A stretch of 64,000 bases of DNA from positions 496,001 to 560,000 of the forward strand of contig NZ_FNWL01000001.1 of NCBI RefSeq assembly GCF_900108095.1. The letters are read 5' to 3'. The translations under genes and the position numbers were made by a program. Shown here one piece after another: positions 1-64,000 of the stretch. The stretch's first letter is position 1, and every line of letters starts with the position of its first letter. The notes under the pieces are model-generated. The model was not told the origin of the DNA and made no database searches. It saw only the letters and a list, made by a program, of their open reading frames with translations. The stretch comes from Natronorubrum sediminis. Lineage in GTDB: Archaea > Halobacteriota > Halobacteria > Halobacteriales > Natrialbaceae.

Positions 1-71
1 GTCCCGGGCGGATTCGAACCGCCGTCATAGGCTCCAAAGGCCCATATGATTGGCCACTACACCACGGGACT
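1..71 (-). tRNA. tRNA-Gln (anticodon UUG), 3' end cut by window edge
   Basis: Read on the minus strand the segment folds as a tRNA. The 5' acceptor AGTCCCG pairs with CGGGAC at the window edge, the anticodon stem TGGGC/GCCTA encloses loop CTTTGGA, and the T arm GGCGG-TTCGAAT-CCGCC is perfect. The anticodon TTG specifies glutamine (CAA). The last acceptor base and discriminator lie outside the window. No intron is seen. Confidence 0.93.
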
Positions 72-229
72 GCAATGCCCGGATAGAGCCGACAGCCGAA
101 ACCGACATCGGCCGTCGAGCGGGCGTCACTTCCGGGATAGGAGATGACCGCACAATAGTGTTACTTTTCGGTGCGAGGAGATGACGGCGTCGACCGGTCT
201 CGACGATGCCGCTCCTCCTCTCGAGGAAC

Positions 230-1003
230 TCAATCCGTCTGTGGAATCGAACGTGCACCGAGCCAGAAGGCGAGCACTGCCAGGACCGAGAGGATGAGGA
301 GATTCCCGACTGCAGGCTCGAGACCGGCCACAGTAACTGTTTCAGCCGCGGGGTCGGTCGCCGCCCGGACGCCGCGAGCGAAGTACGTCAGCGGCGAAAT
401 GTCGACGAAGGGGGCGAACCAACCGGGAAGTTGCTCGAGGGAGACGAACGTCTCCGAGAGGAAGAGCAGCGGGAGTCCGATGGCGTTACTCGCGGCGACA
501 GCTCCATCTTGGGAGTCGGTGTAGCTGCCGAGCATCGCGCCGACGCCACAGAAACAGACGACGCCGATCAGGATGTAGGGCACGAGCAGCGGCGAGAACG
601 CGATCTCTGCGCCCGTCAGGGCGACCACGAGGATGAGGATGAGGATACTCGCGAGGCCGATGATAACGGCGTTGACGAGCGTCTGTGCGAGGAGCCACTC
701 CCCGCGGGTGACCGGCGTCGTCGCGAGCTTTTCGAACCGGTTACCCTCACGGTGGCGGGCGACTTCGCTGCCCATCCTCGAGAGTGGCGTAAAGAGGACG
801 ACGACGGCGAGGTAGCCCGGGACGTAGTAGGCCGGAGGTTCGGTGAACAGCCCTTCGCCCGTGGGGTCCGTCCGAACGAGCGCACCGAAGATGACGATCA
901 GAATGACGGGGAAGAAGAACGTAAAGAAGACGGCCGTCCGCCTGCGGACGAACGACCGCCAACCGGCGCTGGCCTCCGCACGAACGCGAGTAAGCCGGCT
1001 CAC
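230..1003 (-). CDS. ABC-2 type transporter permease
   Basis: The 257-residue membrane protein has a cytosolic N-terminus (residues 1-20), a first membrane segment at about 23-43, a loop with the short EKLATTP coupling-helix-like motif, and five further hydrophobic segments to the C-terminus. This is the layout of ABC-2 exporter permeases of the drug/daunorubicin or copper (NosY) type. It starts with GTG at 1003 and overlaps the ATPase stop (GTGA), so the two are translationally coupled and form one exporter. The substrate cannot be read from the sequence. The family is clear; export of a drug, lipid or metal complex would all be compatible. Confidence 0.88.
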   Translation of the reverse strand: MSRLTRVRAEASAGWRSFVRRRTAVFFTFFFPVILIVIFGALVRTDPTGEGLFTEPPAYYVPGYLAVVVLFTPLSRMGSEVARHREGNRFEKLATTPVTRGEWLLAQTLVNAVIIGLASILILILVVALTGAEIAFSPLLVPYILIGVVCFCGVGAMLGSYTDSQDGAVAASNAIGLPLLFLSETFVSLEQLPGWFAPFVDISPLTYFARGVRAATDPAAETVTVAGLEPAVGNLLILSVLAVLAFWLGARSIPQTD

Positions 1004-2001
1004 GCTGTCTCACCCGTTTGGGCGACGCCGTCGTCCGTCGAATCGTCTCCAGGCTCCGTCCCGTGATTCGTCCGCTCGAGTTCTGTCTCGTCGGCCAGCG
1101 TGAGATAGACGTCCTCGAGGTCGGGTTCACTCCACGAGAGGCCAGTGTACTCGAGGTCGTGTCCCTCGAGAAAGTCGACGACCGCTCCGATCTCGGCCGG
1201 CTCGATTTCCTGGACCACGACCGCGTCGTTCGAACGCCGAGCGCGAACGCGCCCCTGCTCCGGTCGGTCGACGGGGAACGCGAGGTCGGCGAACGCGTCC
1301 AGTTTGGCCGTCGTTTCGATCGTGAGGCGACTCGAGCCGCCGTGTTCGGCCACGAGGTCGGTCGGCGTTCCGCGGGCGACGACGGATCCGTTGGCGAGTA
1401 AGCCGACGCGGTCGGCCAGCCGTTCGGCTTCGGCCATGTCGTGGGTGGTGAGCACGACGGTCGTCCCACCTGCTGCGAGGTCTTCGATCAAGCGCCAGAC
1501 CGTCCGCCGGCCGGCGGGGTCGATCCCCGTCGTCGGCTCGTCCAGAAAGAGCACGTCCGGATCGTTGACCAGCGTCGAGCCGACGCAGACGCGTCGTTGC
1601 TGGCCACCCGAGAGGTCCTCGTACCAGGTGTCACCCGCGTCGGCGAGGCCGACGTCGGCGAGCACGGAATCGGGGTCTCGAGGATCGTCGTAGAGTCCGG
1701 CGTAGTACGAAAGCAGTTCGCGGGCACTGAGGCGATCCGGCGGCGAGAAGTCCTGTGGGAGCACCCCCAGTCGGTCTCGGTCGATAGCCGAGGGGACCTC
1801 GCCGAGCACTCGAGCGGATCCCGAGTCGGGCGTCGTCGTTCCCGTCAACGCGCGAACGAGCGTCGTCTTTCCCGCACCGTTCGGGCCGATGAGCGCGAAG
1901 ACCTCGCCGCCCCCGACGGAGAGTGACGCTCCCGAGAGCGCCACCGTCTCGTCGTAGGTCTTCTCGAGGTCCGTCGCGTCGACCACGGCTTCGGCGTCCA
2001 T
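1000..2001 (-). CDS. ABC transporter ATP-binding protein
   Basis: The 333-residue ATPase powers the ABC-2 permease encoded directly downstream. Walker A (GPNGAGKTT) is at about 39-47, the Q-loop near 83, the signature LSGGQ at 130-134 and Walker B (VLFLDE) at 150-155, followed by a H-loop (TTHD) near 187. About 100 C-terminal residues form the extension typical of DrrA/CcmA-like ATPases. I chose the ATG at 2001 because the nucleotide-binding fold starts immediately after it; an 88-residue upstream extension is in frame but has no family similarity and runs across the promoter region of the divergent gene. Confidence 0.9.
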   Translation of the reverse strand: MDAEAVVDATDLEKTYDETVALSGASLSVGGGEVFALIGPNGAGKTTLVRALTGTTTPDSGSARVLGEVPSAIDRDRLGVLPQDFSPPDRLSARELLSYYAGLYDDPRDPDSVLADVGLADAGDTWYEDLSGGQQRRVCVGSTLVNDPDVLFLDEPTTGIDPAGRRTVWRLIEDLAAGGTTVVLTTHDMAEAERLADRVGLLANGSVVARGTPTDLVAEHGGSSRLTIETTAKLDAFADLAFPVDRPEQGRVRARRSNDAVVVQEIEPAEIGAVVDFLEGHDLEYTGLSWSEPDLEDVYLTLADETELERTNHGTEPGDDSTDDGVAQTGETA

Positions 2002-2145
2002 GCGCCGAGGTAGCCACGCATCCCGGGTAAGGTGTTCGATTCCGGGGCTGCCGGTCGAGCGTTCTTCGCCCAGAGTTCGCGAGTCCGGCGTTCTTGCCCA
2101 CGCAGGCTCAACTATTACCCGAGAATTCGTGGTAGGACGGGCGCA

Positions 2146-3102
2146 ATGACTCAGATTGGCTATACGCTCTCGAGCGAAGAGCACGGGCCGACCGAACTCG
2201 TCGACATCGCCGAACGTGCTGAGGAAGCAGGCTTCGACTTTCTCTCTATTTCGGATCACTTTCACCCGTGGGTCTCCGAGCAGGGAGAATCACCGTTCGT
2301 CTGGTCGACGCTGGGTGCGATTGCGAACGCGACGGACGAGATCGACGTCGGCGTCGGCGTGACCTGCCCGACGATCCGAATTCACCCGCTCAACGTCGCC
2401 CACGCGGTCGCCACCGTCGACGAGATGTTCGGCGACCGGTTCACCTTCGGCGTCGGCACGGGCGAGAACCTGAACGAGCACGTGACAGGGGAACGCTGGC
2501 CCGAGCACGACGTCCGCCTCGAGATGCTCGAGGAGGCGATGGTCGTCATGCGCGAGCTCTGGACCGGCGAAACGATCAGTCACCGCGGCGAGCACTTCAC
2601 GGTCGAGAACGCGCGACTCTACACGTGTCCCGACGAACAACCGACGACGATCGCGAGCGCGTTCGGCCCGCAGACGGCCGAGTGGACGGCCGAGAACGCC
2701 GACGGCCTCTGGTGTTCGGGGCCGAAAGAGGGGCCGGTCGAGGCCTACGAGGACGCCGGCGGGGAGGGGCCAAAATACACGCAACTCCACGGCTGTTACG
2801 CCGAAACCGAGGAAGACGCCATCGAGACGGTCTACGAGTACTGGCCCAACGGCTCGATTCCGGGTGAACTCGGCCAGGAACTGCCCACGCCCGCACACTT
2901 CAAGCAGGCCGCCGAGATGGTCGAGAAAGAAGACATCGCCGAGGCAGGCACGACCACCAGTCCCGATCCCCAAGATCACATCGACAGCCTCGAGCAGGCC
3001 ATCGACGTCGGCTACGATCACGTCTACTTCCACCAGATCGGCCCCGAGCAGGACGCAGCGATCGAGTTCTACGAGGCGGAGGTGCTGCCGTCGTTTGCGT
3101 AA
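2146..3102 (+). CDS. LLM-class F420/flavin-dependent oxidoreductase (G6PDH-like family)
   Basis: The 318-residue protein belongs to the bacterial-luciferase-like TIM-barrel superfamily, in the branch that includes F420-dependent glucose-6-phosphate dehydrogenase-like enzymes. Family hallmarks are the N-terminal ERAEEAGFDFLSISDHFHPW segment, the FGVGTGENLNEH loop and the RLEMLEEA helix. It probably performs a hydride transfer using F420, but the substrate is unknown. A TATA-like CTATTACC lies about 30 nt before ATG 2146, supporting this start over an in-frame upstream ATG at 2032. It is divergent from the ABC exporter genes and followed after 85 nt by an aldo/keto reductase with its own promoter. 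Confidence 0.87.
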   Translation: MTQIGYTLSSEEHGPTELVDIAERAEEAGFDFLSISDHFHPWVSEQGESPFVWSTLGAIANATDEIDVGVGVTCPTIRIHPLNVAHAVATVDEMFGDRFTFGVGTGENLNEHVTGERWPEHDVRLEMLEEAMVVMRELWTGETISHRGEHFTVENARLYTCPDEQPTTIASAFGPQTAEWTAENADGLWCSGPKEGPVEAYEDAGGEGPKYTQLHGCYAETEEDAIETVYEYWPNGSIPGELGQELPTPAHFKQAAEMVEKEDIAEAGTTTSPDPQDHIDSLEQAIDVGYDHVYFHQIGPEQDAAIEFYEAEVLPSFA

Positions 3103-3187
3103 CAACGGTTCTGAGCGAGCCGGGAACCGAGTCGTGCGGTAGGGCGCTTTCCACACGTATTTTGCCGCTCGCGGGCGAACGACGCCC

Positions 3188-4195
3188 ATGGAGTACACCA
3201 CGCTCGGGAACACGGGCACGACCGTTTCGAAGGTTTGCTACGGCACCTGGCGATTCGGCCGGGAGACCGGCAACCTCGAGAACGAGACGACGCGTGAGGA
3301 AGCCCACGACCTGCTCGACGCCTGTCTGGACCACGGGATCAACTTCATCGATACGGCGAACGTCTACGGCACCCCCGACGGCACCAGCGAGGAGTGGATC
3401 GGCGAGTGGATGGCCGACCGCGACGTCGACCGAGAAGACCTCGTCATCGCCTCGAAGGTGTACTTCGAGTTCGACGGCTGGGGCGAACCCGGGCCGAACG
3501 ACTCTGGACTCGGCCGAAAACACATCCGCGCCCAGATCGAGGGCACGCTCGAGCGACTCGGCACGGACTACCTCGACTGCTACTACATCCACCGCTGGGA
3601 CGAGGACACCCCCATCGAAGAGACCATGTCCGTGCTGACGGACCTCGTCCGCGAGGGGAAAGTCACCCACCTCGGCGCGTCGACGATGGCCGCCTGGCAA
3701 CTCACGAAAGCGCTGTGGACCAGCGACGTCGAGGGACTCGAGCGCTTCGACGTCACCCAGCCGATGGTCAACGCCGCCCACTACGACGCCGTCGGTGACT
3801 ACCTCGACGTCTGTGCGGATCAAGACCTCGCCGTCTGCCCGTACTCGCCACTCGCTGGCGGCTTCCTAACGGGCAAGTACGAGCGGGCTGACGACGGCTC
3901 CGTCGAAGCGCCGGACGGCTCTCGAGGCAGTTTCGACGACCTGTTCGAGGATCGATACGCGACCGACCGGGCGTGGGACGTCCTCGAGGCCGTCGAATCC
4001 GTCGCCGACGAAGCGAACGCCTCGCCGGCGCAGGTCTCCTTGCGGTGGCTGATGGAGCAGGATCGATTCACCTGCGTCCCGATCGTCGGCGCTCGCACGC
4101 CCGAGCAACTCGAGGAGAACGTCGGTGCCGTCGAACTCGATCTGAGCAACGAGCAGTTCGAGCGGATCGACGCGGCTCGCCAGTCAGACGAGTGA
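3188..4195 (+). CDS. Aldo/keto reductase
   Basis: The 335-residue protein is a cytosolic NAD(P)H-dependent carbonyl reductase of the AKR superfamily. The catalytic tetrad is complete: Asp55 and Tyr60 in FIDTANVYG, Lys90 in IASKVY and His135 in YYIHRWD. The C-terminal cofactor part (CVPIVGARTPEQLEENV) is also present. GTATTTTGCC at 3157-3166 lies 27 nt before the ATG, so the mRNA is likely leaderless. Length and motifs fit the YajO/voltage-gated channel beta-like AKR branch. The physiological substrate is unknown; it may reduce sugars or aldehydes. Confidence 0.92.
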   Translation: MEYTTLGNTGTTVSKVCYGTWRFGRETGNLENETTREEAHDLLDACLDHGINFIDTANVYGTPDGTSEEWIGEWMADRDVDREDLVIASKVYFEFDGWGEPGPNDSGLGRKHIRAQIEGTLERLGTDYLDCYYIHRWDEDTPIEETMSVLTDLVREGKVTHLGASTMAAWQLTKALWTSDVEGLERFDVTQPMVNAAHYDAVGDYLDVCADQDLAVCPYSPLAGGFLTGKYERADDGSVEAPDGSRGSFDDLFEDRYATDRAWDVLEAVESVADEANASPAQVSLRWLMEQDRFTCVPIVGARTPEQLEENVGAVELDLSNEQFERIDAARQSDE

Positions 4196-4243
4196 GTGGC
4201 CGATCCCATCGCGGGAAGAACCGTAGTCGAACGACTCTTTGAA

Positions 4244-4867
4244 TTAGGAGGCGTCTTCGACCGCTGCGAAGATGGTATCGGCGTCGGGTCCGTCGAGAAG
4301 TTGGCCGTCGACGATCACTGCTGGTGTCCCCTCGACACCTGCGTCCTCGCCTCGTTCCTTATCCGCCGCGAGCGTCGGGAGGTAGGTTTCGTCCTCGAGC
4401 GCGTCCGCGACGACATCGGGGTCGACGCCGACGTCCTCCGCGGTCGACTCGAGATTGTCGTTGCTCCAGTCGTCGGTTGCGAACAGCGCTTCCTTGTACG
4501 CGAAGAACTCGCCAGCCGGATCGTCGTCGGATTTGGTCTCGTCTTGTACCGCGCGGGCGGCGTTGGCCATCGGCACGGCCTCGTCCTCGACGGGAATCGG
4601 GAAATCGGCGTGCTGGTAGGTAATCTCGTCCGGCTCGATCAGTTCTTCTTCGATGGAGGGAAACACGCCCGACTGAAAGTTGTGACAGGCCGGGCACGTA
4701 AAGTCGGCGTACACTTCGACGGTGACGTCGCCGTTGCCGAGTGCCGGCGCCGAAAGCTGACGTTCGGGGTCGACGCCGTCGATATCAGTCGTCTGGGAGC
4801 TACAACCAGCGAGCCCGATGGCCAGCGTGGTTCCGGCGGCCGTCCCGAGAAACGTTCGACGATTCAT
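4244..4867 (-). CDS. DsbA-like thiol oxidoreductase, Tat lipoprotein
   Basis: The 207-residue protein begins with a Tat motif (RRTFLG, residues 3-8) and a lipobox LAGC with Cys22, so it should be exported folded and lipid-anchored outside the cell. The mature part is a DsbA/thioredoxin fold: FTCPACH places the redox pair at Cys58 and Cys61, and EGTPAVIVDG carries the expected cis-proline. It lies 58 nt downstream of the haem synthase gene on the same strand, probably in one transcript. This suggests, by inference, a role in oxidising or delivering thiols during cytochrome oxidase maturation. General disulfide formation is the alternative. Confidence 0.9.
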   Translation of the reverse strand: MNRRTFLGTAAGTTLAIGLAGCSSQTTDIDGVDPERQLSAPALGNGDVTVEVYADFTCPACHNFQSGVFPSIEEELIEPDEITYQHADFPIPVEDEAVPMANAARAVQDETKSDDDPAGEFFAYKEALFATDDWSNDNLESTAEDVGVDPDVVADALEDETYLPTLAADKERGEDAGVEGTPAVIVDGQLLDGPDADTIFAAVEDAS

Positions 4868-4925
4868 TTGACTACCGCTAGGGGTGGACTTCTGTTAGGA
4901 ATATCGGTCTGCGTCGGGTCGCCGG

Positions 4926-6365
4926 TCAGATAACGAGCGCGTCGACGAGGACGGCCACGAGCACGGCACCGAGGAAGGCGTTCGAGGCGTGGAACGAACG
5001 GAACGCGGCGGCTTCCGTCTGCTCGAAGTGGAGCCGGATGGCCGCCCAGAGGAAGATGCCGCCGAAGATGGCGACCGTCGCGGCGTAGATGACGCCGAGG
5101 TCGGTGATCCACGCGAGCGCGATCGTGCTGACGAGCGTCGCACCGATGTAGTAGACGATGTGCTTTCGGGTCTCGGTCTCGCCGCGGACGACGGGCATCA
5201 TCGGGAACCCGCCGCGAGCGTAGTCGTCCTTGTACGCCAACGCGAGGTTGTAGAAGTGAGCAGGCGTCCAGAGGAAGATCACGCCGGCGAGGGCGAGCGC
5301 CGGCCAGCCGATCTCGTTGGTCACCGCCGCCCAGCCGATGAGCGCCGGCAGCGCACCCGCAGCCCCGCCGATGACCGTGTTCTGGACGGTGTTTGGCTTG
5401 AGTACGAGCGTGTAGACGACGCTGTAGAAGATAATCGCGGCGAGGCCGAGTGCGGCCGCGAGCGGGTTGATCGTCAGGAAGACGCCGAGCGAGGCGGCTG
5501 TCAGGAGTAAGCCGAAGGCCATCGCGTTTCGGACGGGGATCAGTTCGGTCGCCAGCGGTCGGTCGGCCGTCCGGGACATCCGCTGGTCGACGTCGCGCTC
5601 GAGGACGTGGTTGAACGTGCCACTCGCACCGATCGCGAGGACGCCGCCGCCGAGCGTCGCAACGATGAGCGAAATGGTCAGATTCGGTCCAGCAGCCAGT
5701 GCCATTCCGGCCGCGGCGACGAGACAGAGCAGCCACATCAACCGTGGCTTCATCATTTTGAAGTACGCGAAAGCGGTGAGCCGAGCGCGAGCGAGGCGTC
5801 CGTCGGGAAGCGGGCGAACGTCGGGTGCGGACGCCTCGCCCGAGGCGACGGCTTGTTCGAGTGGCTCGGGTGTCTCGATCGTATCGTCTGCTTCGCCCGT
5901 TGCGAGCTCGAGGTCCCAGGCGAGCGCGAGGACGATTGCGGTAAAGATCACGAGACCGAGCGTGAGGTGTAGTCCGGGGACGATCGCTGCGGGGCCGACC
6001 GTCGCCGTGAGCGCGCCGACGCCCACTTGCACGATGTAGAGGGCCGCGGCGACGACGAGGATCCAGCGGACGCGCCTCGAGACGTCGCCGAAGACGGCGG
6101 CGACGGCCGTCGCGGCGACGAGTGCGCCGACGACGACGGCGGCGAGTCGGTGGCCCCACGCGATGGCGAGTTCCGTCTGATTCAGCGGATCCGCGGGTGC
6201 GTGACAGGTCGGCCAGGTCGAACACGCCGACGCGGCGTTCGTCAGTGAGGTCGTCGCGCCGATGATCAACAGGAGGTAGACACCGAGCGCCGTTGCTGCG
6301 AGTAGTGCAGAAAACCGTTGTCGTGTGTCGATCGGACGGGGAAACGACGAAGATTCAGTTGCCAC
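4926..6365 (-). CDS. ctaB: Fused half-CtaA (COX15-like) / protoheme IX farnesyltransferase (CtaB)
   Basis: The 479-residue membrane protein has two parts. Residues 1 to about 150 resemble one four-helix half of haem A synthase: the loop Cys pair CSTWPTC (Cys48, Cys54), His72 in WGHRL and His133 in GLHLTLG are all kept. Residues from about 185 are a UbiA-type prenyltransferase with the Asp-rich NHVLERDVDQRMSRT motif of haem O synthase and the DYARGGFPMMP loop. It should farnesylate haem B to haem O for a haem-copper oxidase. Whether the CtaA half oxidises haem O or only binds haem is open. The GTG start at 6365 fits the TATA element at 6398-6405; an ATG at 6398 would lie inside that element. 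Confidence 0.9.
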   Translation of the reverse strand: MATESSSFPRPIDTRQRFSALLAATALGVYLLLIIGATTSLTNAASACSTWPTCHAPADPLNQTELAIAWGHRLAAVVVGALVAATAVAAVFGDVSRRVRWILVVAAALYIVQVGVGALTATVGPAAIVPGLHLTLGLVIFTAIVLALAWDLELATGEADDTIETPEPLEQAVASGEASAPDVRPLPDGRLARARLTAFAYFKMMKPRLMWLLCLVAAAGMALAAGPNLTISLIVATLGGGVLAIGASGTFNHVLERDVDQRMSRTADRPLATELIPVRNAMAFGLLLTAASLGVFLTINPLAAALGLAAIIFYSVVYTLVLKPNTVQNTVIGGAAGALPALIGWAAVTNEIGWPALALAGVIFLWTPAHFYNLALAYKDDYARGGFPMMPVVRGETETRKHIVYYIGATLVSTIALAWITDLGVIYAATVAIFGGIFLWAAIRLHFEQTEAAAFRSFHASNAFLGAVLVAVLVDALVI

Positions 6366-6397
6366 GGCTATCCTTGTCTTGTAACTTCGACTCTGCA

Positions 6398-6405
6398 TAT
6401 TTATG
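6398..6405 (-). promoter_or_regulatory. TATA box of the haem synthase gene
   Basis: CATAAATA on the minus strand is followed after about 33 nt by the GTG at 6365, giving a very short leader. This spacing decides the start codon of the ctaB fusion gene. Confidence 0.6.
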
Positions 6406-6482
6406 AGTCCCGTTTTATCCCCATTTAGCGGGAATGACGGGTGACACAACGACATGGGTGCGCGAACGCCCGTGGCGAACGC

Positions 6483-6791
6483 TCACATTCCCATATCGTC
6501 GCCGGCTTCGGGAATCGGAAGGTCGTGTGGTGAGACGCCGAGCAGTTCCCCGACGTGATCAAGTGCCATGTCGAACCCGTAGTAGCGCTCGAGTTCGTCG
6601 CCGTCGGCCGTCGGCCGAACCTTCAACATGGCGTAGCCCTCGACGTTTTGGGCGATCGCCGCGCTCGCTCCGGTTGGGGTGGTCTCGGGGTCGTCGGTGT
6701 TAACCGCGCGAAACTCGAGGATACGTTCCGTCTCCGTTTCGTCGTAGGTCGCTTCGATACCGTTTGCAGTAGCCGTCCGATCGTCGGTCAT
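6483..6791 (-). CDS. Conserved haloarchaeal hypothetical protein
   Basis: The 102-residue acidic, soluble protein has no signal peptide or membrane helix. The central IAQNVEGYAMLKV stretch, the following GDELERYYGFDMALDHVGELLGV segment and a proline-rich end give it a compact alpha/beta look. I do not recognise a characterised family. The ATG at 6791 was chosen because the codons upstream of it overlap the promoter of the divergent gene at 6901. It is a single-gene unit downstream of no obvious partner, and its function is unknown. Confidence 0.7.
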   Translation of the reverse strand: MTDDRTATANGIEATYDETETERILEFRAVNTDDPETTPTGASAAIAQNVEGYAMLKVRPTADGDELERYYGFDMALDHVGELLGVSPHDLPIPEAGDDMGM

Positions 6792-6900
6792 ACTCGACAC
6801 TCGCGGATCGACCACCGGGAAGGTATCGGTTTCCGCGAGCGCTGGGCGTACACGGCGAGGAACCGATACAGATTTTTTCGTCTGTTGAGAGGATGCGTTC

Positions 6901-7815
6901 GTGAGCCGAGGGGACCCCTCCACGTTCGAAGCAGTTGCGACGTTCCACAAGTCGCGGGCACTCGCGATACAGTGGGTCGTCGTCGCCGTCGTCGGCTTCT
7001 TCGCGTTCGCCTACGGGTTCGCTCATGTTCGGGCAACGATTCGAGGAGCGACGCTCGAGCCGATCGTTTTTCACGCGTTCACGCCACCGGATGCGCTCGT
7101 CTGGGCCGCCATCACTCTCGGGCTGGTTGCCCTCGTCGTCGTTCCCCACGAGTTACTTCACGGCGTGTTTATGGCTCGCTACGGCACATCGCCGTCCTAC
7201 GGCGTCGGCGTCTCTCACTTCGTACTCCCCTACGCCTACGCCGGGACGGTCGGCGAGAGTTTTACGCGAAACCAGTTGCTCGTCGTCCTTCTCGCCCCGT
7301 TCGTCGGGATTACGGCGATTGGATTAGTGGTGATGCTCGTCTCCCCCTCGCCGCTCCTGATCGTGCCCCTAGCCGCGAACGCCGCCGGCTCGATCGGCGA
7401 CCTCTGGATGGCCGGCGTGCTCCTTCAGTACCCATCTTCCGTCCGAGTCGCCCCGCCGCCCAACGATGCGCAGGGATTTGGCATCTACGCCTCGAGCGAC
7501 GACGGTGACGTTCGTCGCCGGTCTCGACATCGATTCGCCGTGCGAGCCGTCACTGGTGCAATCGGTACGCTCGTCGTGGTGTCGACAACGCTCGTCGGGA
7601 CGGTATTTCTCTCGCTCTCCGTCGGAACTGGAACCGTCGTAATCGGCGAGACGGGCAGTCGCTGGCTCCTCTTCCGACACGAGTTCGATCCCGAATCGGG
7701 GACGGTCCTCCTCGAGATCGGTGCCACGGTGATGGTGGCCCTCGCGAGTGTTGGCGGCCTCCTCTGGGCGACCCTCGTCGAGAGCGTGCTCGCACTTCGA
7801 GCGGTCCCGAGTTGA
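6901..7815 (+). CDS. DUF3267 family putative membrane zinc metalloprotease
   Basis: The 304-residue multi-pass membrane protein carries an HExxH zincin motif, HELLH at residues 83-87, at the end of a hydrophobic helix. Further on, AANAAGSIGDLWMAG resembles the second conserved N/D motif of DUF3267, a family related to site-2-type intramembrane proteases. Two more C-terminal membrane segments follow. The GTG start at 6901 is 27 nt after a T-rich TATA-like element (AGATTTTTTC). A PadR-type regulator follows after 56 nt. Proteolytic activity is inferred from the motif only; the substrate is unknown. Confidence 0.82.
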   Translation: MSRGDPSTFEAVATFHKSRALAIQWVVVAVVGFFAFAYGFAHVRATIRGATLEPIVFHAFTPPDALVWAAITLGLVALVVVPHELLHGVFMARYGTSPSYGVGVSHFVLPYAYAGTVGESFTRNQLLVVLLAPFVGITAIGLVVMLVSPSPLLIVPLAANAAGSIGDLWMAGVLLQYPSSVRVAPPPNDAQGFGIYASSDDGDVRRRSRHRFAVRAVTGAIGTLVVVSTTLVGTVFLSLSVGTGTVVIGETGSRWLLFRHEFDPESGTVLLEIGATVMVALASVGGLLWATLVESVLALRAVPS

Positions 7816-7871
7816 CAGTCGCTCTCGGAAGAACCGAAACGTTCGTGCGCTCGAGGGCCAGAGAAGTGGCT

Positions 7872-8171
7872 ATGAGCAAGTGGCTCCGGAGCGGTCGCAG
7901 ACGCGACATCTGTGTCCTCCTCGCCGGCGCTTCGGACGGCGAACTGCGCGGCCAGCAGTTGAAATCACGCCTCGAGTCTCACTACGACGACCACCTCGAG
8001 CCGAAGTCGTTCTACGGGTCCCTGTCGGCGCTCGTGGACGCCGGATTCGTCGAAGAGCGAACCGAGGGGATTCACGACGTGTACGCGCTCACCGACGGTG
8101 GGGACAAACGACTCCGCGAGCACGCCGAGTGGATTCAGACGTGTCTCGAGAACGGAGGAGAGAACTCCTGA
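7872..8171 (+). CDS. PadR family transcriptional regulator
   Basis: The 99-residue protein is a minimal winged-helix regulator of the PadR type: RDICVLLAGASDGELRGQQL forms the first helices, LEPKSFYGSLSALVDAGFVEE is the recognition helix and wing, and the tail is a short dimerisation helix. No large C-terminal domain is present. The ATG at 7872 is preferred over an in-frame ATG at 7812 because the fold starts directly after it. It lies between a membrane metalloprotease gene and a small membrane protein gene on the same strand, so it probably controls one or both. Confidence 0.85.
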   Translation: MSKWLRSGRRRDICVLLAGASDGELRGQQLKSRLESHYDDHLEPKSFYGSLSALVDAGFVEERTEGIHDVYALTDGGDKRLREHAEWIQTCLENGGENS

Positions 8172-8250
8172 GAGTCGAGGTAACTGTCAGAATTAGCAAT
8201 CGTCTCGAGGGAGCTATCCCGCTCGAGCCCGTATTCGCGACTGAGTGGCG

Positions 8251-8475
8251 ATGACCGATTCCCAACTCGATCCGGATTCGGCGTTCGACGAGCCGACGGT
8301 CGAGCGCAAGTGGTTCTGGTTCGGCGTCGTTATCGGCGTCGCTCACCTGGGATTCCTCGCGCTCATTCTCGTCTTGGTGCAGATCGACCTACTGCTCGCG
8401 CTGGTCGTCGCGGTGGCGCTGAGCGTGCTCAGCGGGATCGGAATTACGGTGTTTGCCCTGTGGTGGCGCGAGTGA
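8251..8475 (+). CDS. Small two-helix membrane protein
   Basis: The 74-residue protein has an acidic N-terminus (about 20 residues) followed by two hydrophobic helices, roughly residues 22-43 and 46-70, and ends with a short WWRE tail. No characterised family was recognised. A GTG two codons upstream (8245) is an alternative start. It follows the PadR gene by 79 nt on the same strand, a common arrangement for small membrane proteins controlled by PadR regulators. Confidence 0.7.
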   Translation: MTDSQLDPDSAFDEPTVERKWFWFGVVIGVAHLGFLALILVLVQIDLLLALVVAVALSVLSGIGITVFALWWRE

Positions 8476-8505
8476 CCGTCGAAACGTGAGTCGAGATAGC
8501 GGGGT

Positions 8506-9654
8506 TCAGGCGTCCTCGAGCAACTGATCGCCGATGGTGTTCCGGAGCACCTCGCTGGTGCCCTCGTAGATTTCGTTGAGTTTGGCGTCTCGGTAGAATC
8601 GCTGGGCGGCGAAGTCCTTCGTGTAGCCGTAGCCGCCGTGGATCTGGATGCCCTCGTTCGCGACCTCGCGGCTCACCTCGGAGGCGTAGAGTTTGGCCTG
8701 CGAGGCGTCTTTGATGTAGTTCTCGCCCCGAATCTTCTTGTCTGCGGCCTTGTGCATGAGCATTTTAGCGGCCTGAATCTTCGTGTCCATGTCCGCTAGC
8801 TTGTGTTTGATCGACTGGAACTCGCCGATCGGTTGGCCGAACTGTTCGCGTTCTCCCGCGTAGTCTCGAGCCTCCTCGAAGGCGGCGCGAGCGATACCGA
8901 CCCCGCGGGCTGCGATGGTGATTCGCCCGCCGTTGAGTGTCTTGAGCGCGTGGACGAAGCCGTCGCCTTCCTCACCGAGCAGGCGCGATTCCGGAATTCG
9001 GAGGTCGTCGAAGCGAAGTTCGGCTGTTGGGCAGCCCTTATCGCCGAGTTTGTCCTCCGTCCCTTCGACGATGAAGCCGTCGTCCTCCTCGGGCCGAACG
9101 ACGAACGACGAGATTCCTTTGTTGCCCGCGTCCGGATCGGTCTTCGCGAACAGTGTGACGGTGTCGGCGACCGAGCCGTTGGAAATCCAGAGCTTGCCGC
9201 CGTTGATCACGTATTCGTCTCCGTCTTTCTCGGCGGTGGTCTCCATCGCCGGCACGTCGCTGCCCGCACCGGCTTCCGAGAGCGCGAACGCGCCGACGTC
9301 CTCGCCCGCTGCGACGGGCGTCAGGAACTCTTCCTTCTGGGATTCGTCGCCGAACTCGTAGAGCATGTTGCCCGCAAGCGAGGTGTGGGCTGCGACGACC
9401 GTCCCGAGTCCGCCCGACCCTCGAGCGATCTCCTCGAGTCCGATCGCGTAGGAGTGATAGTCTAACCCAGCGCCGCCGTACTCCTCGGGGAAGGGCATCC
9501 CCATCAGTCCGAGCTCGGCCATCTCGCCGACGAGGTCGGCCGGGAACTCGTCCTCGTGATCGATCTCGTCCGCGACGGGAACGACCTCTTCGTCCACGAA
9601 CTCGGAGACCATCTCCCGAATCTGGCGTTGCTCGGCCGAGAGTGCGAAGTCCAT
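8506..9654 (-). CDS. Acyl-CoA dehydrogenase
   Basis: The 382-residue FAD enzyme performs the first dehydrogenation of acyl-CoA in beta-oxidation or branched-chain amino acid breakdown. All three domains are visible: N-terminal helical, middle beta (GAFALSEAGAGSD flavin/substrate loop and KLWISNG), and C-terminal helical with QIHGGYGYTKD. The catalytic base is Glu364 in IYEGTSEV, the position used by short/medium-chain enzymes. A TATA-like GATACTACTA lies about 30 nt upstream of the ATG. It shares architecture with the enzyme at 33.1-34.3 kb. Chain-length preference cannot be assigned. Confidence 0.94.
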   Translation of the reverse strand: MDFALSAEQRQIREMVSEFVDEEVVPVADEIDHEDEFPADLVGEMAELGLMGMPFPEEYGGAGLDYHSYAIGLEEIARGSGGLGTVVAAHTSLAGNMLYEFGDESQKEEFLTPVAAGEDVGAFALSEAGAGSDVPAMETTAEKDGDEYVINGGKLWISNGSVADTVTLFAKTDPDAGNKGISSFVVRPEEDDGFIVEGTEDKLGDKGCPTAELRFDDLRIPESRLLGEEGDGFVHALKTLNGGRITIAARGVGIARAAFEEARDYAGEREQFGQPIGEFQSIKHKLADMDTKIQAAKMLMHKAADKKIRGENYIKDASQAKLYASEVSREVANEGIQIHGGYGYTKDFAAQRFYRDAKLNEIYEGTSEVLRNTIGDQLLEDA

Positions 9655-9766
9655 GCTCGAGCAATCGCGGCGTCCATTGTTAGTAGTATCGCTGTCGGTC
9701 GGTTTGATATCGCTGCTTCTCGACGGTTTTGAGATCGCCGTCGTCGTTGATTTCGTCTCGGCTTCC

Positions 9767-10405
9767 TCACCGACTCCAGGACTCGAGGGCCTCGTCGATC
9801 GAGTGCTCGCCGCCCAACAGTTCGAACGTCTCGCCGACGAATCCGTCTCGCTCGAGGCACGCGATCAGCGTCTGGGCGACGTCTTCGCGCGGGATATCGC
9901 CGTCCCCGAGGTCGAAGTTGCCGACGCGAATCCGTCCGTCTCCGTCCTCGTTCGTCAACTCGCCGGGTCGAACGATCGTCCACTCGAGGTCGCTCTCGCG
10001 AAGGTACTCGTCGGCTTCCGCTTTGGCGATCAGGTAGTCCTGGAGGGCCTCGGGTGCGTCGTCCGGGTCGTCGACACCCATCGAACTGAGCATGACGAAT
10101 CGATCGGCTCCCGCCTCGAGGGCGGCGTCGATTAGCGCGATTGCGCCGTCGCGGTCGACGCCGTAGACGTCGTTCCCACCGGAACCCGCCGCGAAGATAA
10201 CCGAATTACAGCCCTCGACGGCGTGTGAGACCGATTCTGTAAGATCGGCGACGACCGTCTCGTCCGCACCGATCGCGTCCATCTCCTCGGTCTGGTCGTC
10301 GTCGCGGACCATCGCTTTGGCCTCGTGATCGCTCGCCCCGAGGCGTTCGGTAACGTGTTGTCCGACCTGTCCGTGTGCGCCAGCGACGAGTACAGTCTGT
10401 GCCAT
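9767..10405 (-). CDS. NAD(P)-binding SDR-type reductase (atypical, YwnB/NmrA-like)
   Basis: The 212-residue Rossmann protein opens with LVAGAHGQVGQHV (GxxGxxG), continues with EAKAMVRDDDQ and ADLTE nucleotide contacts, and has the FAAGSGG and RPGEL segments of atypical short-chain dehydrogenases lacking a YxxxK pair. Such proteins act as NAD(P)H-dependent reductases or redox sensors. The ATG at 10405 directly follows a purine-rich GGAGAG and begins the Rossmann strand; the in-frame upstream extension was rejected. It is divergent from the squalene synthase gene. Its substrate is unknown. Confidence 0.86.
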   Translation of the reverse strand: MAQTVLVAGAHGQVGQHVTERLGASDHEAKAMVRDDDQTEEMDAIGADETVVADLTESVSHAVEGCNSVIFAAGSGGNDVYGVDRDGAIALIDAALEAGADRFVMLSSMGVDDPDDAPEALQDYLIAKAEADEYLRESDLEWTIVRPGELTNEDGDGRIRVGNFDLGDGDIPREDVAQTLIACLERDGFVGETFELLGGEHSIDEALESWSR

Positions 10406-10613
10406 GTCTCTCCTCTTCTTTCCGCAGGAATAGATCCGGTGTTGGAATACGCTGGGGAACCAATGGCAATTTCCGGTATGGATCCCGGTCGGTCGAAATC
10501 GATACCACGTCCGCCGTTCGACTCGAGTAAGACCGGTGTTCCTCGTATCGAACGGAACAGTCCGCCGAGACCGCGGTGTTTTTCCGGGGTCAGCACAAAG
10601 GAACAGAGAGTAG

Positions 10614-11666
10614 ATGACCACGGGCCAGCACGAACCGCCGACTGACGCCGATCTGGAGTGGTGTTACGACGCCGTTCACGACGTTTCGCGAACCTTTTCG
10701 ATCACGATCGATCGGCTCGAGGAGCCGATGGCGAAACACATCTGTCTCGGCTACCTCCTCTGTCGCGTCGCGGACACGATCGAGGACGCGGGTCACATTC
10801 CGCCGGAAGCGCAGACCGAACTGCTGACGACGTACGATCAGTTACTCGATCCGACGGCCGACCAGACGGTTGGCGACTTCATGACGGCCGTCGAGCCCTG
10901 GATTCCGGACGAGCGAACCGACGACTGGGACGTCGTTGCCGAGACGCCGCGCATTCTTCGAACGTTCGAGTCGCTCGAGGATGAGCCACGCGAGATCATG
11001 CGCGAACCCGTTCGAGAACTCGTCGACGGCATGGCGATGTTCACGAGTCGCTACGCCGAGGAAGGTGGGCTTCGCCTCCAGACGCTCGAGGAACTCGAGG
11101 AGTACTGCTGGTACGCAGCCGGAACCGTCGGCACGCTCATCACGGGGTTGGTCGCCCGTGGCGCGTCACAGGAGCGAGCCGCGGAGATGCGAGCGAACGC
11201 GCGGTCTTTCGCGTTACTCTTACAGCTGGTCAACATCGCGAAGGACGTCGAATCTGATTATCACGAGGAAAACAACGTCTATCTCCCCGCAGAGTGGCTC
11301 GAGGAAGAGGATATCGACATCGAGCAAGTCACCGACGACTCGAATCAACGCGGCGTCACGAACGTCATCAAACGCGTCACCGGCCGCGCGGAGACGTACC
11401 TCGACGACGCCCACCGCTACCTCGAGGTTGTCCCCGAAACCCACGGCAATCGCCTCTCGGCGTGGGCGATTCCGTACCTCCTCGCCGTCGGCACGATGCG
11501 AGAGCTTCGCGAACGCCCAGAGGACGTCATTCGCGACGGTGACGTGAAAGTCTCTCGAGCGGAAGTGTATGCGCTCTTGCAGACGTTCGAGGGTGAAATT
11601 TCCCGTGCGGCATTGGCCGACCTTCGCAAGGAGATGGCAGAAAAGCCGCTCCATCAGCAGTCGTAG
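10614..11666 (+). CDS. Squalene/phytoene synthase family protein (probably squalene synthase)
   Basis: The 350-residue enzyme condenses two isoprenyl diphosphates head-to-head. Both Mg-binding aspartate motifs are present: DTIED at residues 54-58 and the second DxxxD at 211-215 within NIAKDVESD. VSRTFSITI and YCWYAAGTVG are further family signatures. The SRTF...GYLLCRVADTIED pattern looks more like squalene synthase than CrtB. Squalene and carotenoids are both made by haloarchaea, so phytoene synthase remains possible. The start is ATG 10614, about 30 nt after GTTTTTCCG. Confidence 0.88.
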   Translation: MTTGQHEPPTDADLEWCYDAVHDVSRTFSITIDRLEEPMAKHICLGYLLCRVADTIEDAGHIPPEAQTELLTTYDQLLDPTADQTVGDFMTAVEPWIPDERTDDWDVVAETPRILRTFESLEDEPREIMREPVRELVDGMAMFTSRYAEEGGLRLQTLEELEEYCWYAAGTVGTLITGLVARGASQERAAEMRANARSFALLLQLVNIAKDVESDYHEENNVYLPAEWLEEEDIDIEQVTDDSNQRGVTNVIKRVTGRAETYLDDAHRYLEVVPETHGNRLSAWAIPYLLAVGTMRELRERPEDVIRDGDVKVSRAEVYALLQTFEGEISRAALADLRKEMAEKPLHQQS

Positions 11667-12177
11667 CCGTTTTCGGTCGAATCACTGTTACTTTGTGCGG
11701 AGGAGGTGTCGCAGTCGGCGATCAACTAGCCAACGCCCCGCTGTGTATCGCATCGACGCGGGCCCGCGGAATCCCGACGCCGAAAAAGGTACTTGCGTCT
11801 GCATATTGATCAGGCTGCCCAAATACGCCGGGAGAGCCTCGACGAAGATAAAGAAACAGGGTAAACCGTATTAGGGCCGATTCTTTCCACAATCTCGACA
11901 TCGGAAAGTATGTGATTACGGCCCACAGAAAGAATGGGATTTACATGCAGCTATCCGCGCGGAGACGGATCTTCAGGTATAACGATAACTGAGGGTTTCA
12001 CAAAAGGTCCCCCACACCGAATAGGGATTGGTCAGTACAGGGGCCAATAATAGATCGCGTTTGTTTTGAGACCCGAAACAGAATCTATTCCATCTCAAAT
12101 CACGATAGTGCTTCCACCTGCGCAACTACAGGTGCACAGGGGGAACGATCACTGAGAGTGACCGTGTCGACTGCTAG
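11667..12177. other. Non-coding, AT-richer stretch
   Basis: No supportable gene was found on either strand. By hand count, bases 11881-11940 have 26 G/C of 60 and 11941-12000 have 29 of 60, clearly lower than the flanking genes. One frame around 11881-11990 reads as a short peptide rich in His, Cys and Lys, but it has no recognised domain. The stretch could be decayed coding DNA. Confidence 0.5.
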
Positions 12178-12981
12178 TTACTTGCCTTCGAATTCGGGAT
12201 CTCGATTTTCCTGGAAGGCCGCCATACCTTCTTCGTGGTCCTGAGACTGGGCGAGAAGGCTCTGACCTGTGCGTTCGAACTCGCGAGCCGCGACGTAGGC
12301 CATATCTTGACTCTGGGTCAGGATCTTCTTGCCGACCGCAGTCGCAAGCGGAGCGGTATCGGCGAGATCTTCGGCGAACGATTGAATGTCTGAATCGAAT
12401 GAGTCGTCGTCGTAGACGCGATTGACGAACCCGAACCGATCGTGTGCCTCTTCCGCAGTCACCATCGAACCTTTCGATCCGGTACAGAGGACGAGTTCTT
12501 TGGCCTGGAACGAGCCGACCTCCTTCGATAATTTCGCACAGGCACCCGAGGCGGGGATGAATCCGATGTTGTCCTCCGGGTACCCGAACGTCGCCGATTC
12601 CGTGGCGACGATGAAATCACAGTGCAAGGCGAGTTCGAATCCGCCGCCGGCACACACGCCGTTGACCGCCGCGATGACTGGTTTTTCCATATGTTCGTAC
12701 TCGTCGAACATACGGTGGTGACGACGGTATTCCCAGCGGAAGCGGTCGGATTCGTACTCTCCCATCTCCCTGAGAAGGTCGTGATCGACTCCCGCCGAAA
12801 ACGCACGCCCCGACCCCTTGAGGATGACAACGCGAGCATCGCTGACTGCTGCTTCCTCAGCAGCTTCGCGCAGTTCTGTCCGCATCGTTCCGTTGATGGC
12901 GTTCAGTTTATCGGGCCGGTCGAACTGGATCGTAACGATATCCCCTTCGTGATCGTAATTGAGTGCTTTGTAATCAGCCAT
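12178..12981 (-). CDS. Enoyl-CoA hydratase/isomerase family protein
   Basis: The 267-residue crotonase-fold protein should add water across, or isomerise, an enoyl-CoA. The oxyanion-hole segment GRAFSAGVDHDLL and the AGGGFELAL and FGYPEDNIGF segments keep both glutamates found in classical hydratases. The start ATG 12981 lies about 27 nt after GCTTATCATG, indicating a leaderless message. It stands alone between two AT-richer gaps of roughly 0.5 kb and uses more A/T-ending codons than its neighbours, so recent acquisition is possible. A more specific role, such as isomerase or decyclase, cannot be excluded. Confidence 0.9.
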   Translation of the reverse strand: MADYKALNYDHEGDIVTIQFDRPDKLNAINGTMRTELREAAEEAAVSDARVVILKGSGRAFSAGVDHDLLREMGEYESDRFRWEYRRHHRMFDEYEHMEKPVIAAVNGVCAGGGFELALHCDFIVATESATFGYPEDNIGFIPASGACAKLSKEVGSFQAKELVLCTGSKGSMVTAEEAHDRFGFVNRVYDDDSFDSDIQSFAEDLADTAPLATAVGKKILTQSQDMAYVAAREFERTGQSLLAQSQDHEEGMAAFQENRDPEFEGK

Positions 12982-13431
12982 AAGGGTTGGTTTACCATGT
13001 CATGATAAGCCAGTTTCGATGGCTTGCCCGAGAGGTGAACTACCCCAGATGTCAATCCAGAGGACTTCATTCGCGCCACCATCACCCATATGGAAACGTC
13101 TCTCGATCCGCTTCAATCCGGCAGATGGCGTTTGTGGATCGGAAGAAGCCGACAACGCCTTCGAATTCTCTAAAGAGGAGTTCCGGACATATTCGAAGGG
13201 GCAACTGTGCGAACGCACGCAAATTTATCACCAAAATAGTATTTTTGGGTTGTCAGACTAGAACAATGTACGTTATCCTCTACACCGAGCGATTCGAACA
13301 GCCCCATTGTGCAGTCCCGTCCATGCTGTATATGCGCTGTGTATGCAGCACGAGGCTACGTATCAGATCCATTCTGAATAACGGAATTACGCTGCAACCT
13401 ACTAGTAATGAGTAGCAGTACGATCAATCAC
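12982..13431. other. Non-coding gap with promoter of the hydratase gene
   Basis: Apart from the probable TATA element of the hydratase gene near 13004-13012 (minus strand) no feature was recognised. Short open frames on both strands have no family resemblance. Base composition is again AT-richer than the surroundings. Confidence 0.5.
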
Positions 13432-14922
13432 TCACGCTGGTGAATCGACGAGATCACTAATTGCCTCGGATAGCAGCGATTCGAACCCGACCGACGCGAG
13501 TCCGATGGCTAAGGCGAGCACGACGGCTCCCACGGTGACGACGACCATCGCGGAGGTGATCGTTTCCCGTCCGTTGTCGGTCCCGTCGAACTCCCCAAAG
13601 TAGATGTGATCGACGAACGGGATCACGTACCCGAGCGTGAGTATCGTCGAGATAACGACGAATGTCGCGACGATCCACAGCCCTTCCTCGAGGGCACCAA
13701 CGGCGATGTACCACTTGCCGACGAACCCCACCGTTGGCGGTAGGCCGATCATCGCAATTCCGAGTCCGGCAAAGGCGGCCGCGACGACCGGAGCACGATC
13801 TGCGATCCCGTCGAACTCGTCGATCGTTCGGGCGTCGAAACGGATCGCAATGATCCCTGCAATGAGACAGAATGCCCCCTTTACGAGTCCGTGTCCGAAG
13901 AGTTGGATCACCGATCCGAACACTGCGGTTTCGGTCGCGACGAGCAACCCCGCAACGACGAGGCCGAACTGCGAGACCGTCGAGTACGCGAGCATTCCCT
14001 TGATGTTTCGCTGTCCGTAGGCCAGGACGTTCCCGACGAGCAAACTCACGATCGCCCCGTAGATGATGCCGTTCGTGACCAGCGGGTTCGCCGCGAGAAA
14101 ATCGACTGTGAACACGTCGAACAGGACGCGAAGCAGGGCGTAAACGGCCGCAGCCGGAAGAACGCCGGAGATGAGGGCGCTCACGGGATCAGGAGACCGA
14201 GCGTGCGTTTCGACCAGCCATCCGTGAAGGGGGACGAGCGCCACGAGCATCGCGAGTCCGACGGTCATACAGACGAACGAGGCGATCACGACTGGTTCGG
14301 TGTACCCGATCGTCTGGAACGTGCCGGCGAGTTGTTGGGCATCGCTCGAACCGGCCATCTGCGCGGCGACGAGAACTCCCAACAGGTAGACTGCGGTTCC
14401 GAACACCGTCGTACGTCGGTAGCCGGTCGCGGCGTCCCTCGTCCCGTCTTTGTCCCCGCACTCGACCAGACGACCCGTTGCGACGATCAGAACGAGCAAG
14501 AACCCGGCGGTCCCGAGCAGGTCGTCCGAGAAGACGACGCCGAACACGGCCGCGGTAAACAGCAGATACGATGCGTGAAACCGGCGTCCGTGCGGGCCAG
14601 CCGTTCGAGTGTATCCCAGTATCCCGAGCGTCAACACGACGTCGAGGAGTCCGACGGTTGCAGATAACGCGTCGGATCGGACCGAGAACCCGAATCCGCC
14701 GTCGAAGCCGAGGCGGTACGTGCTCGCGCCCTCGAGGATTAACAACACGGCGAGCGCGGTCGTCAACGCGCCAGTTATCGAGATCAGTATAGCGGAGAGG
14801 AGCCAGTAGCGATCGAACTCGTCGCCGTCACCGTCGCCGTCAGTTGAGACAAGTCGAACACCGAGAGCGCCGGCCGCCGGAACGGCGATACTGGAGAGCA
14901 TCAGCAAGCCGGCGAGAGTCAT
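13432..14922 (-). CDS. Antiporter-like (NuoN/MrpD) membrane subunit, degenerate proton-channel residues
   Basis: The 496-residue protein has about 13-14 hydrophobic helices and belongs to the Proton_antipo_M family shared by complex I and Mrp antiporters. The family segment VPLHGWLVETHARSP is clear, and the broken-helix lysine Lys348 (HGLVKGAF) is kept. However, the usual TM5 Glu is Leu (FLLVL for FxEL), the TM7 Lys is Leu (LVALVPLH) and the TM8 Lys is Ala (LPAAAVYALLR). It is the last gene of a three-gene operon; its ATG 14922 overlaps the previous stop (ATGA). It may be structural rather than ion-translocating. Confidence 0.85.
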   Translation of the reverse strand: MTLAGLLMLSSIAVPAAGALGVRLVSTDGDGDGDEFDRYWLLSAILISITGALTTALAVLLILEGASTYRLGFDGGFGFSVRSDALSATVGLLDVVLTLGILGYTRTAGPHGRRFHASYLLFTAAVFGVVFSDDLLGTAGFLLVLIVATGRLVECGDKDGTRDAATGYRRTTVFGTAVYLLGVLVAAQMAGSSDAQQLAGTFQTIGYTEPVVIASFVCMTVGLAMLVALVPLHGWLVETHARSPDPVSALISGVLPAAAVYALLRVLFDVFTVDFLAANPLVTNGIIYGAIVSLLVGNVLAYGQRNIKGMLAYSTVSQFGLVVAGLLVATETAVFGSVIQLFGHGLVKGAFCLIAGIIAIRFDARTIDEFDGIADRAPVVAAAFAGLGIAMIGLPPTVGFVGKWYIAVGALEEGLWIVATFVVISTILTLGYVIPFVDHIYFGEFDGTDNGRETITSAMVVVTVGAVVLALAIGLASVGFESLLSEAISDLVDSPA

Positions 14923-16688
14923 TCGACGACCACCCCGACGGTCAGCGCCACTACGAGACAACAGATTAATGCGAGGTATCGGTACCAGACGTTCGGCGCA
15001 ACTCCGAGGGATCCGGCGACACCCGACGCACGCTCTCGGTATTGTTCGCCGATGTCGTCCGGGAGCGTCCGCGCGATCGCTTCGTCCGGTGCGCTCACCG
15101 TTTCGATGGTCCTCCGTCTGGTCACTCGCTCGGCGGCAGCGAGTGTCCCGAAAACCGCCTCGGTCGCCGTGGCCGCGCGCTCGAGTGCACTGAAGACGAG
15201 CGGATCTCGAATCGCGTCGATATCGGTGCCGCCGTCGAATCGCTCGAAGAGCGGACGGCCCGCGAGAAAGACGATCGTTCCGGCCCCGAACAGCGCCACC
15301 TTCTCGAGAACGTGTCGCTGCGAGTAGGGCTCGGTCGACCACTCCGCGGCGGCCGGAAGCAGGTCGAACAACAGCCCGTAGGCGAGGCCGATGGCGATAC
15401 AGGCGACTGCGACTGGAAGCATCGTGAGCGCCTGTCCAGCAGTCGCGTCTCGGAGCCGCGTCTCCTCACCTCGGCGAATCGCGTAGTACCCGAATTTCCA
15501 GAACGAGACGATCGTTCCGACGGCCCCGACTAAGAGGAGCCACCGAAGCGGCGCGTGTCCACCCTCGAGCGCCGCATCGAGGACCATTCCCTTGCTGACG
15601 AACCCGTTGGTCCCGGGGACCGCGGTGATCGACGCGGCGGCTACGAGGAAGATTCCCGTGGCGACCGGCGCGTGAAGGCCGAGGCGGCCGCCGTTTTGAA
15701 GACGGCCCGTTCCGGCCCGCAAGACGATGAGCCCGGCGACCATGAACAGGAGTCCCTTGAACAGGACGTTATTGAACAGATGGGCGAACGCGCCCGCGAT
15801 ACCGAGCGAGGAGCCGATACCGATCCCCGCGAGGATGTAGCCCACCTGTGCCTGAATGTGATAGGCGAGCAGTCGGCGCGCGTCCTTCTGTGCAAGGGCG
15901 TATCCGGCACCAACGATTGCCATGACGCCGCCGACGTACGCGAGTACGAGGTTCCCCTCCGGGAACGCGCGGTAGGCCGCGTAGACGGCGAGCTTCGTCG
16001 TATACGCCGAGAGAACGACGGAGACGCCGACGTGGGGACTGGCGTACGTATCCGGGAGCCAGACGTGGACGCCGATGATCGCCGCGTTGATCCCGACGCC
16101 GATACCGACGGCCAGTGCGGGCAGTCCGCTCGAGACGCCGTCACCGTAGTGGAGCGCGTCTGTTCCACCGCCCTGTGCGACGACGTGGAGGGCGAGTCCA
16201 GCCGCCAGAATCGCGCCGCCGATAGCGTGGACGAGCGCGTAGCGAAAGCCGACGCGAACCGCGTCGCCGCCGTGAAGCCAGACGAGGATCGTACTCGCCA
16301 GTGCCATGAGTTCCCACCCGACGAGCAATCCGAGCCAGTCGCCCGCGAAGACGGCCCAGATCGCCGCGCCGGCGTAGCCGAGCGCGGCAACAACGTGACG
16401 ACGATCGCCACCAGTCACGGCCAGATACCCGATCGCGACCGTCCCAAACGCGGTGAACGCGAGTCCGGTGACTCGGGCCGCCGGATCGATCGCGACCGGA
16501 ACGATGACGAACTCGAGGAACGTCCACGATCCGTGCGTTCCCGTGGGTGCGGTGAGCGTCCACGCCAAGGCGAGGACGTAGGCTGTGATTCCGGCGACGA
16601 TTCCTGCCCGTCGACCGGCGAAGAGCGCGAGGAGTGCGGCGAGCCACACGACGAACGCCGGCGGAATCGCGTACACGGCGTCGATCAC
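14919..16688 (-). CDS. Antiporter-like (NuoL/MrpA-D) membrane subunit
   Basis: The 589-residue multi-pass protein is of the Proton_antipo_M family. Glu126 (GWELMALAS, TM5), Lys232 (TTKLAVYA, TM8) and Lys311 (NNVLFKGLLF, TM12) are in their expected places, while the TM7 lysine is replaced by Asn201 (GINAAIIGVHVW). A hydrophilic C-terminal region of about 100 residues precedes a last helix. The GTG start at 16688 overlaps the upstream stop as GTGA, and the gene's own stop overlaps the next start, so all three are co-translated. It probably forms the central ion channel subunit of an unassigned complex. Confidence 0.87.
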   Translation of the reverse strand: MIDAVYAIPPAFVVWLAALLALFAGRRAGIVAGITAYVLALAWTLTAPTGTHGSWTFLEFVIVPVAIDPAARVTGLAFTAFGTVAIGYLAVTGGDRRHVVAALGYAGAAIWAVFAGDWLGLLVGWELMALASTILVWLHGGDAVRVGFRYALVHAIGGAILAAGLALHVVAQGGGTDALHYGDGVSSGLPALAVGIGVGINAAIIGVHVWLPDTYASPHVGVSVVLSAYTTKLAVYAAYRAFPEGNLVLAYVGGVMAIVGAGYALAQKDARRLLAYHIQAQVGYILAGIGIGSSLGIAGAFAHLFNNVLFKGLLFMVAGLIVLRAGTGRLQNGGRLGLHAPVATGIFLVAAASITAVPGTNGFVSKGMVLDAALEGGHAPLRWLLLVGAVGTIVSFWKFGYYAIRRGEETRLRDATAGQALTMLPVAVACIAIGLAYGLLFDLLPAAAEWSTEPYSQRHVLEKVALFGAGTIVFLAGRPLFERFDGGTDIDAIRDPLVFSALERAATATEAVFGTLAAAERVTRRRTIETVSAPDEAIARTLPDDIGEQYRERASGVAGSLGVAPNVWYRYLALICCLVVALTVGVVVE

Positions 16689-18298
16689 GCGACGATCACC
16701 CCAACGCTCGTTTCTGCGACTCGGACGGCGAGTTCGAGAACCGCCAGCCGGTCGGGCCACACGCCCAGTACGACCGTGAGGCAGGCGAGCGCGACGAGCG
16801 GGAGGAGGACGGTAGCCCGGCTTTCAACGCCGTTCGGGGCTACTCGTTCCCACCGCTGTCGGTTCCGTAGCTCCGCGCTCGCGTGTCCACCGTCCGACAC
16901 TCGCTCGGATCCGTCACACCCGCCCAGCGGACCGTCGATCAGCGGCTTCGGATCCGACTTGGACGGGCTCTCGAAAAACGCGCCGTAGACGATCGGCCAG
17001 AAGTACGCCACGTTGAGTGCACCTGATACGACGAGCAGCGCCGGTACCAACGGATGGACGCCGCCACCGCCGACGAGCAGGTACCACTTGCTCGCGAACC
17101 CCGCGAACAGCGGGATGCCCGCGAGCGAACAGGCACCGATCGCGAAGGTGCCCATCGTCAGGGGCATCCGTCGCCCGACGCCGGCGATCTCGGAGACCTT
17201 CGTCACGTCGGTTTCGATCGCGAGCGCGCCGACGCAGAAGAACAGCGCGAGCTTGGCCACTGCGTGGGCGGGAATGTGAACGAGTCCGCCGACAACGCCG
17301 GCCGGAACGAGCAGCGCGATTCCGAGAACGACGTAGGAAAGGTGTGCGATCGTCGAGTAGGCTAACCGCCGTTTGAGGTCGTCCTGTCGGAGCGCGAGGA
17401 CGCTCCCGAGGAGGATCGTTACACCGGCGGCGACCGCGAGCGGCGTCGCCATCCCGAGATCGCTCGTCGCCTCCGGACCGAACACCTCGAGGACGGTCCG
17501 TGCAATGCCGAAGACGCCGGATTTGACGACGACGACGGCGTGAAGCACGCCCGAAACGGTCGTCGGCGCGACCATCGCCTTCGGGAGCCAGGCGTGGAGG
17601 GGCATCACGGCACCTTTGACCGCGAATCCGATCAATAGACTTCCCAGCGCGAGCGTGGCGACCGTCGGATTCGACGCGGCCGCATCGGTCAACCCGGGGA
17701 TCCCACCGGATTCGAAGCCGATCGTCCCGGCGAGTCCGTAGACCAGCACCGTCCCGCCGACGACTAAGGTACCACCAGCGATGACGTAGACAACGTACTC
17801 GTACCCGATGCGTCTCGCCTGCTCTGTCCCCTTGTGGGCGACCAACGGATACGTTCCTACCGTCGTCAACTCGTAGAACACGACGAGCACGAGGAGATTC
17901 GACGCGAACGCAACACCGAGGCCCGAACAGACACTCAGACACAGCGCGGCGGTGTAGCGCGTTCGGTCGTCCAACCCCATTTCTCGAGCGTATCCGACGC
18001 TGTATATCGATGTCACGACCCACAGTCCGCTCGCGACGAGCGCGAAGAGCATACCGAGCGGGTCCGCGCTGAGCTCGAGGTCGACGCCAGCAACGAGCGT
18101 TCCGAGGTTCGTCGTGGGGTTCTGTCCGGACATCACGTCGGGAACCATACTCACGACCAGTCCAAACGTGACAAGCGCTGCAACGATCGGTGCCCCGTCG
18201 CGGACGGCCGGCCGATGACGCCCGCCGACTACGACGGCAATCGCGACGAACCCGATCAGAATTGTGGCGAGCGGTCGAAGCGAGTGGACCTCCGTCAT
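16685..18298 (-). CDS. Antiporter-like (NuoM/MrpD) membrane subunit, full set of channel residues
   Basis: The 537-residue protein is the first gene of the triplet and has a complete set of proton-pathway residues: Glu143 (FYELTT), Lys228 (AVKGAVMPLH), Lys259 (VVVKSGVFG) and Lys349 (HAVAKLALFF). FAGFASKWYLL is the usual late-helix motif. An approximately 50-residue hydrophilic loop precedes the final membrane segment. A GTG two codons upstream (18304) is an alternative start. Complex I and Mrp use such subunits for H+ or Na+ translocation; none of the other Mrp (A/B/C/E/F/G) or Nuo subunits is encoded nearby. Confidence 0.88.
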   Translation of the reverse strand: MTEVHSLRPLATILIGFVAIAVVVGGRHRPAVRDGAPIVAALVTFGLVVSMVPDVMSGQNPTTNLGTLVAGVDLELSADPLGMLFALVASGLWVVTSIYSVGYAREMGLDDRTRYTAALCLSVCSGLGVAFASNLLVLVVFYELTTVGTYPLVAHKGTEQARRIGYEYVVYVIAGGTLVVGGTVLVYGLAGTIGFESGGIPGLTDAAASNPTVATLALGSLLIGFAVKGAVMPLHAWLPKAMVAPTTVSGVLHAVVVVKSGVFGIARTVLEVFGPEATSDLGMATPLAVAAGVTILLGSVLALRQDDLKRRLAYSTIAHLSYVVLGIALLVPAGVVGGLVHIPAHAVAKLALFFCVGALAIETDVTKVSEIAGVGRRMPLTMGTFAIGACSLAGIPLFAGFASKWYLLVGGGGVHPLVPALLVVSGALNVAYFWPIVYGAFFESPSKSDPKPLIDGPLGGCDGSERVSDGGHASAELRNRQRWERVAPNGVESRATVLLPLVALACLTVVLGVWPDRLAVLELAVRVAETSVGVIVA

Positions 18299-18558
18299 CG
18301 ACACTCTCGAGTGAATACCATGTCGCTGAATCGCACCACCGTCTCACGCTCCGTCCGAGCAATCACCGCTGAAACGAGGAAAAATGGTGACCTGTTTAAC
18401 ACTGTGACCCCAACCGTAGACGCGATACATAGCACCTAATGAACCCGGATGGAATAAGGTGTTGATAGGCTATCGACGGCATTTTGAGGTCTGATATCGA
18501 CGCGCTCGAGTCCGGTTTTCGAACGAGTTCGATCTGGCCCGTTTCTACGGCCGTCCCC

Positions 18559-19413
18559 TCATTCGTAGTCGTAAAACCCGGCTCCCGTCTTCTTGCCGAG
18601 TGCTCCGGCCTCGACTTTCCGCTTCAGGAGGTAAGCAGGTTTGTACCGATCACCGAGTTCCTCGTGAAGCGTCTCGGTGGCGTGGAGACAGATGTCGAGT
18701 CCGATGTGGTCCGCGAGGGTGAGCGGCCCCATCGGAACGTTGGTCCCGAGTTCCATTCCGGCGTCGATGTCCTCTTTCGAGGCGACTCCCTCGTCGTAGG
18801 CCCGAATTCCCTCGTTGATCCACGGCATCAGGATTCGATTCGTCACGAAGCCGGGCTTGTCGTCTGCTTCCCACGTCGTCTTCTCGAGGTCCGCGGCGAT
18901 GTCGTGAGCTAACTCGGTCACCTCGTCGGTCGTCAACTCACCGACGACGACCTCGACGCCCTCCATGATCGGGACCGGATTCATGAAGTGTAAGCCGACG
19001 ACGCGCTCTGGGTGCTCGAGATTCGACGCGATCGAGGTGATCGAGAGCGTGCTCGTGTTCGTCGCGAGCACCACGTCGTCCCCACAGACCCGTTCGAGGT
19101 CCGCGAAGATCTCCCGTTTGACTGGCAACTCCTCGAGGGCGGCCTCGACGACGAGGTCGCACTCCGCGAGATCCTCGAGTGTCGTCGTCCCCTCGATTCG
19201 ACGGCGGATCGTCTCTGGCTCCGCCTCGAGCGCGTCACGATTCTCGAGTCGCTCGAGGCTGTGGTCGATGGTTTCGAACCCGTTTTCGAGAAATTCTGGC
19301 TCGACGTCGCGGAGGACGACGTCGTAGCCGTTGGTTGCCGCGACTTGCGCGATGCCACTGCCCATCGTCCCCGCGCCGACGACGCCGAGACGATCGATCT
19401 GGTCACGAACCAT
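18559..19413 (-). CDS. 3-hydroxyacyl-CoA dehydrogenase (3-hydroxybutyryl-CoA dehydrogenase type)
   Basis: The 284-residue NAD(P) enzyme oxidises 3-hydroxyacyl-CoA in beta-oxidation or runs in reverse. The Rossmann loop GAGTMGSGIA is at the N-terminus, the catalytic His lies in GLHFMNPVPIMEGVEV, and the C-terminal dimer domain starts at KPGFVTNRILMPWINE. The length matches monofunctional family members. ATG 19413 is preferred because it begins about eight residues before the Rossmann strand; an upstream in-frame extension adds 17 poorly conserved residues. It stands alone, convergent to nothing, with the HhH protein gene divergent. Confidence 0.93.
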   Translation of the reverse strand: MVRDQIDRLGVVGAGTMGSGIAQVAATNGYDVVLRDVEPEFLENGFETIDHSLERLENRDALEAEPETIRRRIEGTTTLEDLAECDLVVEAALEELPVKREIFADLERVCGDDVVLATNTSTLSITSIASNLEHPERVVGLHFMNPVPIMEGVEVVVGELTTDEVTELAHDIAADLEKTTWEADDKPGFVTNRILMPWINEGIRAYDEGVASKEDIDAGMELGTNVPMGPLTLADHIGLDICLHATETLHEELGDRYKPAYLLKRKVEAGALGKKTGAGFYDYE

Positions 19414-19561
19414 GCCCGCTGCTACCGGGGACTCGATCGTAAGGGTACTGGTCACATCCGTCACGTCCGGTGGATCGATCGGACGTGATAGTTCTCAGTC
19501 ACCTCTCGAGGGGAAGTTTGAAGACTGGACGGTGAGAGATACCGGCTATCCGGTGGAACGC

Positions 19562-20422
19562 GTGAGCAAGAAACACGTTGCAGGCAATACGGGGACGGGA
19601 ACCGAAAGCGACGAGGCTGGTGGGGAGAGCGCCGTCGATCTGGGAATCGGCATCACGGTGGATCTCGGCGTCGAGCGTCTCGAGGACCTCGAGATGGAGT
19701 CGGCGGAGACGGTCGAACTGACGTTCGACGAATCTGACGTCCTCGAGGAAACAGGGAGTGACAACGGTGGACGAGCGCAGGAGAACGCGCGATCCGTAAG
19801 TCGCTCTACTTCGACGAACAAAGCGGCGGCGACCGACGGCGCACGCGACGCGCGAACGCAGGAGCTACTCACACGCCCAAAGAGCGACGCCCGCCCGATC
19901 GAATCGCGCACAATCACGCCGACGGAGCGCGAGTCGCTCGAGGCGGCCGATATCGACCCGGCCGAAATCAGGGAAAAAGCATGCTCCTATCGAATGTTAC
20001 TGGACGCCGAGGTCGAGGAGGCTACCGCAGCGACGCTCCGGCGTCGGTTCTCGCTCCCCTGGTCGTTCGAGAGCGACGGCGACCTCGAGCGACGCTCGAG
20101 TGAAGTTCGAGGATTGGGTGCGGCCGAACGCGAGTGGATCGCCCTCAGCGACGACGAGGAGTGGCAATCGTTCGAGTACGAACACGCCGCCGAGTCCGCT
20201 ATCGGTCGCGAGCAGCCGTCCGAACGGCCGTGGCCCGAACCCACGCCGGTGACGGCGGTCACGGGAGTCGGTCCCGACGACGCGGACGCGTTGGCCACAG
20301 CGGGGATTCACTCGGCGAGTCAGTTAGCACGCGCCAGCGCCTTCGAGGTCGCACGGGTGCTCGACTTGCAGGTGTTGCACGTTCGGACGTGGCGACACAA
20401 CGCTCGAGAACTGCTCGAGTAG
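19562..20422 (+). CDS. Haloarchaeal helix-hairpin-helix protein of unknown function
   Basis: The protein of about 286 residues has an acidic low-complexity N-terminal half, a middle segment (DIDPAEIREKACSYRMLLDAEVEEATAATL region) of predicted helices followed by LPWSF and EVRGLGAAEREW, and a C-terminal helix-hairpin-helix domain (VTAVTGVGPDDADALATAGI). HhH domains bind DNA without sequence preference, so a nucleic-acid role is plausible but unproven. The start is uncertain: GTG 19562 is chosen, GTG 19532 is also in frame. No partner gene is adjacent. Confidence 0.72.
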   Translation: MSKKHVAGNTGTGTESDEAGGESAVDLGIGITVDLGVERLEDLEMESAETVELTFDESDVLEETGSDNGGRAQENARSVSRSTSTNKAAATDGARDARTQELLTRPKSDARPIESRTITPTERESLEAADIDPAEIREKACSYRMLLDAEVEEATAATLRRRFSLPWSFESDGDLERRSSEVRGLGAAEREWIALSDDEEWQSFEYEHAAESAIGREQPSERPWPEPTPVTAVTGVGPDDADALATAGIHSASQLARASAFEVARVLDLQVLHVRTWRHNARELLE

Positions 20423-20556
20423 CACGCGTTGTGCGCTCGAATATCGGCGAGTGGAATCTCCTCGAATACCGAGAATTCACCTCGCGATGTGTGGGGGAGG
20501 TTCACTCCCAAATCGGCCGTCTCACCGCAACAACAACTACAATAGTACGCAATTTC

Positions 20557-20572
20557 GATGGTCCGGACCATC
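20557..20572. promoter_or_regulatory. Perfect 16-bp palindrome upstream of the aldolase TATA box
   Basis: The half-sites GATGGTCC and GGACCATC are exact inverted repeats with no spacer. The site ends 5 bp before the TTTATA element of the fba-fbp operon, overlapping the region where TFB would contact the BRE. It is a likely operator for a glycolysis/gluconeogenesis regulator. Confidence 0.6.
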
Positions 20573-20577
20573 AGAGA

Positions 20578-20583
20578 TTTATA
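20578..20583 (+). promoter_or_regulatory. TATA box of the fba-fbp operon
   Basis: TTTATA is centred about 28 nt before ATG 20608, so the aldolase message is probably leaderless. Confidence 0.6.
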
Positions 20584-20607
20584 GCGGCCTGTTGGACCTG
20601 CTAACAG

Positions 20608-21402
20608 ATGATTCCGATCGACGACTCTCCGATCGTACGCGATGGCAAGTCACTGATTCTGGCGATGGACCACGGGTTAGAACACGGTCCCGTCGACTTC
20701 GAGGACGTTCCGGAGAAACTCGACCCGTCGACGGTGTTCGAAACGGCGACCCACGACGCCGTCACCGCGATGGCAGTCCAGAAGGGTGTCGCGGAAGGGT
20801 ACTACCCGAGCTTCGAGGACGACGTCAACCTGCTCTTGAAGTTGAATGGCACCTCGAACCTCTGGATGGGCGAACCCGACTCACCGGTCAACTGCTCGGT
20901 GGACTACGCCGCTGAACTCGGTGCCGACGCCGTCGGCTTCACCGTCTACAGCGGCTCGAACAACGAAGTCGAGATGTACGAAGAGTTCCGCGACGCACAG
21001 GAAAACGCTCGCGAGCACGACCTGCCGATGGTCATGTGGTCGTACCCGCGCGGACAGGGGCTGAAAAACGACACCAAACCGAGTACGATCTCCTATGCGA
21101 CCCGCCTGGCCCTCGAGATCGGTGCGGACATCGCGAAGGTCAAGTACCCCGGCAGCCCCGAAGCGATGGAACACGCCTGCAAAGCGGCAGGAGACATGAA
21201 CGTCGTCATGAGCGGCGGCTCGAAGACCTCAGACTACGAGTTCCTCTCGACCGTCGAGGACGCCATCGACGCCGGCTGTACGGGCCTCGCCGTCGGCCGA
21301 AACGTCTGGCAGCGCGAGGACCCGACCCAACTGCTCGACGCCCTCGAGAGGGTTATCTACGAGGAGGAAACGGCGGACGCCGCACTCGAGGCGACCCAGT
21401 AG
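20608..21402 (+). CDS. fba: Archaeal class I fructose-bisphosphate aldolase
   Basis: The 264-residue enzyme belongs to the DeoC/LacD-type archaeal class IA aldolases, which cleave or form fructose 1,6-bisphosphate. The Schiff-base lysine is expected at Lys177 in [11 protein letters not shown], the same position as in characterised crenarchaeal enzymes. [11 protein letters not shown] near the N-terminus and MSGGSKTS are phosphate-binding segments. It is followed one base later by fructose-bisphosphatase, which points to a mainly gluconeogenic operon. The promoter carries a perfect palindrome. Related enzymes for 2-amino-3,7-dideoxy sugar synthesis exist, but the pairing with FBPase favours aldolase. 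Confidence 0.9.
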
Positions 21403-21403
21403 G

Positions 21404-22273
21404 ATGACGGTGTCCGATCCAGTCGTCGAGTCGATCGTCGCGACGATCTCTCGCTCGGCGACCGAGATCAGACAGGGGCTCATCGGCCGTCGAAGCACCG
21501 TCGACGAGGAGAACCCGAGCGGCGAGACGCAGGTCGAAGCCGACGTCTGGGCGGACGAGCTACTCGGCGAACGCCTCCGGGCCATCGACGGCGTCGGACA
21601 GTACGCCAGCGAAGAGCGAGCCGAGGTCGACGACTGCGGTGAGGACCCCGCGACGTCGAACAGTTTCGCCGTCGCAGTCGACCCACTGGACGGCTCCTCG
21701 AACCTCAAATCGAACAACGCGATGGGGACAGTCTTCGGCGTCTACGACGACGTCCTTCCCGCTCGAGGGGAGTCCCTCGTCGCCGCGGGGTACATCCTCT
21801 ACGGGCCGATCACGACGATGGTGCTCGCGAACGAGGAGACGGTCTCGGAGTACGAGTTAACCGGGGGCGAACGGACCGTCGTCGAGGCGGACCTCACGCT
21901 CCCCGACGACCCCGTCGTTTACGGCTTCGGCGGTCGCGTTCCCAACTGGACCGACGACTTTCAGGCCTTCGCCCGCGAGGTCGAATCCGAACGCAAACTT
22001 CGCTACGGCGGAGCCATGATCGGCGACGTCAATCAGGTACTCACCTACGGCGGCATCTTCGGTTATCCCGGTCTCGAGTCCCGGCCCGAAGGCAAGTTGC
22101 GCCTCCAGTTCGAGGGGAACCCGATCGGCTACATCGTCGAACGCGCCGGCGGCCGCTCCTCTGATGGCTCACAGTCGCTGTTGAGCGTCGAACCGACGGC
22201 ACTCCACGATCGAACGCCGGTTCACGTCGGCAACGCAGACCTGATCGAGCGACTCGAGGATCGACTCGCGTAG
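21404..22273 (+). CDS. fbp: Class I fructose-1,6-bisphosphatase
   Basis: The 289-residue enzyme removes the C1 phosphate of fructose 1,6-bisphosphate. The metal/phosphate motif DPLDGSSN is at residues 93-100, SEERAEVD carries an additional metal-binding acid, and [22 protein letters not shown] is the substrate-binding end. These motifs identify the eukaryote/bacteria-like class I enzyme rather than the bifunctional archaeal class V enzyme. The start lies 1 nt after the aldolase stop, so the two are cotranscribed and together form the committed gluconeogenic step. Confidence 0.94.
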
Positions 22274-22347
22274 ACTCAGTTGGTTGCTTCGACAGCGATT
22301 TTCTGCGACCAGTTTTCGCCGACAGTGTTCCGCCGACTCCTCCCGTG

Positions 22348-22596
22348 TTATTGGTCACGATCAGAATCAGTCCATGCGGCAGTAATGGTGACGTAGAGGC
22401 CGATACCGAGAACGAGGAGGAGATAAAACGACCACCCCGGCCACGCGGTCTCGAGAAAGACGAGCGTCAGGAAGACGACCCAGCAGGTGACGATAAGGAA
22501 GTCACCGGCGAGGCGAGCGATCGTTCGAGCGACCCGTCGGACGGTGCCGACGGTGCGAGTCGTCGTGGTCGTCGTAGATGTGTCGTCTGTTGCCAT
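22348..22596 (-). CDS. Small two-helix membrane protein coupled to the protease gene
   Basis: The 82-residue protein starts with a Thr-rich stretch (seven of residues 6-14 are Thr), then has two hydrophobic helices at roughly 32-50 and 55-72 and a short charged tail. No characterised family was recognised. Its ATG at 22596 shares a base with the stop codon of the serine protease gene (TAATG), so it is translationally coupled to it. It could anchor, inhibit or help export the protease; this is inference from position only. Confidence 0.72.
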   Translation of the reverse strand: MATDDTSTTTTTTRTVGTVRRVARTIARLAGDFLIVTCWVVFLTLVFLETAWPGWSFYLLLVLGIGLYVTITAAWTDSDRDQ

Positions 22597-23768
22597 TAGA
22601 AGTGATAGCCGTACGTTTCGTTCAGCGTGTACGCGCCGATTCCCCAGACGTAACTCTGACCCGGCCACCACGTCCGTGCGTTGTTGAATCCCGCGACGAG
22701 TACGTCTTCGTCCTCCCCGTCTGGGTCGTGATAGTAGCTCACGGAGCCGCTGTCGCCGTCGGTGAGGTCCATCTCGCCACCCCAGCGGATCTGGCCGTAT
22801 CGACAGAAGTTGTCGGTAAAGCAGGTGACTGCGTCGAAGCCCTGAATTGCGCCGCTCGTGTGTCCGGTGACCGCGCCGACTTTCTCGAGGTCTTCGTCTC
22901 GAGCGATGAGGTCTGCGAGCCCCATTCGGGTGAGTTGACCGCGAACGCGAACCGGCGACTGGGCGTCGATGACGTTCGACGGTCGAACGCGATTGTCGGG
23001 GACGATCGCAGCGATGTCCTCTGTCGGGTGTGCGTGTTCGACAGTGCCCAACTCGACCGAGTCGTCGTTTTCGGTCGGAAGCGACAGACGATCGCTGTCC
23101 GGTTCGGCCCCGCCGTTGAAGGCGTGTTCGGCCGTTACGAAAAACTCCTGTTCCGTCTCTGGATCGTACATCACAGGTGCCAACGTCGCGATACTCTCTG
23201 CCGTCTCGCAGGCGATCCCGCTGGGGATATCGGGGTTCGAGATCGAATCGATGACTCGCGGCTCGATATCGTCCGGCCTGTCCTGGATGTCCTCGATGTC
23301 GACGATCGACTCGAGGTCGAGTGAAACGCCGTTGAAGAGTCCGTCGATCGCCTCGCGGATCGACTCGAGATCACTCGAGAGACCGACGGAGACGGCTGCC
23401 GTCCCGCGCTCGTAAGAGTTCGGGACGACGGCACTGCCCAAGTAGCCGGTAAACGCCGTTCTGGCCAGTAGTTCGTTCAGTTCGATCGCCTTCTCGACGG
23501 AGGCGTACCACTCCGCCGGAACGTATTGCGTTCGCTCCTCGAGCGACCACGGATCGTCGGGATCCTCCCGGACGAGTGCCGTGACGATCGGAACCTCGTC
23601 GTCGCCGGCCGACAGAAAGTCGTCGACGCCGAGGAACCCGGCGAGCCCAATCGCGTACCCGCCAGTAACGAGGGTTCGGACGAACTCGCGACGATCCATT
23701 CCGGCCTCGAGGTGGTCGCGGATCGTCGTTAGTCGATGGACGAGGTTCTCAGTGTGTGGGTGGTCCAT
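22596..23768 (-). CDS. Exported chymotrypsin-fold serine protease (S1-like)
   Basis: The 390-residue protein has a cytosolic leader, a twin-arginine stretch (MDRREFVRT from residue 24) and a hydrophobic segment to about residue 47, so Tat export is likely. A propeptide-like region of about 150 residues precedes the protease domain. The catalytic triad is visible: His215 in VTAEHAF, Asp251 in EDIAAIV and Ser340 in GDSGSVS. Cys residues near 190 and around 310 could form disulfides outside the cell. Overall it resembles bacterial alpha-lytic/streptogrisin-like enzymes. A TATA-like GCTTTAGCC lies about 40 nt upstream. Substrate specificity is unknown. Confidence 0.83.
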   Translation of the reverse strand: MDHPHTENLVHRLTTIRDHLEAGMDRREFVRTLVTGGYAIGLAGFLGVDDFLSAGDDEVPIVTALVREDPDDPWSLEERTQYVPAEWYASVEKAIELNELLARTAFTGYLGSAVVPNSYERGTAAVSVGLSSDLESIREAIDGLFNGVSLDLESIVDIEDIQDRPDDIEPRVIDSISNPDIPSGIACETAESIATLAPVMYDPETEQEFFVTAEHAFNGGAEPDSDRLSLPTENDDSVELGTVEHAHPTEDIAAIVPDNRVRPSNVIDAQSPVRVRGQLTRMGLADLIARDEDLEKVGAVTGHTSGAIQGFDAVTCFTDNFCRYGQIRWGGEMDLTDGDSGSVSYYHDPDGEDEDVLVAGFNNARTWWPGQSYVWGIGAYTLNETYGYHF

Positions 23769-24360
23769 GCCGCGAATCGAAGGTCGTAACGGGCGTTCAC
23801 CCCAGGCGGCTAAAGCTAATACTCACGTACACGGGACAGTTGTCAGCACCCGAACTGACGAGAATATTGCCGATACTCGTTATGCCTGCACCTGCTACGT
23901 CCGTTCTACCGCGTAATTTCCCGCTATTCGGACAGGTCCGATAATCGTCCGATCAAGCCGAATGTGTAAATTCGCTGAGAGAGCGAAATCGACTGCTACG
24001 CATCAGTCGCGTCACAGCAATCTAGCTATTTCGACGCACAGCGGTCGCATCAATCTCGCGGGTACGGACGCACCGCTCGAGAGAGCGCCCCCGTCTTAAC
24101 AACTGGACGACTAAACGCGAGCGTTCGTGATGGACGCCACTCCACTCAACGCTGTCTTCGTGTTGGTGACCACGGAGGCAACTGACTGTTGGGTACGCGT
24201 GCTCGACAGCCGACTCACTCCCGACCGATCCGCGTCCACGCAAGGCCATCCTCAACACACTCGTGGTGAGTTCTCCGGTCAGTCACGGTCGGTGGACGCG
24301 GGCCGGTTTTTCCGCGTCGCGGGCGAAAATGGTTTTTGACCCCCCGACACAGCATGTGTC
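23769..24360. other. Divergent promoter gap without a recognised gene
   Basis: The gap of 592 bases separates the protease and carboxyltransferase genes. A 70-codon frame at 24127-24339 (+) and an overlapping minus-strand frame show no family resemblance and are not called. The promoters of both flanking genes must lie here. No repeat or RNA gene was seen. Confidence 0.5.
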
Positions 24361-26175
24361 ATGCAGGTTCATATCACGTCAGCGCCATCCGACGACGAAG
24401 CGGCAGCGATCGCCGCTGCGCTCGCCGAACACGTCGGCGAGACGGTCGAAGTGTACGCTGACGGGAACGACGACCCCGTCGCCGTCCACGAGTTCGAGTC
24501 GACCTCGAGTCCCGAGTCCCACAGCGCGGCCACTGATTCCAACGCCGATTCTGGGGCCTCGACACACGAGCAACCGCCCAACTCGAGCGAAGATCTCGGA
24601 CCGACCGAGCGCGAGGCGCGTCTCCGAGCGGAGATCGACGACATTCTCGAGGGTGGCCCCGAGAAGTATCGCGAGCAACTGGCAGAGTCGAAGAAACTGT
24701 TCGTCCGGGACCGACTCGCGCTGTGGTTCGACGCCGAGAATTGCAAACTACAGTTCGAGGACGGCCGGTTCGCGGCGTTCGACGACTGGCATCCCGACGG
24801 CGTGGGTGCGGAAACCGACGATCGACTGCCGGCGGACGGCCTCATCACGGGTGGGGCAACCTTCGAGGGACGAGATCTGCACTTCATGGCCAACGACTAC
24901 ACTGTCAAACGCGGCAGTATGGCCGAAAAAGGCGTCGAGAAGTTCCTTCGGATGCAACAACGGGCGTTGAAAACCGGCCAGCCGGTCTTGTACCTGATGG
25001 ACTCCTCCGGCGGTCGGATCGACCAGCAGACGGGCTTCTTCGCGAATCGAGAGGGTATCGGGAAGTACTACTACAATCACTCGATGCTCTCGGGACGAGT
25101 GCCACAGATATGCGTCCTCTATGGCCCGTCAATCGCCGGTGCAGCGTACACGCCCGTCTTCGCCGACTTCACGATTATGGTCGAAGGGATGTCCGCGATG
25201 GCGATCGCCTCCCCGCGGATGGTACAGATGGTTACGGGCGAAGATATCGACTTGCAGGAACTCGGTGGCCCCGACGTCCACGCTCGAGAGTCGGGCTCTG
25301 CGGACCTGATCGCGAACGACGAAGCACACGCCCGCGAACTCGTCTCCCAGTTGCTCACCTACCTGCCGAACAACGCCGACGAGAAGCCGCCTAAACAGGA
25401 GGCGAAACCACCTGTCGAGTCTCCGGCGGGGATCGACGCCGTCGTTCCCCAGGAACCGAATCGCGGCTACGACATGACGGACGTGATCGACCGCATCGTC
25501 GACGAAGGGTCGTACTTCGAGGTGCGCCCGGAGTACGGTTCGGAGATCATCACGGCCTACGCCAGAATCGACGGGCGACCGATCGCCATCGTCGCGAACC
25601 AACCCGCAGCGCGGGCGGGCGCGATCTTCCCGGACGCCGCGGAGAAGGCCGCGGAGTTCGTCTGGAAGTCCGATGCGTTCAACATCCCATTGCTCTACCT
25701 CTGTGACACGCCGGGGTTCATGGCCGGCTCGCAGGTCGAAAAAGACGGCATTCTCGAGCAAGGAAAGAAGCTGATCTACGCGACGTCGTCGGCGACGGTG
25801 CCAAAACAGACTGTCGTCGTGCGAAAGGCCTACGGCGCCGGCATCTACGCGATGGGCGGGCCAGCGTACGATCCGGAGAGCGTGCTGGGCCTCCCGTCCG
25901 GCGAGATAGCCATCATGGGGCCCGAGGCCGCGATCAACGCCGTGTACGCCCGAAAGCTCTCCGAGGTGGACGACCCCGACGAACGCGAGCGAATGGAACA
26001 GGAACTCAGAGCGGAGTATCGCGAGGACATCGACGTGCATCGAATGGCGAGTGAGGTCGTTATCGACGAAATCGTCCCGCCCAGCGAGCTACGCGAGGAA
26101 CTGGCCGCTCGCTTTGACTTCTACGAAGACGTCGAGAAGTCCCTGCCGGATAAGAAACACGGCACGATTCTGTAA
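24361..26175 (+). CDS. Acyl-CoA carboxylase carboxyltransferase subunit with N-terminal extra domain
   Basis: The 604-residue protein is a biotin-dependent carboxyltransferase of the propionyl-/methylcrotonyl-CoA carboxylase beta family. It keeps the N-lobe (FMANDYTVKRGSMAEKGVEK, ILYGPSIAGAAYTP-like LYGPSIAGAAYTP) and C-lobe (DTPGFMAGSQVEKDGI, VVRKAYGAGIYAMGG) that form the two CoA/biotin sites. Family members are usually about 515 residues; here about 75 residues are added in front. Residues 1-35 (HITSAPSDDEAAAIAAAL) resemble the small epsilon/PccX-type accessory subunits, followed by a Ser/Asp-rich linker. No biotin carboxylase or biotin carrier gene is adjacent. Propionyl-CoA is the likeliest substrate. 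Confidence 0.88.
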   Translation: MQVHITSAPSDDEAAAIAAALAEHVGETVEVYADGNDDPVAVHEFESTSSPESHSAATDSNADSGASTHEQPPNSSEDLGPTEREARLRAEIDDILEGGPEKYREQLAESKKLFVRDRLALWFDAENCKLQFEDGRFAAFDDWHPDGVGAETDDRLPADGLITGGATFEGRDLHFMANDYTVKRGSMAEKGVEKFLRMQQRALKTGQPVLYLMDSSGGRIDQQTGFFANREGIGKYYYNHSMLSGRVPQICVLYGPSIAGAAYTPVFADFTIMVEGMSAMAIASPRMVQMVTGEDIDLQELGGPDVHARESGSADLIANDEAHARELVSQLLTYLPNNADEKPPKQEAKPPVESPAGIDAVVPQEPNRGYDMTDVIDRIVDEGSYFEVRPEYGSEIITAYARIDGRPIAIVANQPAARAGAIFPDAAEKAAEFVWKSDAFNIPLLYLCDTPGFMAGSQVEKDGILEQGKKLIYATSSATVPKQTVVVRKAYGAGIYAMGGPAYDPESVLGLPSGEIAIMGPEAAINAVYARKLSEVDDPDERERMEQELRAEYREDIDVHRMASEVVIDEIVPPSELREELAARFDFYEDVEKSLPDKKHGTIL

Positions 26176-26230
26176 TCTGGCTGGCCCCACGGGAGAGTCG
26201 TCGGTCGGTCACTCGTGCGTTCGGTCTGCC

Positions 26231-26312
26231 GGATAGTCGAGTGTTGTATCTGCGGATAGTCGAGCGTACCGTCTGTCGTTGACTCGAGCGTACCGTCTGT
26301 CGTCGACTCGAG
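26231..26312. repeat. Short imperfect tandem repeats, 23-24 bp period
   Basis: GGATAGTCGAG occurs at 26231 and 26254, and CGAGCGTACCGTCTGTCGT occurs at 26261 and again at 26285, joined by GACTCGAG-like sequence. The array lies just after the carboxyltransferase stop codon and before a hairpin-rich stretch. Confidence 0.6.
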
Positions 26313-26549
26313 TGACCCTTCTCACGTGTAGGGAGCGAGTGCAGGCTCAATTTCGATAGCATTCGGCGTCGAAACTACGCTCTCGAGCACCTGGTAGCGG
26401 GCTCATTCCAGCGGGTAGTTCCCGCTTAGAGCCACGTACAGAGACTCTACGCTTGGCATAACAATAGCCCGTTTGCTGAAAGCGTCGGGTGCGAGAGGAT
26501 ACCTCCCGACGGTCACCGCGACGGCCGGTTCGACTCCGGCAGGGAGCGT
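26313..26549. other. Hairpin-rich leader before the DUF5658 gene
   Basis: No gene is seen. GTCGGG at 26484-26489 pairs with CCCGAC at 26505-26510, with AGG/CCT stacked inside, and a second hairpin GCCGG-TTCGACT-CCGGC (26524-26540) looks like a tRNA T arm. A full tRNA cannot be folded because no matching 5' acceptor exists upstream. Both hairpins lie within 70 nt of the next start codon. Confidence 0.4.
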
Positions 26550-26900
26550 ATGAGTTCCGACGGTGCTCACGCACGCTTCCACCTCCCAGTCGATGTGTCG
26601 CCAGTTGCACTCGAGCGATTTTGCTGGATCCTCGTCGGGGTGTCGCTCGTGGGCGATATCGTGACGACGTTCGTCGGCCTCCACATGGGGTTAGCGGAGT
26701 CGAATCCGATCGCACGAAGTGCAATCGAGGGGTACGGACTGGTGGGCATGATCGCCCTGAAAGCGTTTGCAGTGGGGATCGGCCTCGTCTGTCGACCGCT
26801 GTTGCCCGTTGCGTATCGAGCGATCGTTCCAGCCGGGTTGGCGGTCCCGTGGACGGCGGCCGTCTTCATCAACCTCTACATGATCTCGACGGTGATCTGA
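26550..26900 (+). CDS. DUF5658 family membrane protein
   Basis: The 116-residue protein has four hydrophobic helices. The first two contain the family-type signature D-VTT-GL-GL-ESNP (GDIVTTFVGLHMGLAESNP), which identifies the small DUF5658 membrane proteins common in archaea and some bacteria. Their function is unknown. It is convergent with the MaoC gene and is preceded by an unusually structured leader. Confidence 0.82.
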   Translation: MSSDGAHARFHLPVDVSPVALERFCWILVGVSLVGDIVTTFVGLHMGLAESNPIARSAIEGYGLVGMIALKAFAVGIGLVCRPLLPVAYRAIVPAGLAVPWTAAVFINLYMISTVI

Positions 26901-26932
26901 GCCGACTCAGCCGTCGTATTCCGACTCCATCG

Positions 26933-27388
26933 TCACTCCTCGAGTTGGCGTTTGAGCGAGAGAATCGTTCGATCGAACGAGCAGACGAGGTCGTCGTCCT
27001 GATTGAACACCTCGACGCACATCGTGACGATTCCGCGCTCGCCGTCGCTGGTTTCGCGTTTTTCGGTTACCGTCGATTGAGCATGGATCGTATCGCCGTG
27101 AAAGACCGGCTTCGGATGCTCGACGTCGTCGTACGACAGATTCGCGACGATGGTGCCGTCGGTCGTCTCCGGAATCGAGATCCCTGTCGCGAGCGACATC
27201 GTGTAGAGCCCGTTGACCAGTCGCTCGCCGAATTCGGTGTCGGCTGCGAACTCCGCGTCGAGGTGCAAGGGCTGTTGATTCATCGTCATATCGCAAAAGC
27301 GCTGGTTGTCGCTTTCGGAAATCGTGCGCCGACGTTCGTGTTCGATCGTCTCACCGACGGTGAACTCCTCGTAGTACAGTCCAGCCAT
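26933..27388 (-). CDS. MaoC-like hotdog dehydratase/hydratase
   Basis: The 151-residue single-hotdog protein has the MaoC/R-hydratase signature: the Asp/Asn-containing NQQPLHLDAEFA segment followed by GERLVNGLYTMSLATGI. It should hydrate an enoyl-CoA or dehydrate a 3-hydroxyacyl-CoA. It is shorter than two-domain mesaconyl-CoA hydratases. A CitE-like lyase lies 1.7 kb away on the other strand; MaoC and CitE neighbours are also known from mycobacteria (Rv2499c/Rv2498c), which suggests a C5-acyl-CoA pathway here. The ATG at 27388 starts directly at the conserved MAGLYYEEF. Confidence 0.87.
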   Translation of the reverse strand: MAGLYYEEFTVGETIEHERRRTISESDNQRFCDMTMNQQPLHLDAEFAADTEFGERLVNGLYTMSLATGISIPETTDGTIVANLSYDDVEHPKPVFHGDTIHAQSTVTEKRETSDGERGIVTMCVEVFNQDDDLVCSFDRTILSLKRQLEE

Positions 27389-27531
27389 ACTGCAGACGTT
27401 GCACAGCGAGCCTAAAAACGTCGTGCTCGTTCGCACGTCGCTCGTCGAGCACGATTCGGCCTGAGAGTAGGGGCCGGAACCGAATCGAATTTCAGGCCAC
27501 AGACACTGTATTTACACACTGGAGATATCCC

Positions 27532-28116
27532 ATGAGCACACCACAACGGAACCCGCTCGAGCGACGCGCCCTGCTCGGATCGATCGCTGTGGGGGCTATC
27601 GGTGGCATTGCGGGATGTCTCGACGAAAGCGAGGACGGTTCGGGAGACGACTCGAGCGACGAGCCAGAACCGGTCTCGACAGAGGAGGACGCGGCGTGGC
27701 AAACGACGTCGCTGACGGACGTGCGGACCGACGAGGAGTTTACGCTCGGCGAGTTCGATCACCCGCTTTTCCTCCACACGTTTTCGACTGGCTGTGCGAC
27801 CTGCCACAGTCAACACTACGAGTTCGAAGAGTTCTACGAACAGGCAGAGGGAGACGTCGAAATCGTCGACGTGACGACAGACGTCGGTGCCAGTCCGGAC
27901 GACATTCGGACCTATGCAGAAGACGACGACTACGAGTGGCGATTCGCAATCGCCGAAGAGGAGGTCATCGAGGGACTCGTGAGCGACGTCGGCCGTGACG
28001 TCACCAACAGCGCCAGATCCCCGGTGGTCATGATCTGTCCCGACGGCGAGAGCTACCGCTACGAGAAACGCGTCGACGCCGACGAGTTCGAATCGATGAT
28101 CGACGATGAGTGTTGA
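27532..28116 (+). CDS. Thioredoxin-fold lipoprotein (TlpA/peroxiredoxin-like)
   Basis: The 194-residue protein has an RR-containing signal (residues 11-12) and lipobox GIAGC with Cys29, an acidic linker (30-55), and a thioredoxin-like domain. Its redox site is CATC at residues 88-91 in FSTGCATCHSQ, and RSPVVMICPDG supplies a cis-Pro-like turn. It should work outside the membrane as a thiol reductase or oxidase. The CcdA homologue encoded 99 nt downstream would supply electrons through the membrane, as in bacterial CcdA/CcmG or ResA systems. CATCH also matches a CxxCH haem motif by chance; the fold argues against a cytochrome. Confidence 0.87.
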   Translation: MSTPQRNPLERRALLGSIAVGAIGGIAGCLDESEDGSGDDSSDEPEPVSTEEDAAWQTTSLTDVRTDEEFTLGEFDHPLFLHTFSTGCATCHSQHYEFEEFYEQAEGDVEIVDVTTDVGASPDDIRTYAEDDDYEWRFAIAEEEVIEGLVSDVGRDVTNSARSPVVMICPDGESYRYEKRVDADEFESMIDDEC

Positions 28117-28215
28117 GCGGACGGTTTCGGTCACCTCGAGTGACGCGGCCGACGCTCGAGTCGCGTTCGTCCCCAACTCCTTCGTGACAGATGCGACCCC
28201 GGGGCGAGCGCGAGT

Positions 28216-28950
28216 ATGACGTCGACGGCGAGCGCACTCCTCGAGTTTTTCCTGATCGGCCTCGCGACGCCGTTGACCGCGGCGTGCGTCCTCCCGCTGT
28301 ACCCGAGTTTCGTCGCGTATCTCGCGTCGACGGGAACGCACAGTCGGAGTCCCTCGACGGGCGTCCTCGGCATCCTCGTCGTCGCCGGCGTCCTCTCGTT
28401 CATGGCGGTCGTCGGCTCGCTCTGGACCGTCGTCTTCAGCGGGGGCGTCACGAGGGCCGTCACGCAGCTCTCGCCGGTCGCGTTCGCCGTATTGGCCGTC
28501 GTCGGCCTCGTACTCGTCGTCGCGCCCGCGGGCTTCTCGAGGATTCCAACGGTCGAACCGCCACACTCGCGGTACCCGACGCTGTCTGCATTCGGGTACG
28601 GATTCGGTTTCGGTGCGATCGTGATTCCCTGCAATCCCGGCCTCATCGCGCTGTTCTTCAGTCGCTCGACGGTCGCGTTCCCCGAGTTCGACACCCAACT
28701 CGAGGTGATGCTCGGATTTTTGGCGTTCGGACTCGGTATCGGTGCCCCGCTTCTCGCCTTCGCACTCGTCTCACAGCCGTACAGTCGCCAGGTGACACGT
28801 CTCCTCGCACGTTACAGCGATCCGATCAATCGGGTCGTCGGAGTCGTCTTGCTCGTCGTCTCCGCGTACTACTTGCTCTTCGTCTTTCAGGTGATTCCCG
28901 GTACTGGCGCACTCGAGGCCCCGATCGAGAGTTCGCTACGCCGATGGTGA
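28216..28950 (+). CDS. ccdA: CcdA-family cytochrome c biogenesis / thiol electron transporter
   Basis: The 244-residue protein has six hydrophobic helices. The two redox cysteines are Cys24 in the TPLTAACVLPLYPS motif of the first helix and Cys139 in IPCNPG of the fourth, the hallmark arrangement of CcdA/DsbD-beta. It carries reducing equivalents from cytosolic thioredoxin to the outside. The thioredoxin-like lipoprotein encoded just upstream is the probable acceptor. Cytochrome or copper-protein maturation is the likely target. Confidence 0.9.
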   Translation: MTSTASALLEFFLIGLATPLTAACVLPLYPSFVAYLASTGTHSRSPSTGVLGILVVAGVLSFMAVVGSLWTVVFSGGVTRAVTQLSPVAFAVLAVVGLVLVVAPAGFSRIPTVEPPHSRYPTLSAFGYGFGFGAIVIPCNPGLIALFFSRSTVAFPEFDTQLEVMLGFLAFGLGIGAPLLAFALVSQPYSRQVTRLLARYSDPINRVVGVVLLVVSAYYLLFVFQVIPGTGALEAPIESSLRRW

Positions 28951-29040
28951 AGTGACTGCGACGCACTATCCTCACCGCCGTTTCCGGTACGCGTGAGGGG
29001 GCACACATAGCCATTTACTCGTGGACGAGAGAGGGGGCGT

Positions 29041-29928
29041 ATGGCTCGCAGAAGTCTGTTGTTCACGCCGGGCGATCGACCAGAAATGCTCAGAAAGGCA
29101 CCCGACGCCGGGGCCGACGTGATCATCTTCGACCTCGAGGATGCCGTCGCCCCCGCGCGAAAAGACGAGGCTCGAGACGCCGTCCGCGACGTCCTCGCCG
29201 ATCCCGAGTTCGACCCGGACTGTGAGGTTTGCGTTCGGGTCAACGCCTCCCAGTCGGCGTACTCGGACGATCTCGAGGCGATCTTCGATGTGCCGGGAGG
29301 GGCTGACCGCGACGGCGCTGCTGACGACCTGCGACTCGATAGCCTCGTGCTCCCGAAAGTCGAGTCGGCGGCAGACGTTCACTCGCTCGAGGACGAACTC
29401 GGACGAATCGGCGACACTGTGCCGGTGTTCGCGTTGATCGAGAACGCGTCCGGGGTGCTCAACGCGCCGGAGATCGCCGCCGTACCGGCGACCGACGCGT
29501 TGGTGTTCGGTGCCGAAGACCTGTCCGCGGATATCGGTGCCTCGCGAACGTCAGAGGGGACGGAGGTGCTCTACGCACGCGAACGCGTCGTGCTCGCAGC
29601 AGCGGCCAAGGAGTGTCTCGCGATCGACACCGTCGTCACGGATTTCGGCGACGAACGGGCGCTTCGGGACGATACGGAATTCGCCCTCCAACTTGGGTAC
29701 GACGGCAAACTGGCGATTCACCCGGCGCAGGTCGACCCGATCAACGAGACGTTTACGCCGAGCGACGAGGAACGCGAGTGGGCCGAACGCGTTCTCGCGG
29801 CCAAACGCGAGGCGGACGCCGAGAACAGAGGCGTCTTCGAGGTCGACGGCGAGATGATCGATGCACCGCTGATCGCACAGGCGCGGCGAATCCAGGAGCG
29901 AGCCGACGCAGCGACGAGAAAAAAGTGA
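29041..29928 (+). CDS. CitE-like HpcH/HpaI aldolase family acyl-CoA lyase
   Basis: The 295-residue TIM-barrel protein is of the citrate-lyase-beta-like family, which cleaves malyl-, methylmalyl- or citramalyl-CoA. FTPGDRPEMLRKA and DVIIFDLEDAVAP bind CoA and metal; VLPKVESAADV and ALIENASGVLNA provide further metal ligands; KLAIHPAQVDPINE closes the barrel. Haloarchaeal homologues act in the methylaspartate cycle as beta-methylmalyl-CoA lyase or malyl-CoA thioesterase. Which reaction applies cannot be told here. Glutamate dehydrogenase follows 108 nt later on the same strand, consistent with that cycle. Confidence 0.88.
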   Translation: MARRSLLFTPGDRPEMLRKAPDAGADVIIFDLEDAVAPARKDEARDAVRDVLADPEFDPDCEVCVRVNASQSAYSDDLEAIFDVPGGADRDGAADDLRLDSLVLPKVESAADVHSLEDELGRIGDTVPVFALIENASGVLNAPEIAAVPATDALVFGAEDLSADIGASRTSEGTEVLYARERVVLAAAAKECLAIDTVVTDFGDERALRDDTEFALQLGYDGKLAIHPAQVDPINETFTPSDEEREWAERVLAAKREADAENRGVFEVDGEMIDAPLIAQARRIQERADAATRKK

Positions 29929-30036
29929 ACGATTGTCCACAATAGGAGCGGATATCAATATCCTCGAATTTAGGGGACCATTTCCCTATGATAGGTATTC
30001 GCTATGCTTATCCCTGCGTCCGAGAAACAGGCAGAT

Positions 30037-31296
30037 ATGGCCGAAGGCACGACGAATCCATTCGAAAGCCTGCAGTCACAGATCGACGAGGCAGCCACCC
30101 ACCTCGAGATCGGCGACGACCTCATCGAGCGACTCAAGCACCCCGAACGGGTGCTCGAGACGAACCTGACGGTCGAACGCGACGACGGCGAACTCGAGCG
30201 ATTCACGGCGTTTCGCTCGCAGTTTAACGCCGATCGCGGCCCCTACAAGGGCGGCATTCGATACCACCCACAGGTCTCTCGCGACGAAGTGAAGGCGCTC
30301 TCCGGCTGGATGACGTACAAGACCGCGATCGTCGACATCCCACTCGGTGGCGGCAAGGGCGGCATCATCATCGACCCCGACGAGTACTCTGACGACGAAC
30401 TCGAGCGAGTTACTCGCACGTTCGCGACGGAGCTTCGCCCCCTGATCGGCGAAGATCGCGACATCCCTGCACCCGACGTCAACACGGGTCAACGCGAGAT
30501 GAACTGGATCAAGGACACGTACGAATCGCTCGAGAACACGACCGAACCCGGCGTCATCACGGGAAAGAACCTCGCGAGTGGCGGGAGCGAAGGCCGCGTC
30601 GAAGCGACCGGCCGTTCGACCGTGATCGCGGCCCGCGAGGCGTTCGACTACCTCGGTAAGGACCTCGAGGGAGCAACTGTCGCCGTCCAGGGCTACGGAA
30701 ACGCCGGCTGGATCGCCGCGAAACTCATCGACGAGATGGGCGCGACCGTCGTCGCAGCCAGCGACTCGAGTGGCGGAATCTACAATCCCGACGGCTTCGA
30801 TCCGGTCGCAGCGAAAGACCACAAGAACGAAACGGGAAGCATCCTCGGCTACGAGGAGAGCGTCGAAGAACTCACGAACGAAGACGTGCTGACGATGGAC
30901 GTCGACCTGTTGATTCCCGCGGCACTCGAGAACGCTATCGACGCCGACCTCGCCGAAAACGTGAGTGCGGACGTCATCTCCGAAGCCGCAAACGGGCCGC
31001 TGACGCCCGCAGCCGATGAGGTTCTCGAGGACGAAGACGTCTTCATCATCCCTGATATTCTCGCGAACGCGGGTGGCGTGACGGTCAGTTACTTCGAGTG
31101 GGTCCAGAACCGACAGCGCTTCTACTGGAGCGAATCGAAGGTCAACGACGAACTCGAGGAGCACATCGTCGACGCGTTCGACGCACTCGTCGGCACCCTC
31201 GAAGAACACGGTCTCGACAATCCCCGGACTGCAGCCTACGTCGTCGCGATTCAACGCGTCGCCGATGCCTTCGAGGAAGCCGGAACGTTCCCCTGA
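30037..31296 (+). CDS. gdh: Glutamate dehydrogenase (Glu/Leu/Phe/Val family)
   Basis: The 419-residue hexameric-type enzyme interconverts glutamate and 2-oxoglutarate plus ammonia. [10 protein letters not shown] (substrate Lys), [10 protein letters not shown] (catalytic Lys) and the NAD(P)-binding [14 protein letters not shown] are all present, and [13 protein letters not shown]-type [15 protein letters not shown] marks the C-terminal region. The start is taken at ATG 30037, about 27 nt after the TATA-like GCTTATCC; an in-frame ATG at 30004 falls before that element. Haloarchaea often carry several paralogues, so cofactor preference is open. Confidence 0.93.
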
Positions 31297-31430
31297 GACG
31301 AGTCGACATCACGCCGACCTCATCTTATCGGGCGATATGGGATGGTCGAAATGTTGAAATTTCTAACAGTTTTCTCGAGACACTCGGTAGCTTTTTGGCG
31401 ATTGCTCGTGAGGCCCCGACAGAGCGAATA

Positions 31431-31928
31431 GTGAGAAATCGCCTGCAGGCGTACAGAGACCGGGTGAGGGCAGGGCTCGTGAAGGCCTTCCGCGAAGAGC
31501 GCACGCCCCGAGAAGTGGCTGCGAGTTTTGCGATGGGGGTGTTCGTGACGGCGCTCCCAACCGGCGGTCTCGGTCTCGGATTGTTCTTCGTGTTCGTCTC
31601 GATCTGGCCGTGGATCTCCAAACCGGCGCTTTTTGCCTCAGTTGCGGTCTTCAACCCGTTCGTAAAGCCCGCCATTTACGTCGTGAGCTTTCAGGTGGGT
31701 GCGTTCGTCCTCGGATCGGAGTCAGCCGCGTCGTACGAAATGCTCTCGAGTGAGTTCGCCTGGGTCGCACTCCAGCAATTACTCGTTGGAAACTTCATTG
31801 TCGCAGTCATCCTCTCCGTGATCGGATACGTCGTCGTCCTCCATCTCACTCGAGTCCATCGGCGCCAAAGTGACGAACACGCCGGGATGTCACTGCTCTC
31901 GTTCGTGATGGGGCCGTTCAAACGGTAG
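31431..31928 (+). CDS. DUF2062 family membrane protein
   Basis: The 165-residue protein matches DUF2062: an N-terminal amphipathic segment ending in REERTPREVAASFAMGVFVTALPT, then three to four hydrophobic helices with KPALFASVAVFNPFVKPAIY in the middle. Its function is unknown; in bacteria such proteins can be fused to glycosyltransferases. The GTG at 31431 is chosen; the longer in-frame upstream reading overlaps the gdh end and has no family similarity. Confidence 0.82.
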   Translation: MRNRLQAYRDRVRAGLVKAFREERTPREVAASFAMGVFVTALPTGGLGLGLFFVFVSIWPWISKPALFASVAVFNPFVKPAIYVVSFQVGAFVLGSESAASYEMLSSEFAWVALQQLLVGNFIVAVILSVIGYVVVLHLTRVHRRQSDEHAGMSLLSFVMGPFKR

Positions 31929-32036
31929 CTCGAACGCGAGAAGGGATCTCTCGCGTCTCGAGAAACATCTTGTCGAACCGACAGACAATCGCCGATTCAA
32001 CAAACACTTATGAACCGGACTAAAATTGTGTCGGCT

Positions 32037-32744
32037 ATGAACCGAAGAACACTACTCGGCGGTGTCGGCGTCGCGGGACTGACGGCGCTCTCGGGCTGTC
32101 TCGGCGTGGTCGGCATGGACGAACACGAAGCGTCGCCGGGGAGTGTCGAGGAAGGCGTCTACGAAGACGCCGGGTACGAGCCGTCCGTCGTGACCGATAT
32201 CGCCGCCGAGGAGGAGGTGAGCATCGGTCCCTATTCAGAGCGCATTTCGGTTACTAACTACGCGACCGAGTACCAGAAGGAAGTCAGTATGGGTCCGCTC
32301 GGAAACCAGTCCGGTGCGATCGCGATCGTCCTCACGACGCCCCAGATTGGGGTCGCCGGACAGAACTTCAACCCGATCGAGGACAAGTCGGCCGAAGAGT
32401 TCGTCGAAATGCTCGAGGACGAGTACGACGACATTAGTAACGTGTCCCACGACGAGGACGACGAAATCACGATTCTCGGAACCGAAACGACCCGCTCGAG
32501 ATTCGTCGCGGACGCGAATTACGACGGCTACGACACGACGATCGACCTCCACGTCAGCGAGGCCGTCCCGACCGACAACGACGACTTGCTCCTGACGATG
32601 TGTCTCTACCCACAGGACGCTCGAGACGACGAAGAGGGGGACGCCATCGACATGATGGAAGGGGCGAGTAGCGACGAGGAGACGAACGATACGGACGAGG
32701 ACTCGACGGACGAAGACGACGACGGCGTCAGAGAGTTGCTCTGA
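32037..32744 (+). CDS. Haloarchaeal DUF6517-type lipoprotein
   Basis: The 235-residue protein has a Tat lipoprotein signal (NRRTLLGG, lipobox SGC near residue 21) and a mature part with two lobes of beta strands, ending in a Glu/Asp/Thr-rich acidic tail of about 45 residues. It resembles the haloarchaeal lipoprotein family catalogued as DUF6517; the number is from memory. Its function is unknown. The ATG at 32037 is preferred to that at 32010 because CACTTATGA at 32005-32013 is a good TATA element for a leaderless mRNA starting at 32037. Confidence 0.78.
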   Translation: MNRRTLLGGVGVAGLTALSGCLGVVGMDEHEASPGSVEEGVYEDAGYEPSVVTDIAAEEEVSIGPYSERISVTNYATEYQKEVSMGPLGNQSGAIAIVLTTPQIGVAGQNFNPIEDKSAEEFVEMLEDEYDDISNVSHDEDDEITILGTETTRSRFVADANYDGYDTTIDLHVSEAVPTDNDDLLLTMCLYPQDARDDEEGDAIDMMEGASSDEETNDTDEDSTDEDDDGVRELL

Positions 32745-32865
32745 GCTGGTCCCGTCTGTCCACGTCGGCGGTCAACCGTGTTCGATTACGCGGAAAACCG
32801 CATTCTCTCGGTTTCTACGCCTCCATCGAGTGCCCCGTTCCTGACGGAGCCACCGACGCAATTCG

Positions 32866-33090
32866 CTACACGAATCCAACGCTGTACGCGATGATCACGA
32901 CGCCGAGCGCGACGAAGGCGGCACCCGTCCACTTCGTCACCCGAACCCTGTCCGTATCGTCCAGTTCGTCGTGGCCGTCCTCGAGTGGAGCCATCCCCTC
33001 CTGGTGTTGGGCGGCGACGATGGCGGCTGCGTATCGAACGCCCACGAGACCGAGGGCAACAAAGACCACACCGACGAGAATTACGAGCAT
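32866..33090 (-). CDS. Small two-helix membrane protein
   Basis: The 74-residue protein has hydrophobic helices at residues 1-26 and about 53-73, separated by a hydrophilic loop rich in Asp, Glu and His. There is no recognised family. It lies 22 nt upstream (in its own direction, downstream) of the acyl-CoA dehydrogenase stop and reads the same way, so it may be the tail of that transcript. Confidence 0.66.
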   Translation of the reverse strand: MLVILVGVVFVALGLVGVRYAAAIVAAQHQEGMAPLEDGHDELDDTDRVRVTKWTGAAFVALGVVIIAYSVGFV

Positions 33091-33112
33091 ACGGTACGTA
33101 TACAGAACGGGC

Positions 33113-34255
33113 TCAAAGACCCAGTTCGCGACCGATTACGAGGTGTTGAATCTCACTCGTCCCTTCGCCGATTTCCATCAGTTTCGCGTCCCGGTAGAAT
33201 CGCTGGGGGGCGAAGTCGGTCGTGTAGCCGTACCCGCCTAAGACCTGGACGGCGTCTTCGGCGACTTCTCGAGCGGCCTCGCTGGCGTCGAGTTTCGCGA
33301 GGGCGGACTCTCGCGTCACATCGTGGCCGTCGTCGTAGTTCCGCGCAGCGCGGTGGGTGAGCAACCGTGCGCGTTCGGTCTTGCGGTGCATGTCGACGAT
33401 CTTGTCTCGAATCGCGTCGAACTTCGAAATCGGCTCGCCGAACTGCTCGCGTTCTGTACTGTAGGCTTTCGCGTGGTCGTACGCTCCCTGTGCTAACCCC
33501 GTCGAGAGCGCGGCAATGGAGATTCGACCGCCGTCTAAGGTTTTCTTCGTCTGAGTCCAGCCGTCACCCACCTCGCCGAGCAGTCGGTCCTCGGGAAGGC
33601 GAACGTTCTCGAGGTGAATTTCACAGGTCGGCGAGGCGTTGAGGCCCATCTTGTCCCAGATCGTCGTCACCTCGAAGCCGTCGTCCTCGTGCGGATCGAC
33701 GATGAACGTCGAGATACCGTCGTAGCCCGCTTCGGGGTCCGTGACCGCTTTGACGAGGATCGAGCCGGCTTCGGAGGCGTTAGTGATGAACTGCTTGGTT
33801 CCCTCGAGCACCCACTCATCACCCGCTTTGTGTGCAGTGGTGTTCATGCTCGAGGCGTCGGAGCCGCTTTCGGGTTCCGTCAGCGCCCAGCCGCCCAGAT
33901 ACTCGCCCTCCGCGAGGGGGCGGAGCCAGCGTTCCTTCTGGCGTTTCGTCCCGAAGTGTTCGATCGGTTTGGACGCTAACGACGTGTGGGCGACGTAGGA
34001 GAGCCCGATCGATCCCGACACCCGTCCCAACTCTTCAGCGACCAGTGCGTACATGAGCGTATCGCCGCCGAGTCCGCCGTACTCCTCGGAAATCGGCACG
34101 CCCATCATATCGAGCGAGGCAAGTTCCTCGAAAATTTCCTCGGGAAACCGGTGCTCGTCTTCGATCTCCTGTGCGATCGGCTCGATTTCACGCTCACAGA
34201 AGTCCCGAACGGTCTCCTGTATCATCCGGTGTTCGTCGGGCAACGTCGTGTCCAT
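33113..34255 (-). CDS. Acyl-CoA dehydrogenase
   Basis: The 380-residue FAD enzyme has the complete acyl-CoA dehydrogenase architecture: GGWALTEPESGSD and KQFITNAS in the middle domain, VLGGYGYTTDFAPQRFYRD near the end, and the catalytic Glu364 in GEGTSEIQ. It is a paralogue of the enzyme at 8.5 kb but clearly diverged from it. Isovaleryl- or short branched-chain substrates are possible by overall resemblance. ATG 34255 is used instead of the TTG two codons upstream; CGTTTAACC at about 34283-34291 gives a leaderless promoter. Confidence 0.93.
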   Translation of the reverse strand: MDTTLPDEHRMIQETVRDFCEREIEPIAQEIEDEHRFPEEIFEELASLDMMGVPISEEYGGLGGDTLMYALVAEELGRVSGSIGLSYVAHTSLASKPIEHFGTKRQKERWLRPLAEGEYLGGWALTEPESGSDASSMNTTAHKAGDEWVLEGTKQFITNASEAGSILVKAVTDPEAGYDGISTFIVDPHEDDGFEVTTIWDKMGLNASPTCEIHLENVRLPEDRLLGEVGDGWTQTKKTLDGGRISIAALSTGLAQGAYDHAKAYSTEREQFGEPISKFDAIRDKIVDMHRKTERARLLTHRAARNYDDGHDVTRESALAKLDASEAAREVAEDAVQVLGGYGYTTDFAPQRFYRDAKLMEIGEGTSEIQHLVIGRELGL

Positions 34256-34327
34256 ACACAATAGTTTCCGAGGTGGAGGTTAAACGCACCGCCGAGTTAC
34301 CCGTCCACGGGACGGTTGGAGGCGACG

Positions 34328-35593
34328 TTACCAGCCGCGCGTGTCATCGTCACGGTCGGTCGATTCGTCCTCGTCACCAGTGCGATCTCGGTCGTCGTCG
34401 ACGCCAGCGTCGTCCCACGACGGCCTATCGTTGGTGTCGTCTGTGCCGTCGCCGTCGTCTGGTTCACCCCATGGGTCCGAGTCGTCAGTATCGTCCCAGA
34501 GGCTTCCCTCGTCGCCCTCACTCGAGTCGCGTCCCCACGCGCCGTCGACGCGTCGGGTGTCCCCTCGACCCGCAGTTCCATCACGGGGCGGCTGTGGGCC
34601 GTTTCCGGAGCGAACGGCGGCGCGCTGGTCGGGGATGAGGTCGAGTTCGTCGTTCGTGTCACCGAGGACGAGCAGCGCGTAGTACTGGAAGTACGTCGTG
34701 ATCGGCGTCCAGACGAGCGCGACGAACAACAGCACCGACACGAACGCGAGGACGCCGAGCGGTATCATGAGGACGAACCCGATCTCGCCCAGGAACACCA
34801 ACAGTACGAAGCCGATGACGAAGGGGATCATCAGGGCGAGGATACCGAAGGAGATCAGGAACCACACGCCAAGTGAAATCGCGAACGAGAGCACCCAGAC
34901 GAGAATGAGATAGACCAGGTACTCCGTCCAGTTCGACGTGACGGTCGGCCACAGTCGCCCCCAGGCACTGAAGACGCCACGATCCTCGAGGAGCATGATC
35001 GGCGCGACGAACTCGCTCGTAAAGCGCTGGACGATCGAATAGCCCAGATAGACGGCGATGCCGTAGAGTAAGTAGATACCGAACGTTCCGCCCGAAGCGG
35101 CCTCGAGTCCGGTGCCCGTCACCTCGAGGAGGAGGGCTGGTCCGAGGGCGAGCACCCCCATCGCGAGCAACACGCCGATTCGAAACAGGAACAATCGCAC
35201 GCCGTTTCCGAGATTCGCTCCGAAGTAGCGCCGCAAATTGAGTTCACTCGAGCGCAACGTCTCGATGAAGACGAATTCCATGATCCCAGCGATAAACGCG
35301 TAGATGAGCCAGAGGACCACCCCGATCACGAGCAGTATTGCCAATGCGAGCAAGATTTCATCGACGGGGGCGTCCTCTTCGAGGGCCTCGAGTTCTTCGC
35401 CTCCCTGCTCGTCGGCGGTTGGCTCTTCGAGGATCGCACCCACGTCACCACCCGGGAGCATCGGACCGCCGAGGCCGAGGGAACTGACGAAGAAGACGAC
35501 GACCGCGAGTTTGAGCCAGAAGCCAAGACTCACCGGAGTCAACACGTTCCGCGTCGTCTCGAGTGCGTCGCTGAGATCGTCGATCGCGTCCAT
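34328..35593 (-). CDS. Haloarchaeal multi-pass membrane protein with acidic tail
   Basis: The 421-residue protein has a first helix at about 23-42, an acidic loop, then six or more long hydrophobic helices to residue 320, and a soluble tail of roughly 100 residues dominated by Asp, Gly and Trp (DDTDDSDPWGEPDDGDG). It resembles the haloarchaeal family I believe is DUF7544, related in layout to glycerophosphoryl-diester-phosphodiesterase membrane domains. Its function is unknown. The ATG at 35593 is used because upstream codons run into the region antisense to the RIO-like gene promoter. Confidence 0.78.
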   Translation of the reverse strand: MDAIDDLSDALETTRNVLTPVSLGFWLKLAVVVFFVSSLGLGGPMLPGGDVGAILEEPTADEQGGEELEALEEDAPVDEILLALAILLVIGVVLWLIYAFIAGIMEFVFIETLRSSELNLRRYFGANLGNGVRLFLFRIGVLLAMGVLALGPALLLEVTGTGLEAASGGTFGIYLLYGIAVYLGYSIVQRFTSEFVAPIMLLEDRGVFSAWGRLWPTVTSNWTEYLVYLILVWVLSFAISLGVWFLISFGILALMIPFVIGFVLLVFLGEIGFVLMIPLGVLAFVSVLLFVALVWTPITTYFQYYALLVLGDTNDELDLIPDQRAAVRSGNGPQPPRDGTAGRGDTRRVDGAWGRDSSEGDEGSLWDDTDDSDPWGEPDDGDGTDDTNDRPSWDDAGVDDDRDRTGDEDESTDRDDDTRGW

Positions 35594-35753
35594 GTTAGCC
35601 TCGAGTTCAGTAGCCTCGATGATAATAATACTGTTCTCGTCCGCAGGCGGACGCAAAACGGCACATTTCGTGCGCCGATGAGCGAGGGTTGAAACGCCGA
35701 ACCGGCCATCGACTTCGTTCCTGACACGTACCGATTGCGATAGTTCGAGATGC

Positions 35754-35760
35754 ATTTAAC
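35754..35760 (+). promoter_or_regulatory. TATA box of the RIO-like kinase gene
   Basis: CATTTAA is centred 27 nt before ATG 35784, implying a leaderless mRNA. Confidence 0.55.
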
Positions 35761-35783
35761 GCCCGAGCACCCACACCAGACAT

Positions 35784-36593
35784 ATGGATATCCGCCGGCT
35801 CGCACGAGGAAGCGTCGAGTGGGATCGCCTCGAGCGCGTGATCCAGACGCTGGCGGATCGGTACGACCGCGAGGAAGTCCGCGTCGAGTTTCTCGAGGCT
35901 GACAACTGGCTCTCGACGCCCTGTGTCATCGACGAGGAGTGGTTCGTCAAGATCGTCTCTCGGCAAAACGCCCTCGTCCACGCGGTGTTGACGACCGGGC
36001 GAAACGTCGGGGCGGTCTCCGCAGGGACTGGCGGCTTCTTTGGCCGGTTCGACACGCCTCGCGAGATGGTCGAACACGAGTACGAGGCGACCGAACGGAT
36101 GCGCGAAATCGGGATTAACGCGCCCAGACCGATCGACGCCTTCGAGGTCAACGGGCTGGGCGTGCTCGTTCTCGAGTATCTCCCGGAGTTTCGCTCGTTA
36201 GACGACGCGCCGGACTGGCTCGTCACCGAACGCGCGCCGGAGCTGTTCTCGATGCTAGCGACGTTCCGGGATCACGGCATGGCACACGGTGACCTCCGTG
36301 CGGAGAACATCTTGCTCTTCGAGGACGAGTTCTACGTCATCGACGCGACGAACGTCCACGACGACCGCGTCGACGAGACCACCGCCTACGATCTCGCGTG
36401 CGCCCTCGCCATCCTCGAGCCCCGAATCGGTGCCCGCGACTCCGTTCGCGCGGCCGCGATGGTCTACGATCCCGACGAGTTGCTCTCCGCGCGGCGATTC
36501 CTCGATTTCATCCGAATGCGCCCCGATCACGAGTTCGACGCCGCGACGCTCAGAAGCGAACTCGAGCGAGCGGCGGACCTCGGTCGTCGATAA
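35784..36593 (+). CDS. RIO-like atypical serine/threonine kinase
   Basis: The 269-residue protein has a short N-terminal helical region and a compact kinase fold. WFVKIVSR supplies the ATP lysine, EHEYEATERMREIGI is the C-helix with its Glu, VLEYLPE is the hinge, HGDLRAEN at 168-175 is the catalytic loop, and the metal-binding Asp is Asp187 in VIDATN, as in RIO kinases which use IDxx instead of DFG. There is no ribosome-linked winged helix as in Rio2. Targets are unknown; small-molecule phosphorylation is possible. Confidence 0.85.
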   Translation: MDIRRLARGSVEWDRLERVIQTLADRYDREEVRVEFLEADNWLSTPCVIDEEWFVKIVSRQNALVHAVLTTGRNVGAVSAGTGGFFGRFDTPREMVEHEYEATERMREIGINAPRPIDAFEVNGLGVLVLEYLPEFRSLDDAPDWLVTERAPELFSMLATFRDHGMAHGDLRAENILLFEDEFYVIDATNVHDDRVDETTAYDLACALAILEPRIGARDSVRAAAMVYDPDELLSARRFLDFIRMRPDHEFDAATLRSELERAADLGRR

Positions 36594-36653
36594 CCAGTCC
36601 TCGTCGTGTAACTCACCAGCAGGGTTTTCACGATACTCGTCGTAATATTTGCC

Positions 36654-38255
36654 ATGAGTCAGCAAGCCACGACACAGGTACACGGTCACTACATCGGCGG
36701 GGAGTGGACGGACGACTCGAGTACCTCCCACTCAGAGGAGGCTGAGCACTTCGAGAGTCGAAACCCGGCGACGGGCGAATCGCTCGCGACCTTCCAGCGC
36801 GGAACGGCGGACGACGTCGACGCCACGCTCGAGGCCGCCGAGGGGGCCTTCGAGGAGTGGCGGTCCTTATCGTACATCGACCGCGCGGAGTACCTCTGGG
36901 ACATCTACCACGAACTCCGCGAGCGCCACGACGAGTTAGGAGAAATCGTCTCGAAGGAGTGTGGCAAGGAGATCTCGGAGGGGAAAGCCGACGTGACCGA
37001 GGCCTGGCACATGGTCGAGTGGGCTGCCGGTAACGCTCGCCACCCTCACGGCGACGTCGTTCCGAGCGAGGTCGCGGGCAAGGACGCCTACATGCGCCGC
37101 AAGCCCCGCGGTGTCATCGGCTGTATCACGCCGTGGAACTTCCCCGTCGCGATTCCCTTCTGGCACATGGCCATCGCACTGGTCGAGGGCAACACCGTCG
37201 TCTGGAAACCCGCCGAGCAGACGCCGTGGTGTGGCCAGATTATCGCCGAGATGTTCGAGGACGCCGGCATTCCCGACGGCGTGTTCAACATGGTCCAGGG
37301 CTACGGCGACGCCGGCGCGGCGATTACCGACGACGACCGCGTCGACACCGTTCTCTTCACCGGCTCCGCCGAAGTCGGCCACGAAATCTCGGGTAAAGTT
37401 GGCGGCGAAGCGGGCAAACTCGCCGCCTGCGAGATGGGCGGCAAGAACGGCATCGTCGTCACCGAAGCAGCCGACCTCGACGTCGCGGTCCACTCGGCGA
37501 TCATGTCGAGTTTCAAGACGACCGGCCAGCGCTGCGTTTCCTCAGAGCGACTGATCGTTCACACCGACGTCTACGACGAGTTCAAAGCGCGATTCGTCGA
37601 CATCGCAGAAGATATCGCCGTCGGCGACCCGCTCGCGGAAGACACGTTCATGGGGCCAGTGATCGAGGCTGACCACGTCGAGAAGATCCGCCGGCACAAC
37701 GAACTGGCCGTCGAAGAAGGTGGCGAGGTGCTCGTCGATCGGTTCGAACTCGGCGAGGACGAGATTCCCGACGGTCACGGAGACGGGACAGCCACTGCTG
37801 GCGACGGTGAGCGAACCGATGGCTTCGCGAACGGCCACTGGGTTGGCCCGTTCGTCTACGAAATCGACTACGAGTCTGACCTGCGTTGTTTGAACGAGGA
37901 GTGTTTCGGCCCACACGTCGCCCTCGTCGAGTACGACGGCGACATCGACCGCGCACTCGAGATTCACAACGACACCCCCTACGGCCTCGCGGGTGCGATT
38001 ATCTCCGAAGACTACCGGCAGTTGAACGCGTTCCGAGATCGGGCGGAAATCGGCCTCGCGTACGCGAACCTCCCGTGTATCGGCGCGGAGGTGCAGTTAC
38101 CCTTTGGCGGCGTGAAGAAGTCCGGAAACGGCTATCCGAGCGCCCGAGAGGCTATCGAGGCCGTCACCGAGCGAACGGCCTGGACGATCAACAACGCCGA
38201 CGACATCGAGATGGCACAGGGACTCTCGGCCGACATTACGACGACCGACGACTAA
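36654..38255 (+). CDS. Aldehyde dehydrogenase (NAD(P)-dependent)
   Basis: The 533-residue enzyme oxidises an aldehyde to an acid. The active-site Cys294 (GQRCVSSERL) and general base Glu260 (CEMGGKN) are 34 residues apart as expected, PWNFPVAIP is the cofactor/oxyanion segment, and FGPHVALVEY and PFGGVKKSGNG follow. An insertion of about 25 residues rich in Gly, Asp and His, around residues 370-398, makes it longer than the usual 480-500. GGTTTTCACG at about 36622 gives a leaderless start. Semialdehyde or betaine-aldehyde-like substrates are possible; the motifs do not decide. Confidence 0.92.
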   Translation: MSQQATTQVHGHYIGGEWTDDSSTSHSEEAEHFESRNPATGESLATFQRGTADDVDATLEAAEGAFEEWRSLSYIDRAEYLWDIYHELRERHDELGEIVSKECGKEISEGKADVTEAWHMVEWAAGNARHPHGDVVPSEVAGKDAYMRRKPRGVIGCITPWNFPVAIPFWHMAIALVEGNTVVWKPAEQTPWCGQIIAEMFEDAGIPDGVFNMVQGYGDAGAAITDDDRVDTVLFTGSAEVGHEISGKVGGEAGKLAACEMGGKNGIVVTEAADLDVAVHSAIMSSFKTTGQRCVSSERLIVHTDVYDEFKARFVDIAEDIAVGDPLAEDTFMGPVIEADHVEKIRRHNELAVEEGGEVLVDRFELGEDEIPDGHGDGTATAGDGERTDGFANGHWVGPFVYEIDYESDLRCLNEECFGPHVALVEYDGDIDRALEIHNDTPYGLAGAIISEDYRQLNAFRDRAEIGLAYANLPCIGAEVQLPFGGVKKSGNGYPSAREAIEAVTERTAWTINNADDIEMAQGLSADITTTDD

Positions 38256-38362
38256 CCTCGTCGTCGGCTACCGAACGAGATCGCTCTCGTGTGTTCTCGT
38301 TCAAGATATCTGCGCACTTCACATCAGAAAATAGATACCTGTTGCTGCGAGGTAGCGAATCG

Positions 38363-38369
38363 CTTATCC
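38363..38369 (+). promoter_or_regulatory. TATA box of the nucleotidylyltransferase gene
   Basis: CTTATCC is centred about 30 nt before ATG 38396 and supports that start over a long in-frame upstream extension. Confidence 0.55.
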
Positions 38370-38395
38370 GACGGTTCGTGGAACAAACGAGATAC

Positions 38396-39577
38396 ATGAA
38401 AGCAGTCGTTCTTGCGGCTGGGCAGGGCACGCGTATTCGACCACTCTCTCATTCGGTCCCGAAACCAATGTTGCCGGTCGCTGACCGGCCGCTCGTCGCC
38501 CACACGATCGACGCTGCAATCGACGCCGGCGCGGACGAAATCGTCCTCGTCATCGGCTACGAAGCCGATACCGTCCACGAGTACTTCGGCCCAGAATATC
38601 GCGGTGTTCCCGTCTCCTATGCGGTTCAGACTGAACAGGCAGGCACGGCAGACGCCGTCAACGCTGCCAGCGAACACCTCGATGGCCCCTTCGCCGTCTT
38701 GAACGGCGACAACCTCTACGATCCGGCCGCGATCGCCCAACTCTTCGAACAGTGTCCGGCCGTCTGTGCCATCGAGGTCGACGACCCGCGAAACTACGGC
38801 GTCCTCAGCACCGACGGCGACTCGGTCTCCGGCATCGTCGAGAAGCCGGCAGATCCGCCGACGAACCTCGCCAACGCGGGGGCGTACGCATTTCCCGAGG
38901 CGGCGCGCAAGTGGCTCGAGGTCCCCGAAAGCGACCGGGGCGAACACGAGATCACGGACGTGCTCGCGACGGTGATAGACGAGTTCGACGTCAGCCCCGT
39001 CACGCTCTCACGCTGGCTCGACGTCGGTCGCCCCTGGGAACTGCTCGAGGCCAACGAGTGGAAACTCTCCGTCCTCGAGCGACGCATCGACGGTGACGTG
39101 AGCGACGACGCCCACCTCGAGGGTGACGTCGTCGTCGAGCCGGGTGCAACGATCAAACCCGGCGTCGTCATCGACGGGCCCGCGTTGATCCGCTCGGGTG
39201 CAACCGTCGGGCCCAACGCGTACGTTCGCGGCGCAACGCTGATCGACGAAGGTGCCAAAGTCGGCCACGCCGCGGAAGTGAAAAACAGCGTGCTCTCACG
39301 CGACGCGTCGGTCAGTCACCTCTCGTACGTCGGCGACAGCGTCCTCGGACGCGACGTCAACCTCGGCGCGGGAACGAACGTCGCGAACCTGCGACACGAC
39401 GATGCAGCTATCGAGTTTACCGTCAAGGGCGAACGCGTCTCGACGGGCCGCCGAAAGTTCGGAATCGTCGCCGGTGACGACGTCAAGACGGGTATCAACT
39501 CAAGTCTCACGCCGGGGCTAAAACTCTCACCCGGAGCGACGACGAATCCTGGCGAAACGGTCAACCGCGACCGATAG
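38396..39577 (+). CDS. Bifunctional sugar-1-phosphate nucleotidylyltransferase/acetyltransferase (GlmU-like)
   Basis: The 393-residue protein joins an N-terminal nucleotidyltransferase (LAAGQGTRIRPLS at residues 6-18, then VLNGDN and GIVEKPADPP) to a left-handed beta-helix from about residue 250 made of hexapeptide repeats (VVVEPGATIKPGVVIDGP). Archaeal relatives make UDP-N-acetylglucosamine or dTDP-glucose precursors for N-glycans and S-layer sugars. The C-terminal GTNVANLRHD and TGINSSLTPG resemble acetyltransferase loops. The start is fixed by the promoter spacing. It stands alone between an aldehyde dehydrogenase and a membrane hydrolase gene. Confidence 0.88.
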   Translation: MKAVVLAAGQGTRIRPLSHSVPKPMLPVADRPLVAHTIDAAIDAGADEIVLVIGYEADTVHEYFGPEYRGVPVSYAVQTEQAGTADAVNAASEHLDGPFAVLNGDNLYDPAAIAQLFEQCPAVCAIEVDDPRNYGVLSTDGDSVSGIVEKPADPPTNLANAGAYAFPEAARKWLEVPESDRGEHEITDVLATVIDEFDVSPVTLSRWLDVGRPWELLEANEWKLSVLERRIDGDVSDDAHLEGDVVVEPGATIKPGVVIDGPALIRSGATVGPNAYVRGATLIDEGAKVGHAAEVKNSVLSRDASVSHLSYVGDSVLGRDVNLGAGTNVANLRHDDAAIEFTVKGERVSTGRRKFGIVAGDDVKTGINSSLTPGLKLSPGATTNPGETVNRDR

Positions 39578-39668
39578 ATCGACGACGGACTCGCTTTCTC
39601 GAAGGGCGGAACGATCGCCGAGTTCGATCACACCTGTTATAGGCCGTCGACACATCTCACTCCCCAGC

Positions 39669-40247
39669 ATGTGGCCACTTGGACACGTCGCCGTTGCCTA
39701 TCTCTGTTACGCGATTGCGACTCGCGTTCGCTTCGATGCGCGGCCACCAGCGATTCCAGTCATTATTCTCGTCTTTGGGAGTCAGTTTCCGGATCTCGTC
39801 GACAAACCGCTGGCGTGGTACGTCGGCGTTATTCCGACCGGGCGGACGCTCGCACACTCGCTGTTCACGATCGTCCCGCTTTCACTCGCAGCGTACGGAC
39901 TCGCTCGAGCGTACAACCGTCGCGAGTACGGCGTTGCCTTCGCCATCGGTGCGCTCTCACACGTTATCGTTGATGCCGTCCCAGCCCTCTGGGGCGAAGA
40001 AGGGAGTGCCGACCACCTCCTCTGGCCGGTTGTCGGCGTCGAGGAGTACGAGCAGGGGCCGCCGACTATCACGGCCCTTCTCCACGACTCGCTGACCGAT
40101 CCGTACTTTCTCTCGGAGTTCGTCTTCGCTGCACTCGCGTTCGTCCTCTGGCGACGACACGGCTATCCCGGCCTCGGGCCGCTACAACGTACCCTCGAGC
40201 GAGTGACGGGCCACCAACGTGAGCCTCGCCGCGACGAACTCGAGTGA
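39669..40247 (+). CDS. YdjM-like membrane-bound metal-dependent hydrolase
   Basis: The 192-residue integral membrane protein has four to five hydrophobic helices. Conserved polar residues typical of the YdjM/LexA-regulated hydrolase family lie at helix ends: GHVAVAY (His6), SQFPDLVDKPL, TLAHSLF and GALSHVIVDAVP. These could bind a metal. A TATA-like GTTATAG lies about 30 nt upstream. Substrate and biological role are unknown. Confidence 0.82.
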   Translation: MWPLGHVAVAYLCYAIATRVRFDARPPAIPVIILVFGSQFPDLVDKPLAWYVGVIPTGRTLAHSLFTIVPLSLAAYGLARAYNRREYGVAFAIGALSHVIVDAVPALWGEEGSADHLLWPVVGVEEYEQGPPTITALLHDSLTDPYFLSEFVFAALAFVLWRRHGYPGLGPLQRTLERVTGHQREPRRDELE

Positions 40248-40308
40248 TCTGTGGCCAAGGGTGTCCGATCGGTCACCGTGATCGTTTCCGGACAGTTTCG
40301 TGACCGGC

Positions 40309-40479
40309 CTACCGAATCTCCTTCCAAGTATCATCACAATCCGGACAGATCCGAAGCGTGGAGATCTTATCCGGGTCGTTTTCGGTCTTCAGTGGCTGTT
40401 CACACTCGCCACAGACCAGTCTATCGTAGGTATCTTTATCGAGTTCACCCTCGCGAAGTGCCTTTCGGATCGATTTCAT
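40309..40479 (-). CDS. HVO_0758-type zinc-finger micro-protein (56 aa)
   Basis: The minus strand encodes a 56-residue protein starting MKSIRKALREGELDKDTY, with two Cys pairs, CGEC and CPDC, spaced to make one zinc ribbon, and ending DDTWKEIR. It closely resembles my memory of the haloarchaeal HVO_0758 family of small zinc-finger proteins. The length is below common gene-calling cut-offs. A T-rich stretch (CTTTTTCTC) about 26 nt before the ATG may be its promoter. It is convergent with the hydrolase gene. No molecular function is known for certain. Confidence 0.85.
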   Translation of the reverse strand: MKSIRKALREGELDKDTYDRLVCGECEQPLKTENDPDKISTLRICPDCDDTWKEIR

Positions 40480-40714
40480 GTTGCGCTCCTACGAAGGAGG
40501 GGGAGAAAAAGACCGGTGCTTTTTCCGAACTATTCCCATCAACTGAACGACAATATTTTTGATAGAAAGCTGGTGAAAGAACGAGCGTTCTTCGTTTATC
40601 ACGGGAACCACGTACCGAGGTTGGCGAAAAGCACGCTCGAGACGCGAGCCTGCGTTGTGACAGTCTTTGGCCGGAGTCGTGACCATTTTACCGGTCCAGC
40701 CAAACACTCCACCG

Positions 40715-41890
40715 ATGGAGTACGTCCAGGAGCGAATCGCGACGCTCCACGAATTCGGTGGCTCGGCGCGCGACCCGGCGCGCAACGATGTCGCCGACAC
40801 GACGGCGGCGATGGCCGAGACGGCCGTTGTCGTCCCGATGACCGACCGCGAGCACGAGAGTCCTGCGGCCGAACGCGTGCTCGAGGAACTCGAGTCACTG
40901 ACACCAGCGCCGGCGGCCGTCATCGTCCCCGTTCGCGCCGACGCCGACAGTATCGGCCCGGTTCGGGAGTGGCTCGAGTCGTTCTCGCTCCCAATCCAGG
41001 TGCTCTGGTGTAATTCGCCCGCGATGGAATCGCGGCTGGCGGCGGCCGGCGTACCGCCAGGTGCGGGCAAAGGACGCGACGTCTGGCTGGCGCTTGGCCC
41101 CGCCACGACAGCGGCGGAGTTCGTCGTCGTCCACGACGCCGACGCCCGGAGCTACGACGCCTCGCACGTCCACCGACTGCTCGCCCCGCTGACGATGGGG
41201 TTCTCGTTCTCGAAGGGCTACTACGCTCGAATCGAGGATGAACAGCTCTACGGTCGACTTTTCCGCCTCTTTTACACGCCACTCGTGCGGACGCTCGCGG
41301 ACGAACACGACGAGGATATTCTGGCGTATCTGGATTCGTTTCGCTACGCCCTCGCGGGGGAGTTCGCCGCGCGTTCGGACCTCGCGCGGCAACTTCGCGC
41401 CCCGCGAGCGTGGGGGCTCGAGGTTGGAACGCTCGGCGACGCGTTCGACGCTGCCGGATTCGACGGAACCGCACAGGTCGACCTCGGCCGACACGAACAC
41501 GACCATCGCGGCGTCTCCGGCGAGACCGGACTCGAGGGGATGAGCCGCGAAGTCGCCAGCGAACTGTTGCGCGTCGTCGAGGAACGCGGCGTCGACCCCG
41601 ACTACGAGACGCTCCAGGAGCGGTTTCTCGCGACTGGTGAGCGACTGGTCGGTCAGTATCGCGCCGACGCTGCCTTCAACGGTCTCGCGTACGATCCGGC
41701 GAGCGAGCGAGACCAACTCGCGCGATACGCCGAGTCGATCACGTCGCCAGGGCCGGACCGCCGGCTGCCGCGCTGGGTGGACGCGCCGTTCGACGCGACG
41801 GAGGTACTCAAGGCGACACAGCCCTGGCGAACGGACCAGCGGTCCGAACGACGCCAACTCGGGCGCGTCGACGGCAGCGCACAAGACTAA
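40715..41890 (+). CDS. GpgS-like glycosyltransferase (glucosyl-3-phosphoglycerate synthase family)
   Basis: The 391-residue GT-A protein resembles family GT81, whose members transfer glucose or mannose to 3-phosphoglycerate to make glucosylglycerate-type solutes. VVHDADARSYDASHV carries the metal-binding DxD, MGFSFSKGYYARI and the RYALAGEFAARSDLA acceptor loop follow, and the tail contains conserved His residues (LGRHEHDHRG). CATTTTACC at 40684-40692 sets ATG 40715 as start. No phosphatase partner (GpgP/MpgP) is adjacent, so the final product is open. Confidence 0.84.
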   Translation: MEYVQERIATLHEFGGSARDPARNDVADTTAAMAETAVVVPMTDREHESPAAERVLEELESLTPAPAAVIVPVRADADSIGPVREWLESFSLPIQVLWCNSPAMESRLAAAGVPPGAGKGRDVWLALGPATTAAEFVVVHDADARSYDASHVHRLLAPLTMGFSFSKGYYARIEDEQLYGRLFRLFYTPLVRTLADEHDEDILAYLDSFRYALAGEFAARSDLARQLRAPRAWGLEVGTLGDAFDAAGFDGTAQVDLGRHEHDHRGVSGETGLEGMSREVASELLRVVEERGVDPDYETLQERFLATGERLVGQYRADAAFNGLAYDPASERDQLARYAESITSPGPDRRLPRWVDAPFDATEVLKATQPWRTDQRSERRQLGRVDGSAQD

Positions 41891-41916
41891 TCTTCCCGCC
41901 CTTCGTTGTGGCGGGT

Positions 41917-42396
41917 ATGAACGCGACCGCCGACGAACTCGCCGGCGTGGTCGACCTCTTCGGCGCGTTAACTCGCCCCGAACTCGAGCGGGCGCTCTCG
42001 GAAGCCGCCTATCGGGCCGACGGTCGATCGCTCGACGAATCGGCCCTCGAAACGGCCATCGACGACGCCATCGAGTCGTTTGCGCTGGTTCGCCACGAGC
42101 AACGCGGAAACGAGGCTGAGACGACGTTGCTGGTCGCGGGTCCGACGGCGTTTCCGTCGGTGCCGGCCCACGCCGAAGACGTCCCACACATCCTCGACGT
42201 CGACCGACGACGACTCGACCGCGACGCACTCGGCGAGACTGCCCGCGAGCAGTTCCTCGAGACCGTCGAGACGGCGACCGAGAATCCGGACGACGCGGAT
42301 CTCGAGGAACTGATCGACATCAGCTACGACGTCGAAGCGTGGGCCCCGGTCGACCTCGCGAACGAACGCGACCAACTGGAGGCGTCACTCGAGTGA
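41917..42396 (+). CDS. Conserved haloarchaeal hypothetical protein
   Basis: The 159-residue acidic, mostly helical protein begins NATADELAGVVDLFGALTRPEL, reminiscent of a helix-turn-helix segment of archaeal regulators, and ends in DLANERDQLEASLE. I believe it belongs to a family catalogued as DUF7109. There is no membrane helix. It lies 26 nt after the GpgS-like gene and before a NUDIX gene on the same strand, so it probably shares their transcript. A GTG three codons upstream (41908) is an alternative start. Confidence 0.74.
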   Translation: MNATADELAGVVDLFGALTRPELERALSEAAYRADGRSLDESALETAIDDAIESFALVRHEQRGNEAETTLLVAGPTAFPSVPAHAEDVPHILDVDRRRLDRDALGETAREQFLETVETATENPDDADLEELIDISYDVEAWAPVDLANERDQLEASLE

Positions 42397-42493
42397 ATCG
42401 ACCGACCTTTCGCCCGCGCGACCGACGAACGCGGACGAGCCTCCTCGGGTTTTCGAACCAAAGTCGCCGGGCTCCGAACGAGTGTGATCACGC

Positions 42494-43084
42494 GTGACCC
42501 AGACGACACTAACGCTCGAGCCCGTCACGAACCACGAACCGCTCGAGATCGACGACCAGGAGTACGACGCCGCCGTCCTCGCCCCCATCGTCGAACGCGA
42601 CGGTGAGGACCACCTGCTGTTTACGCGGCGATCGGACGACCTCGGCGAGCACCCTGGCCAGATGAGCTTTCCGGGCGGGGGTGCCGAACCAGTCGACGAA
42701 ACTATCCTCGAGACCGCGCTTCGAGAGTCTCACGAAGAGATCGGACTCGAGCCCCACGAGGTCGAAATCGTCGGCCGGTTAGACGACATTCGAACGGTTT
42801 CCGAGTACGCCGTCACGCCGTTCGTCGGCCACGTGCCAGACCGTGAGTACGAACGCGACGGCTACGAGGTTGCCGAAATCGTCGTCTTGCCGCTGTCCGG
42901 TCTCCTCGATCCGGCGAATTACGAGTACGAGCACCGCGATCACCCCTACTACGGCGACATGGTTATCCACTACTTCCACGTCGACGGCTACACCGTCTGG
43001 GGCGCGACGGGCCGAATGCTCGTCCAGTTACTCGAGTTGGCGACCGATTTCGACGCGTCCGAGCGAGTCGACCGAACCGAGTGA
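42494..43084 (+). CDS. NUDIX hydrolase, CoA pyrophosphatase type
   Basis: The 196-residue protein has a complete Nudix box at residues 63-85 (G-x5-E-x7-REShEEIGL). The preceding LLFTRRSDDLGEHPGQMSFPGG matches the NuCoA signature of CoA diphosphatases, which cut CoA or acyl-CoA to phosphopantetheine and ADP. It may clear oxidised or surplus CoA. GTG 42494 is the start. It follows two same-strand genes and converges on a DUF502 gene. Confidence 0.91.
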   Translation: MTQTTLTLEPVTNHEPLEIDDQEYDAAVLAPIVERDGEDHLLFTRRSDDLGEHPGQMSFPGGGAEPVDETILETALRESHEEIGLEPHEVEIVGRLDDIRTVSEYAVTPFVGHVPDREYERDGYEVAEIVVLPLSGLLDPANYEYEHRDHPYYGDMVIHYFHVDGYTVWGATGRMLVQLLELATDFDASERVDRTE

Positions 43085-43096
43085 GCCACGACGCGG

Positions 43097-43783
43097 TTAT
43101 TTCTTTCCTGGACCCCGTTCGATCTCCATCTCGCCAACGACGGACAGGGAGAGTTCGTCGATGTCCGCCTCCGCTCGATCGGCATCACCGAATCCGGCGC
43201 TGACGACTCGAGTGAGCGCTTCCTCGACGGTTTCGTCGAGTTCAGTTATTTCGTTGGGTGAGACCTCGAGGACGAACCCGGTCGTGATGTTCGGTGAGGT
43301 GGGCAAAAAGAGCAAGACGCGACCGTCGGTCGTCGTGCGGCCCGTCTTGAACGCCGTCATCCGTAGTCCGTTCCACGTCTCGAGCCTGACGGGCGTCTGA
43401 AGCGTATCGCCCGCGCCGAGGGCCGTTTCGGTGGCAGTTTTCGACGCGTTGTAGATAACTCGAATGAGGGGGACGCGGTTGGCGAGATAGTCGACGATTC
43501 CCTCGAGGACCTCGCCAGTCGTCGTGTCCGTCGTCTGTCCGATTCCGTACATCGCCAGACAGAGGAGGGCAACGAACGTCAGGACGCGAAGCAACGCGGC
43601 GAGTTGGGCGAGGACGAACTCGTTAATGCCAGGGAGGAACACGCCGAGTACGTCGGCGTTGATGAGGACGGCAGGCGTGAACCGCGCGATGAACGAGTAG
43701 AGGATGTAGAGGATGGCGAGCGTCACGAGGACGGGTCCAACGACGATCAGCCCCCGGCCGAAATCCCCTTTCAGCGAACTCAT
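43097..43783 (-). CDS. DUF502 family membrane protein
   Basis: The 228-residue protein has two hydrophobic helices (about 11-34 and 58-83), the LANRVPLIRVIYNASKTAT signature of DUF502 and the VLLFLPTSPNITTGFVLEV strand pair, then a charged C-terminus. DUF502 proteins are widespread membrane proteins of unknown function. ATG 43783 is used; a 15-bp palindrome (ACACAGA-G-TCTGTGT, 43798-43812) lies just upstream and could be a regulatory site. Confidence 0.85.
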   Translation of the reverse strand: MSSLKGDFGRGLIVVGPVLVTLAILYILYSFIARFTPAVLINADVLGVFLPGINEFVLAQLAALLRVLTFVALLCLAMYGIGQTTDTTTGEVLEGIVDYLANRVPLIRVIYNASKTATETALGAGDTLQTPVRLETWNGLRMTAFKTGRTTTDGRVLLFLPTSPNITTGFVLEVSPNEITELDETVEEALTRVVSAGFGDADRAEADIDELSLSVVGEMEIERGPGKK

Positions 43784-44001
43784 GTGGCGACGTTCACACA
43801 CAGAGTCTGTGTCCCTCATACGAGTAGATTGTGGACTCGCGTCGGCCGAAGGCAATCGGCTTCGGTCACCTGATCGATCCACCCGGAACGCCAGATTTTT
43901 GCGCGTCGACCCCGCAGACCCGACAATCGCGTCGACGACGGTAGATCGATCGATGTAGACTACGTCGGAACCTACCGCGCGTCGAGCGAGTGACGTTATC
44001 G

Positions 44002-44781
44002 ATGTTGACCGAACACACCGTCGCCCGCGCCGGTCTGGATGCAATCGCGCTGAAGCCAACCGAATGTGCCGTCGAAACGGCCAGAGCACTTCCAGTCGAC
44101 ACGCTCGCAATCGACTACGAGGGCCGAGAGCACGTCCCCGCCGCTGAGACGCTGCGCGCTCTCTCCCGTGAGGGGTCCGTCTACCTCACGACGCCCGTCC
44201 GTGCCGACGGGTTCGATCCGCTCGGAGACGACTCGCTCTGGACGGACGTCCCCGACGCAGTCAGTCGAATTCTCGTCGCCGGCCACCCTGCCTACCTCAC
44301 CGAGACGGAGCGAGAGCGAGCCGTCGCTCCCCGATTTGGTCGCGCCCTCGAGTCAGATCCGGACGCCTGGGTCGGCACCGAGAGCGTCGAACGAATCGCC
44401 ATGGCGACGGGCGCGACCCAGTACGATCTCCTCTCGCGGACGACCGAACAGGAACTCCAAGCCCTCCGCACGGCAGGCTTCGGCGGCGAGATTGCAGTCT
44501 ACGCCCCGACGGTGTTGACGACGGACGACGACGCGATTCTCGATGCCGTCGGCGAGTACGTCGCCCGTCGCCGACCGGTCTCCCGGGAACTTCCCGACGG
44601 CGCAGCGACCGACTCGAGTGCGAGCGCTCGCGCACGTGAGGTCTTGCTCGCGGCCGCCACGGAGTACGCGCTCGTCGGCTCCCCGGAGGCGGTCGGCGAA
44701 CGGGTCGAGCGACTTCGCGACTCCGGGGCGACCACCGTCGTCGGCTATCCGGCACAGGGCCTCGAGTCGCTTCGCTCGTGA
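44002..44781 (+). CDS. Conserved haloarchaeal protein, LLM-like TIM barrel
   Basis: The 259-residue soluble protein has alternating beta strands and helices (LAIDYEGREH, SVYLTTPVRADGF, RILVAGHPAY, EIAVYAPTVL). Its end, GSPEAVGERVERLRDSGATTVVGYP, closely resembles the C-terminal barrel segment of bacterial-luciferase-like (LLM) oxidoreductases. The N-terminal flavin-binding segments are not obvious. I think it is the family catalogued as DUF7388. GTG 43990 is an in-frame alternative start. Function unknown. Confidence 0.76.
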   Translation: MLTEHTVARAGLDAIALKPTECAVETARALPVDTLAIDYEGREHVPAAETLRALSREGSVYLTTPVRADGFDPLGDDSLWTDVPDAVSRILVAGHPAYLTETERERAVAPRFGRALESDPDAWVGTESVERIAMATGATQYDLLSRTTEQELQALRTAGFGGEIAVYAPTVLTTDDDAILDAVGEYVARRRPVSRELPDGAATDSSASARAREVLLAAATEYALVGSPEAVGERVERLRDSGATTVVGYPAQGLESLRS

Positions 44782-44928
44782 GTCGGTCGGCCACAGGACG
44801 CGTCGCGTACCACCCAGAGGTAAGTACCTCCTCTCCACAGTACCCCACATGACGACGAGTACACACGATGGTGGTGTGCGGGTATCCCGTCGGCAGGGTT
44901 GGTATCGACTCTCGGTGCGTGATCGGCG

Positions 44929-46110
44929 ATGACGCCCGAAGACGACCCCGAAATTGCAGTCGGCGCGGATGCGTTCACGCAATCGGGTGCCGGCCTCGAG
45001 GTCGCCGTCGTCGGTGCCGGTGCCGTCGGCGCGACGACGGCGTACGACCTCGCTCGAGCGGGCGCGGACGTGACGCTCTACGACGCCGACGAGATTGCAA
45101 GCGGTGCGAGCGGGCGCGCTGCTGGCATCTGTTACAACGCGTTTGCGGGTTCCCTCGACGCCGAAATTGCCGGCGAGGCAATCGAACGATTTCGAGCGTT
45201 CTCCGGCGACGACACGTTCCCGTTCGTCGAGTGTCCCTACGTCTGGTTCGCCCGGGACGGCGACTCGAACCGGGCGGAGGCGATCCGCGAACAGGTTCGC
45301 CAGATGCAAGAACAAGGCATTGTCGCCCTCGAGGCCGACGCCGACTCCCTCGCCGAGCGGTTCCCGACGCTCCGGACAGACGACGTTGCAGTCGCTGGAA
45401 TCGCCGGTGCGGCGGGCTACACCGATCCAACGCGGTACACGGCGTGTCTCGCCGCCGCGGCAACTGGTGCTGGCGCGACGCTCGAGGCGAATACGCCCGT
45501 CGAGGTCCGAACCGACCCGTCCCGCGTCGTGCTATCAAATGGAGCCGAACGCGAGGTCGATGCCGTCGTCGTCACGGCCGGTGCGCACACGAAAGCGTTA
45601 CTCGAGGACGCTGGCGTGTCGATCGCGATGAAACCGTATCGCGTGCAGGCGCTCGTCGCGAGCGCCGACTTAGAGGAGCCGATGTGGTACGACGCGAGCG
45701 ACGAATTCTACGTGCGACCCCACCCCGACGGCTTGCTCGCGGGTGACGGTACAGAGTTCGTCGAAGCCGACCCCGATTCGGTCGACCGGAGTGCTGACGC
45801 CGAGTTCACCGAAGACATACTCGCGCGCGTCGAAACCCGCCTTCCCGACCTCGAGATCGAACTCGAGCGGGCGTGGGCAGGCCTCTGTACGGCGACGCCG
45901 GATCGCGATCCGCTAGTCGGGGAACTCGAGAACGGACTCTACGTCGCGACTGGATTCCACGGACACGGATTCATGCGCGCGCCGGCGATCGGCGAGCGAC
46001 TGGCTGAGCAGGTCCTCGGCGACGACGGTATCGGCGCGTTCGACCCGACTCGATTCGACGGCGACGAATCGTTCGATATCATCGACGGAATGACGCTCGA
46101 CTCGGAGTAG
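44929..46110 (+). CDS. DAO-family FAD-dependent oxidoreductase
   Basis: The 393-residue flavoprotein has a Rossmann dinucleotide motif GAGAVG at 29-34, the SGASGRAAGICYNAF segment that holds the flavin, VVVTAGAHTKALLEDAG in the middle and GLYVATGFHGHGFMRAPAIGERLAE at the end, as in sarcosine, glycine or D-amino-acid oxidases. It should oxidise a secondary or D-amino acid. It follows a non-coding stretch with an inverted repeat GAGGTA-AG-TACCTC (about 44817-44830). Neither electron acceptor nor substrate can be assigned. Confidence 0.88.
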   Translation: MTPEDDPEIAVGADAFTQSGAGLEVAVVGAGAVGATTAYDLARAGADVTLYDADEIASGASGRAAGICYNAFAGSLDAEIAGEAIERFRAFSGDDTFPFVECPYVWFARDGDSNRAEAIREQVRQMQEQGIVALEADADSLAERFPTLRTDDVAVAGIAGAAGYTDPTRYTACLAAAATGAGATLEANTPVEVRTDPSRVVLSNGAEREVDAVVVTAGAHTKALLEDAGVSIAMKPYRVQALVASADLEEPMWYDASDEFYVRPHPDGLLAGDGTEFVEADPDSVDRSADAEFTEDILARVETRLPDLEIELERAWAGLCTATPDRDPLVGELENGLYVATGFHGHGFMRAPAIGERLAEQVLGDDGIGAFDPTRFDGDESFDIIDGMTLDSE

Positions 46111-46119
46111 TGACGCGAA

Positions 46120-46620
46120 TTACTGCTCGTCGACGGCGAGTTCGCCCGACGGTTCCGAGGAACCGCTTGGCGATGACGAGTGAGAGGCGGGGTCGGTATC
46201 AGTTGACGAATCTGCTGTTTTCTCTGCCGTCGGTTCCTCCTCGCGGGATCCCTTGGGGATCGTAATGCGCAGGGTCCCGGTTTCGGTCAGGGTCGCCTCG
46301 CCGGCGTCGGGTTCGACGATGGCGTCTGCTGGCAGTTCGGCCGAGCCGGTCAACTCCATTCCGCGGCCAGGAAAGCGCATCTCGTAGCCGTCGCGATACT
46401 GCCGGAAGCGCTCGATTCGGATTTTGACGGTCCCCTCGAGATACCTGACCTCGATGTCAGTGGGTTCAGCATCCGGTGCATCGAAGACGACCTGATAGGT
46501 CGTTTCGCTCTCGAGAATGTCGACGGGAAGCGAGCGATGGCTCTGAACCTGCCCGTTCGCCCGCCCGATCTGTCGATAGAGGGAGTTACCGATCGACTCC
46601 CGAAGGTTCCCCGGAGTCAT
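46120..46620 (-). CDS. Hsp20/alpha-crystallin family small heat-shock protein
   Basis: The 166-residue protein has an N-terminal region of about 30 residues, an alpha-crystallin domain (YQVVFDAPDAEPTDIEVRY, VKIRIERF, ELPADAIVEPDAGEATLTETGTLRITIPK) and a Ser/Thr/Glu-rich, probably disordered tail. It should act as a holdase chaperone. An AT-rich TATA element, AATATAAATA at 46711-46720 on the minus strand, lies about 95 nt before the ATG, so this mRNA has a long leader, unlike most genes here. Confidence 0.87.
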   Translation of the reverse strand: MTPGNLRESIGNSLYRQIGRANGQVQSHRSLPVDILESETTYQVVFDAPDAEPTDIEVRYLEGTVKIRIERFRQYRDGYEMRFPGRGMELTGSAELPADAIVEPDAGEATLTETGTLRITIPKGSREEEPTAEKTADSSTDTDPASHSSSPSGSSEPSGELAVDEQ

Positions 46621-46710
46621 ATGTGATCACCGACGGAACGAGGATGTGAATGTGTAACGAAGACCGAGAAAGCCGTTGACGTCATTTGGTATTTGCGGGT
46701 ACAACATACC

Positions 46711-46720
46711 TATTTATATT
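46711..46720 (-). promoter_or_regulatory. Strong TATA box of the Hsp20 gene
   Basis: AATATAAATA on the minus strand is the most canonical TATA element of the neighbourhood. It implies a start of transcription near 46685 and a 5' leader of about 65 nt, which could allow control after transcription begins. Confidence 0.55.
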
Positions 46721-46809
46721 TTTTGTGGCGTCAAAATAAACGTCTGACACGTTCGGCCGATCTGAGGTGTGTCTGACGAGCCACGTTACTCGGTTGGAGG
46801 GTACTCGAG

Positions 46810-46968
46810 TCAGAGTTCCACGCGCTCGAGGCAGGTGCTCCCGCCACAGACGGGACACGAGAGCGCGAGGTCCTCGAGGTCGTCCGGCACGTCGTAGGTG
46901 TAGTGATTCTCGAAGAGGTCGAGTACGCAATCGTCGTCGGTACAGACGAGTTCCTCGGTTGGTGGCAT
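46810..46968 (-). CDS. Small haloarchaeal zinc-ribbon protein (52 aa)
   Basis: The 52-residue protein begins MPPTEELVCTDDDC and ends CPVCGGSTCLERVEL, giving a Cys-x4-Cys and a Cys-x2-Cys pair about 28 residues apart that could bind one zinc. It looks like a conserved haloarchaeal family (possibly DUF7559). ATG 46968 is the start; ten upstream residues are in frame but hydrophobic and unlike the family. Function unknown. Confidence 0.78.
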   Translation of the reverse strand: MPPTEELVCTDDDCVLDLFENHYTYDVPDDLEDLALSCPVCGGSTCLERVEL

Positions 46969-47077
46969 ACGCACCTGTAGTGTGAGCACGACTATCAACG
47001 TCAGGGTTCCTAATCGGTATCCCGCCCGTCGTCGCCTTCGAGTGAGGGCTACTCACGCCTCCATGCGTGTAGTCACC

Positions 47078-47085
47078 GTTTTACC
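47078..47085 (+). promoter_or_regulatory. TATA box of the radical SAM gene
   Basis: GTTTTACC is centred 27 nt before ATG 47108; it supports this start and a leaderless mRNA. Confidence 0.5.
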
Positions 47086-47107
47086 ACTCGAGGCGCTACC
47101 TGTCGCT

Positions 47108-48862
47108 ATGACTGACCCCGAGACGCTCTCGGTGACGATCGTCGACGGCTACGTCGACGAACCCGCTCACTTCGGGGTGCCGCCGTATATTTCGACGTAT
47201 CCGCGATACACGGCCGGTGCGCTCGTCGACGCGGGCGTCCCCGAAGGCCAGATCACCTATCACACGATCGACGGCCTTCGCGACGAACCGGATCGCTGGC
47301 GCGACGTCGACGAGGCCGACCTCCTGATCTACCTCGGCGGCATGACCGTCCCCGGAAAGTACGTCGGCGGCACGCCCGCCGAACCCGACGAGGTGCGCAA
47401 ACTCGCCTGGACCGCCAACGGCACGAGCCTGATGGGTGGCCCCATCAAGTTCGGCGTCGGCGACGAGAACGCCGGCGCGACCGAAACCGAGCGACAGGAC
47501 CTCGACTTCGACTTCGTCGCGAAAGGTGACGTCGAGGCCGCCGTCTACGACCTCGTCGAGAGCGGTCTTGAGGGCTTCAACAATCGAATGCGAGACGTCG
47601 AGGAAGTCTCTCACTGGGCCCAGGGCGGGGCGTTCGTCGTCGAACAGCATCCGAATCACCCCGACTACCTCATCGCCGAACTCGAGACCTCTCGAGGCTG
47701 TGCCTATCGCTGTTCGTTCTGTACCGAACCGCTGTACGGCAACCCAACGTTCCGGCCGCCGCCGACGGTCGTCGGCGAAGTCGACGCGCTCTCCGACTAC
47801 GGCGTCAAGCACTTTCGAATCGGCCGACAGGCCGACATCCTCGCCTACGGCGGCGACGGTGAAGCGCCCAATCCCGACGCCCTCCGCCAACTCTACGGCG
47901 GCATCCGCGACGTCGCGCCCGACCTCGAGACGCTCCACCTCGACAATATGAACCCAATTACGATCGTCGAGTGGCCCGAAGCGAGTCGGGAGGGGATTCG
48001 GATCATCGCGGAGCACAACACGCCGGGCGATACGGCCGCCTTCGGCCTCGAGTCCGCAGATCCGCTCGTTCAGGAGGAAAATAATCTGAACGTCAGCGCC
48101 GAGGAGTGCTTCCAAGCGGTCAAAATCGTCAACGAGGAGGCTGGCTGGCGTCCGGGAGGGCCGGATGATCCGGGGCCTTCCGACCGCGCTGTTGCCGGGG
48201 CCACGAACACGGGCGACGACGCACCGCGTCGACTCCCGAAACTCCTTCCCGGCATCAACCTGCTTCACGGACTCAAGGGCGAACGCGAGGAAACGTACGA
48301 ACGGAATCGGGAATTCCTCGAGCGAGTGTCCGACGAGGGCTACATGCTCCGCCGGATCAATATCCGGCAGGTGATGTCCTTCGACGGCACCGACATGTCC
48401 GAGACGGGGGCCGAAATCGCTCACGACCACAAGAAGCTGTTCAAACGCTACAAACAGCAAGTACGTGAAGAGATCGACCAGCCGATGCTCGAGCGAGTCG
48501 CGCCACCAGGAACCGTCTTGCCAGACGTCCACCTCGAGTACCATCAGGACGGGAAGACCTTCGGTCGACAACTCGGGACCTATCCGCTGTTGGTCGGGAT
48601 TCCGGGAGAGCGCGAACTCGGGTCGACGCTCGACGTTGCCGTCGTCGACCACGGGTATCGCTCCGTCACCGGCGTCCCCTATCCGCTCGATCTCAACGGG
48701 GCGTCGATGGACGAACTCACGGTGATTCCCGGGGTCGGGAACAGTACGGCGGGCGATATCGTCGTCAACCGCCCCTACGAAACGGTCGCGGACGCCGACC
48801 TCGACACGACGTTCGACGTCTCCCAATTCATGACGACGCGGGCATTCGAGCCCGTACAGTAG
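47108..48862 (+). CDS. Radical SAM protein with C-terminal helix-hairpin-helix (COG1031 type)
   Basis: The 584-residue protein has an N-terminal domain of about 190 residues resembling a B12-like Rossmann fold (LLIYLGGMTVPGKY), the radical SAM cluster motif Cys198-x3-Cys202-x2-Cys205 (CAYRCSFC), an (beta/alpha) core with GDTAAFGLESAD, a conserved region QVMSFDGTDMSE, and a C-terminal HhH (MDELTVIPGVGNSTAGDIV). Such archaeal radical SAM/HhH proteins are conserved but uncharacterised; tRNA or other nucleic-acid modification is plausible from the HhH. Confidence 0.87.
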   Translation: MTDPETLSVTIVDGYVDEPAHFGVPPYISTYPRYTAGALVDAGVPEGQITYHTIDGLRDEPDRWRDVDEADLLIYLGGMTVPGKYVGGTPAEPDEVRKLAWTANGTSLMGGPIKFGVGDENAGATETERQDLDFDFVAKGDVEAAVYDLVESGLEGFNNRMRDVEEVSHWAQGGAFVVEQHPNHPDYLIAELETSRGCAYRCSFCTEPLYGNPTFRPPPTVVGEVDALSDYGVKHFRIGRQADILAYGGDGEAPNPDALRQLYGGIRDVAPDLETLHLDNMNPITIVEWPEASREGIRIIAEHNTPGDTAAFGLESADPLVQEENNLNVSAEECFQAVKIVNEEAGWRPGGPDDPGPSDRAVAGATNTGDDAPRRLPKLLPGINLLHGLKGEREETYERNREFLERVSDEGYMLRRINIRQVMSFDGTDMSETGAEIAHDHKKLFKRYKQQVREEIDQPMLERVAPPGTVLPDVHLEYHQDGKTFGRQLGTYPLLVGIPGERELGSTLDVAVVDHGYRSVTGVPYPLDLNGASMDELTVIPGVGNSTAGDIVVNRPYETVADADLDTTFDVSQFMTTRAFEPVQ

Positions 48863-49002
48863 ATTCGGGTTCGAACGCGCGCTATTTTGCTGCTGTGGCG
48901 AGTGAAGCGAGTTTCGAGGCACGGTGTGGTACCATGTTGGCGTGGTAGCCTGTCGGTAGTTCTATTACGAATGAGAGTCAGAGGTGAAACGAGGGTCTAC
49001 CT

Positions 49003-49407
49003 GTGGAAATATCTGAAAAGCTCCTGTGTTTGTTCAGTGCGGACGTTTCAGAAGAGGAGGATCGCTACGTCATCGAAGTACCACGACAGGAAGTCGAAAC
49101 TGGGGACATCGATCCCGACGATGTCTATCGCGTCGCACTCATTTCACGTGAGGAAGCGACCGAGAGTGAGTCGACGACGGCACAGCCACAGACCGCGCCG
49201 TCGGAGCCACAGCCACCAGTCGATGTCGGTGAAACGCGCTACGTGGAAATCGAGGATATCGGGAAGCAGGGCGACGGGATCGCTCGCGTCGAGCGTGGGT
49301 ACGTCATCATCGTCCCCGACGCCGACGTCGGCGAACGCGTCAAGGTGGAAGTCACAGAGGTCAAATCGAACTTCGCGGTCGGCGAGATCGTCGAAGAGAC
49401 GTTCTAA
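49003..49407 (+). CDS. TRAM-domain protein
   Basis: The 134-residue protein has an N-terminal haloarchaeal segment (EISEKLLCLFSADVSEEEDRY and YRVALIS), a Ser/Pro/Gln linker, and a C-terminal TRAM domain of about 60 residues (RYVEIEDIGKQGDGIARVERGY, VGERVKVEVTEVKSNFAVGEIV). TRAM domains bind RNA; small archaeal TRAM proteins act as RNA chaperones. The GTG at 49003 matches the conserved N-terminus of relatives. Confidence 0.88.
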   Translation: MEISEKLLCLFSADVSEEEDRYVIEVPRQEVETGDIDPDDVYRVALISREEATESESTTAQPQTAPSEPQPPVDVGETRYVEIEDIGKQGDGIARVERGYVIIVPDADVGERVKVEVTEVKSNFAVGEIVEETF

Positions 49408-49510
49408 CGACACCACCCTTTTGCCGACAAGTCGCCCAAACAGCGTACGCGCCGAGTACTGACACGACTGCGACGGTGGATGAAAACGAACGAGCACCCA
49501 CAGCGTCGCC

Positions 49511-50275
49511 TTATTTCGGGATCGTCTCTCGGAACTGCGCCGGGTCGTCGTGGAAACAATCGCCGACGACGATCGCATCCGCACCGGCCTCGAGAACGGC
49601 TGTGGCCTTCTCCTGGCTGTCGATCCCGCCCCCGTAGACGAGTTGGGTGTCCTCGAGGTAGCGAGCGGCCGCTTCGACGTCGTCGGTGCCACCGTAGGTG
49701 CCAGAGTACTCGATGTAGAAGATAGGGAAGCCGTAGAACGTCTCCGTCGCGAGGGCAGCGCCGGCGACCTGTTCGGGCGTGTACTTGGTGTCGACCCCCG
49801 AGACCGAGGCCGCGGCGGAGTCGAGGTGCTGGACGACGTAGCCCTCGCCCACGAGCGTCTCTGTGAGATCGGCGACAGCGTCGACACCTTTGGACTCGAT
49901 GAAGTTGCCGACGACGGGAAGGCTCGCCCCGAGGAGTTCTTCGGGTTTGCGAGCGATTTCGGTGAAGAGAGAGGTGTGTTTTCCGACGAAGTGCGTCCGG
50001 TCGCCGTTGAAGACGGCCGGGACGGCGACGAAGTCCGCCGTTTCGATCGTTTCGCGTGAGACGTGGTCTGCACTGTATGGTTCCTGAAAGACGGGAACCG
50101 ACGGATACGCACTGTCAATCGATTCGATGGCGTCGATCGTATTTTCCTCCGTCACGCCGTCGGAGCCGCCGACGATTACCAGATCGGTTCCCTCGAGGAC
50201 GCTGAGATCGGACGGGAGGGGCTTCGCAGGGTCGACTTTCGTAATATGTGTAATCTGTTCCCACTCGAGGCTCAT
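49511..50275 (-). CDS. Geranylgeranylglyceryl phosphate synthase
   Basis: The 254-residue TIM-barrel enzyme makes the first ether bond of archaeal lipids from glycerol-1-phosphate and geranylgeranyl diphosphate. HITKVDPAKPLP is the N-terminal signature, LVIVGGSDGVTEENT the substrate loop, YIEYSGTYGG and VYGGGIDSQEKA bind the glycerol phosphate, and ADAIVVGDCFHDD closes the barrel. These are features of group I GGGP synthases. ATG 50275 starts at the conserved MSLEWEQITHITKVDP; the long in-frame upstream extension was rejected. Confidence 0.93.
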   Translation of the reverse strand: MSLEWEQITHITKVDPAKPLPSDLSVLEGTDLVIVGGSDGVTEENTIDAIESIDSAYPSVPVFQEPYSADHVSRETIETADFVAVPAVFNGDRTHFVGKHTSLFTEIARKPEELLGASLPVVGNFIESKGVDAVADLTETLVGEGYVVQHLDSAAASVSGVDTKYTPEQVAGAALATETFYGFPIFYIEYSGTYGGTDDVEAAARYLEDTQLVYGGGIDSQEKATAVLEAGADAIVVGDCFHDDPAQFRETIPK

Positions 50276-50345
50276 GCAAATTGCTTCGAAGAACGACCTC
50301 AATGACCTATCGATTTCGGTGTCAGAAACACGATCCCGACTGTCG

Positions 50346-51119
50346 TTACTTCTCGAGTGGCGTCCCGTCGTCGCGTTTCGCCCCTTCGGAGTCGTGAACG
50401 ACGATTTCACCCGGGTCCGGGTCGGCGGGTTCGTAGGTGTCTCGGACGCCGATCGCTTGCTCGAGTTCGGTGATCGCTCGGTCTTTGAGCGTGCGAGCGA
50501 GGGCCTCGGCGTCCTCGCGCGAAATGTCACGTCCGAGGCCTTCACACTCGTGGGCGCGAACGTCACCCGCTTCGTCGACCGCCTCGCCCATCGGTTGGCT
50601 AGTTCCGGCGAGGTCGATACTGAAGGGGTACGTCTGGCAGATCAGGGGCCGATCCTCGTGGACGCTGCAGGCGCCGGTGCCGTCGGCCGTCGTTTCGTAA
50701 AATGTGCAGTCGCCACAGCTGTCGGTCTGGAGCGCCCATTCGAACGTCTCCCCCTCGAGGCCGTCGTCGGTTTCGGTGAGGCCGTAGGGCATCGGACGGG
50801 CGACGTCTCTCCAGTCGTATTCGCCGGTGTCTGTCTCGTGATCGCTGGTGTCCGTCTCCTGATCGCTGGTGTCCGTCTCGTCGTCGGACGTGCCCTCGGT
50901 CGCTGAATCGCCGTCGGTTGCGGGACTATCGCCCGCCTCGCGTTCCGCGAGCGTACGGATTTCCTCGGGGAACACCGTCGCCGTATGTTCTTCCTCGCCG
51001 TGGCCTTTACAGCAGGCCCCACAGCGAGTGCACTCGAAGCCGATCGACTCGATCGCGTCCGCGAGGTCGGCGACGTCGAGTGCACGAGCGGATTCGAGTT
51101 CTGCCTCGAGTGATTGCAC
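50346..51119 (-). CDS. YkgJ family cysteine-cluster protein
   Basis: The 257-residue protein contains the YkgJ-type cysteine cluster, split as CTRCGACCKGHG in the N-terminal part and CGDCTFYE...ACSVHEDRPLICQTYPF further on, expected to bind zinc or iron. Between them is an acidic insertion with repeated TDTSDQE/TDTSDHE heptads, encoded by a 21-bp DNA repeat at 50833-50874. GTG 51119 is preferred. It precedes, on the same strand, nothing closely spaced; the MBL hydrolase gene ends 29 nt upstream. Function unknown. Confidence 0.83.
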   Translation of the reverse strand: MQSLEAELESARALDVADLADAIESIGFECTRCGACCKGHGEEEHTATVFPEEIRTLAEREAGDSPATDGDSATEGTSDDETDTSDQETDTSDHETDTGEYDWRDVARPMPYGLTETDDGLEGETFEWALQTDSCGDCTFYETTADGTGACSVHEDRPLICQTYPFSIDLAGTSQPMGEAVDEAGDVRAHECEGLGRDISREDAEALARTLKDRAITELEQAIGVRDTYEPADPDPGEIVVHDSEGAKRDDGTPLEK

Positions 51120-51148
51120 ACCGAGTACTACCCGCGAGCGGGGAAAAG

Positions 51149-51943
51149 TCAGTCGCTCCGAACTCGAGTGGTCGCTCGTTTCCCGTCCCATTCGAGTCGT
51201 CCCTCGACGTCGAGTTTCTCGAGGTGGGCGACGACCGTCGCGCGAGCGAGTTCGCGGACGCCGGTGAGGTCTTTCTCGTACGCACGTTCGAGGATTTCCT
51301 CGAGATCGTTGGCACCGGAGTCGACCGCGTCGTGAACCGTTCGTTCGCGGCGTCGACGGTGTGCGAGCAGTCGCTCGAGGGTGGCTCGAGGGTCGTCGAT
51401 CACGGGGCCGTGGCCGGGGTGAAGCGTCGGCGGGTCCATCGTCCAGAGGCGTCGAAGGGTCGAGACGTACGCACGCATGTCGCCGTCGGGTGCGCCGACG
51501 ACGACGCTGCCTTCGCGTATCGCACAGTCGCCACAGAGAATCGGGCCACCGCGCCCGACCTCGAGCGCGATGTGGTCGGCCGCGTGTCCGGGCGCGCCGA
51601 CGATTCGGATTCGCTCGTCGTCGACGGAAAGGGTCGTTCCCGGTTGGAGGGTTCGATCGGGTTCGAGACCGGTCGCGTCGGCGAATCGCTCCCGTCGGCC
51701 GTACCTGGCCCAGACGGTCGCGTCGGTTTCGTTCGCGTAGGATTGGAGTGCGCCGACGTGGTCGGGATGGGTGTGCGTAGCGAGAATGTGTTCGACCGAC
51801 CGGTCGGCGACGAGTCGATCGAGTTCGTCGGTCCGCGCCGCCGGATCGACGAGAACTGTCGATTCACGGCCGATTAGATAGGCGTTCGTCGTTCCAGTCG
51901 GCGCGTACGTGGATACCGGGACCGGACAGCGAGTGAGCGACAT
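51149..51943 (-). CDS. MBL-fold metallo-hydrolase (LACTB2-like)
   Basis: The 264-residue protein has the metal site THTHPDH (His57, His59, Asp61, His62), then GAPGHAADHIAL, ILCGDCAI and LHPGHGPVIDDP. A C-terminal winged-helix-like extension (RERTVHDAVD...ARATVVAHLEKLDVEGRL) resembles LACTB2-type endoribonucleases and glyoxalase-II relatives. Substrate is not decided: thioester, ester or RNA are all possible. ATG 51943 starts at the conserved MSLTRCPVPVSTYAPTGTTN. It probably shares a transcript with the YkgJ gene. Confidence 0.87.
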   Translation of the reverse strand: MSLTRCPVPVSTYAPTGTTNAYLIGRESTVLVDPAARTDELDRLVADRSVEHILATHTHPDHVGALQSYANETDATVWARYGRRERFADATGLEPDRTLQPGTTLSVDDERIRIVGAPGHAADHIALEVGRGGPILCGDCAIREGSVVVGAPDGDMRAYVSTLRRLWTMDPPTLHPGHGPVIDDPRATLERLLAHRRRRERTVHDAVDSGANDLEEILERAYEKDLTGVRELARATVVAHLEKLDVEGRLEWDGKRATTRVRSD

Positions 51944-52069
51944 ACCTCGAGACTTCCGAGCGCACGAAAAAGTGTATATCGGCACGTCGATGCGCAGCGC
52001 CTGTCGGCCACCCCACACTGCATCCTCGTGTTGTGAACCGTGATAGCAGGCAGCGTTCGTTCGGACTGG

Positions 52070-52351
52070 TCAGTGTTCGAGGTAGTACACCTGTTTCCGC
52101 GCGTCGCGGAAACTGTATCGAGAGCCGACGAGGTCCACATCCTCGAGTCGGTTGAGGGCGTAGCGGACGGTACGGTCGGGGAGGAGCGATTCCTCGGCGA
52201 GTTGACCCTGCGAGAGGGGCGAGTCGGCTTCGAGCACTTTCGCGACCAGTTTCGCACTCGGTGGGAGGTCACGAAGACGCTCGCGGTATTCATCCTCAGA
52301 GAGGGTCTCTTCGCCGGCGGCGGCACCGTCCTCGGTTGTACTCATGCTCAT
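52070..52351 (-). CDS. MarR/TrmB-like winged-helix regulator
   Basis: The 93-residue protein is a single winged helix: LPPSAKLVAKVLEADSPLSQGQLAEESLLPDRTVRYALNRL is the HTH core, and DLVGSRYSFRDARKQVYYLE is the wing. It should bind DNA as a dimer and act as a regulator. GGTTTACC about 28 nt upstream of ATG 52351 is a plausible TATA; ATG 52345 is an alternative. Three GTATAA repeats lie further upstream (52416-52441). Confidence 0.83.
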   Translation of the reverse strand: MSMSTTEDGAAAGEETLSEDEYRERLRDLPPSAKLVAKVLEADSPLSQGQLAEESLLPDRTVRYALNRLEDVDLVGSRYSFRDARKQVYYLEH

Positions 52352-52698
52352 GTCTATTCCAGCGGAACCCCTGATGGTAAACCTTCCCTATATGTGGATA
52401 CGAATAGTGAAGTTTGTATAAGGGGTATAAATGAGGTATAAACACAAGCGATGCGAGCGACGCGTCTTTGTAAATCAGCGCGATTGTAATCGAACATAGG
52501 CTTACAGCACTGTCCGTGGCTGTCTCGAGCAATTTTCGGGACACGAGCGCGAGTAACTCGAATTCGGAGGGCGGCCACTCACAACGCACGCGGCCACATC
52601 ATGACACGTGGGAGTCACCTCTCGGGGTGGCTGACGGTGTGTTTCGTCGATAGACTCCAGTATCGTTTTATCCTCCGGCTACTGTAGTTGCGTCCAGT
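52352..52698. other. AT-rich divergent intergenic region with GTATAA repeats
   Basis: GTATAA occurs at 52416, 52425 and 52436. On the minus strand these read TTATAC and lie 65-90 nt upstream of the MarR-like gene. GTTTTATCC at 52665-52673 is the TATA element of the methyltransferase gene. No coding sequence was recognised in the remainder. Confidence 0.5.
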
Positions 52699-53406
52699 GT
52701 GAAAGGACAGGAGTGGTACCAAGCCGACGACGTCGCCGAGGAGTACGACGACAAGCGCTTCTCCCAGGGCGGTCAGCTGATCGACCGCCGCGAGAAAGAA
52801 GCCGTCCTCGAGGCAATCATGCCCGTCGAGGACCGGAACATCCTCGAGATCGCCTGTGGTACCGGGCGGTTTACGGTGATGCTCGCAGAACAGGGGGCAG
52901 ACGTCGTTGGACTCGACATCTCGGCGGCAATGTTACAGCAGGGCCGCAAGAAAACCAAGAACGTCGAACTCGAGGGGACACTCGAATTCCTCCGCGGAGA
53001 CGCAGGACGACTGCCCTTCCCGGACGATCACTTCGATACCGTCATCGCGATGCGGTTTTTCCACCTCGCTGACGACCCGGAGGCGTTTCTCACGGAGATG
53101 CGTCGGGTCTCGAGCGACCAGATCGTCTTCGATACGTTCAACCGATTCAGCGCCCGAAGCATCTACAACTGGGCGTTACCGATGGGATCGCGACTGTACT
53201 CGAAGAGTGAAGTGAGCGTCCTGCTCGCAAAAACCGAACTCACGCTCGTGGACGTCGAGGACGATTTCCTCGCGCCGTATGGGCTCTATCGGTCGATTCC
53301 GAACGGGCTCGCATCGCCGATCAGAACGGTCGACGAGACGATTGGCAAACTTCCTGTAGCGGATCACCTCGCGTCCGTCTCCTACTGGGATACGCGCGTG
53401 CGCTGA
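52699..53406 (+). CDS. Class I SAM-dependent methyltransferase
   Basis: The 235-residue protein has the SAM-binding motifs of UbiE/COQ5-like enzymes: ILEIACGTGRFTVMLAEQG (motif I), VVGLDISAAML, GDAGRLPFPDDHFDTVIAM (motif III region) and EMRRVSSDQIVFDT. The first 25 residues carry WYQADDVAEEYDDKRF, common in archaeal members. The start GTG 52699 is fixed by the TATA element 27 nt upstream. A small molecule such as a quinone or lipid is the likely substrate; identity unknown. Confidence 0.88.
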   Translation: MKGQEWYQADDVAEEYDDKRFSQGGQLIDRREKEAVLEAIMPVEDRNILEIACGTGRFTVMLAEQGADVVGLDISAAMLQQGRKKTKNVELEGTLEFLRGDAGRLPFPDDHFDTVIAMRFFHLADDPEAFLTEMRRVSSDQIVFDTFNRFSARSIYNWALPMGSRLYSKSEVSVLLAKTELTLVDVEDDFLAPYGLYRSIPNGLASPIRTVDETIGKLPVADHLASVSYWDTRVR

Positions 53407-53523
53407 TCGGGGGACCATTCATAGCGTCCTCCCTGCGATCGGTGTTCGGAAGGCTGACACGATTGCTGGGACGCAATACCAAAACCCCCTTGTTTTTACT
53501 ACCGATGACCGTTAGGAGTGCAT

Positions 53524-54420
53524 ATGAAGCTCTCGGTCGTCGTCTCGACGCTCAACGATCGGGAGCAGTTGCTCTCGTGTCTCGATGCGCTCACCGAACG
53601 GACCCCGGACGCGACGGAGATTATCGTCGTCAACGGGCCGTCGTCCGATGGCACGTCCGGTGTGGTCCGTGATCGATCCGACGTCGACGTGCTCGTCGAA
53701 ATTTCCGAACGGAACTCGAACGTCTCGAGAAACGCCGGGTTCGAGAGTGCGACCGGCGAGGTCGTCGCATTCCTCGACGGCGAGTACACCGTTTCTCACA
53801 GCTGGTACGACGCCATCGAAGCGACGATCACGTCCGGAACGGACGTCGTCACCGGTCCCGTTACGGGTCGTGACACCGACTACGAACGGTCGGCCAGAAC
53901 GGTCGCCGGTCGGCAAGTGACAGAGTTCGACGGCACCAACGTTGCGTTCGCACGCACCGTTCTCGAGGCGTTAGATGGCTTCGACGAGGCGCTCGAGGTT
54001 GGTGGCGAACGAGACTGTGCACATCGGGTCGCCGGATTCGACTTCGACGTTACCTGGAACGCGGAGATGGCGGCGAACGACGAACTCGGGACCGACGGGG
54101 GGACGCCCGATCGAGAGTGGGGGATGGCCTATCATTCGTTCGCGTACCGACTCACGAAGAATTACGGCCCGCGACCGACGATTTTCGCCCGAATTTTCGG
54201 TAGTGCGCTCCGCGACGGCGTTGGCGGCGTTCGAAGCATTGTCGCCGGGGAGGAAACGCCGACGGACTGGACGTCGGATGGCACCGACGTCGTCTCGAAT
54301 ATCGCGCGCGGAATTGCCAGCGGACTCCGCGCTCGCTACACCGATCGCTCGGCAAAACGCAATCCACACGGTATCTCGACTCGTCACGACCGAGCGGTTC
54401 AACTCTACGACCGCCGGTAA
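53524..54420 (+). CDS. Family 2 glycosyltransferase
   Basis: The 298-residue GT-A protein begins KLSVVVSTLNDREQL, continues with IIVVNGPSSDGT and NVSRNAGFESATGEVVAFLDGEY, where the canonical DxD-like site reads LDGEY, and has the acceptor-side GTNVAFARTVLEALDGFDE and GGERDCAHRV. It has no membrane anchor. A role in surface glycan or glycolipid synthesis is likely. TTTTTACTACC about 28 nt before ATG 53524 suggests a leaderless message; GTG 53518 is an alternative start. Confidence 0.87.
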   Translation: MKLSVVVSTLNDREQLLSCLDALTERTPDATEIIVVNGPSSDGTSGVVRDRSDVDVLVEISERNSNVSRNAGFESATGEVVAFLDGEYTVSHSWYDAIEATITSGTDVVTGPVTGRDTDYERSARTVAGRQVTEFDGTNVAFARTVLEALDGFDEALEVGGERDCAHRVAGFDFDVTWNAEMAANDELGTDGGTPDREWGMAYHSFAYRLTKNYGPRPTIFARIFGSALRDGVGGVRSIVAGEETPTDWTSDGTDVVSNIARGIASGLRARYTDRSAKRNPHGISTRHDRAVQLYDRR

Positions 54421-54506
54421 TCACGCACTTCGGGCGCGGTTCGTCACTTTGCCCTCGAGATCGAGGCGCTCGTTGCTTTCGAAGTTCTCAGTCACTGAAT
54501 AGTGCC

Positions 54507-55286
54507 TTAGATCTCGAGTACTTCGTAGGAAATATCGGAATCTCGAAGCGTGTCGGTAACCCGCCCGACTTCGTCGGTCGTCGCGACTGTCGTCACCTGG
54601 AGGCCGCGTTCGGCACCTTCCGAGGCGACTTCGGCGGCGGCGAAGGCGACCGTCGGGTCGGCGTCGACCTGTCGACAGGCGACGACGGCTTCGACACCGG
54701 CAGCGACGACGAGGTCGGACGACTCACAGTGGTCGGCGATGACCGACGAGTCGACGACGTCACTTCCCCCAGATCTGACCGCAGGGACCTGCAAAACGGT
54801 CACTGACCCGGGTGAGAGATCCATGACGCCTTCGAAACTCGTGACACCGACGTCCGTTCCCGCGTCGGCGTCAGTGGTCGCCACGCCAGTCGCCGGCCCG
54901 TCGTCGCTGGGACTCGCGTGTAACAATCCGTTTTGCACCGAGAGGGTGACGGTTTCGCCTTCCTCGATATCATCGGTGGCGATGTACGCCGCCTCGCTCA
55001 TCGCGCCGAGGACGTCGCCCGTAACGTGATCTGCGAATCGACGGACGTCGTCTGCGGCCCGAAACAGCCAGTCGACCCCCTCCGGAGTGACGCGATAGCG
55101 CGAGCGTCCCTCTTTCTCGACGAGGTCGTCGTCGACGAGTTCGCGAATGTACTCGCTGACTGCCTGACTCGTCACGCCGACCTCCTCGGCGATCTCACCC
55201 TGACTGACGGCGGGCTGGCGCTCTGCGATCTGGACGAGGATCCGAAAGCGCGTTGCAGCCCGTTTGTTATCGAGGACGTCGACCAT
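54507..55286 (-). CDS. MarR/TrmB-type regulator with C-terminal sensor domain
   Basis: The 259-residue protein has a winged-helix DNA-binding domain at residues 10-70 (ISQGEIAEEVGVTSQAVSEYIRELVDDDLVEKEGRSRYRVTP, starting VSQGEIAEE), a helix linker (WLFRAADDVRRFADHVTGDVL), and a C-terminal alpha/beta domain rich in Val, Asp and Thr that contains DLVVAAGVEAVVACRQVD and could bind a small molecule. It is divergent from the archaeosortase gene; a 24-bp perfect palindrome lies in the shared upstream region and is a candidate binding site. Confidence 0.85.
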   Translation of the reverse strand: MVDVLDNKRAATRFRILVQIAERQPAVSQGEIAEEVGVTSQAVSEYIRELVDDDLVEKEGRSRYRVTPEGVDWLFRAADDVRRFADHVTGDVLGAMSEAAYIATDDIEEGETVTLSVQNGLLHASPSDDGPATGVATTDADAGTDVGVTSFEGVMDLSPGSVTVLQVPAVRSGGSDVVDSSVIADHCESSDLVVAAGVEAVVACRQVDADPTVAFAAAEVASEGAERGLQVTTVATTDEVGRVTDTLRDSDISYEVLEI

Positions 55287-55406
55287 ACGCCAGTACTTTC
55301 ACGAGCGTGCCAAAAAGCCCCTCGGTCAGCGACGACGGAGCCAGGCTATCGGTGCTCGTGTTTCGCGTTCCGATCCGGTAACGTACCGACCTCGTGACAT
55401 AGGGGA

Positions 55407-55430
55407 GACTCGTCGGTCGACCGACGAGTC
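55407..55430. promoter_or_regulatory. Perfect 24-bp palindrome between regulator and artA
   Basis: The half-sites GACTCGTCGGTC and GACCGACGAGTC are exact inverted repeats. The site ends about 6 bp upstream of the artA TATA-like element (TTGATAG, 55437-55443) and 120 nt upstream of the divergent regulator gene, so it is a strong operator candidate. Confidence 0.65.
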
Positions 55431-55465
55431 GTCAAGTTGATAGCGAGCGCGTTCGTCAGTAATCG

Positions 55466-56476
55466 ATGACTATGTCGTTCGCTTTTTCGACGGCCGAATC
55501 GGTGTCGGTCGTCGGCCTCGAGGCTGCAGGCACGACGCCAGCGCTCCTCTCGTCGGTTGGGATGACGGACGCACTGGCGTGGGTTGCGATCGGCGCGTTT
55601 TTCCTCGCCCTGGGCCTCGAGTGGCAAGGTGCACGGGAGCCGGCGCGCTATCTGGGGACCGGTGCGTGGCTCACCTTCGGATTGTTCTGGCTCACGATGG
55701 TGCCGTACTACTACGCTGATGCGCAGAGTCCGTTGCAGACCGTTCTCGCGGTCGTCGCGCTGCCGTTGTGTGCCTACACCGGCTATCTGCTCTGGAACGG
55801 GCGACGCTCGCTGTTCCTCCTGACGAAAGCGATTGCCCTGATGGGACTCATCTATCTGCCGGCGGAGACGATTCCGTTCGTTCGCCAGTGGCTGATCGAG
55901 ACAACGGCAGCCCAGACGCACGTCGCGATGGAACTGCTCGGTCACAGTCCGGGCATCAACGAGGGAACGAACGGCTACGAGAGTCGCTTCGACTTCGATC
56001 CCGACAAGACGGTGACCGGCCGGACGACGTACATCGTCCTCGCGTGTACGGGCCTCGGTAGCATGGCGATCTTCGGCGGTCTCATCGCCGCCGTGAACGC
56101 CCCGTTCAAACGAAAAGCCGCGGCGTTCTCGCTGTCCATCGTCGTCATCTGGTTCCTCAACCTCGTTCGCAACGTCTTCATCGGACTCGCCTCGCCGTGG
56201 GGCTGGTTCCAACAAGAATGGCTCGTCTCGTTCATGACGACGTACATGGGCGCACAGCCCGATCGCGTCTCGTATCTGGTCGCCCACAACTACATCTCGC
56301 AGGTGCTCGCGGTCGTCGCCCTCGTCGGGATCACGTACGTCCTCGTCAAGATTCTCCCCGAGATCCTCGCACCACTCGAGGAAGTCCTCTTCGTCCTCAC
56401 GGGCACCGAGTACGACCTCTTCGAGGCACTCGGCAAACCCGATGCCCGTCCAGATCACCGCTACTCGTCACAGTGA
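55466..56476 (+). CDS. artA: Archaeosortase A
   Basis: The 336-residue protein has about eight membrane helices. The family catalytic residues are visible: Cys194 in VLACTGLGSM, Arg235 in NLVRNVFIG and Arg267 in QPDRVSYLVAHN; the Cys-to-first-Arg spacing of 41 equals that in the Haloferax volcanii enzyme. ArtA cuts the C-terminal PGF signal of S-layer and other surface proteins and couples it to prenyl lipid attachment. The start is 55466 (ATG 55472 also possible). The overlapping metallophosphoesterase gene is its usual neighbour. Confidence 0.93.
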   Translation: MTMSFAFSTAESVSVVGLEAAGTTPALLSSVGMTDALAWVAIGAFFLALGLEWQGAREPARYLGTGAWLTFGLFWLTMVPYYYADAQSPLQTVLAVVALPLCAYTGYLLWNGRRSLFLLTKAIALMGLIYLPAETIPFVRQWLIETTAAQTHVAMELLGHSPGINEGTNGYESRFDFDPDKTVTGRTTYIVLACTGLGSMAIFGGLIAAVNAPFKRKAAAFSLSIVVIWFLNLVRNVFIGLASPWGWFQQEWLVSFMTTYMGAQPDRVSYLVAHNYISQVLAVVALVGITYVLVKILPEILAPLEEVLFVLTGTEYDLFEALGKPDARPDHRYSSQ

Positions 56477-57177
56477 CCACGACTCCCTCCCTCTCGCTTT
56501 CCGACCGCGCGCTTTTCGTTCCCGCAGCCGACACGCTCGTGATCGCCGACGTACACCTCGGTCGGGCCGCCGACTCGAGCGTCGACGCGCCCATCAACGA
56601 CGGCGAGGTCGTCCGCGACGCACTCACATCCCTCCTCGCCCGCACAGAACCCACGACGGTCGTCATCGCCGGTGACCTCCTCCACTCCTTTCAGACGATT
56701 CCACGGGGCGTCGAGCGGGATCTGGCTGCCCTCGAGGAAGCCATCAACGATTCCGGGGCCTCCCTCGTCGTGACACCGGGGAATCACGATTCGATGCTCG
56801 AGTCGGTCTTCGACGGCGAGACCGCGAGCGAGTATCGACTCGCGGACGACGAGACGGTCGTCTGTCACGGCCACGAACGACCGGAGACGGAAGCCGCGCG
56901 ATACGTCGTCGGCCACGACCATCCGGCGTTGTCGGTCGAGGGTCGCAAACTGCCCTGTTTCCTCTACGGTCAGAACGTCTACAACGGTGCCGACGTAATG
57001 ATGGTGCCCGCGTTCACTCCCCTCGCGGCCGGCGCGACGGTCAACGGAATGTACGCGCGTGACTTTCAGTCGCCACTGATTTCCAACGCGAATCGGTTTC
57101 ATCCCGCCGTCTGGGACGACTCGAGCGACGAACCGCTGTGGTTCCCGCCACTCGGTGAGTGTCGACGATTGCTTTGA
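56473..57177 (+). CDS. Calcineurin-like metallophosphoesterase
   Basis: The 234-residue protein has the full set of metallophosphoesterase motifs: VIADVHLG, VIAGDLLHSF, VTPGNHDSML, VCHGHE and VVGHDHPAL. It belongs to the archaeal YkuE/SbcD-like small MPE group of unclear substrate (nucleotide or phosphoprotein). GTG 56473 overlaps the artA stop (GTGA), so the two are cotranslated. Its role next to archaeosortase is unexplained. Confidence 0.89.
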   Translation: MTTTPSLSLSDRALFVPAADTLVIADVHLGRAADSSVDAPINDGEVVRDALTSLLARTEPTTVVIAGDLLHSFQTIPRGVERDLAALEEAINDSGASLVVTPGNHDSMLESVFDGETASEYRLADDETVVCHGHERPETEAARYVVGHDHPALSVEGRKLPCFLYGQNVYNGADVMMVPAFTPLAAGATVNGMYARDFQSPLISNANRFHPAVWDDSSDEPLWFPPLGECRRLL

Positions 57178-57210
57178 AAGTACACCTCGAGCACCACCCA
57201 CCAAACCCGA

Positions 57211-58506
57211 TCACTGCGAGCAGTCCTCGAGCACAGCCTGAGCCGCGTCCCGACCGCTTCGCATCGCACCCTGAATCGACGACCAGCGGGTGTAGTCGCC
57301 GGCCAGATAGACCGGCCCGTCGGGATCGCGGGCGTCTGGCAGCGTCTCGTGAACGCCTGGTAGTTGATCGAACTGTGCGAACTCGATACGTTCGGTGTGA
57401 AGATCCTCGAGATCCTCGAACGCTCCTTCGGGGTACCACGACTCGAGGGCTGTCTGCGTTCGCTTGGCCAGTTCGCCGTCGTCCGCTTCCGACTGGCCGA
57501 GGTACGTTGCACTCAGCAACGTCACCCCGTCGGGTGCGTACTCCGGCGCGACCGCGCTGTGTGGGACGACGTGATTCGGTCCCTCGTCGTCCACAGCGTT
57601 CAACAGGAGTCGTTTCCCCGTCTCGAGGTCGGCGTCGTCGGCCAGCGCGTAGTACTGCGTGACACAACTCCGGGCGTCGGTGGGGATGGACACGAGGCCG
57701 GTGAGTTCACGCGCCGTGGGCGGGTCGGTCGCGATGACGACGGCGTCCCAGTCGTCGGTTCCGCCGTCGGTCGTTACCCGCACGGAGTCCTCGCTCGGTC
57801 CGTTTCGAACCTTCGTCACCTCGCAATCGGTTTCGATAGTTCCGCCGACCTCCCGAACACGCTTGGCGAGTTGGTTCGGGATCGCTTCCATTCCTTCTGC
57901 GGGCACCGCAGCTCCACCCGTAGCGAGGGTTCGGAACGTGTACTCGAAGACCCGTCTCGAGGTCGATAGCGAGCGATCGAGCGTGATCCCGCCGTAAAAG
58001 GGCGCAACGAACCGCTCGACGAACCCGTCGGAAAACCCTCGGTTGCGGAGGCATCGTTCGATCGACTCGTCGCCTCCCTCGAGGTCGTCGAAGAACGTCT
58101 CTGGCTCGAGATCCCGAAGATCCCACCAGAGCCGCGCGACGCGGAGTCGGTCACCGATTGTGATATCGGCGTTGAACAGCGTCGCCGGGAGCGTTTGCGG
58201 CGCGTCGAGGGGATCCGCGAGCACGGACCGACGGTTCGGTCGGGCGATGGTGGCTCCGGAGGTAAACCGACGGAGATCGAGGGCCTCGAGATCCAGCTCC
58301 CGTTTGACGGCCGGATACGCGGGGAAGAGCACCTGGAACCCCTTGTCGAATCGGTATCCGTCTCGCTCGACAGTCCGAACTCGGCCGCCGACCGCGTCGC
58401 GGCACTCGAGGAGAGTCACGTCGGCCCCGCCGCCCGCGAGGTGACGCGCCGCGACGAGGCCGGCCAGTCCACCGCCCGCGACGAGTATCCGTGGAGTCGA
58501 CTGCAT
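57211..58506 (-). CDS. FAD-dependent amine-oxidase/phytoene-desaturase-like oxidoreductase
   Basis: The 431-residue flavoprotein starts with the dinucleotide motif VAGGGLAGLVAARHLA, RDAVGGRVRTVERDGYRFDKGFQVLFPAYP (family signature of the amine oxidase/desaturase superfamily, shown here only in part: RDAVGGRVRT) and ends PVYLAGDYTRWSSIQGAMRSG. Haloarchaeal members are often annotated as protoporphyrinogen oxidase or phytoene dehydrogenase; the substrate is not clear. The ATG at 58506 is divergent from the exported dehydrogenase operon. Confidence 0.86.
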   Translation of the reverse strand: MQSTPRILVAGGGLAGLVAARHLAGGGADVTLLECRDAVGGRVRTVERDGYRFDKGFQVLFPAYPAVKRELDLEALDLRRFTSGATIARPNRRSVLADPLDAPQTLPATLFNADITIGDRLRVARLWWDLRDLEPETFFDDLEGGDESIERCLRNRGFSDGFVERFVAPFYGGITLDRSLSTSRRVFEYTFRTLATGGAAVPAEGMEAIPNQLAKRVREVGGTIETDCEVTKVRNGPSEDSVRVTTDGGTDDWDAVVIATDPPTARELTGLVSIPTDARSCVTQYYALADDADLETGKRLLLNAVDDEGPNHVVPHSAVAPEYAPDGVTLLSATYLGQSEADDGELAKRTQTALESWYPEGAFEDLEDLHTERIEFAQFDQLPGVHETLPDARDPDGPVYLAGDYTRWSSIQGAMRSGRDAAQAVLEDCSQ

Positions 58507-58596
58507 ACCCGCGTCTACGACGAGCGGACGGAAAGCGATTGACTCCCTTGCTGCTGGCGCGTGCCATTCCTGTGAGGTGTCGGCGACACTACTGGT

Positions 58597-58613
58597 GTGT
58601 GACACCGTCACAC
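58597..58613. promoter_or_regulatory. 17-bp interrupted palindrome upstream of the GMC dehydrogenase operon
   Basis: GTGTGAC and GTCACAC are exact inverted 7-mers around ACC. The site lies about 12 bp before a weak TATA-like GAACTACC and 43 bp before ATG 58657, between two divergent oxidoreductase genes. Confidence 0.5.
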
Positions 58614-58656
58614 CAAGGGTGCTGAACTACCCGGCTCTCGAGAGTCGGGAACCCCC

Positions 58657-59823
58657 ATGCCGGACGACGAGACTGGACCGGACGGAGAGGCGAAGTTCGA
58701 CTTCACACGACGAGGCGCGATGATGAGCGGGGGCGCGTTCATCGGCGCGAGCATCCTCACGAGACGGGCGCGAGCGGAGACGACCGACTTCTCGCTCGAG
58801 GACGTCGAGGAAGCCGAAATCGAAAAGCAGGGACTACAGTTCTTCACGCTCGAGCAGGCCGAAATCGTCCAGGAGATGGCGAATCGGATCTACCCCTCGG
58901 ACGACAACGGCCCCGGCGCGCCCGAGGCGGGCGTCGTCTACTTCATCGATCGACAGATGAACCAGGACTGGGGGCAAGGCGAGCGCTGGTACATGGACGG
59001 GCCGTTTCCCGGCGTCGAGCAACTCGAGTTGGATACGGCGGTCGAAGCGGCCGATCCGGTCGGCGATCCTACCGAGGCCGAAGGCGTCGGAACGCCGCCA
59101 GCCCACACCGAGGAAGCAGAGACGGACGACGGCGAGGATGACGAAGACGACGGGGACGACGAGAACAGCGCGAATGGGGAGAACAATGAGGACAACACTG
59201 CTGACTCGATTGCGTTCACTGCTACCGACGCAGGTATCCAAGAAGTCGACGAGGGAGATGACGACGACACGGACGGTGCGGACGAGGAGATGGCCGAAGA
59301 CGACGGTGAAGAGACTCCTGATGAGTTCGAAGAGGAGCCAGACGATCCGGACGACGAGGAGACCGAAGTCGCGTGGGCGGACGAGGAGCCAGCGGCGGGT
59401 CAGGGCTGGCAACACCCCATGACACCCGCGGACGCGTATACGTACTCGATCGACTTCGTCGAGGCGTACTGTGAGGAGGAGTACGACGAGAGTTTCGTCG
59501 ACCTCGGGGGCGAGGAGCAAGACGACGTTATTCAGGCCTTAGAGGACGACGAGGTCGAGACGTTCGAGGGACTCGAGCCGAGTGACTTCTTCCTCCTCTT
59601 GCGCGAGAACACGCTCGAGGGCATGTTTTCCGACCCGATGTACGGCGGGAATCAGGAGATGGTCGGCTGGCGGCTGAAGAACTTCCCCGGCTCTCCCGGC
59701 GCACTGGGGAGCTTTCGAGAACACATCGAGGACGACGAGTACCAAGAGGTGGACGAACCTCGGAGCATCGCGGACGACGTCGAAGAAATCGGCCTCAATC
59801 CGGACGGGGACCACGACCATTGA
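58657..59823 (+). CDS. Gluconate 2-dehydrogenase subunit 3-like protein with Tat signal and acidic insertion
   Basis: The 388-residue protein has a twin-arginine signal (TRRGAMMSG, hydrophobic part to about residue 40) and, on both sides of an insertion, the small-subunit fold of gluconate/FAD-glucose dehydrogenases: FFTLEQAEIVQEMANRIYPSDDNGPGAPEAGVVYFIDRQM before it (cited in pieces) and FFLLLRENTLEGMFSDPMYGGN after it. The insertion, about residues 145-250, is almost all Asp, Glu, Gly and Asn. The subunit probably carries the signal-less GMC subunit, encoded next, across the membrane by Tat. Confidence 0.86.
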   Translation: MPDDETGPDGEAKFDFTRRGAMMSGGAFIGASILTRRARAETTDFSLEDVEEAEIEKQGLQFFTLEQAEIVQEMANRIYPSDDNGPGAPEAGVVYFIDRQMNQDWGQGERWYMDGPFPGVEQLELDTAVEAADPVGDPTEAEGVGTPPAHTEEAETDDGEDDEDDGDDENSANGENNEDNTADSIAFTATDAGIQEVDEGDDDDTDGADEEMAEDDGEETPDEFEEEPDDPDDEETEVAWADEEPAAGQGWQHPMTPADAYTYSIDFVEAYCEEEYDESFVDLGGEEQDDVIQALEDDEVETFEGLEPSDFFLLLRENTLEGMFSDPMYGGNQEMVGWRLKNFPGSPGALGSFREHIEDDEYQEVDEPRSIADDVEEIGLNPDGDHDH

Positions 59824-59902
59824 GCCGAGCGGCGAAGCGGTGTGTGGACGTGCGGCGTATCGACGACCGACCAAACTGCGACACACTGAGAGAGTAATCC
59901 AA

Positions 59903-61672
59903 ATGGCAGAAGAACTCGACCCCGTCGACGTCGTCACCGTCGGCGTGGGCTGGACTGGCGGTATCATCGCGAAAGAACTGGCACAGGCAGACTACGACGT
60001 CGTTGGCCTCGAGCGCGGGGGGGAACGATCCACCGAGGACTGGCTCACCGTCCACGACGAACTGGGCTACGCGATGCGGTATAAACTGATGCAAGACCTC
60101 TCCCGGGAGACGATCACCTTCCGACACGAGCCAGAAGACACGGCGCTCCCGATGCGTCGCTACGGGGCGTTTCTTCCCGGAACCGGCGTCGGCGGCGCTG
60201 GCGTTCACTGGAACGGCGTCACTTGGCGATTCCTCCCCTACGACTTCGAAATCGAATCCGAGACGATTGAGGAGTACGGCGAGGAGGCGATTCCCGACGA
60301 AATGCAGCTTCAGGACTGGGGAATTACCTACGAGGAACTCGAGCCCTACTTCGACGAGTTCGAGTATACGGCCGGGATTTCGGGCGTCGCCGGCAACATC
60401 GACGGCGAGATTCAGGACAACGGAAATCCCTACGAAGGGCCCCGGTCACGGGATTACCCGTTGCCGCCGATGATGCAGTCGCCGCCCCTCGAGGTGTTCG
60501 CGGAAGGGGCCGACGCGGCCGGCTACGAGCCGTTCATGCAGCCCTCGGCGAACCTCTCGGAGACGTACGAAAATCCCGACGGCATCAACCTCGGGCAGTG
60601 TGAGTACTGTGGCTACTGCGAGCGATTCGGCTGTGAGTGGGGGGCGAAGTCCGATCCCACCGTGACCGTTCTTCCGGCCGCCGAGGACACGGGGAACTTC
60701 GAACTGCGGACGCACTCGAACGTCGTCGAACTACTCTACGACGAGGACGAGGAGGAGGTCACTGGCGTGAAGTACGTCGACTCGCGGACGAACACCGTCT
60801 ACGAGCAACCCGCCGACGTCGTCGCCCTCACCGCGTACGTGCTCAACAACGTGCGCCTGCTCCTCTTGTCGGGTATCGGAGAGCCCTACGACCCCGAAAC
60901 GGGCGAGGGAACCGTCGGGAAGAACTACTGTTACCAGAACATGGGTGGCAGCGCCACGGGCTTCTTCGAGGACGAAGAGTGGAACCTCTACATGGGCGCG
61001 GGTGCGCTCGGGGCCGCGTTCGACGATATCAACGGCGACAACTTCGACCACGAGGACGAAGAGTTCCTCCACGGCGGCTCCGTCTCGATCAGCCAGACCG
61101 GCGAGCGACCGATCGCGAACAATCCGGTCCCCGAAGACACGCCGTCGTGGGGATCGGAGTTCAAAGAAGAGAGCCTCGAGTACAACCACAGTTCGCTGTC
61201 GATCTCCTGTCAGGGTGCCGTCTTGCCCTATCAGGACAACTACCTCGACCTCGATCCAAACTACACTGACGACTACGGGTTGCCCTTGATCCGGATGACG
61301 TTCAACTGGCACGATCAGGACTACGCGCTCGCGGAGTACGCCAGCGACGTCTGCGAGGAGGTCATGGAGGAGATGGGTGCCGACCAGGTCGACGCCAGCG
61401 GCGGCCTCGAAGGCGACTTCGACATCATCCCCTATCAGACGACTCACAACACCGGCGGCGCGATCATGGGTGCCGACCCCGACGAATCGGTCGTCAACAA
61501 CTACCTCCAGTGTTGGGACGCACACAACCTCTTCGTGCCCGGCGCGTCGGCGTTCGCCCACAACAGCGGCTACAACCCGACCGGAACCGTCGGTGCGCTA
61601 GCCTTCCGCGCGGCGGAGGGAATCGAGGAGTACCTCGAGGAACCGGAGGTGCTGGCCGATCCGGAGACGTAG
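59903..61672 (+). CDS. GMC-family oxidoreductase (gluconate/glucose dehydrogenase-like catalytic subunit) with Cys cluster
   Basis: The 589-residue flavoprotein begins with VVTVGVGWTGGIIAKELAQ (FAD site), has GTGVGGAGVHWNG, and ends with the GMC catalytic region (YQTTHNTGG and HNSGYNPTGTVGALAFRAAE). It oxidises an alcohol or sugar. A Cys motif at 233, 236, 239 and 244 (CEYCGYCERFGC) matches the place where FAD-glucose dehydrogenase alpha subunits bind an iron-sulfur cluster. It has no signal of its own; export with the partner encoded just before is likely. No cytochrome c subunit follows, so the electron acceptor is unknown. Confidence 0.87.
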   Translation: MAEELDPVDVVTVGVGWTGGIIAKELAQADYDVVGLERGGERSTEDWLTVHDELGYAMRYKLMQDLSRETITFRHEPEDTALPMRRYGAFLPGTGVGGAGVHWNGVTWRFLPYDFEIESETIEEYGEEAIPDEMQLQDWGITYEELEPYFDEFEYTAGISGVAGNIDGEIQDNGNPYEGPRSRDYPLPPMMQSPPLEVFAEGADAAGYEPFMQPSANLSETYENPDGINLGQCEYCGYCERFGCEWGAKSDPTVTVLPAAEDTGNFELRTHSNVVELLYDEDEEEVTGVKYVDSRTNTVYEQPADVVALTAYVLNNVRLLLLSGIGEPYDPETGEGTVGKNYCYQNMGGSATGFFEDEEWNLYMGAGALGAAFDDINGDNFDHEDEEFLHGGSVSISQTGERPIANNPVPEDTPSWGSEFKEESLEYNHSSLSISCQGAVLPYQDNYLDLDPNYTDDYGLPLIRMTFNWHDQDYALAEYASDVCEEVMEEMGADQVDASGGLEGDFDIIPYQTTHNTGGAIMGADPDESVVNNYLQCWDAHNLFVPGASAFAHNSGYNPTGTVGALAFRAAEGIEEYLEEPEVLADPET

Positions 61673-61707
61673 GTGCCCCTCCGCGAGCGGGCGTCTCCGT
61701 GAGCCGT

Positions 61708-61842
61708 TCAGAGATCCGTCAGAAACCTGAGTGCGAGGCCGATCAGGATGACGATTACGCCGGATACCGTCGCGATGGGCGGAATCGGGATGAACAACAA
61801 GACGATACCGGCGAGGATGACGAGGGTCGAGACTCGGACCAT
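61708..61842 (-). CDS. 44-residue two-helix membrane micro-protein
   Basis: The minus strand encodes a 44-residue, almost wholly hydrophobic protein starting MVRVSTLVILAGIVLLF, with PIPPIA forming a turn and GVIVILIGLALRFL forming the second helix. It is too short for usual gene callers but its codon use, clean start and stop, and hairpin topology argue for a real gene. It converges on the GMC gene. Function unknown. Confidence 0.72.
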   Translation of the reverse strand: MVRVSTLVILAGIVLLFIPIPPIATVSGVIVILIGLALRFLTDL

Positions 61843-61942
61843 ACGGGCCGTTCGACGACCCGACGGGTAGCTCTACGGCTGGCATGAACAGCGACTCGAG
61901 CGCATCTCGTACCGATTCGGGCAAATTCTGGCCGACCTGAGC

Positions 61943-61948
61943 TATAAA
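61943..61948 (+). promoter_or_regulatory. TATA box of the lactonase-like gene
   Basis: TATAAA lies 27 nt before ATG 61972, so the mRNA is probably leaderless. Confidence 0.6.
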
Positions 61949-61971
61949 CCGTCGGAGAGAGACGCTGTCGT

Positions 61972-62766
61972 ATGGTCGATGCGACGCTTTCAGTACTCGA
62001 GCGCGGGACGATCACGACCGACGTGAACAACATCATCGAGGGCCAGACGCTGGGCACGGCCGACGAGCCGAATCCGCAGACGCTGATGGGTGATGGCCCC
62101 GTCTACAACCTCGTGATCGACCACCCCGAGGCGACGATCCTCTGGGACACCGGCTCTCATCCCGAGGCGGATTCGGGCCACTGGCCCGACGACCTCTACG
62201 CCGCGTTCGAACACACCGGGCTGCGTCCGCTCGAGGACGACCTCGCCGACGCCGGCTACACCATCTCAGATATCGACTGCGTAATCCAGACGCATCTCCA
62301 CCTCGATCACGCCGGCGGCCTCCAGGTTTTCGCGGGCACTGAGACGCCAATCTACGTCCACAAACGGGAACTCGAGTTCGCCTACTACAGCGCAAAGACC
62401 GACGAGGGCGACGACGCCTACATCGCCGGGGACTTCGATCACGACCTGAACTGGCGGATCGTTCACGACGACAGAGAACAACACTTCACGGATCTCGAGT
62501 TCGTCCACCTCCCCGGCCACACGCCAGGGTTACTCGGCGTGAAACTCGAACTCGACGGCGTCGGAACGGTCGTTCTCGCCGGCGATCAGGCCTACACACG
62601 CGCGAACTATCACGGCGAACTCCCGATGGGCGGCGCATTGCTCTGGAGCAAACGCCACTGGCTCGAGAGTCTCCGAACGGTCCAAGACCTCGAGCGTCGC
62701 CACGACGCGACCGTTATCTGCGGACACGACGGCGACGATCTCGAGGTGTTGGCGGATCTACCGTAG
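61972..62766 (+). CDS. N-acyl homoserine lactonase-like MBL-fold hydrolase
   Basis: The 264-residue metallo-beta-lactamase-fold protein has the metal motif HLHLDH at residues 108-113 (QTHLHLDHAGG), HLPGHTPGLLGVKLEL, VLAGDQAY and a closing ICGHDGDD. WDTGSHPEAD and the overall length resemble AiiA/AttM-type N-acyl homoserine lactonases. Lactone hydrolysis is likely; a general lactone or glyoxalase-like substrate is the alternative. It has a strong promoter of its own. Confidence 0.86.
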   Translation: MVDATLSVLERGTITTDVNNIIEGQTLGTADEPNPQTLMGDGPVYNLVIDHPEATILWDTGSHPEADSGHWPDDLYAAFEHTGLRPLEDDLADAGYTISDIDCVIQTHLHLDHAGGLQVFAGTETPIYVHKRELEFAYYSAKTDEGDDAYIAGDFDHDLNWRIVHDDREQHFTDLEFVHLPGHTPGLLGVKLELDGVGTVVLAGDQAYTRANYHGELPMGGALLWSKRHWLESLRTVQDLERRHDATVICGHDGDDLEVLADLP

Positions 62767-62849
62767 TCACCGCAAGTCGGTGCACACCGGGACGAAAGCG
62801 AGTTGCCGAGGTCGGTACGACTTTGCCGGTCGAACCAGCGGTAGTTGGT

Positions 62850-63317
62850 ATGGGTACGACTGACGATGCGGACGTAACCGCTGAACCCGACTTCCAGCCA
62901 GTGTTCGAGAATCGCGTGCGATTCGCCGAAACCGACAAGCAGGGAATCGTCTTCTACGGCGAGTACTTCACCTTTCAGGACGAGACCGTCTCCGAGTTCT
63001 TCCGCCAGATCGAGTACAGCTACGAGCAGATGGAAGCCGACAACTGGCAGGTCCACGTCGTCAACACCGAACTGAACTACCGCGCCGCGGCCGAGTTCGG
63101 CGACCGACTCGTCAACGAAATCCGAATCGTCGAGATGGGAACCTCGAGTTTCACGTTCGACTACCGCGTGAAACGCCTCGAGGACGAGAAACTCCTCGCG
63201 GATGGCAGCGTCACGCAGGTCGCCGTCGACCTCGAGACCGAGCGCCCAATCACCGTTCCAGACGAGTTTCGCGAAGCGGTCGCCTCGTTTCAGGGCGGTC
63301 TCGGGGGCGACGCCTAA
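62850..63317 (+). CDS. Hotdog-fold acyl-CoA thioesterase (4HBT/YbgC type)
   Basis: The 155-residue protein is a single hotdog domain with the FAETDKQGIVFYGEYFTFQDE motif (cited as FAETD...GEYF) in which the Asp of AETD is the probable catalytic residue, followed by QVHVVNTELNYRAAAEFGDRLVNEIRI and SFTFDYRV strands. It releases acyl groups from CoA. The ATG at 62850 is preferred because it starts the acidic N-terminus; a 9-residue in-frame extension is possible. Confidence 0.88.
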   Translation: MGTTDDADVTAEPDFQPVFENRVRFAETDKQGIVFYGEYFTFQDETVSEFFRQIEYSYEQMEADNWQVHVVNTELNYRAAAEFGDRLVNEIRIVEMGTSSFTFDYRVKRLEDEKLLADGSVTQVAVDLETERPITVPDEFREAVASFQGGLGGDA

Positions 63318-63345
63318 CTGAACTGGGCCAACACACTGTGGAGAC

Positions 63346-63400
63346 GATACGGAGCTGATACGGAGCTGATTCGGAGCTAATTCGAAGCTGATACGGAGCT
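63346..63400. repeat. 11-bp tandem repeat, five copies
   Basis: Units GATACGGAGCT (63346, 63357 and 63390) alternate with the variants GATTCGGAGCT (63368) and AATTCGAAGCT (63379), and a partial sixth copy follows. The array lies between the convergent thioesterase and LivF genes. The 11-bp period is about one helical turn. Confidence 0.85.
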
Positions 63401-63488
63401 GATGTGGACGAATTTCGCTCGAGGAGGGGTCCAGTTGGAGCCCTGGCAATTGTGCGGAAAAATAACTGTGGGAACCGACTGCGCCCCG

Positions 63489-64000
63489 TCAGTGAACGCC
63501 GACGTACGCTTCGCGGACGTACTCGTTGTCGTGGAACTCAGAGGCCGTTCCCTCGAGTTCGATTTCGCCGGTTTCGATCAACGAGAGCCGTTCGGCGTGG
63601 CGTAACGCGAACGTCGAGTTCTGTTCGGCCAGCAAGATGGTCAGCCCCTCGTCTAGCAGGCGCTCGATGGCCTCGCTGATGTCCTGAATGATCACCGGAG
63701 CGAGCCCGATCGTGGGCTCGTCGAGCATGAGCATCTCGGGGTCGCTCATCAGCGCGCGACCGATGGCGAGCATCTGTTGCTCGCCGCCACTCATCGTTTC
63801 GGCCTCCTGCTCGCGTCGCTCGTCTAAGCGCGGGAACAGGTCGTAGACCATCTCGAGGTCGGCTTCGACGGCCTCGCGATCGTCTCTGAACTGGGCACCC
63901 ATGAGCAGGTTTTCGTGGACCGAGAAGAACGGGAACAGGTCCCGGTCTTCGGTACAGTAGATCAGCCCGTCTTGGACGATATCTTGGGCTCGTTCGTCGG
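63489..64000 (-). CDS. livF: Branched-chain amino acid ABC transporter ATPase (LivF type), 5' end outside window
   Basis: About 169 C-terminal codons are visible; the start lies beyond the right edge and the frame stays open to it. Reading in from the edge, the frame gives QDGLIYCTEDRDLFPFFSV and HENLLMGAQ, typical of LivF after the Q-loop. The signature MSGGEQQMLAIGRAL, Walker B LMLDEP and H-loop region LLAEQN are intact. Walker A is missing because it lies outside. Liv transporters import branched-chain amino acids or related acyl compounds. Confidence 0.92.
   Translation of the reverse strand, partial: DERAQDIVQDGLIYCTEDRDLFPFFSVHENLLMGAQFRDDREAVEADLEMVYDLFPRLDERREQEAETMSGGEQQMLAIGRALMSDPEMLMLDEPTIGLAPVIIQDISEAIERLLDEGLTILLAEQNSTFALRHAERLSLIETGEIELEGTASEFHDNEYVREAYVGVH

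Follow-up and report, generated by a model that had tools for sequence, protein, structure and literature searches.

A stand-alone operon of three Mrp-type antiporter subunits in haloarchaea, with an altered MrpD-like member

What can three antiporter-like subunits do when they are encoded by themselves, apart from the rest of an Mrp antiporter or of complex I? The question is raised by a stretch of 64,000 nucleotides from Natronorubrum sediminis (genome G000), called hereafter the window, in which three genes, T1, T2 and T3, are arranged in tandem on the minus strand, each overlapping the next by four bases. The stop of T1 (16685–18304) and the start of T2 (14919–16688) share a GTGA at 16685–16688, and the stop of T2 and the start of T3 (13432–14922) share an ATGA at 14919–14922. 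PF00361 (Proton_antipo_M) is the sole Pfam domain of each product (E 6e-53 to 9e-34). The genes and overlaps are those of the original prediction, which had the open reading frame of T1 right but placed its start at an ATG (18298) instead of the GTG at 18304.

The operon does stand alone in the window, as had been proposed. A tblastn search of the window with Mrp E, F, G, MbhDE, B and C queries detected no further Mrp subunit, and all other PF00361 genes of the 3.78 Mb genome lie outside the window, in a complex I set with three Nuo antiporter-like subunits (C1:442–447 kb) and in a full Mrp cluster on a 245-kb contig (C5:156–165 kb). This cluster comprises E, F, G, MbhDE, B, C and three antiporter-like subunits of the classes D1, D2 and D3; its G gene, for which Pfam gave no match, was called by place and length. 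The neighbours of the trio are a 3-hydroxyacyl-CoA dehydrogenase gene about 250 bases upstream and an enoyl-CoA hydratase gene about 450 bases downstream. An integrase-like gene (weak Pfam match; L011 13126–14256) comes immediately after the full Mrp, and the 245-kb contig carrying both is perhaps a plasmid. Annotated haloarchaeal plasmids carry related Mrp subunits; a plasmid search with T3 returned nothing close, the best haloarchaeal records being less than 41% identical.

The complex, which the original prediction had left unnamed, can be named: its subunits are those of the antiporter arm of an Mrp with three antiporter-like subunits, T3 belonging to the D1 class (MrpD-like), T1 to D2 (MrpA-N/NuoL-like) and T2 to D3 (MbsH'-like). 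D1 profiles scored 204–247 bits against MrpD, MbhH and MbsH, versus 142–155 bits against MrpA, and for the T3 structural model (pLDDT 88) the first three fold matches were MrpD, with TM scores of 0.91–0.92. D2 tends to MrpA and NuoL, and D3 to MbsH'. The same three classes occur in the haloarchaeal three-antiporter Mrps, such as the C5 cluster of N. sediminis and the type II clusters (L054–L061), whose D2, D3 and D1 are about 44–53% identical to T1, T2 and T3 and follow the gene order of the window operon. Bacterial Mrp (PDB 6Z16, 7QRU, 7D3U) has two arm subunits, whereas the trio has three; T3 is folded like MrpD, and T1 resembles the N-terminal part of MrpA and keeps the arm residues, but MrpA-C, B, C, E, F and G and the Na+ coupling point are missing. 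From the MBS and MBH arms (PDB 6U8Y, 6CFW), where MbhH and MbsH match D1 and MbsH' is the best match of T2, the trio differs by the absence of a hydrogenase or sulfur reductase module and of MrpC, B, E, F and G homologues. The MrpD- and MrpA-N-like subunits are present as in Mrp (CPA3), but none of MrpB, C, E, F, G and MrpA-C/MbhDE is encoded in the same operon, and by these defining small subunits the trio is not an Mrp member. The trio adds a new variant to the Mrp/complex I superfamily; a literature search found no description of such stand-alone trios, although one may still exist.

The channel residues had been predicted to decay along the operon. Those named were correct, namely E143, K228, K259 and K349 in T1 (numbered from the ATG at 18298), E126, N201, K232 and K311 in T2, and L143, L226, A257 and K348 in T3. 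However, K349, K311 and K348 correspond to the TM11 Lys (MrpD Lys337) and not to the TM12 channel Lys, which had been missed and is present in all three proteins (T1 K404, in the same numbering; T2 K366; T3 K403). T1 has the full channel set, as claimed, with the TM5 Glu, TM7 Lys, TM8 Lys, TM11 His/Lys/Phe and TM12 Lys. T2 does carry Asn201 in place of the TM7 Lys, and is extended at its C-terminus by a predicted long lateral helix followed by a last TM helix; the lateral helix is modelled at low confidence (pLDDT about 50) and serves as a hint only. T3, to which Lys348 alone had been left, also has the TM11 His344 and the TM12 Lys403. Missing from T3 are the TM5 Glu (Leu143, codon 14494–14496, aligned with MrpD Glu137), the TM7 Lys (Leu226, codon 14245–14247, aligned with MrpD Lys219) and the TM11 Phe gate, the counterpart of MrpD Phe341 being Cys352, whose codon (13867–13869) ends the GHG..KGAFC motif at 13867–13896. 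The Lys403 codon is at 13714–13716 (all on the minus strand).

Comparison of the 12 full-length stand-alone T3 proteins (that of the window and 11 orthologues) with the D1 subunits of complete clusters revealed a sharp split. The TM5 Glu, the TM7 Lys and the Phe gate were lost in 12 of 12 stand-alone proteins, versus 0 of 31 complete-cluster D1 proteins, all 31 of which have the Glu/Lys pair. The pair was replaced by L/L, V/L, L/S, Q/V or L/N. At the gate, Cys was found in all 12 stand-alone T3, whereas Phe occupied this position in all 31 complete-cluster D1 and in all D2 and D3. A shift of the charged residues in the alignment, which had been put forward as a possible refutation, does not account for the missing TM5 Glu and TM7 Lys: the stand-alone D1 alignment contains neither a conserved TM5 acidic residue nor a conserved TM7 Lys. 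The other two supposed losses are of a different kind. All complete clusters have Asn at the TM7 position of D3 and Ala or Thr at the TM8 position of D1, so that Asn201 of T2 and Ala257 of T3 are ancestral and not signs of decay, and the trio shares both with haloarchaeal Mrp. The D2 sets kept every channel residue. There is no graded decay along the operon; T3 alone changed upon the separation of the trio from Mrp.

The changes in T3 were unevenly placed. Among the positions invariant in Mrp D1, 8 of 33 were lost and 14 kept in the trios for TM4–8 (T3 110–275), versus 1 of 33 lost and 28 kept for TM9–13 (T3 276–440), the single loss in the C-terminal half being that at Cys352. Fisher tests gave p values of 0.027 (lost) and 0.0007 (kept), which are descriptive, since the halves were compared after the alignment had been viewed and the sequences are related. 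In structures of bacterial Mrp, MrpD Glu137 and Lys219 adjoin MrpC and the bound cations, where H+ and Na+ are proposed to be coupled, and Phe341 has been put forward as the gate on the cytoplasmic proton path of MrpD (PMC7419157, PMC9568556). MrpD Lys392, which couples to MrpA, aligns with Lys403 of T3. The pair facing MrpC is lost and the Lys coupling to MrpA is kept; T3 therefore changed on the face of the missing partner and kept its face to the other arm subunits. The proposal that T3 is a structural subunit holds in that its N-terminal channel is abolished. It is not a mere remnant, however: the C-terminal half-channel is conserved as in Mrp, H344, K348, C352 and K403 are invariant across the stand-alone T3 proteins, and its dN/dS is 0.11–0.18.

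Searches of 125 genomes of the family and 391 of the class showed three sorts of loci, namely complete clusters, complete clusters with extra subunits, and stand-alone trios. Complete clusters are ordered C-D1-D2-D3 (type I) or C-D2-D3-D1 (type II). Trios in the order of the window were found in five genomes (G104, G110, G113, G115, G124), with a sixth copy cut by a contig end (G121); trios ordered D1-D2-D3 were found in G090–G093, to which a broken copy in G087 can be added, and others in two further families (G293, G222). A fragment lies at a contig end in G035. Once the Cys/Phe split had been noticed, a search was made with a degenerate DNA motif encoding the gate of T3 in its Cys form. It matched in 15 distinct genomes, 13 of them among the 125 of the family and 2 among 290 outside it (10 of the 391 in the class set), always at T3 genes; it retrieved every known trio and the G035 fragment, and the reversed-pattern control gave zero matches. 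In the 13 motif genomes whose flanking DNA was inspected, no Mrp small subunit was found near the trios. The alternative that the operon always belongs to a full Mrp or Nuo cluster is true of the relatives of 43–53% identity but not of the Cys-gate T3 loci examined, and the trio stands alone in relatives as well as in the window. The loci are recognised by D1, D2 and D3 genes free of small subunits and by a D1 that has the GHGxxKGAxC gate motif and neither the TM5 Glu nor the TM7 Lys, all of which the window operon displays.

Phylogenetic trees placed the stand-alone trios in one clade (support 99/95 for D1 and 100/98 for D2), and a concatenated tree from which the trait columns had been removed recovered this clade with a support of 100. 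The D3 tree did not resolve it, and L164 and L166 form long branches among its members. It is nested among complete Mrps and adjoins L162 and L163. Since the trios form one clade, loss of the module and loss of the residues make up one linked event rather than repeated convergence. The two adjoining loci (L162 in G361, L163 in G393) are complete Mrps with five antiporter-like subunits, D2, D3, D1, an extra D1 and an extra D3. In the D1 tree this additional D1, which has retained Glu, Lys and Phe, branches as the sister of the stand-alone D1s. All three genes have long open frames in most carriers, in three families, and in three pairs of trios their dN/dS was 0.09–0.18, that of T3 being no higher than those of its partners; T3 is under purifying selection. 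The anatomy and the history of the stand-alone trio are well supported. A broader scan of contigs gave, among the matches listed, mostly bacterial Mrp. A further observation concerns an operon of the Sinorhizobium sp. C101 plasmid (L180 4984–13131) ordered nuoJ-nuoK-D-hypothetical-D-nuoM, then nuoA and nuoB, a complex I of unusual make-up that includes Mrp-like subunits.

The explanation we prefer, with middling confidence, is that the operon would encode an Mrp antiporter arm that lost its Na+ module together with the matching contact residues, and that is probably an electrogenic H+ carrier. The lost cation module would be made of MrpE, F, G, MbhDE/MrpA-C, MrpB and MrpC. Because the contact residues facing MrpC are lost in T3, the complex probably moves H+ without Na+ exchange. 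T2, T1 and T3 may form a row with T3 as its end cap. Protons would enter from the outside via the intact subunits and travel along the central Lys/His axis to the cytoplasm, partly via the C-terminal half-channel of T3, which may be ungated. The net effect would be an electrogenic movement of H+, driven by the membrane potential and not tied to any Na+ exchange of its own, and would serve either regulated H+ uptake for pH homeostasis or the drive of a partner protein encoded elsewhere. Several points count against this proposal: an ungated route for H+ would carry a high cost unless it were regulated, T3 also lacks the TM8 Lys, which leaves the H+ route to its C-terminal half in doubt, the losses of residues and of module go back to one event only, and the full Mrp of the carriers might share subunits with the trio. 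A more specific version, in which the three subunits alone would provide a regulated, potential-driven H+ path with a Cys end cap, as a pared-down relative of the membrane arm of complex I that is no longer coupled to a cation, is possible but doubtful; equally tentative is its view of the MrpD-type subunit as an ungated end cap with a conserved Cys in place of the gating Phe.

If the partner were an enzyme, the trio could be the membrane motor of a pmf-driven reaction catalysed by a protein encoded elsewhere, as DabB is for DabA, and this we regard as rather unlikely. DabB is, like T3, an antiporter-like protein outside Mrp and complex I that has lost the TM5 Glu (Ile151), it is pmf-driven (PMC13144422), and T1 retains a full channel. 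Yet DabAB has one such subunit with an obligate DabA, whereas here there are three, and DabA (PF10070) is absent from N. sediminis and present in only 2 of 12 carrier genomes tested, which led us to reject a DabAB system as such. No neighbour is conserved between the groups of trios. A conserved operon partner was looked for in the flanks of 13 trio loci and rejected: the flanks are mostly unrelated (amylase, glycoside hydrolase 15, PAS kinase, FAD oxidases, lactate permease and an HD protein, besides the acyl-CoA enzymes of N. sediminis), and groups share none, save for the synteny of close genomes. A DUF7475 gene comes after the Natronococcus-type trio in three genomes (L049 13012–13419, L050 13385–13795, L051 5063–5470); it accompanies only some trios of this type and none of the others.

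Alternatively, the trio could be a second arm that borrows MrpC, B, E, F, G and MbhDE from the distant full Mrp and forms a variant Na+/H+ antiporter. Each of the 12 carrier genomes that are at least 90% complete has a single MnhE gene and hence one full Mrp, and the trio adjoins complete Mrps in the trees. But in MrpD the Glu/Lys pair that the trio has lost points towards MrpC and the cation site (PMC7419157, PMC9568556), and the full Mrps of carriers that were examined (L011, L174–L179) each own all three arm subunits, so we judge such borrowing improbable. Still less credible is an extra arm of complex I that would replace or add to NuoL, M and N: the fold is the same and NuoM models give good scores with T1 and T3, but N. 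sediminis already has three Nuo antiporter-like subunits, each protein of the trio is nearest to an Mrp subunit (D1, D2 or D3), T3 no longer has the residues that would be turned to a NuoK/MrpC-type subunit, and the operon holds PF00361 genes only, with acyl-CoA enzyme neighbours and neither NuoA/H/J/K nor hydrophilic arm genes. Least likely of all is a decaying, functionless Mrp remnant, for although carriers are scattered (13 of 125 genomes of the family) and one copy is broken, the dN/dS values of the three genes largely rule out a pseudogene, and the long frames and the four invariant T3 residues speak against it too. The broken copy is that of Natronococcus amylolyticus DSM 10524 (G087 C38; L053/L068), in which D2 is truncated and D1 cut short; related genomes have it intact.

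How antiporter-like subunits are coupled to the driving module, in complex I as in Mrp, is a matter of debate, and point mutants that cripple the enzyme have been the basis of most tests. The stand-alone clade amounts to a natural experiment: it has lost the cation module and carries changes of the Glu/Lys pair and the Phe gate in the one subunit that faced this module, with the remainder of the trio still under selection. The pattern agrees with the published interpretation in which the Glu/Lys pair of MrpD has its role at the cation coupling point and Phe341 acts as a gate (PMC7419157, PMC9568556). The trio is a small three-protein system in which H+ conduction by the arm could be measured free of Na+ coupling.
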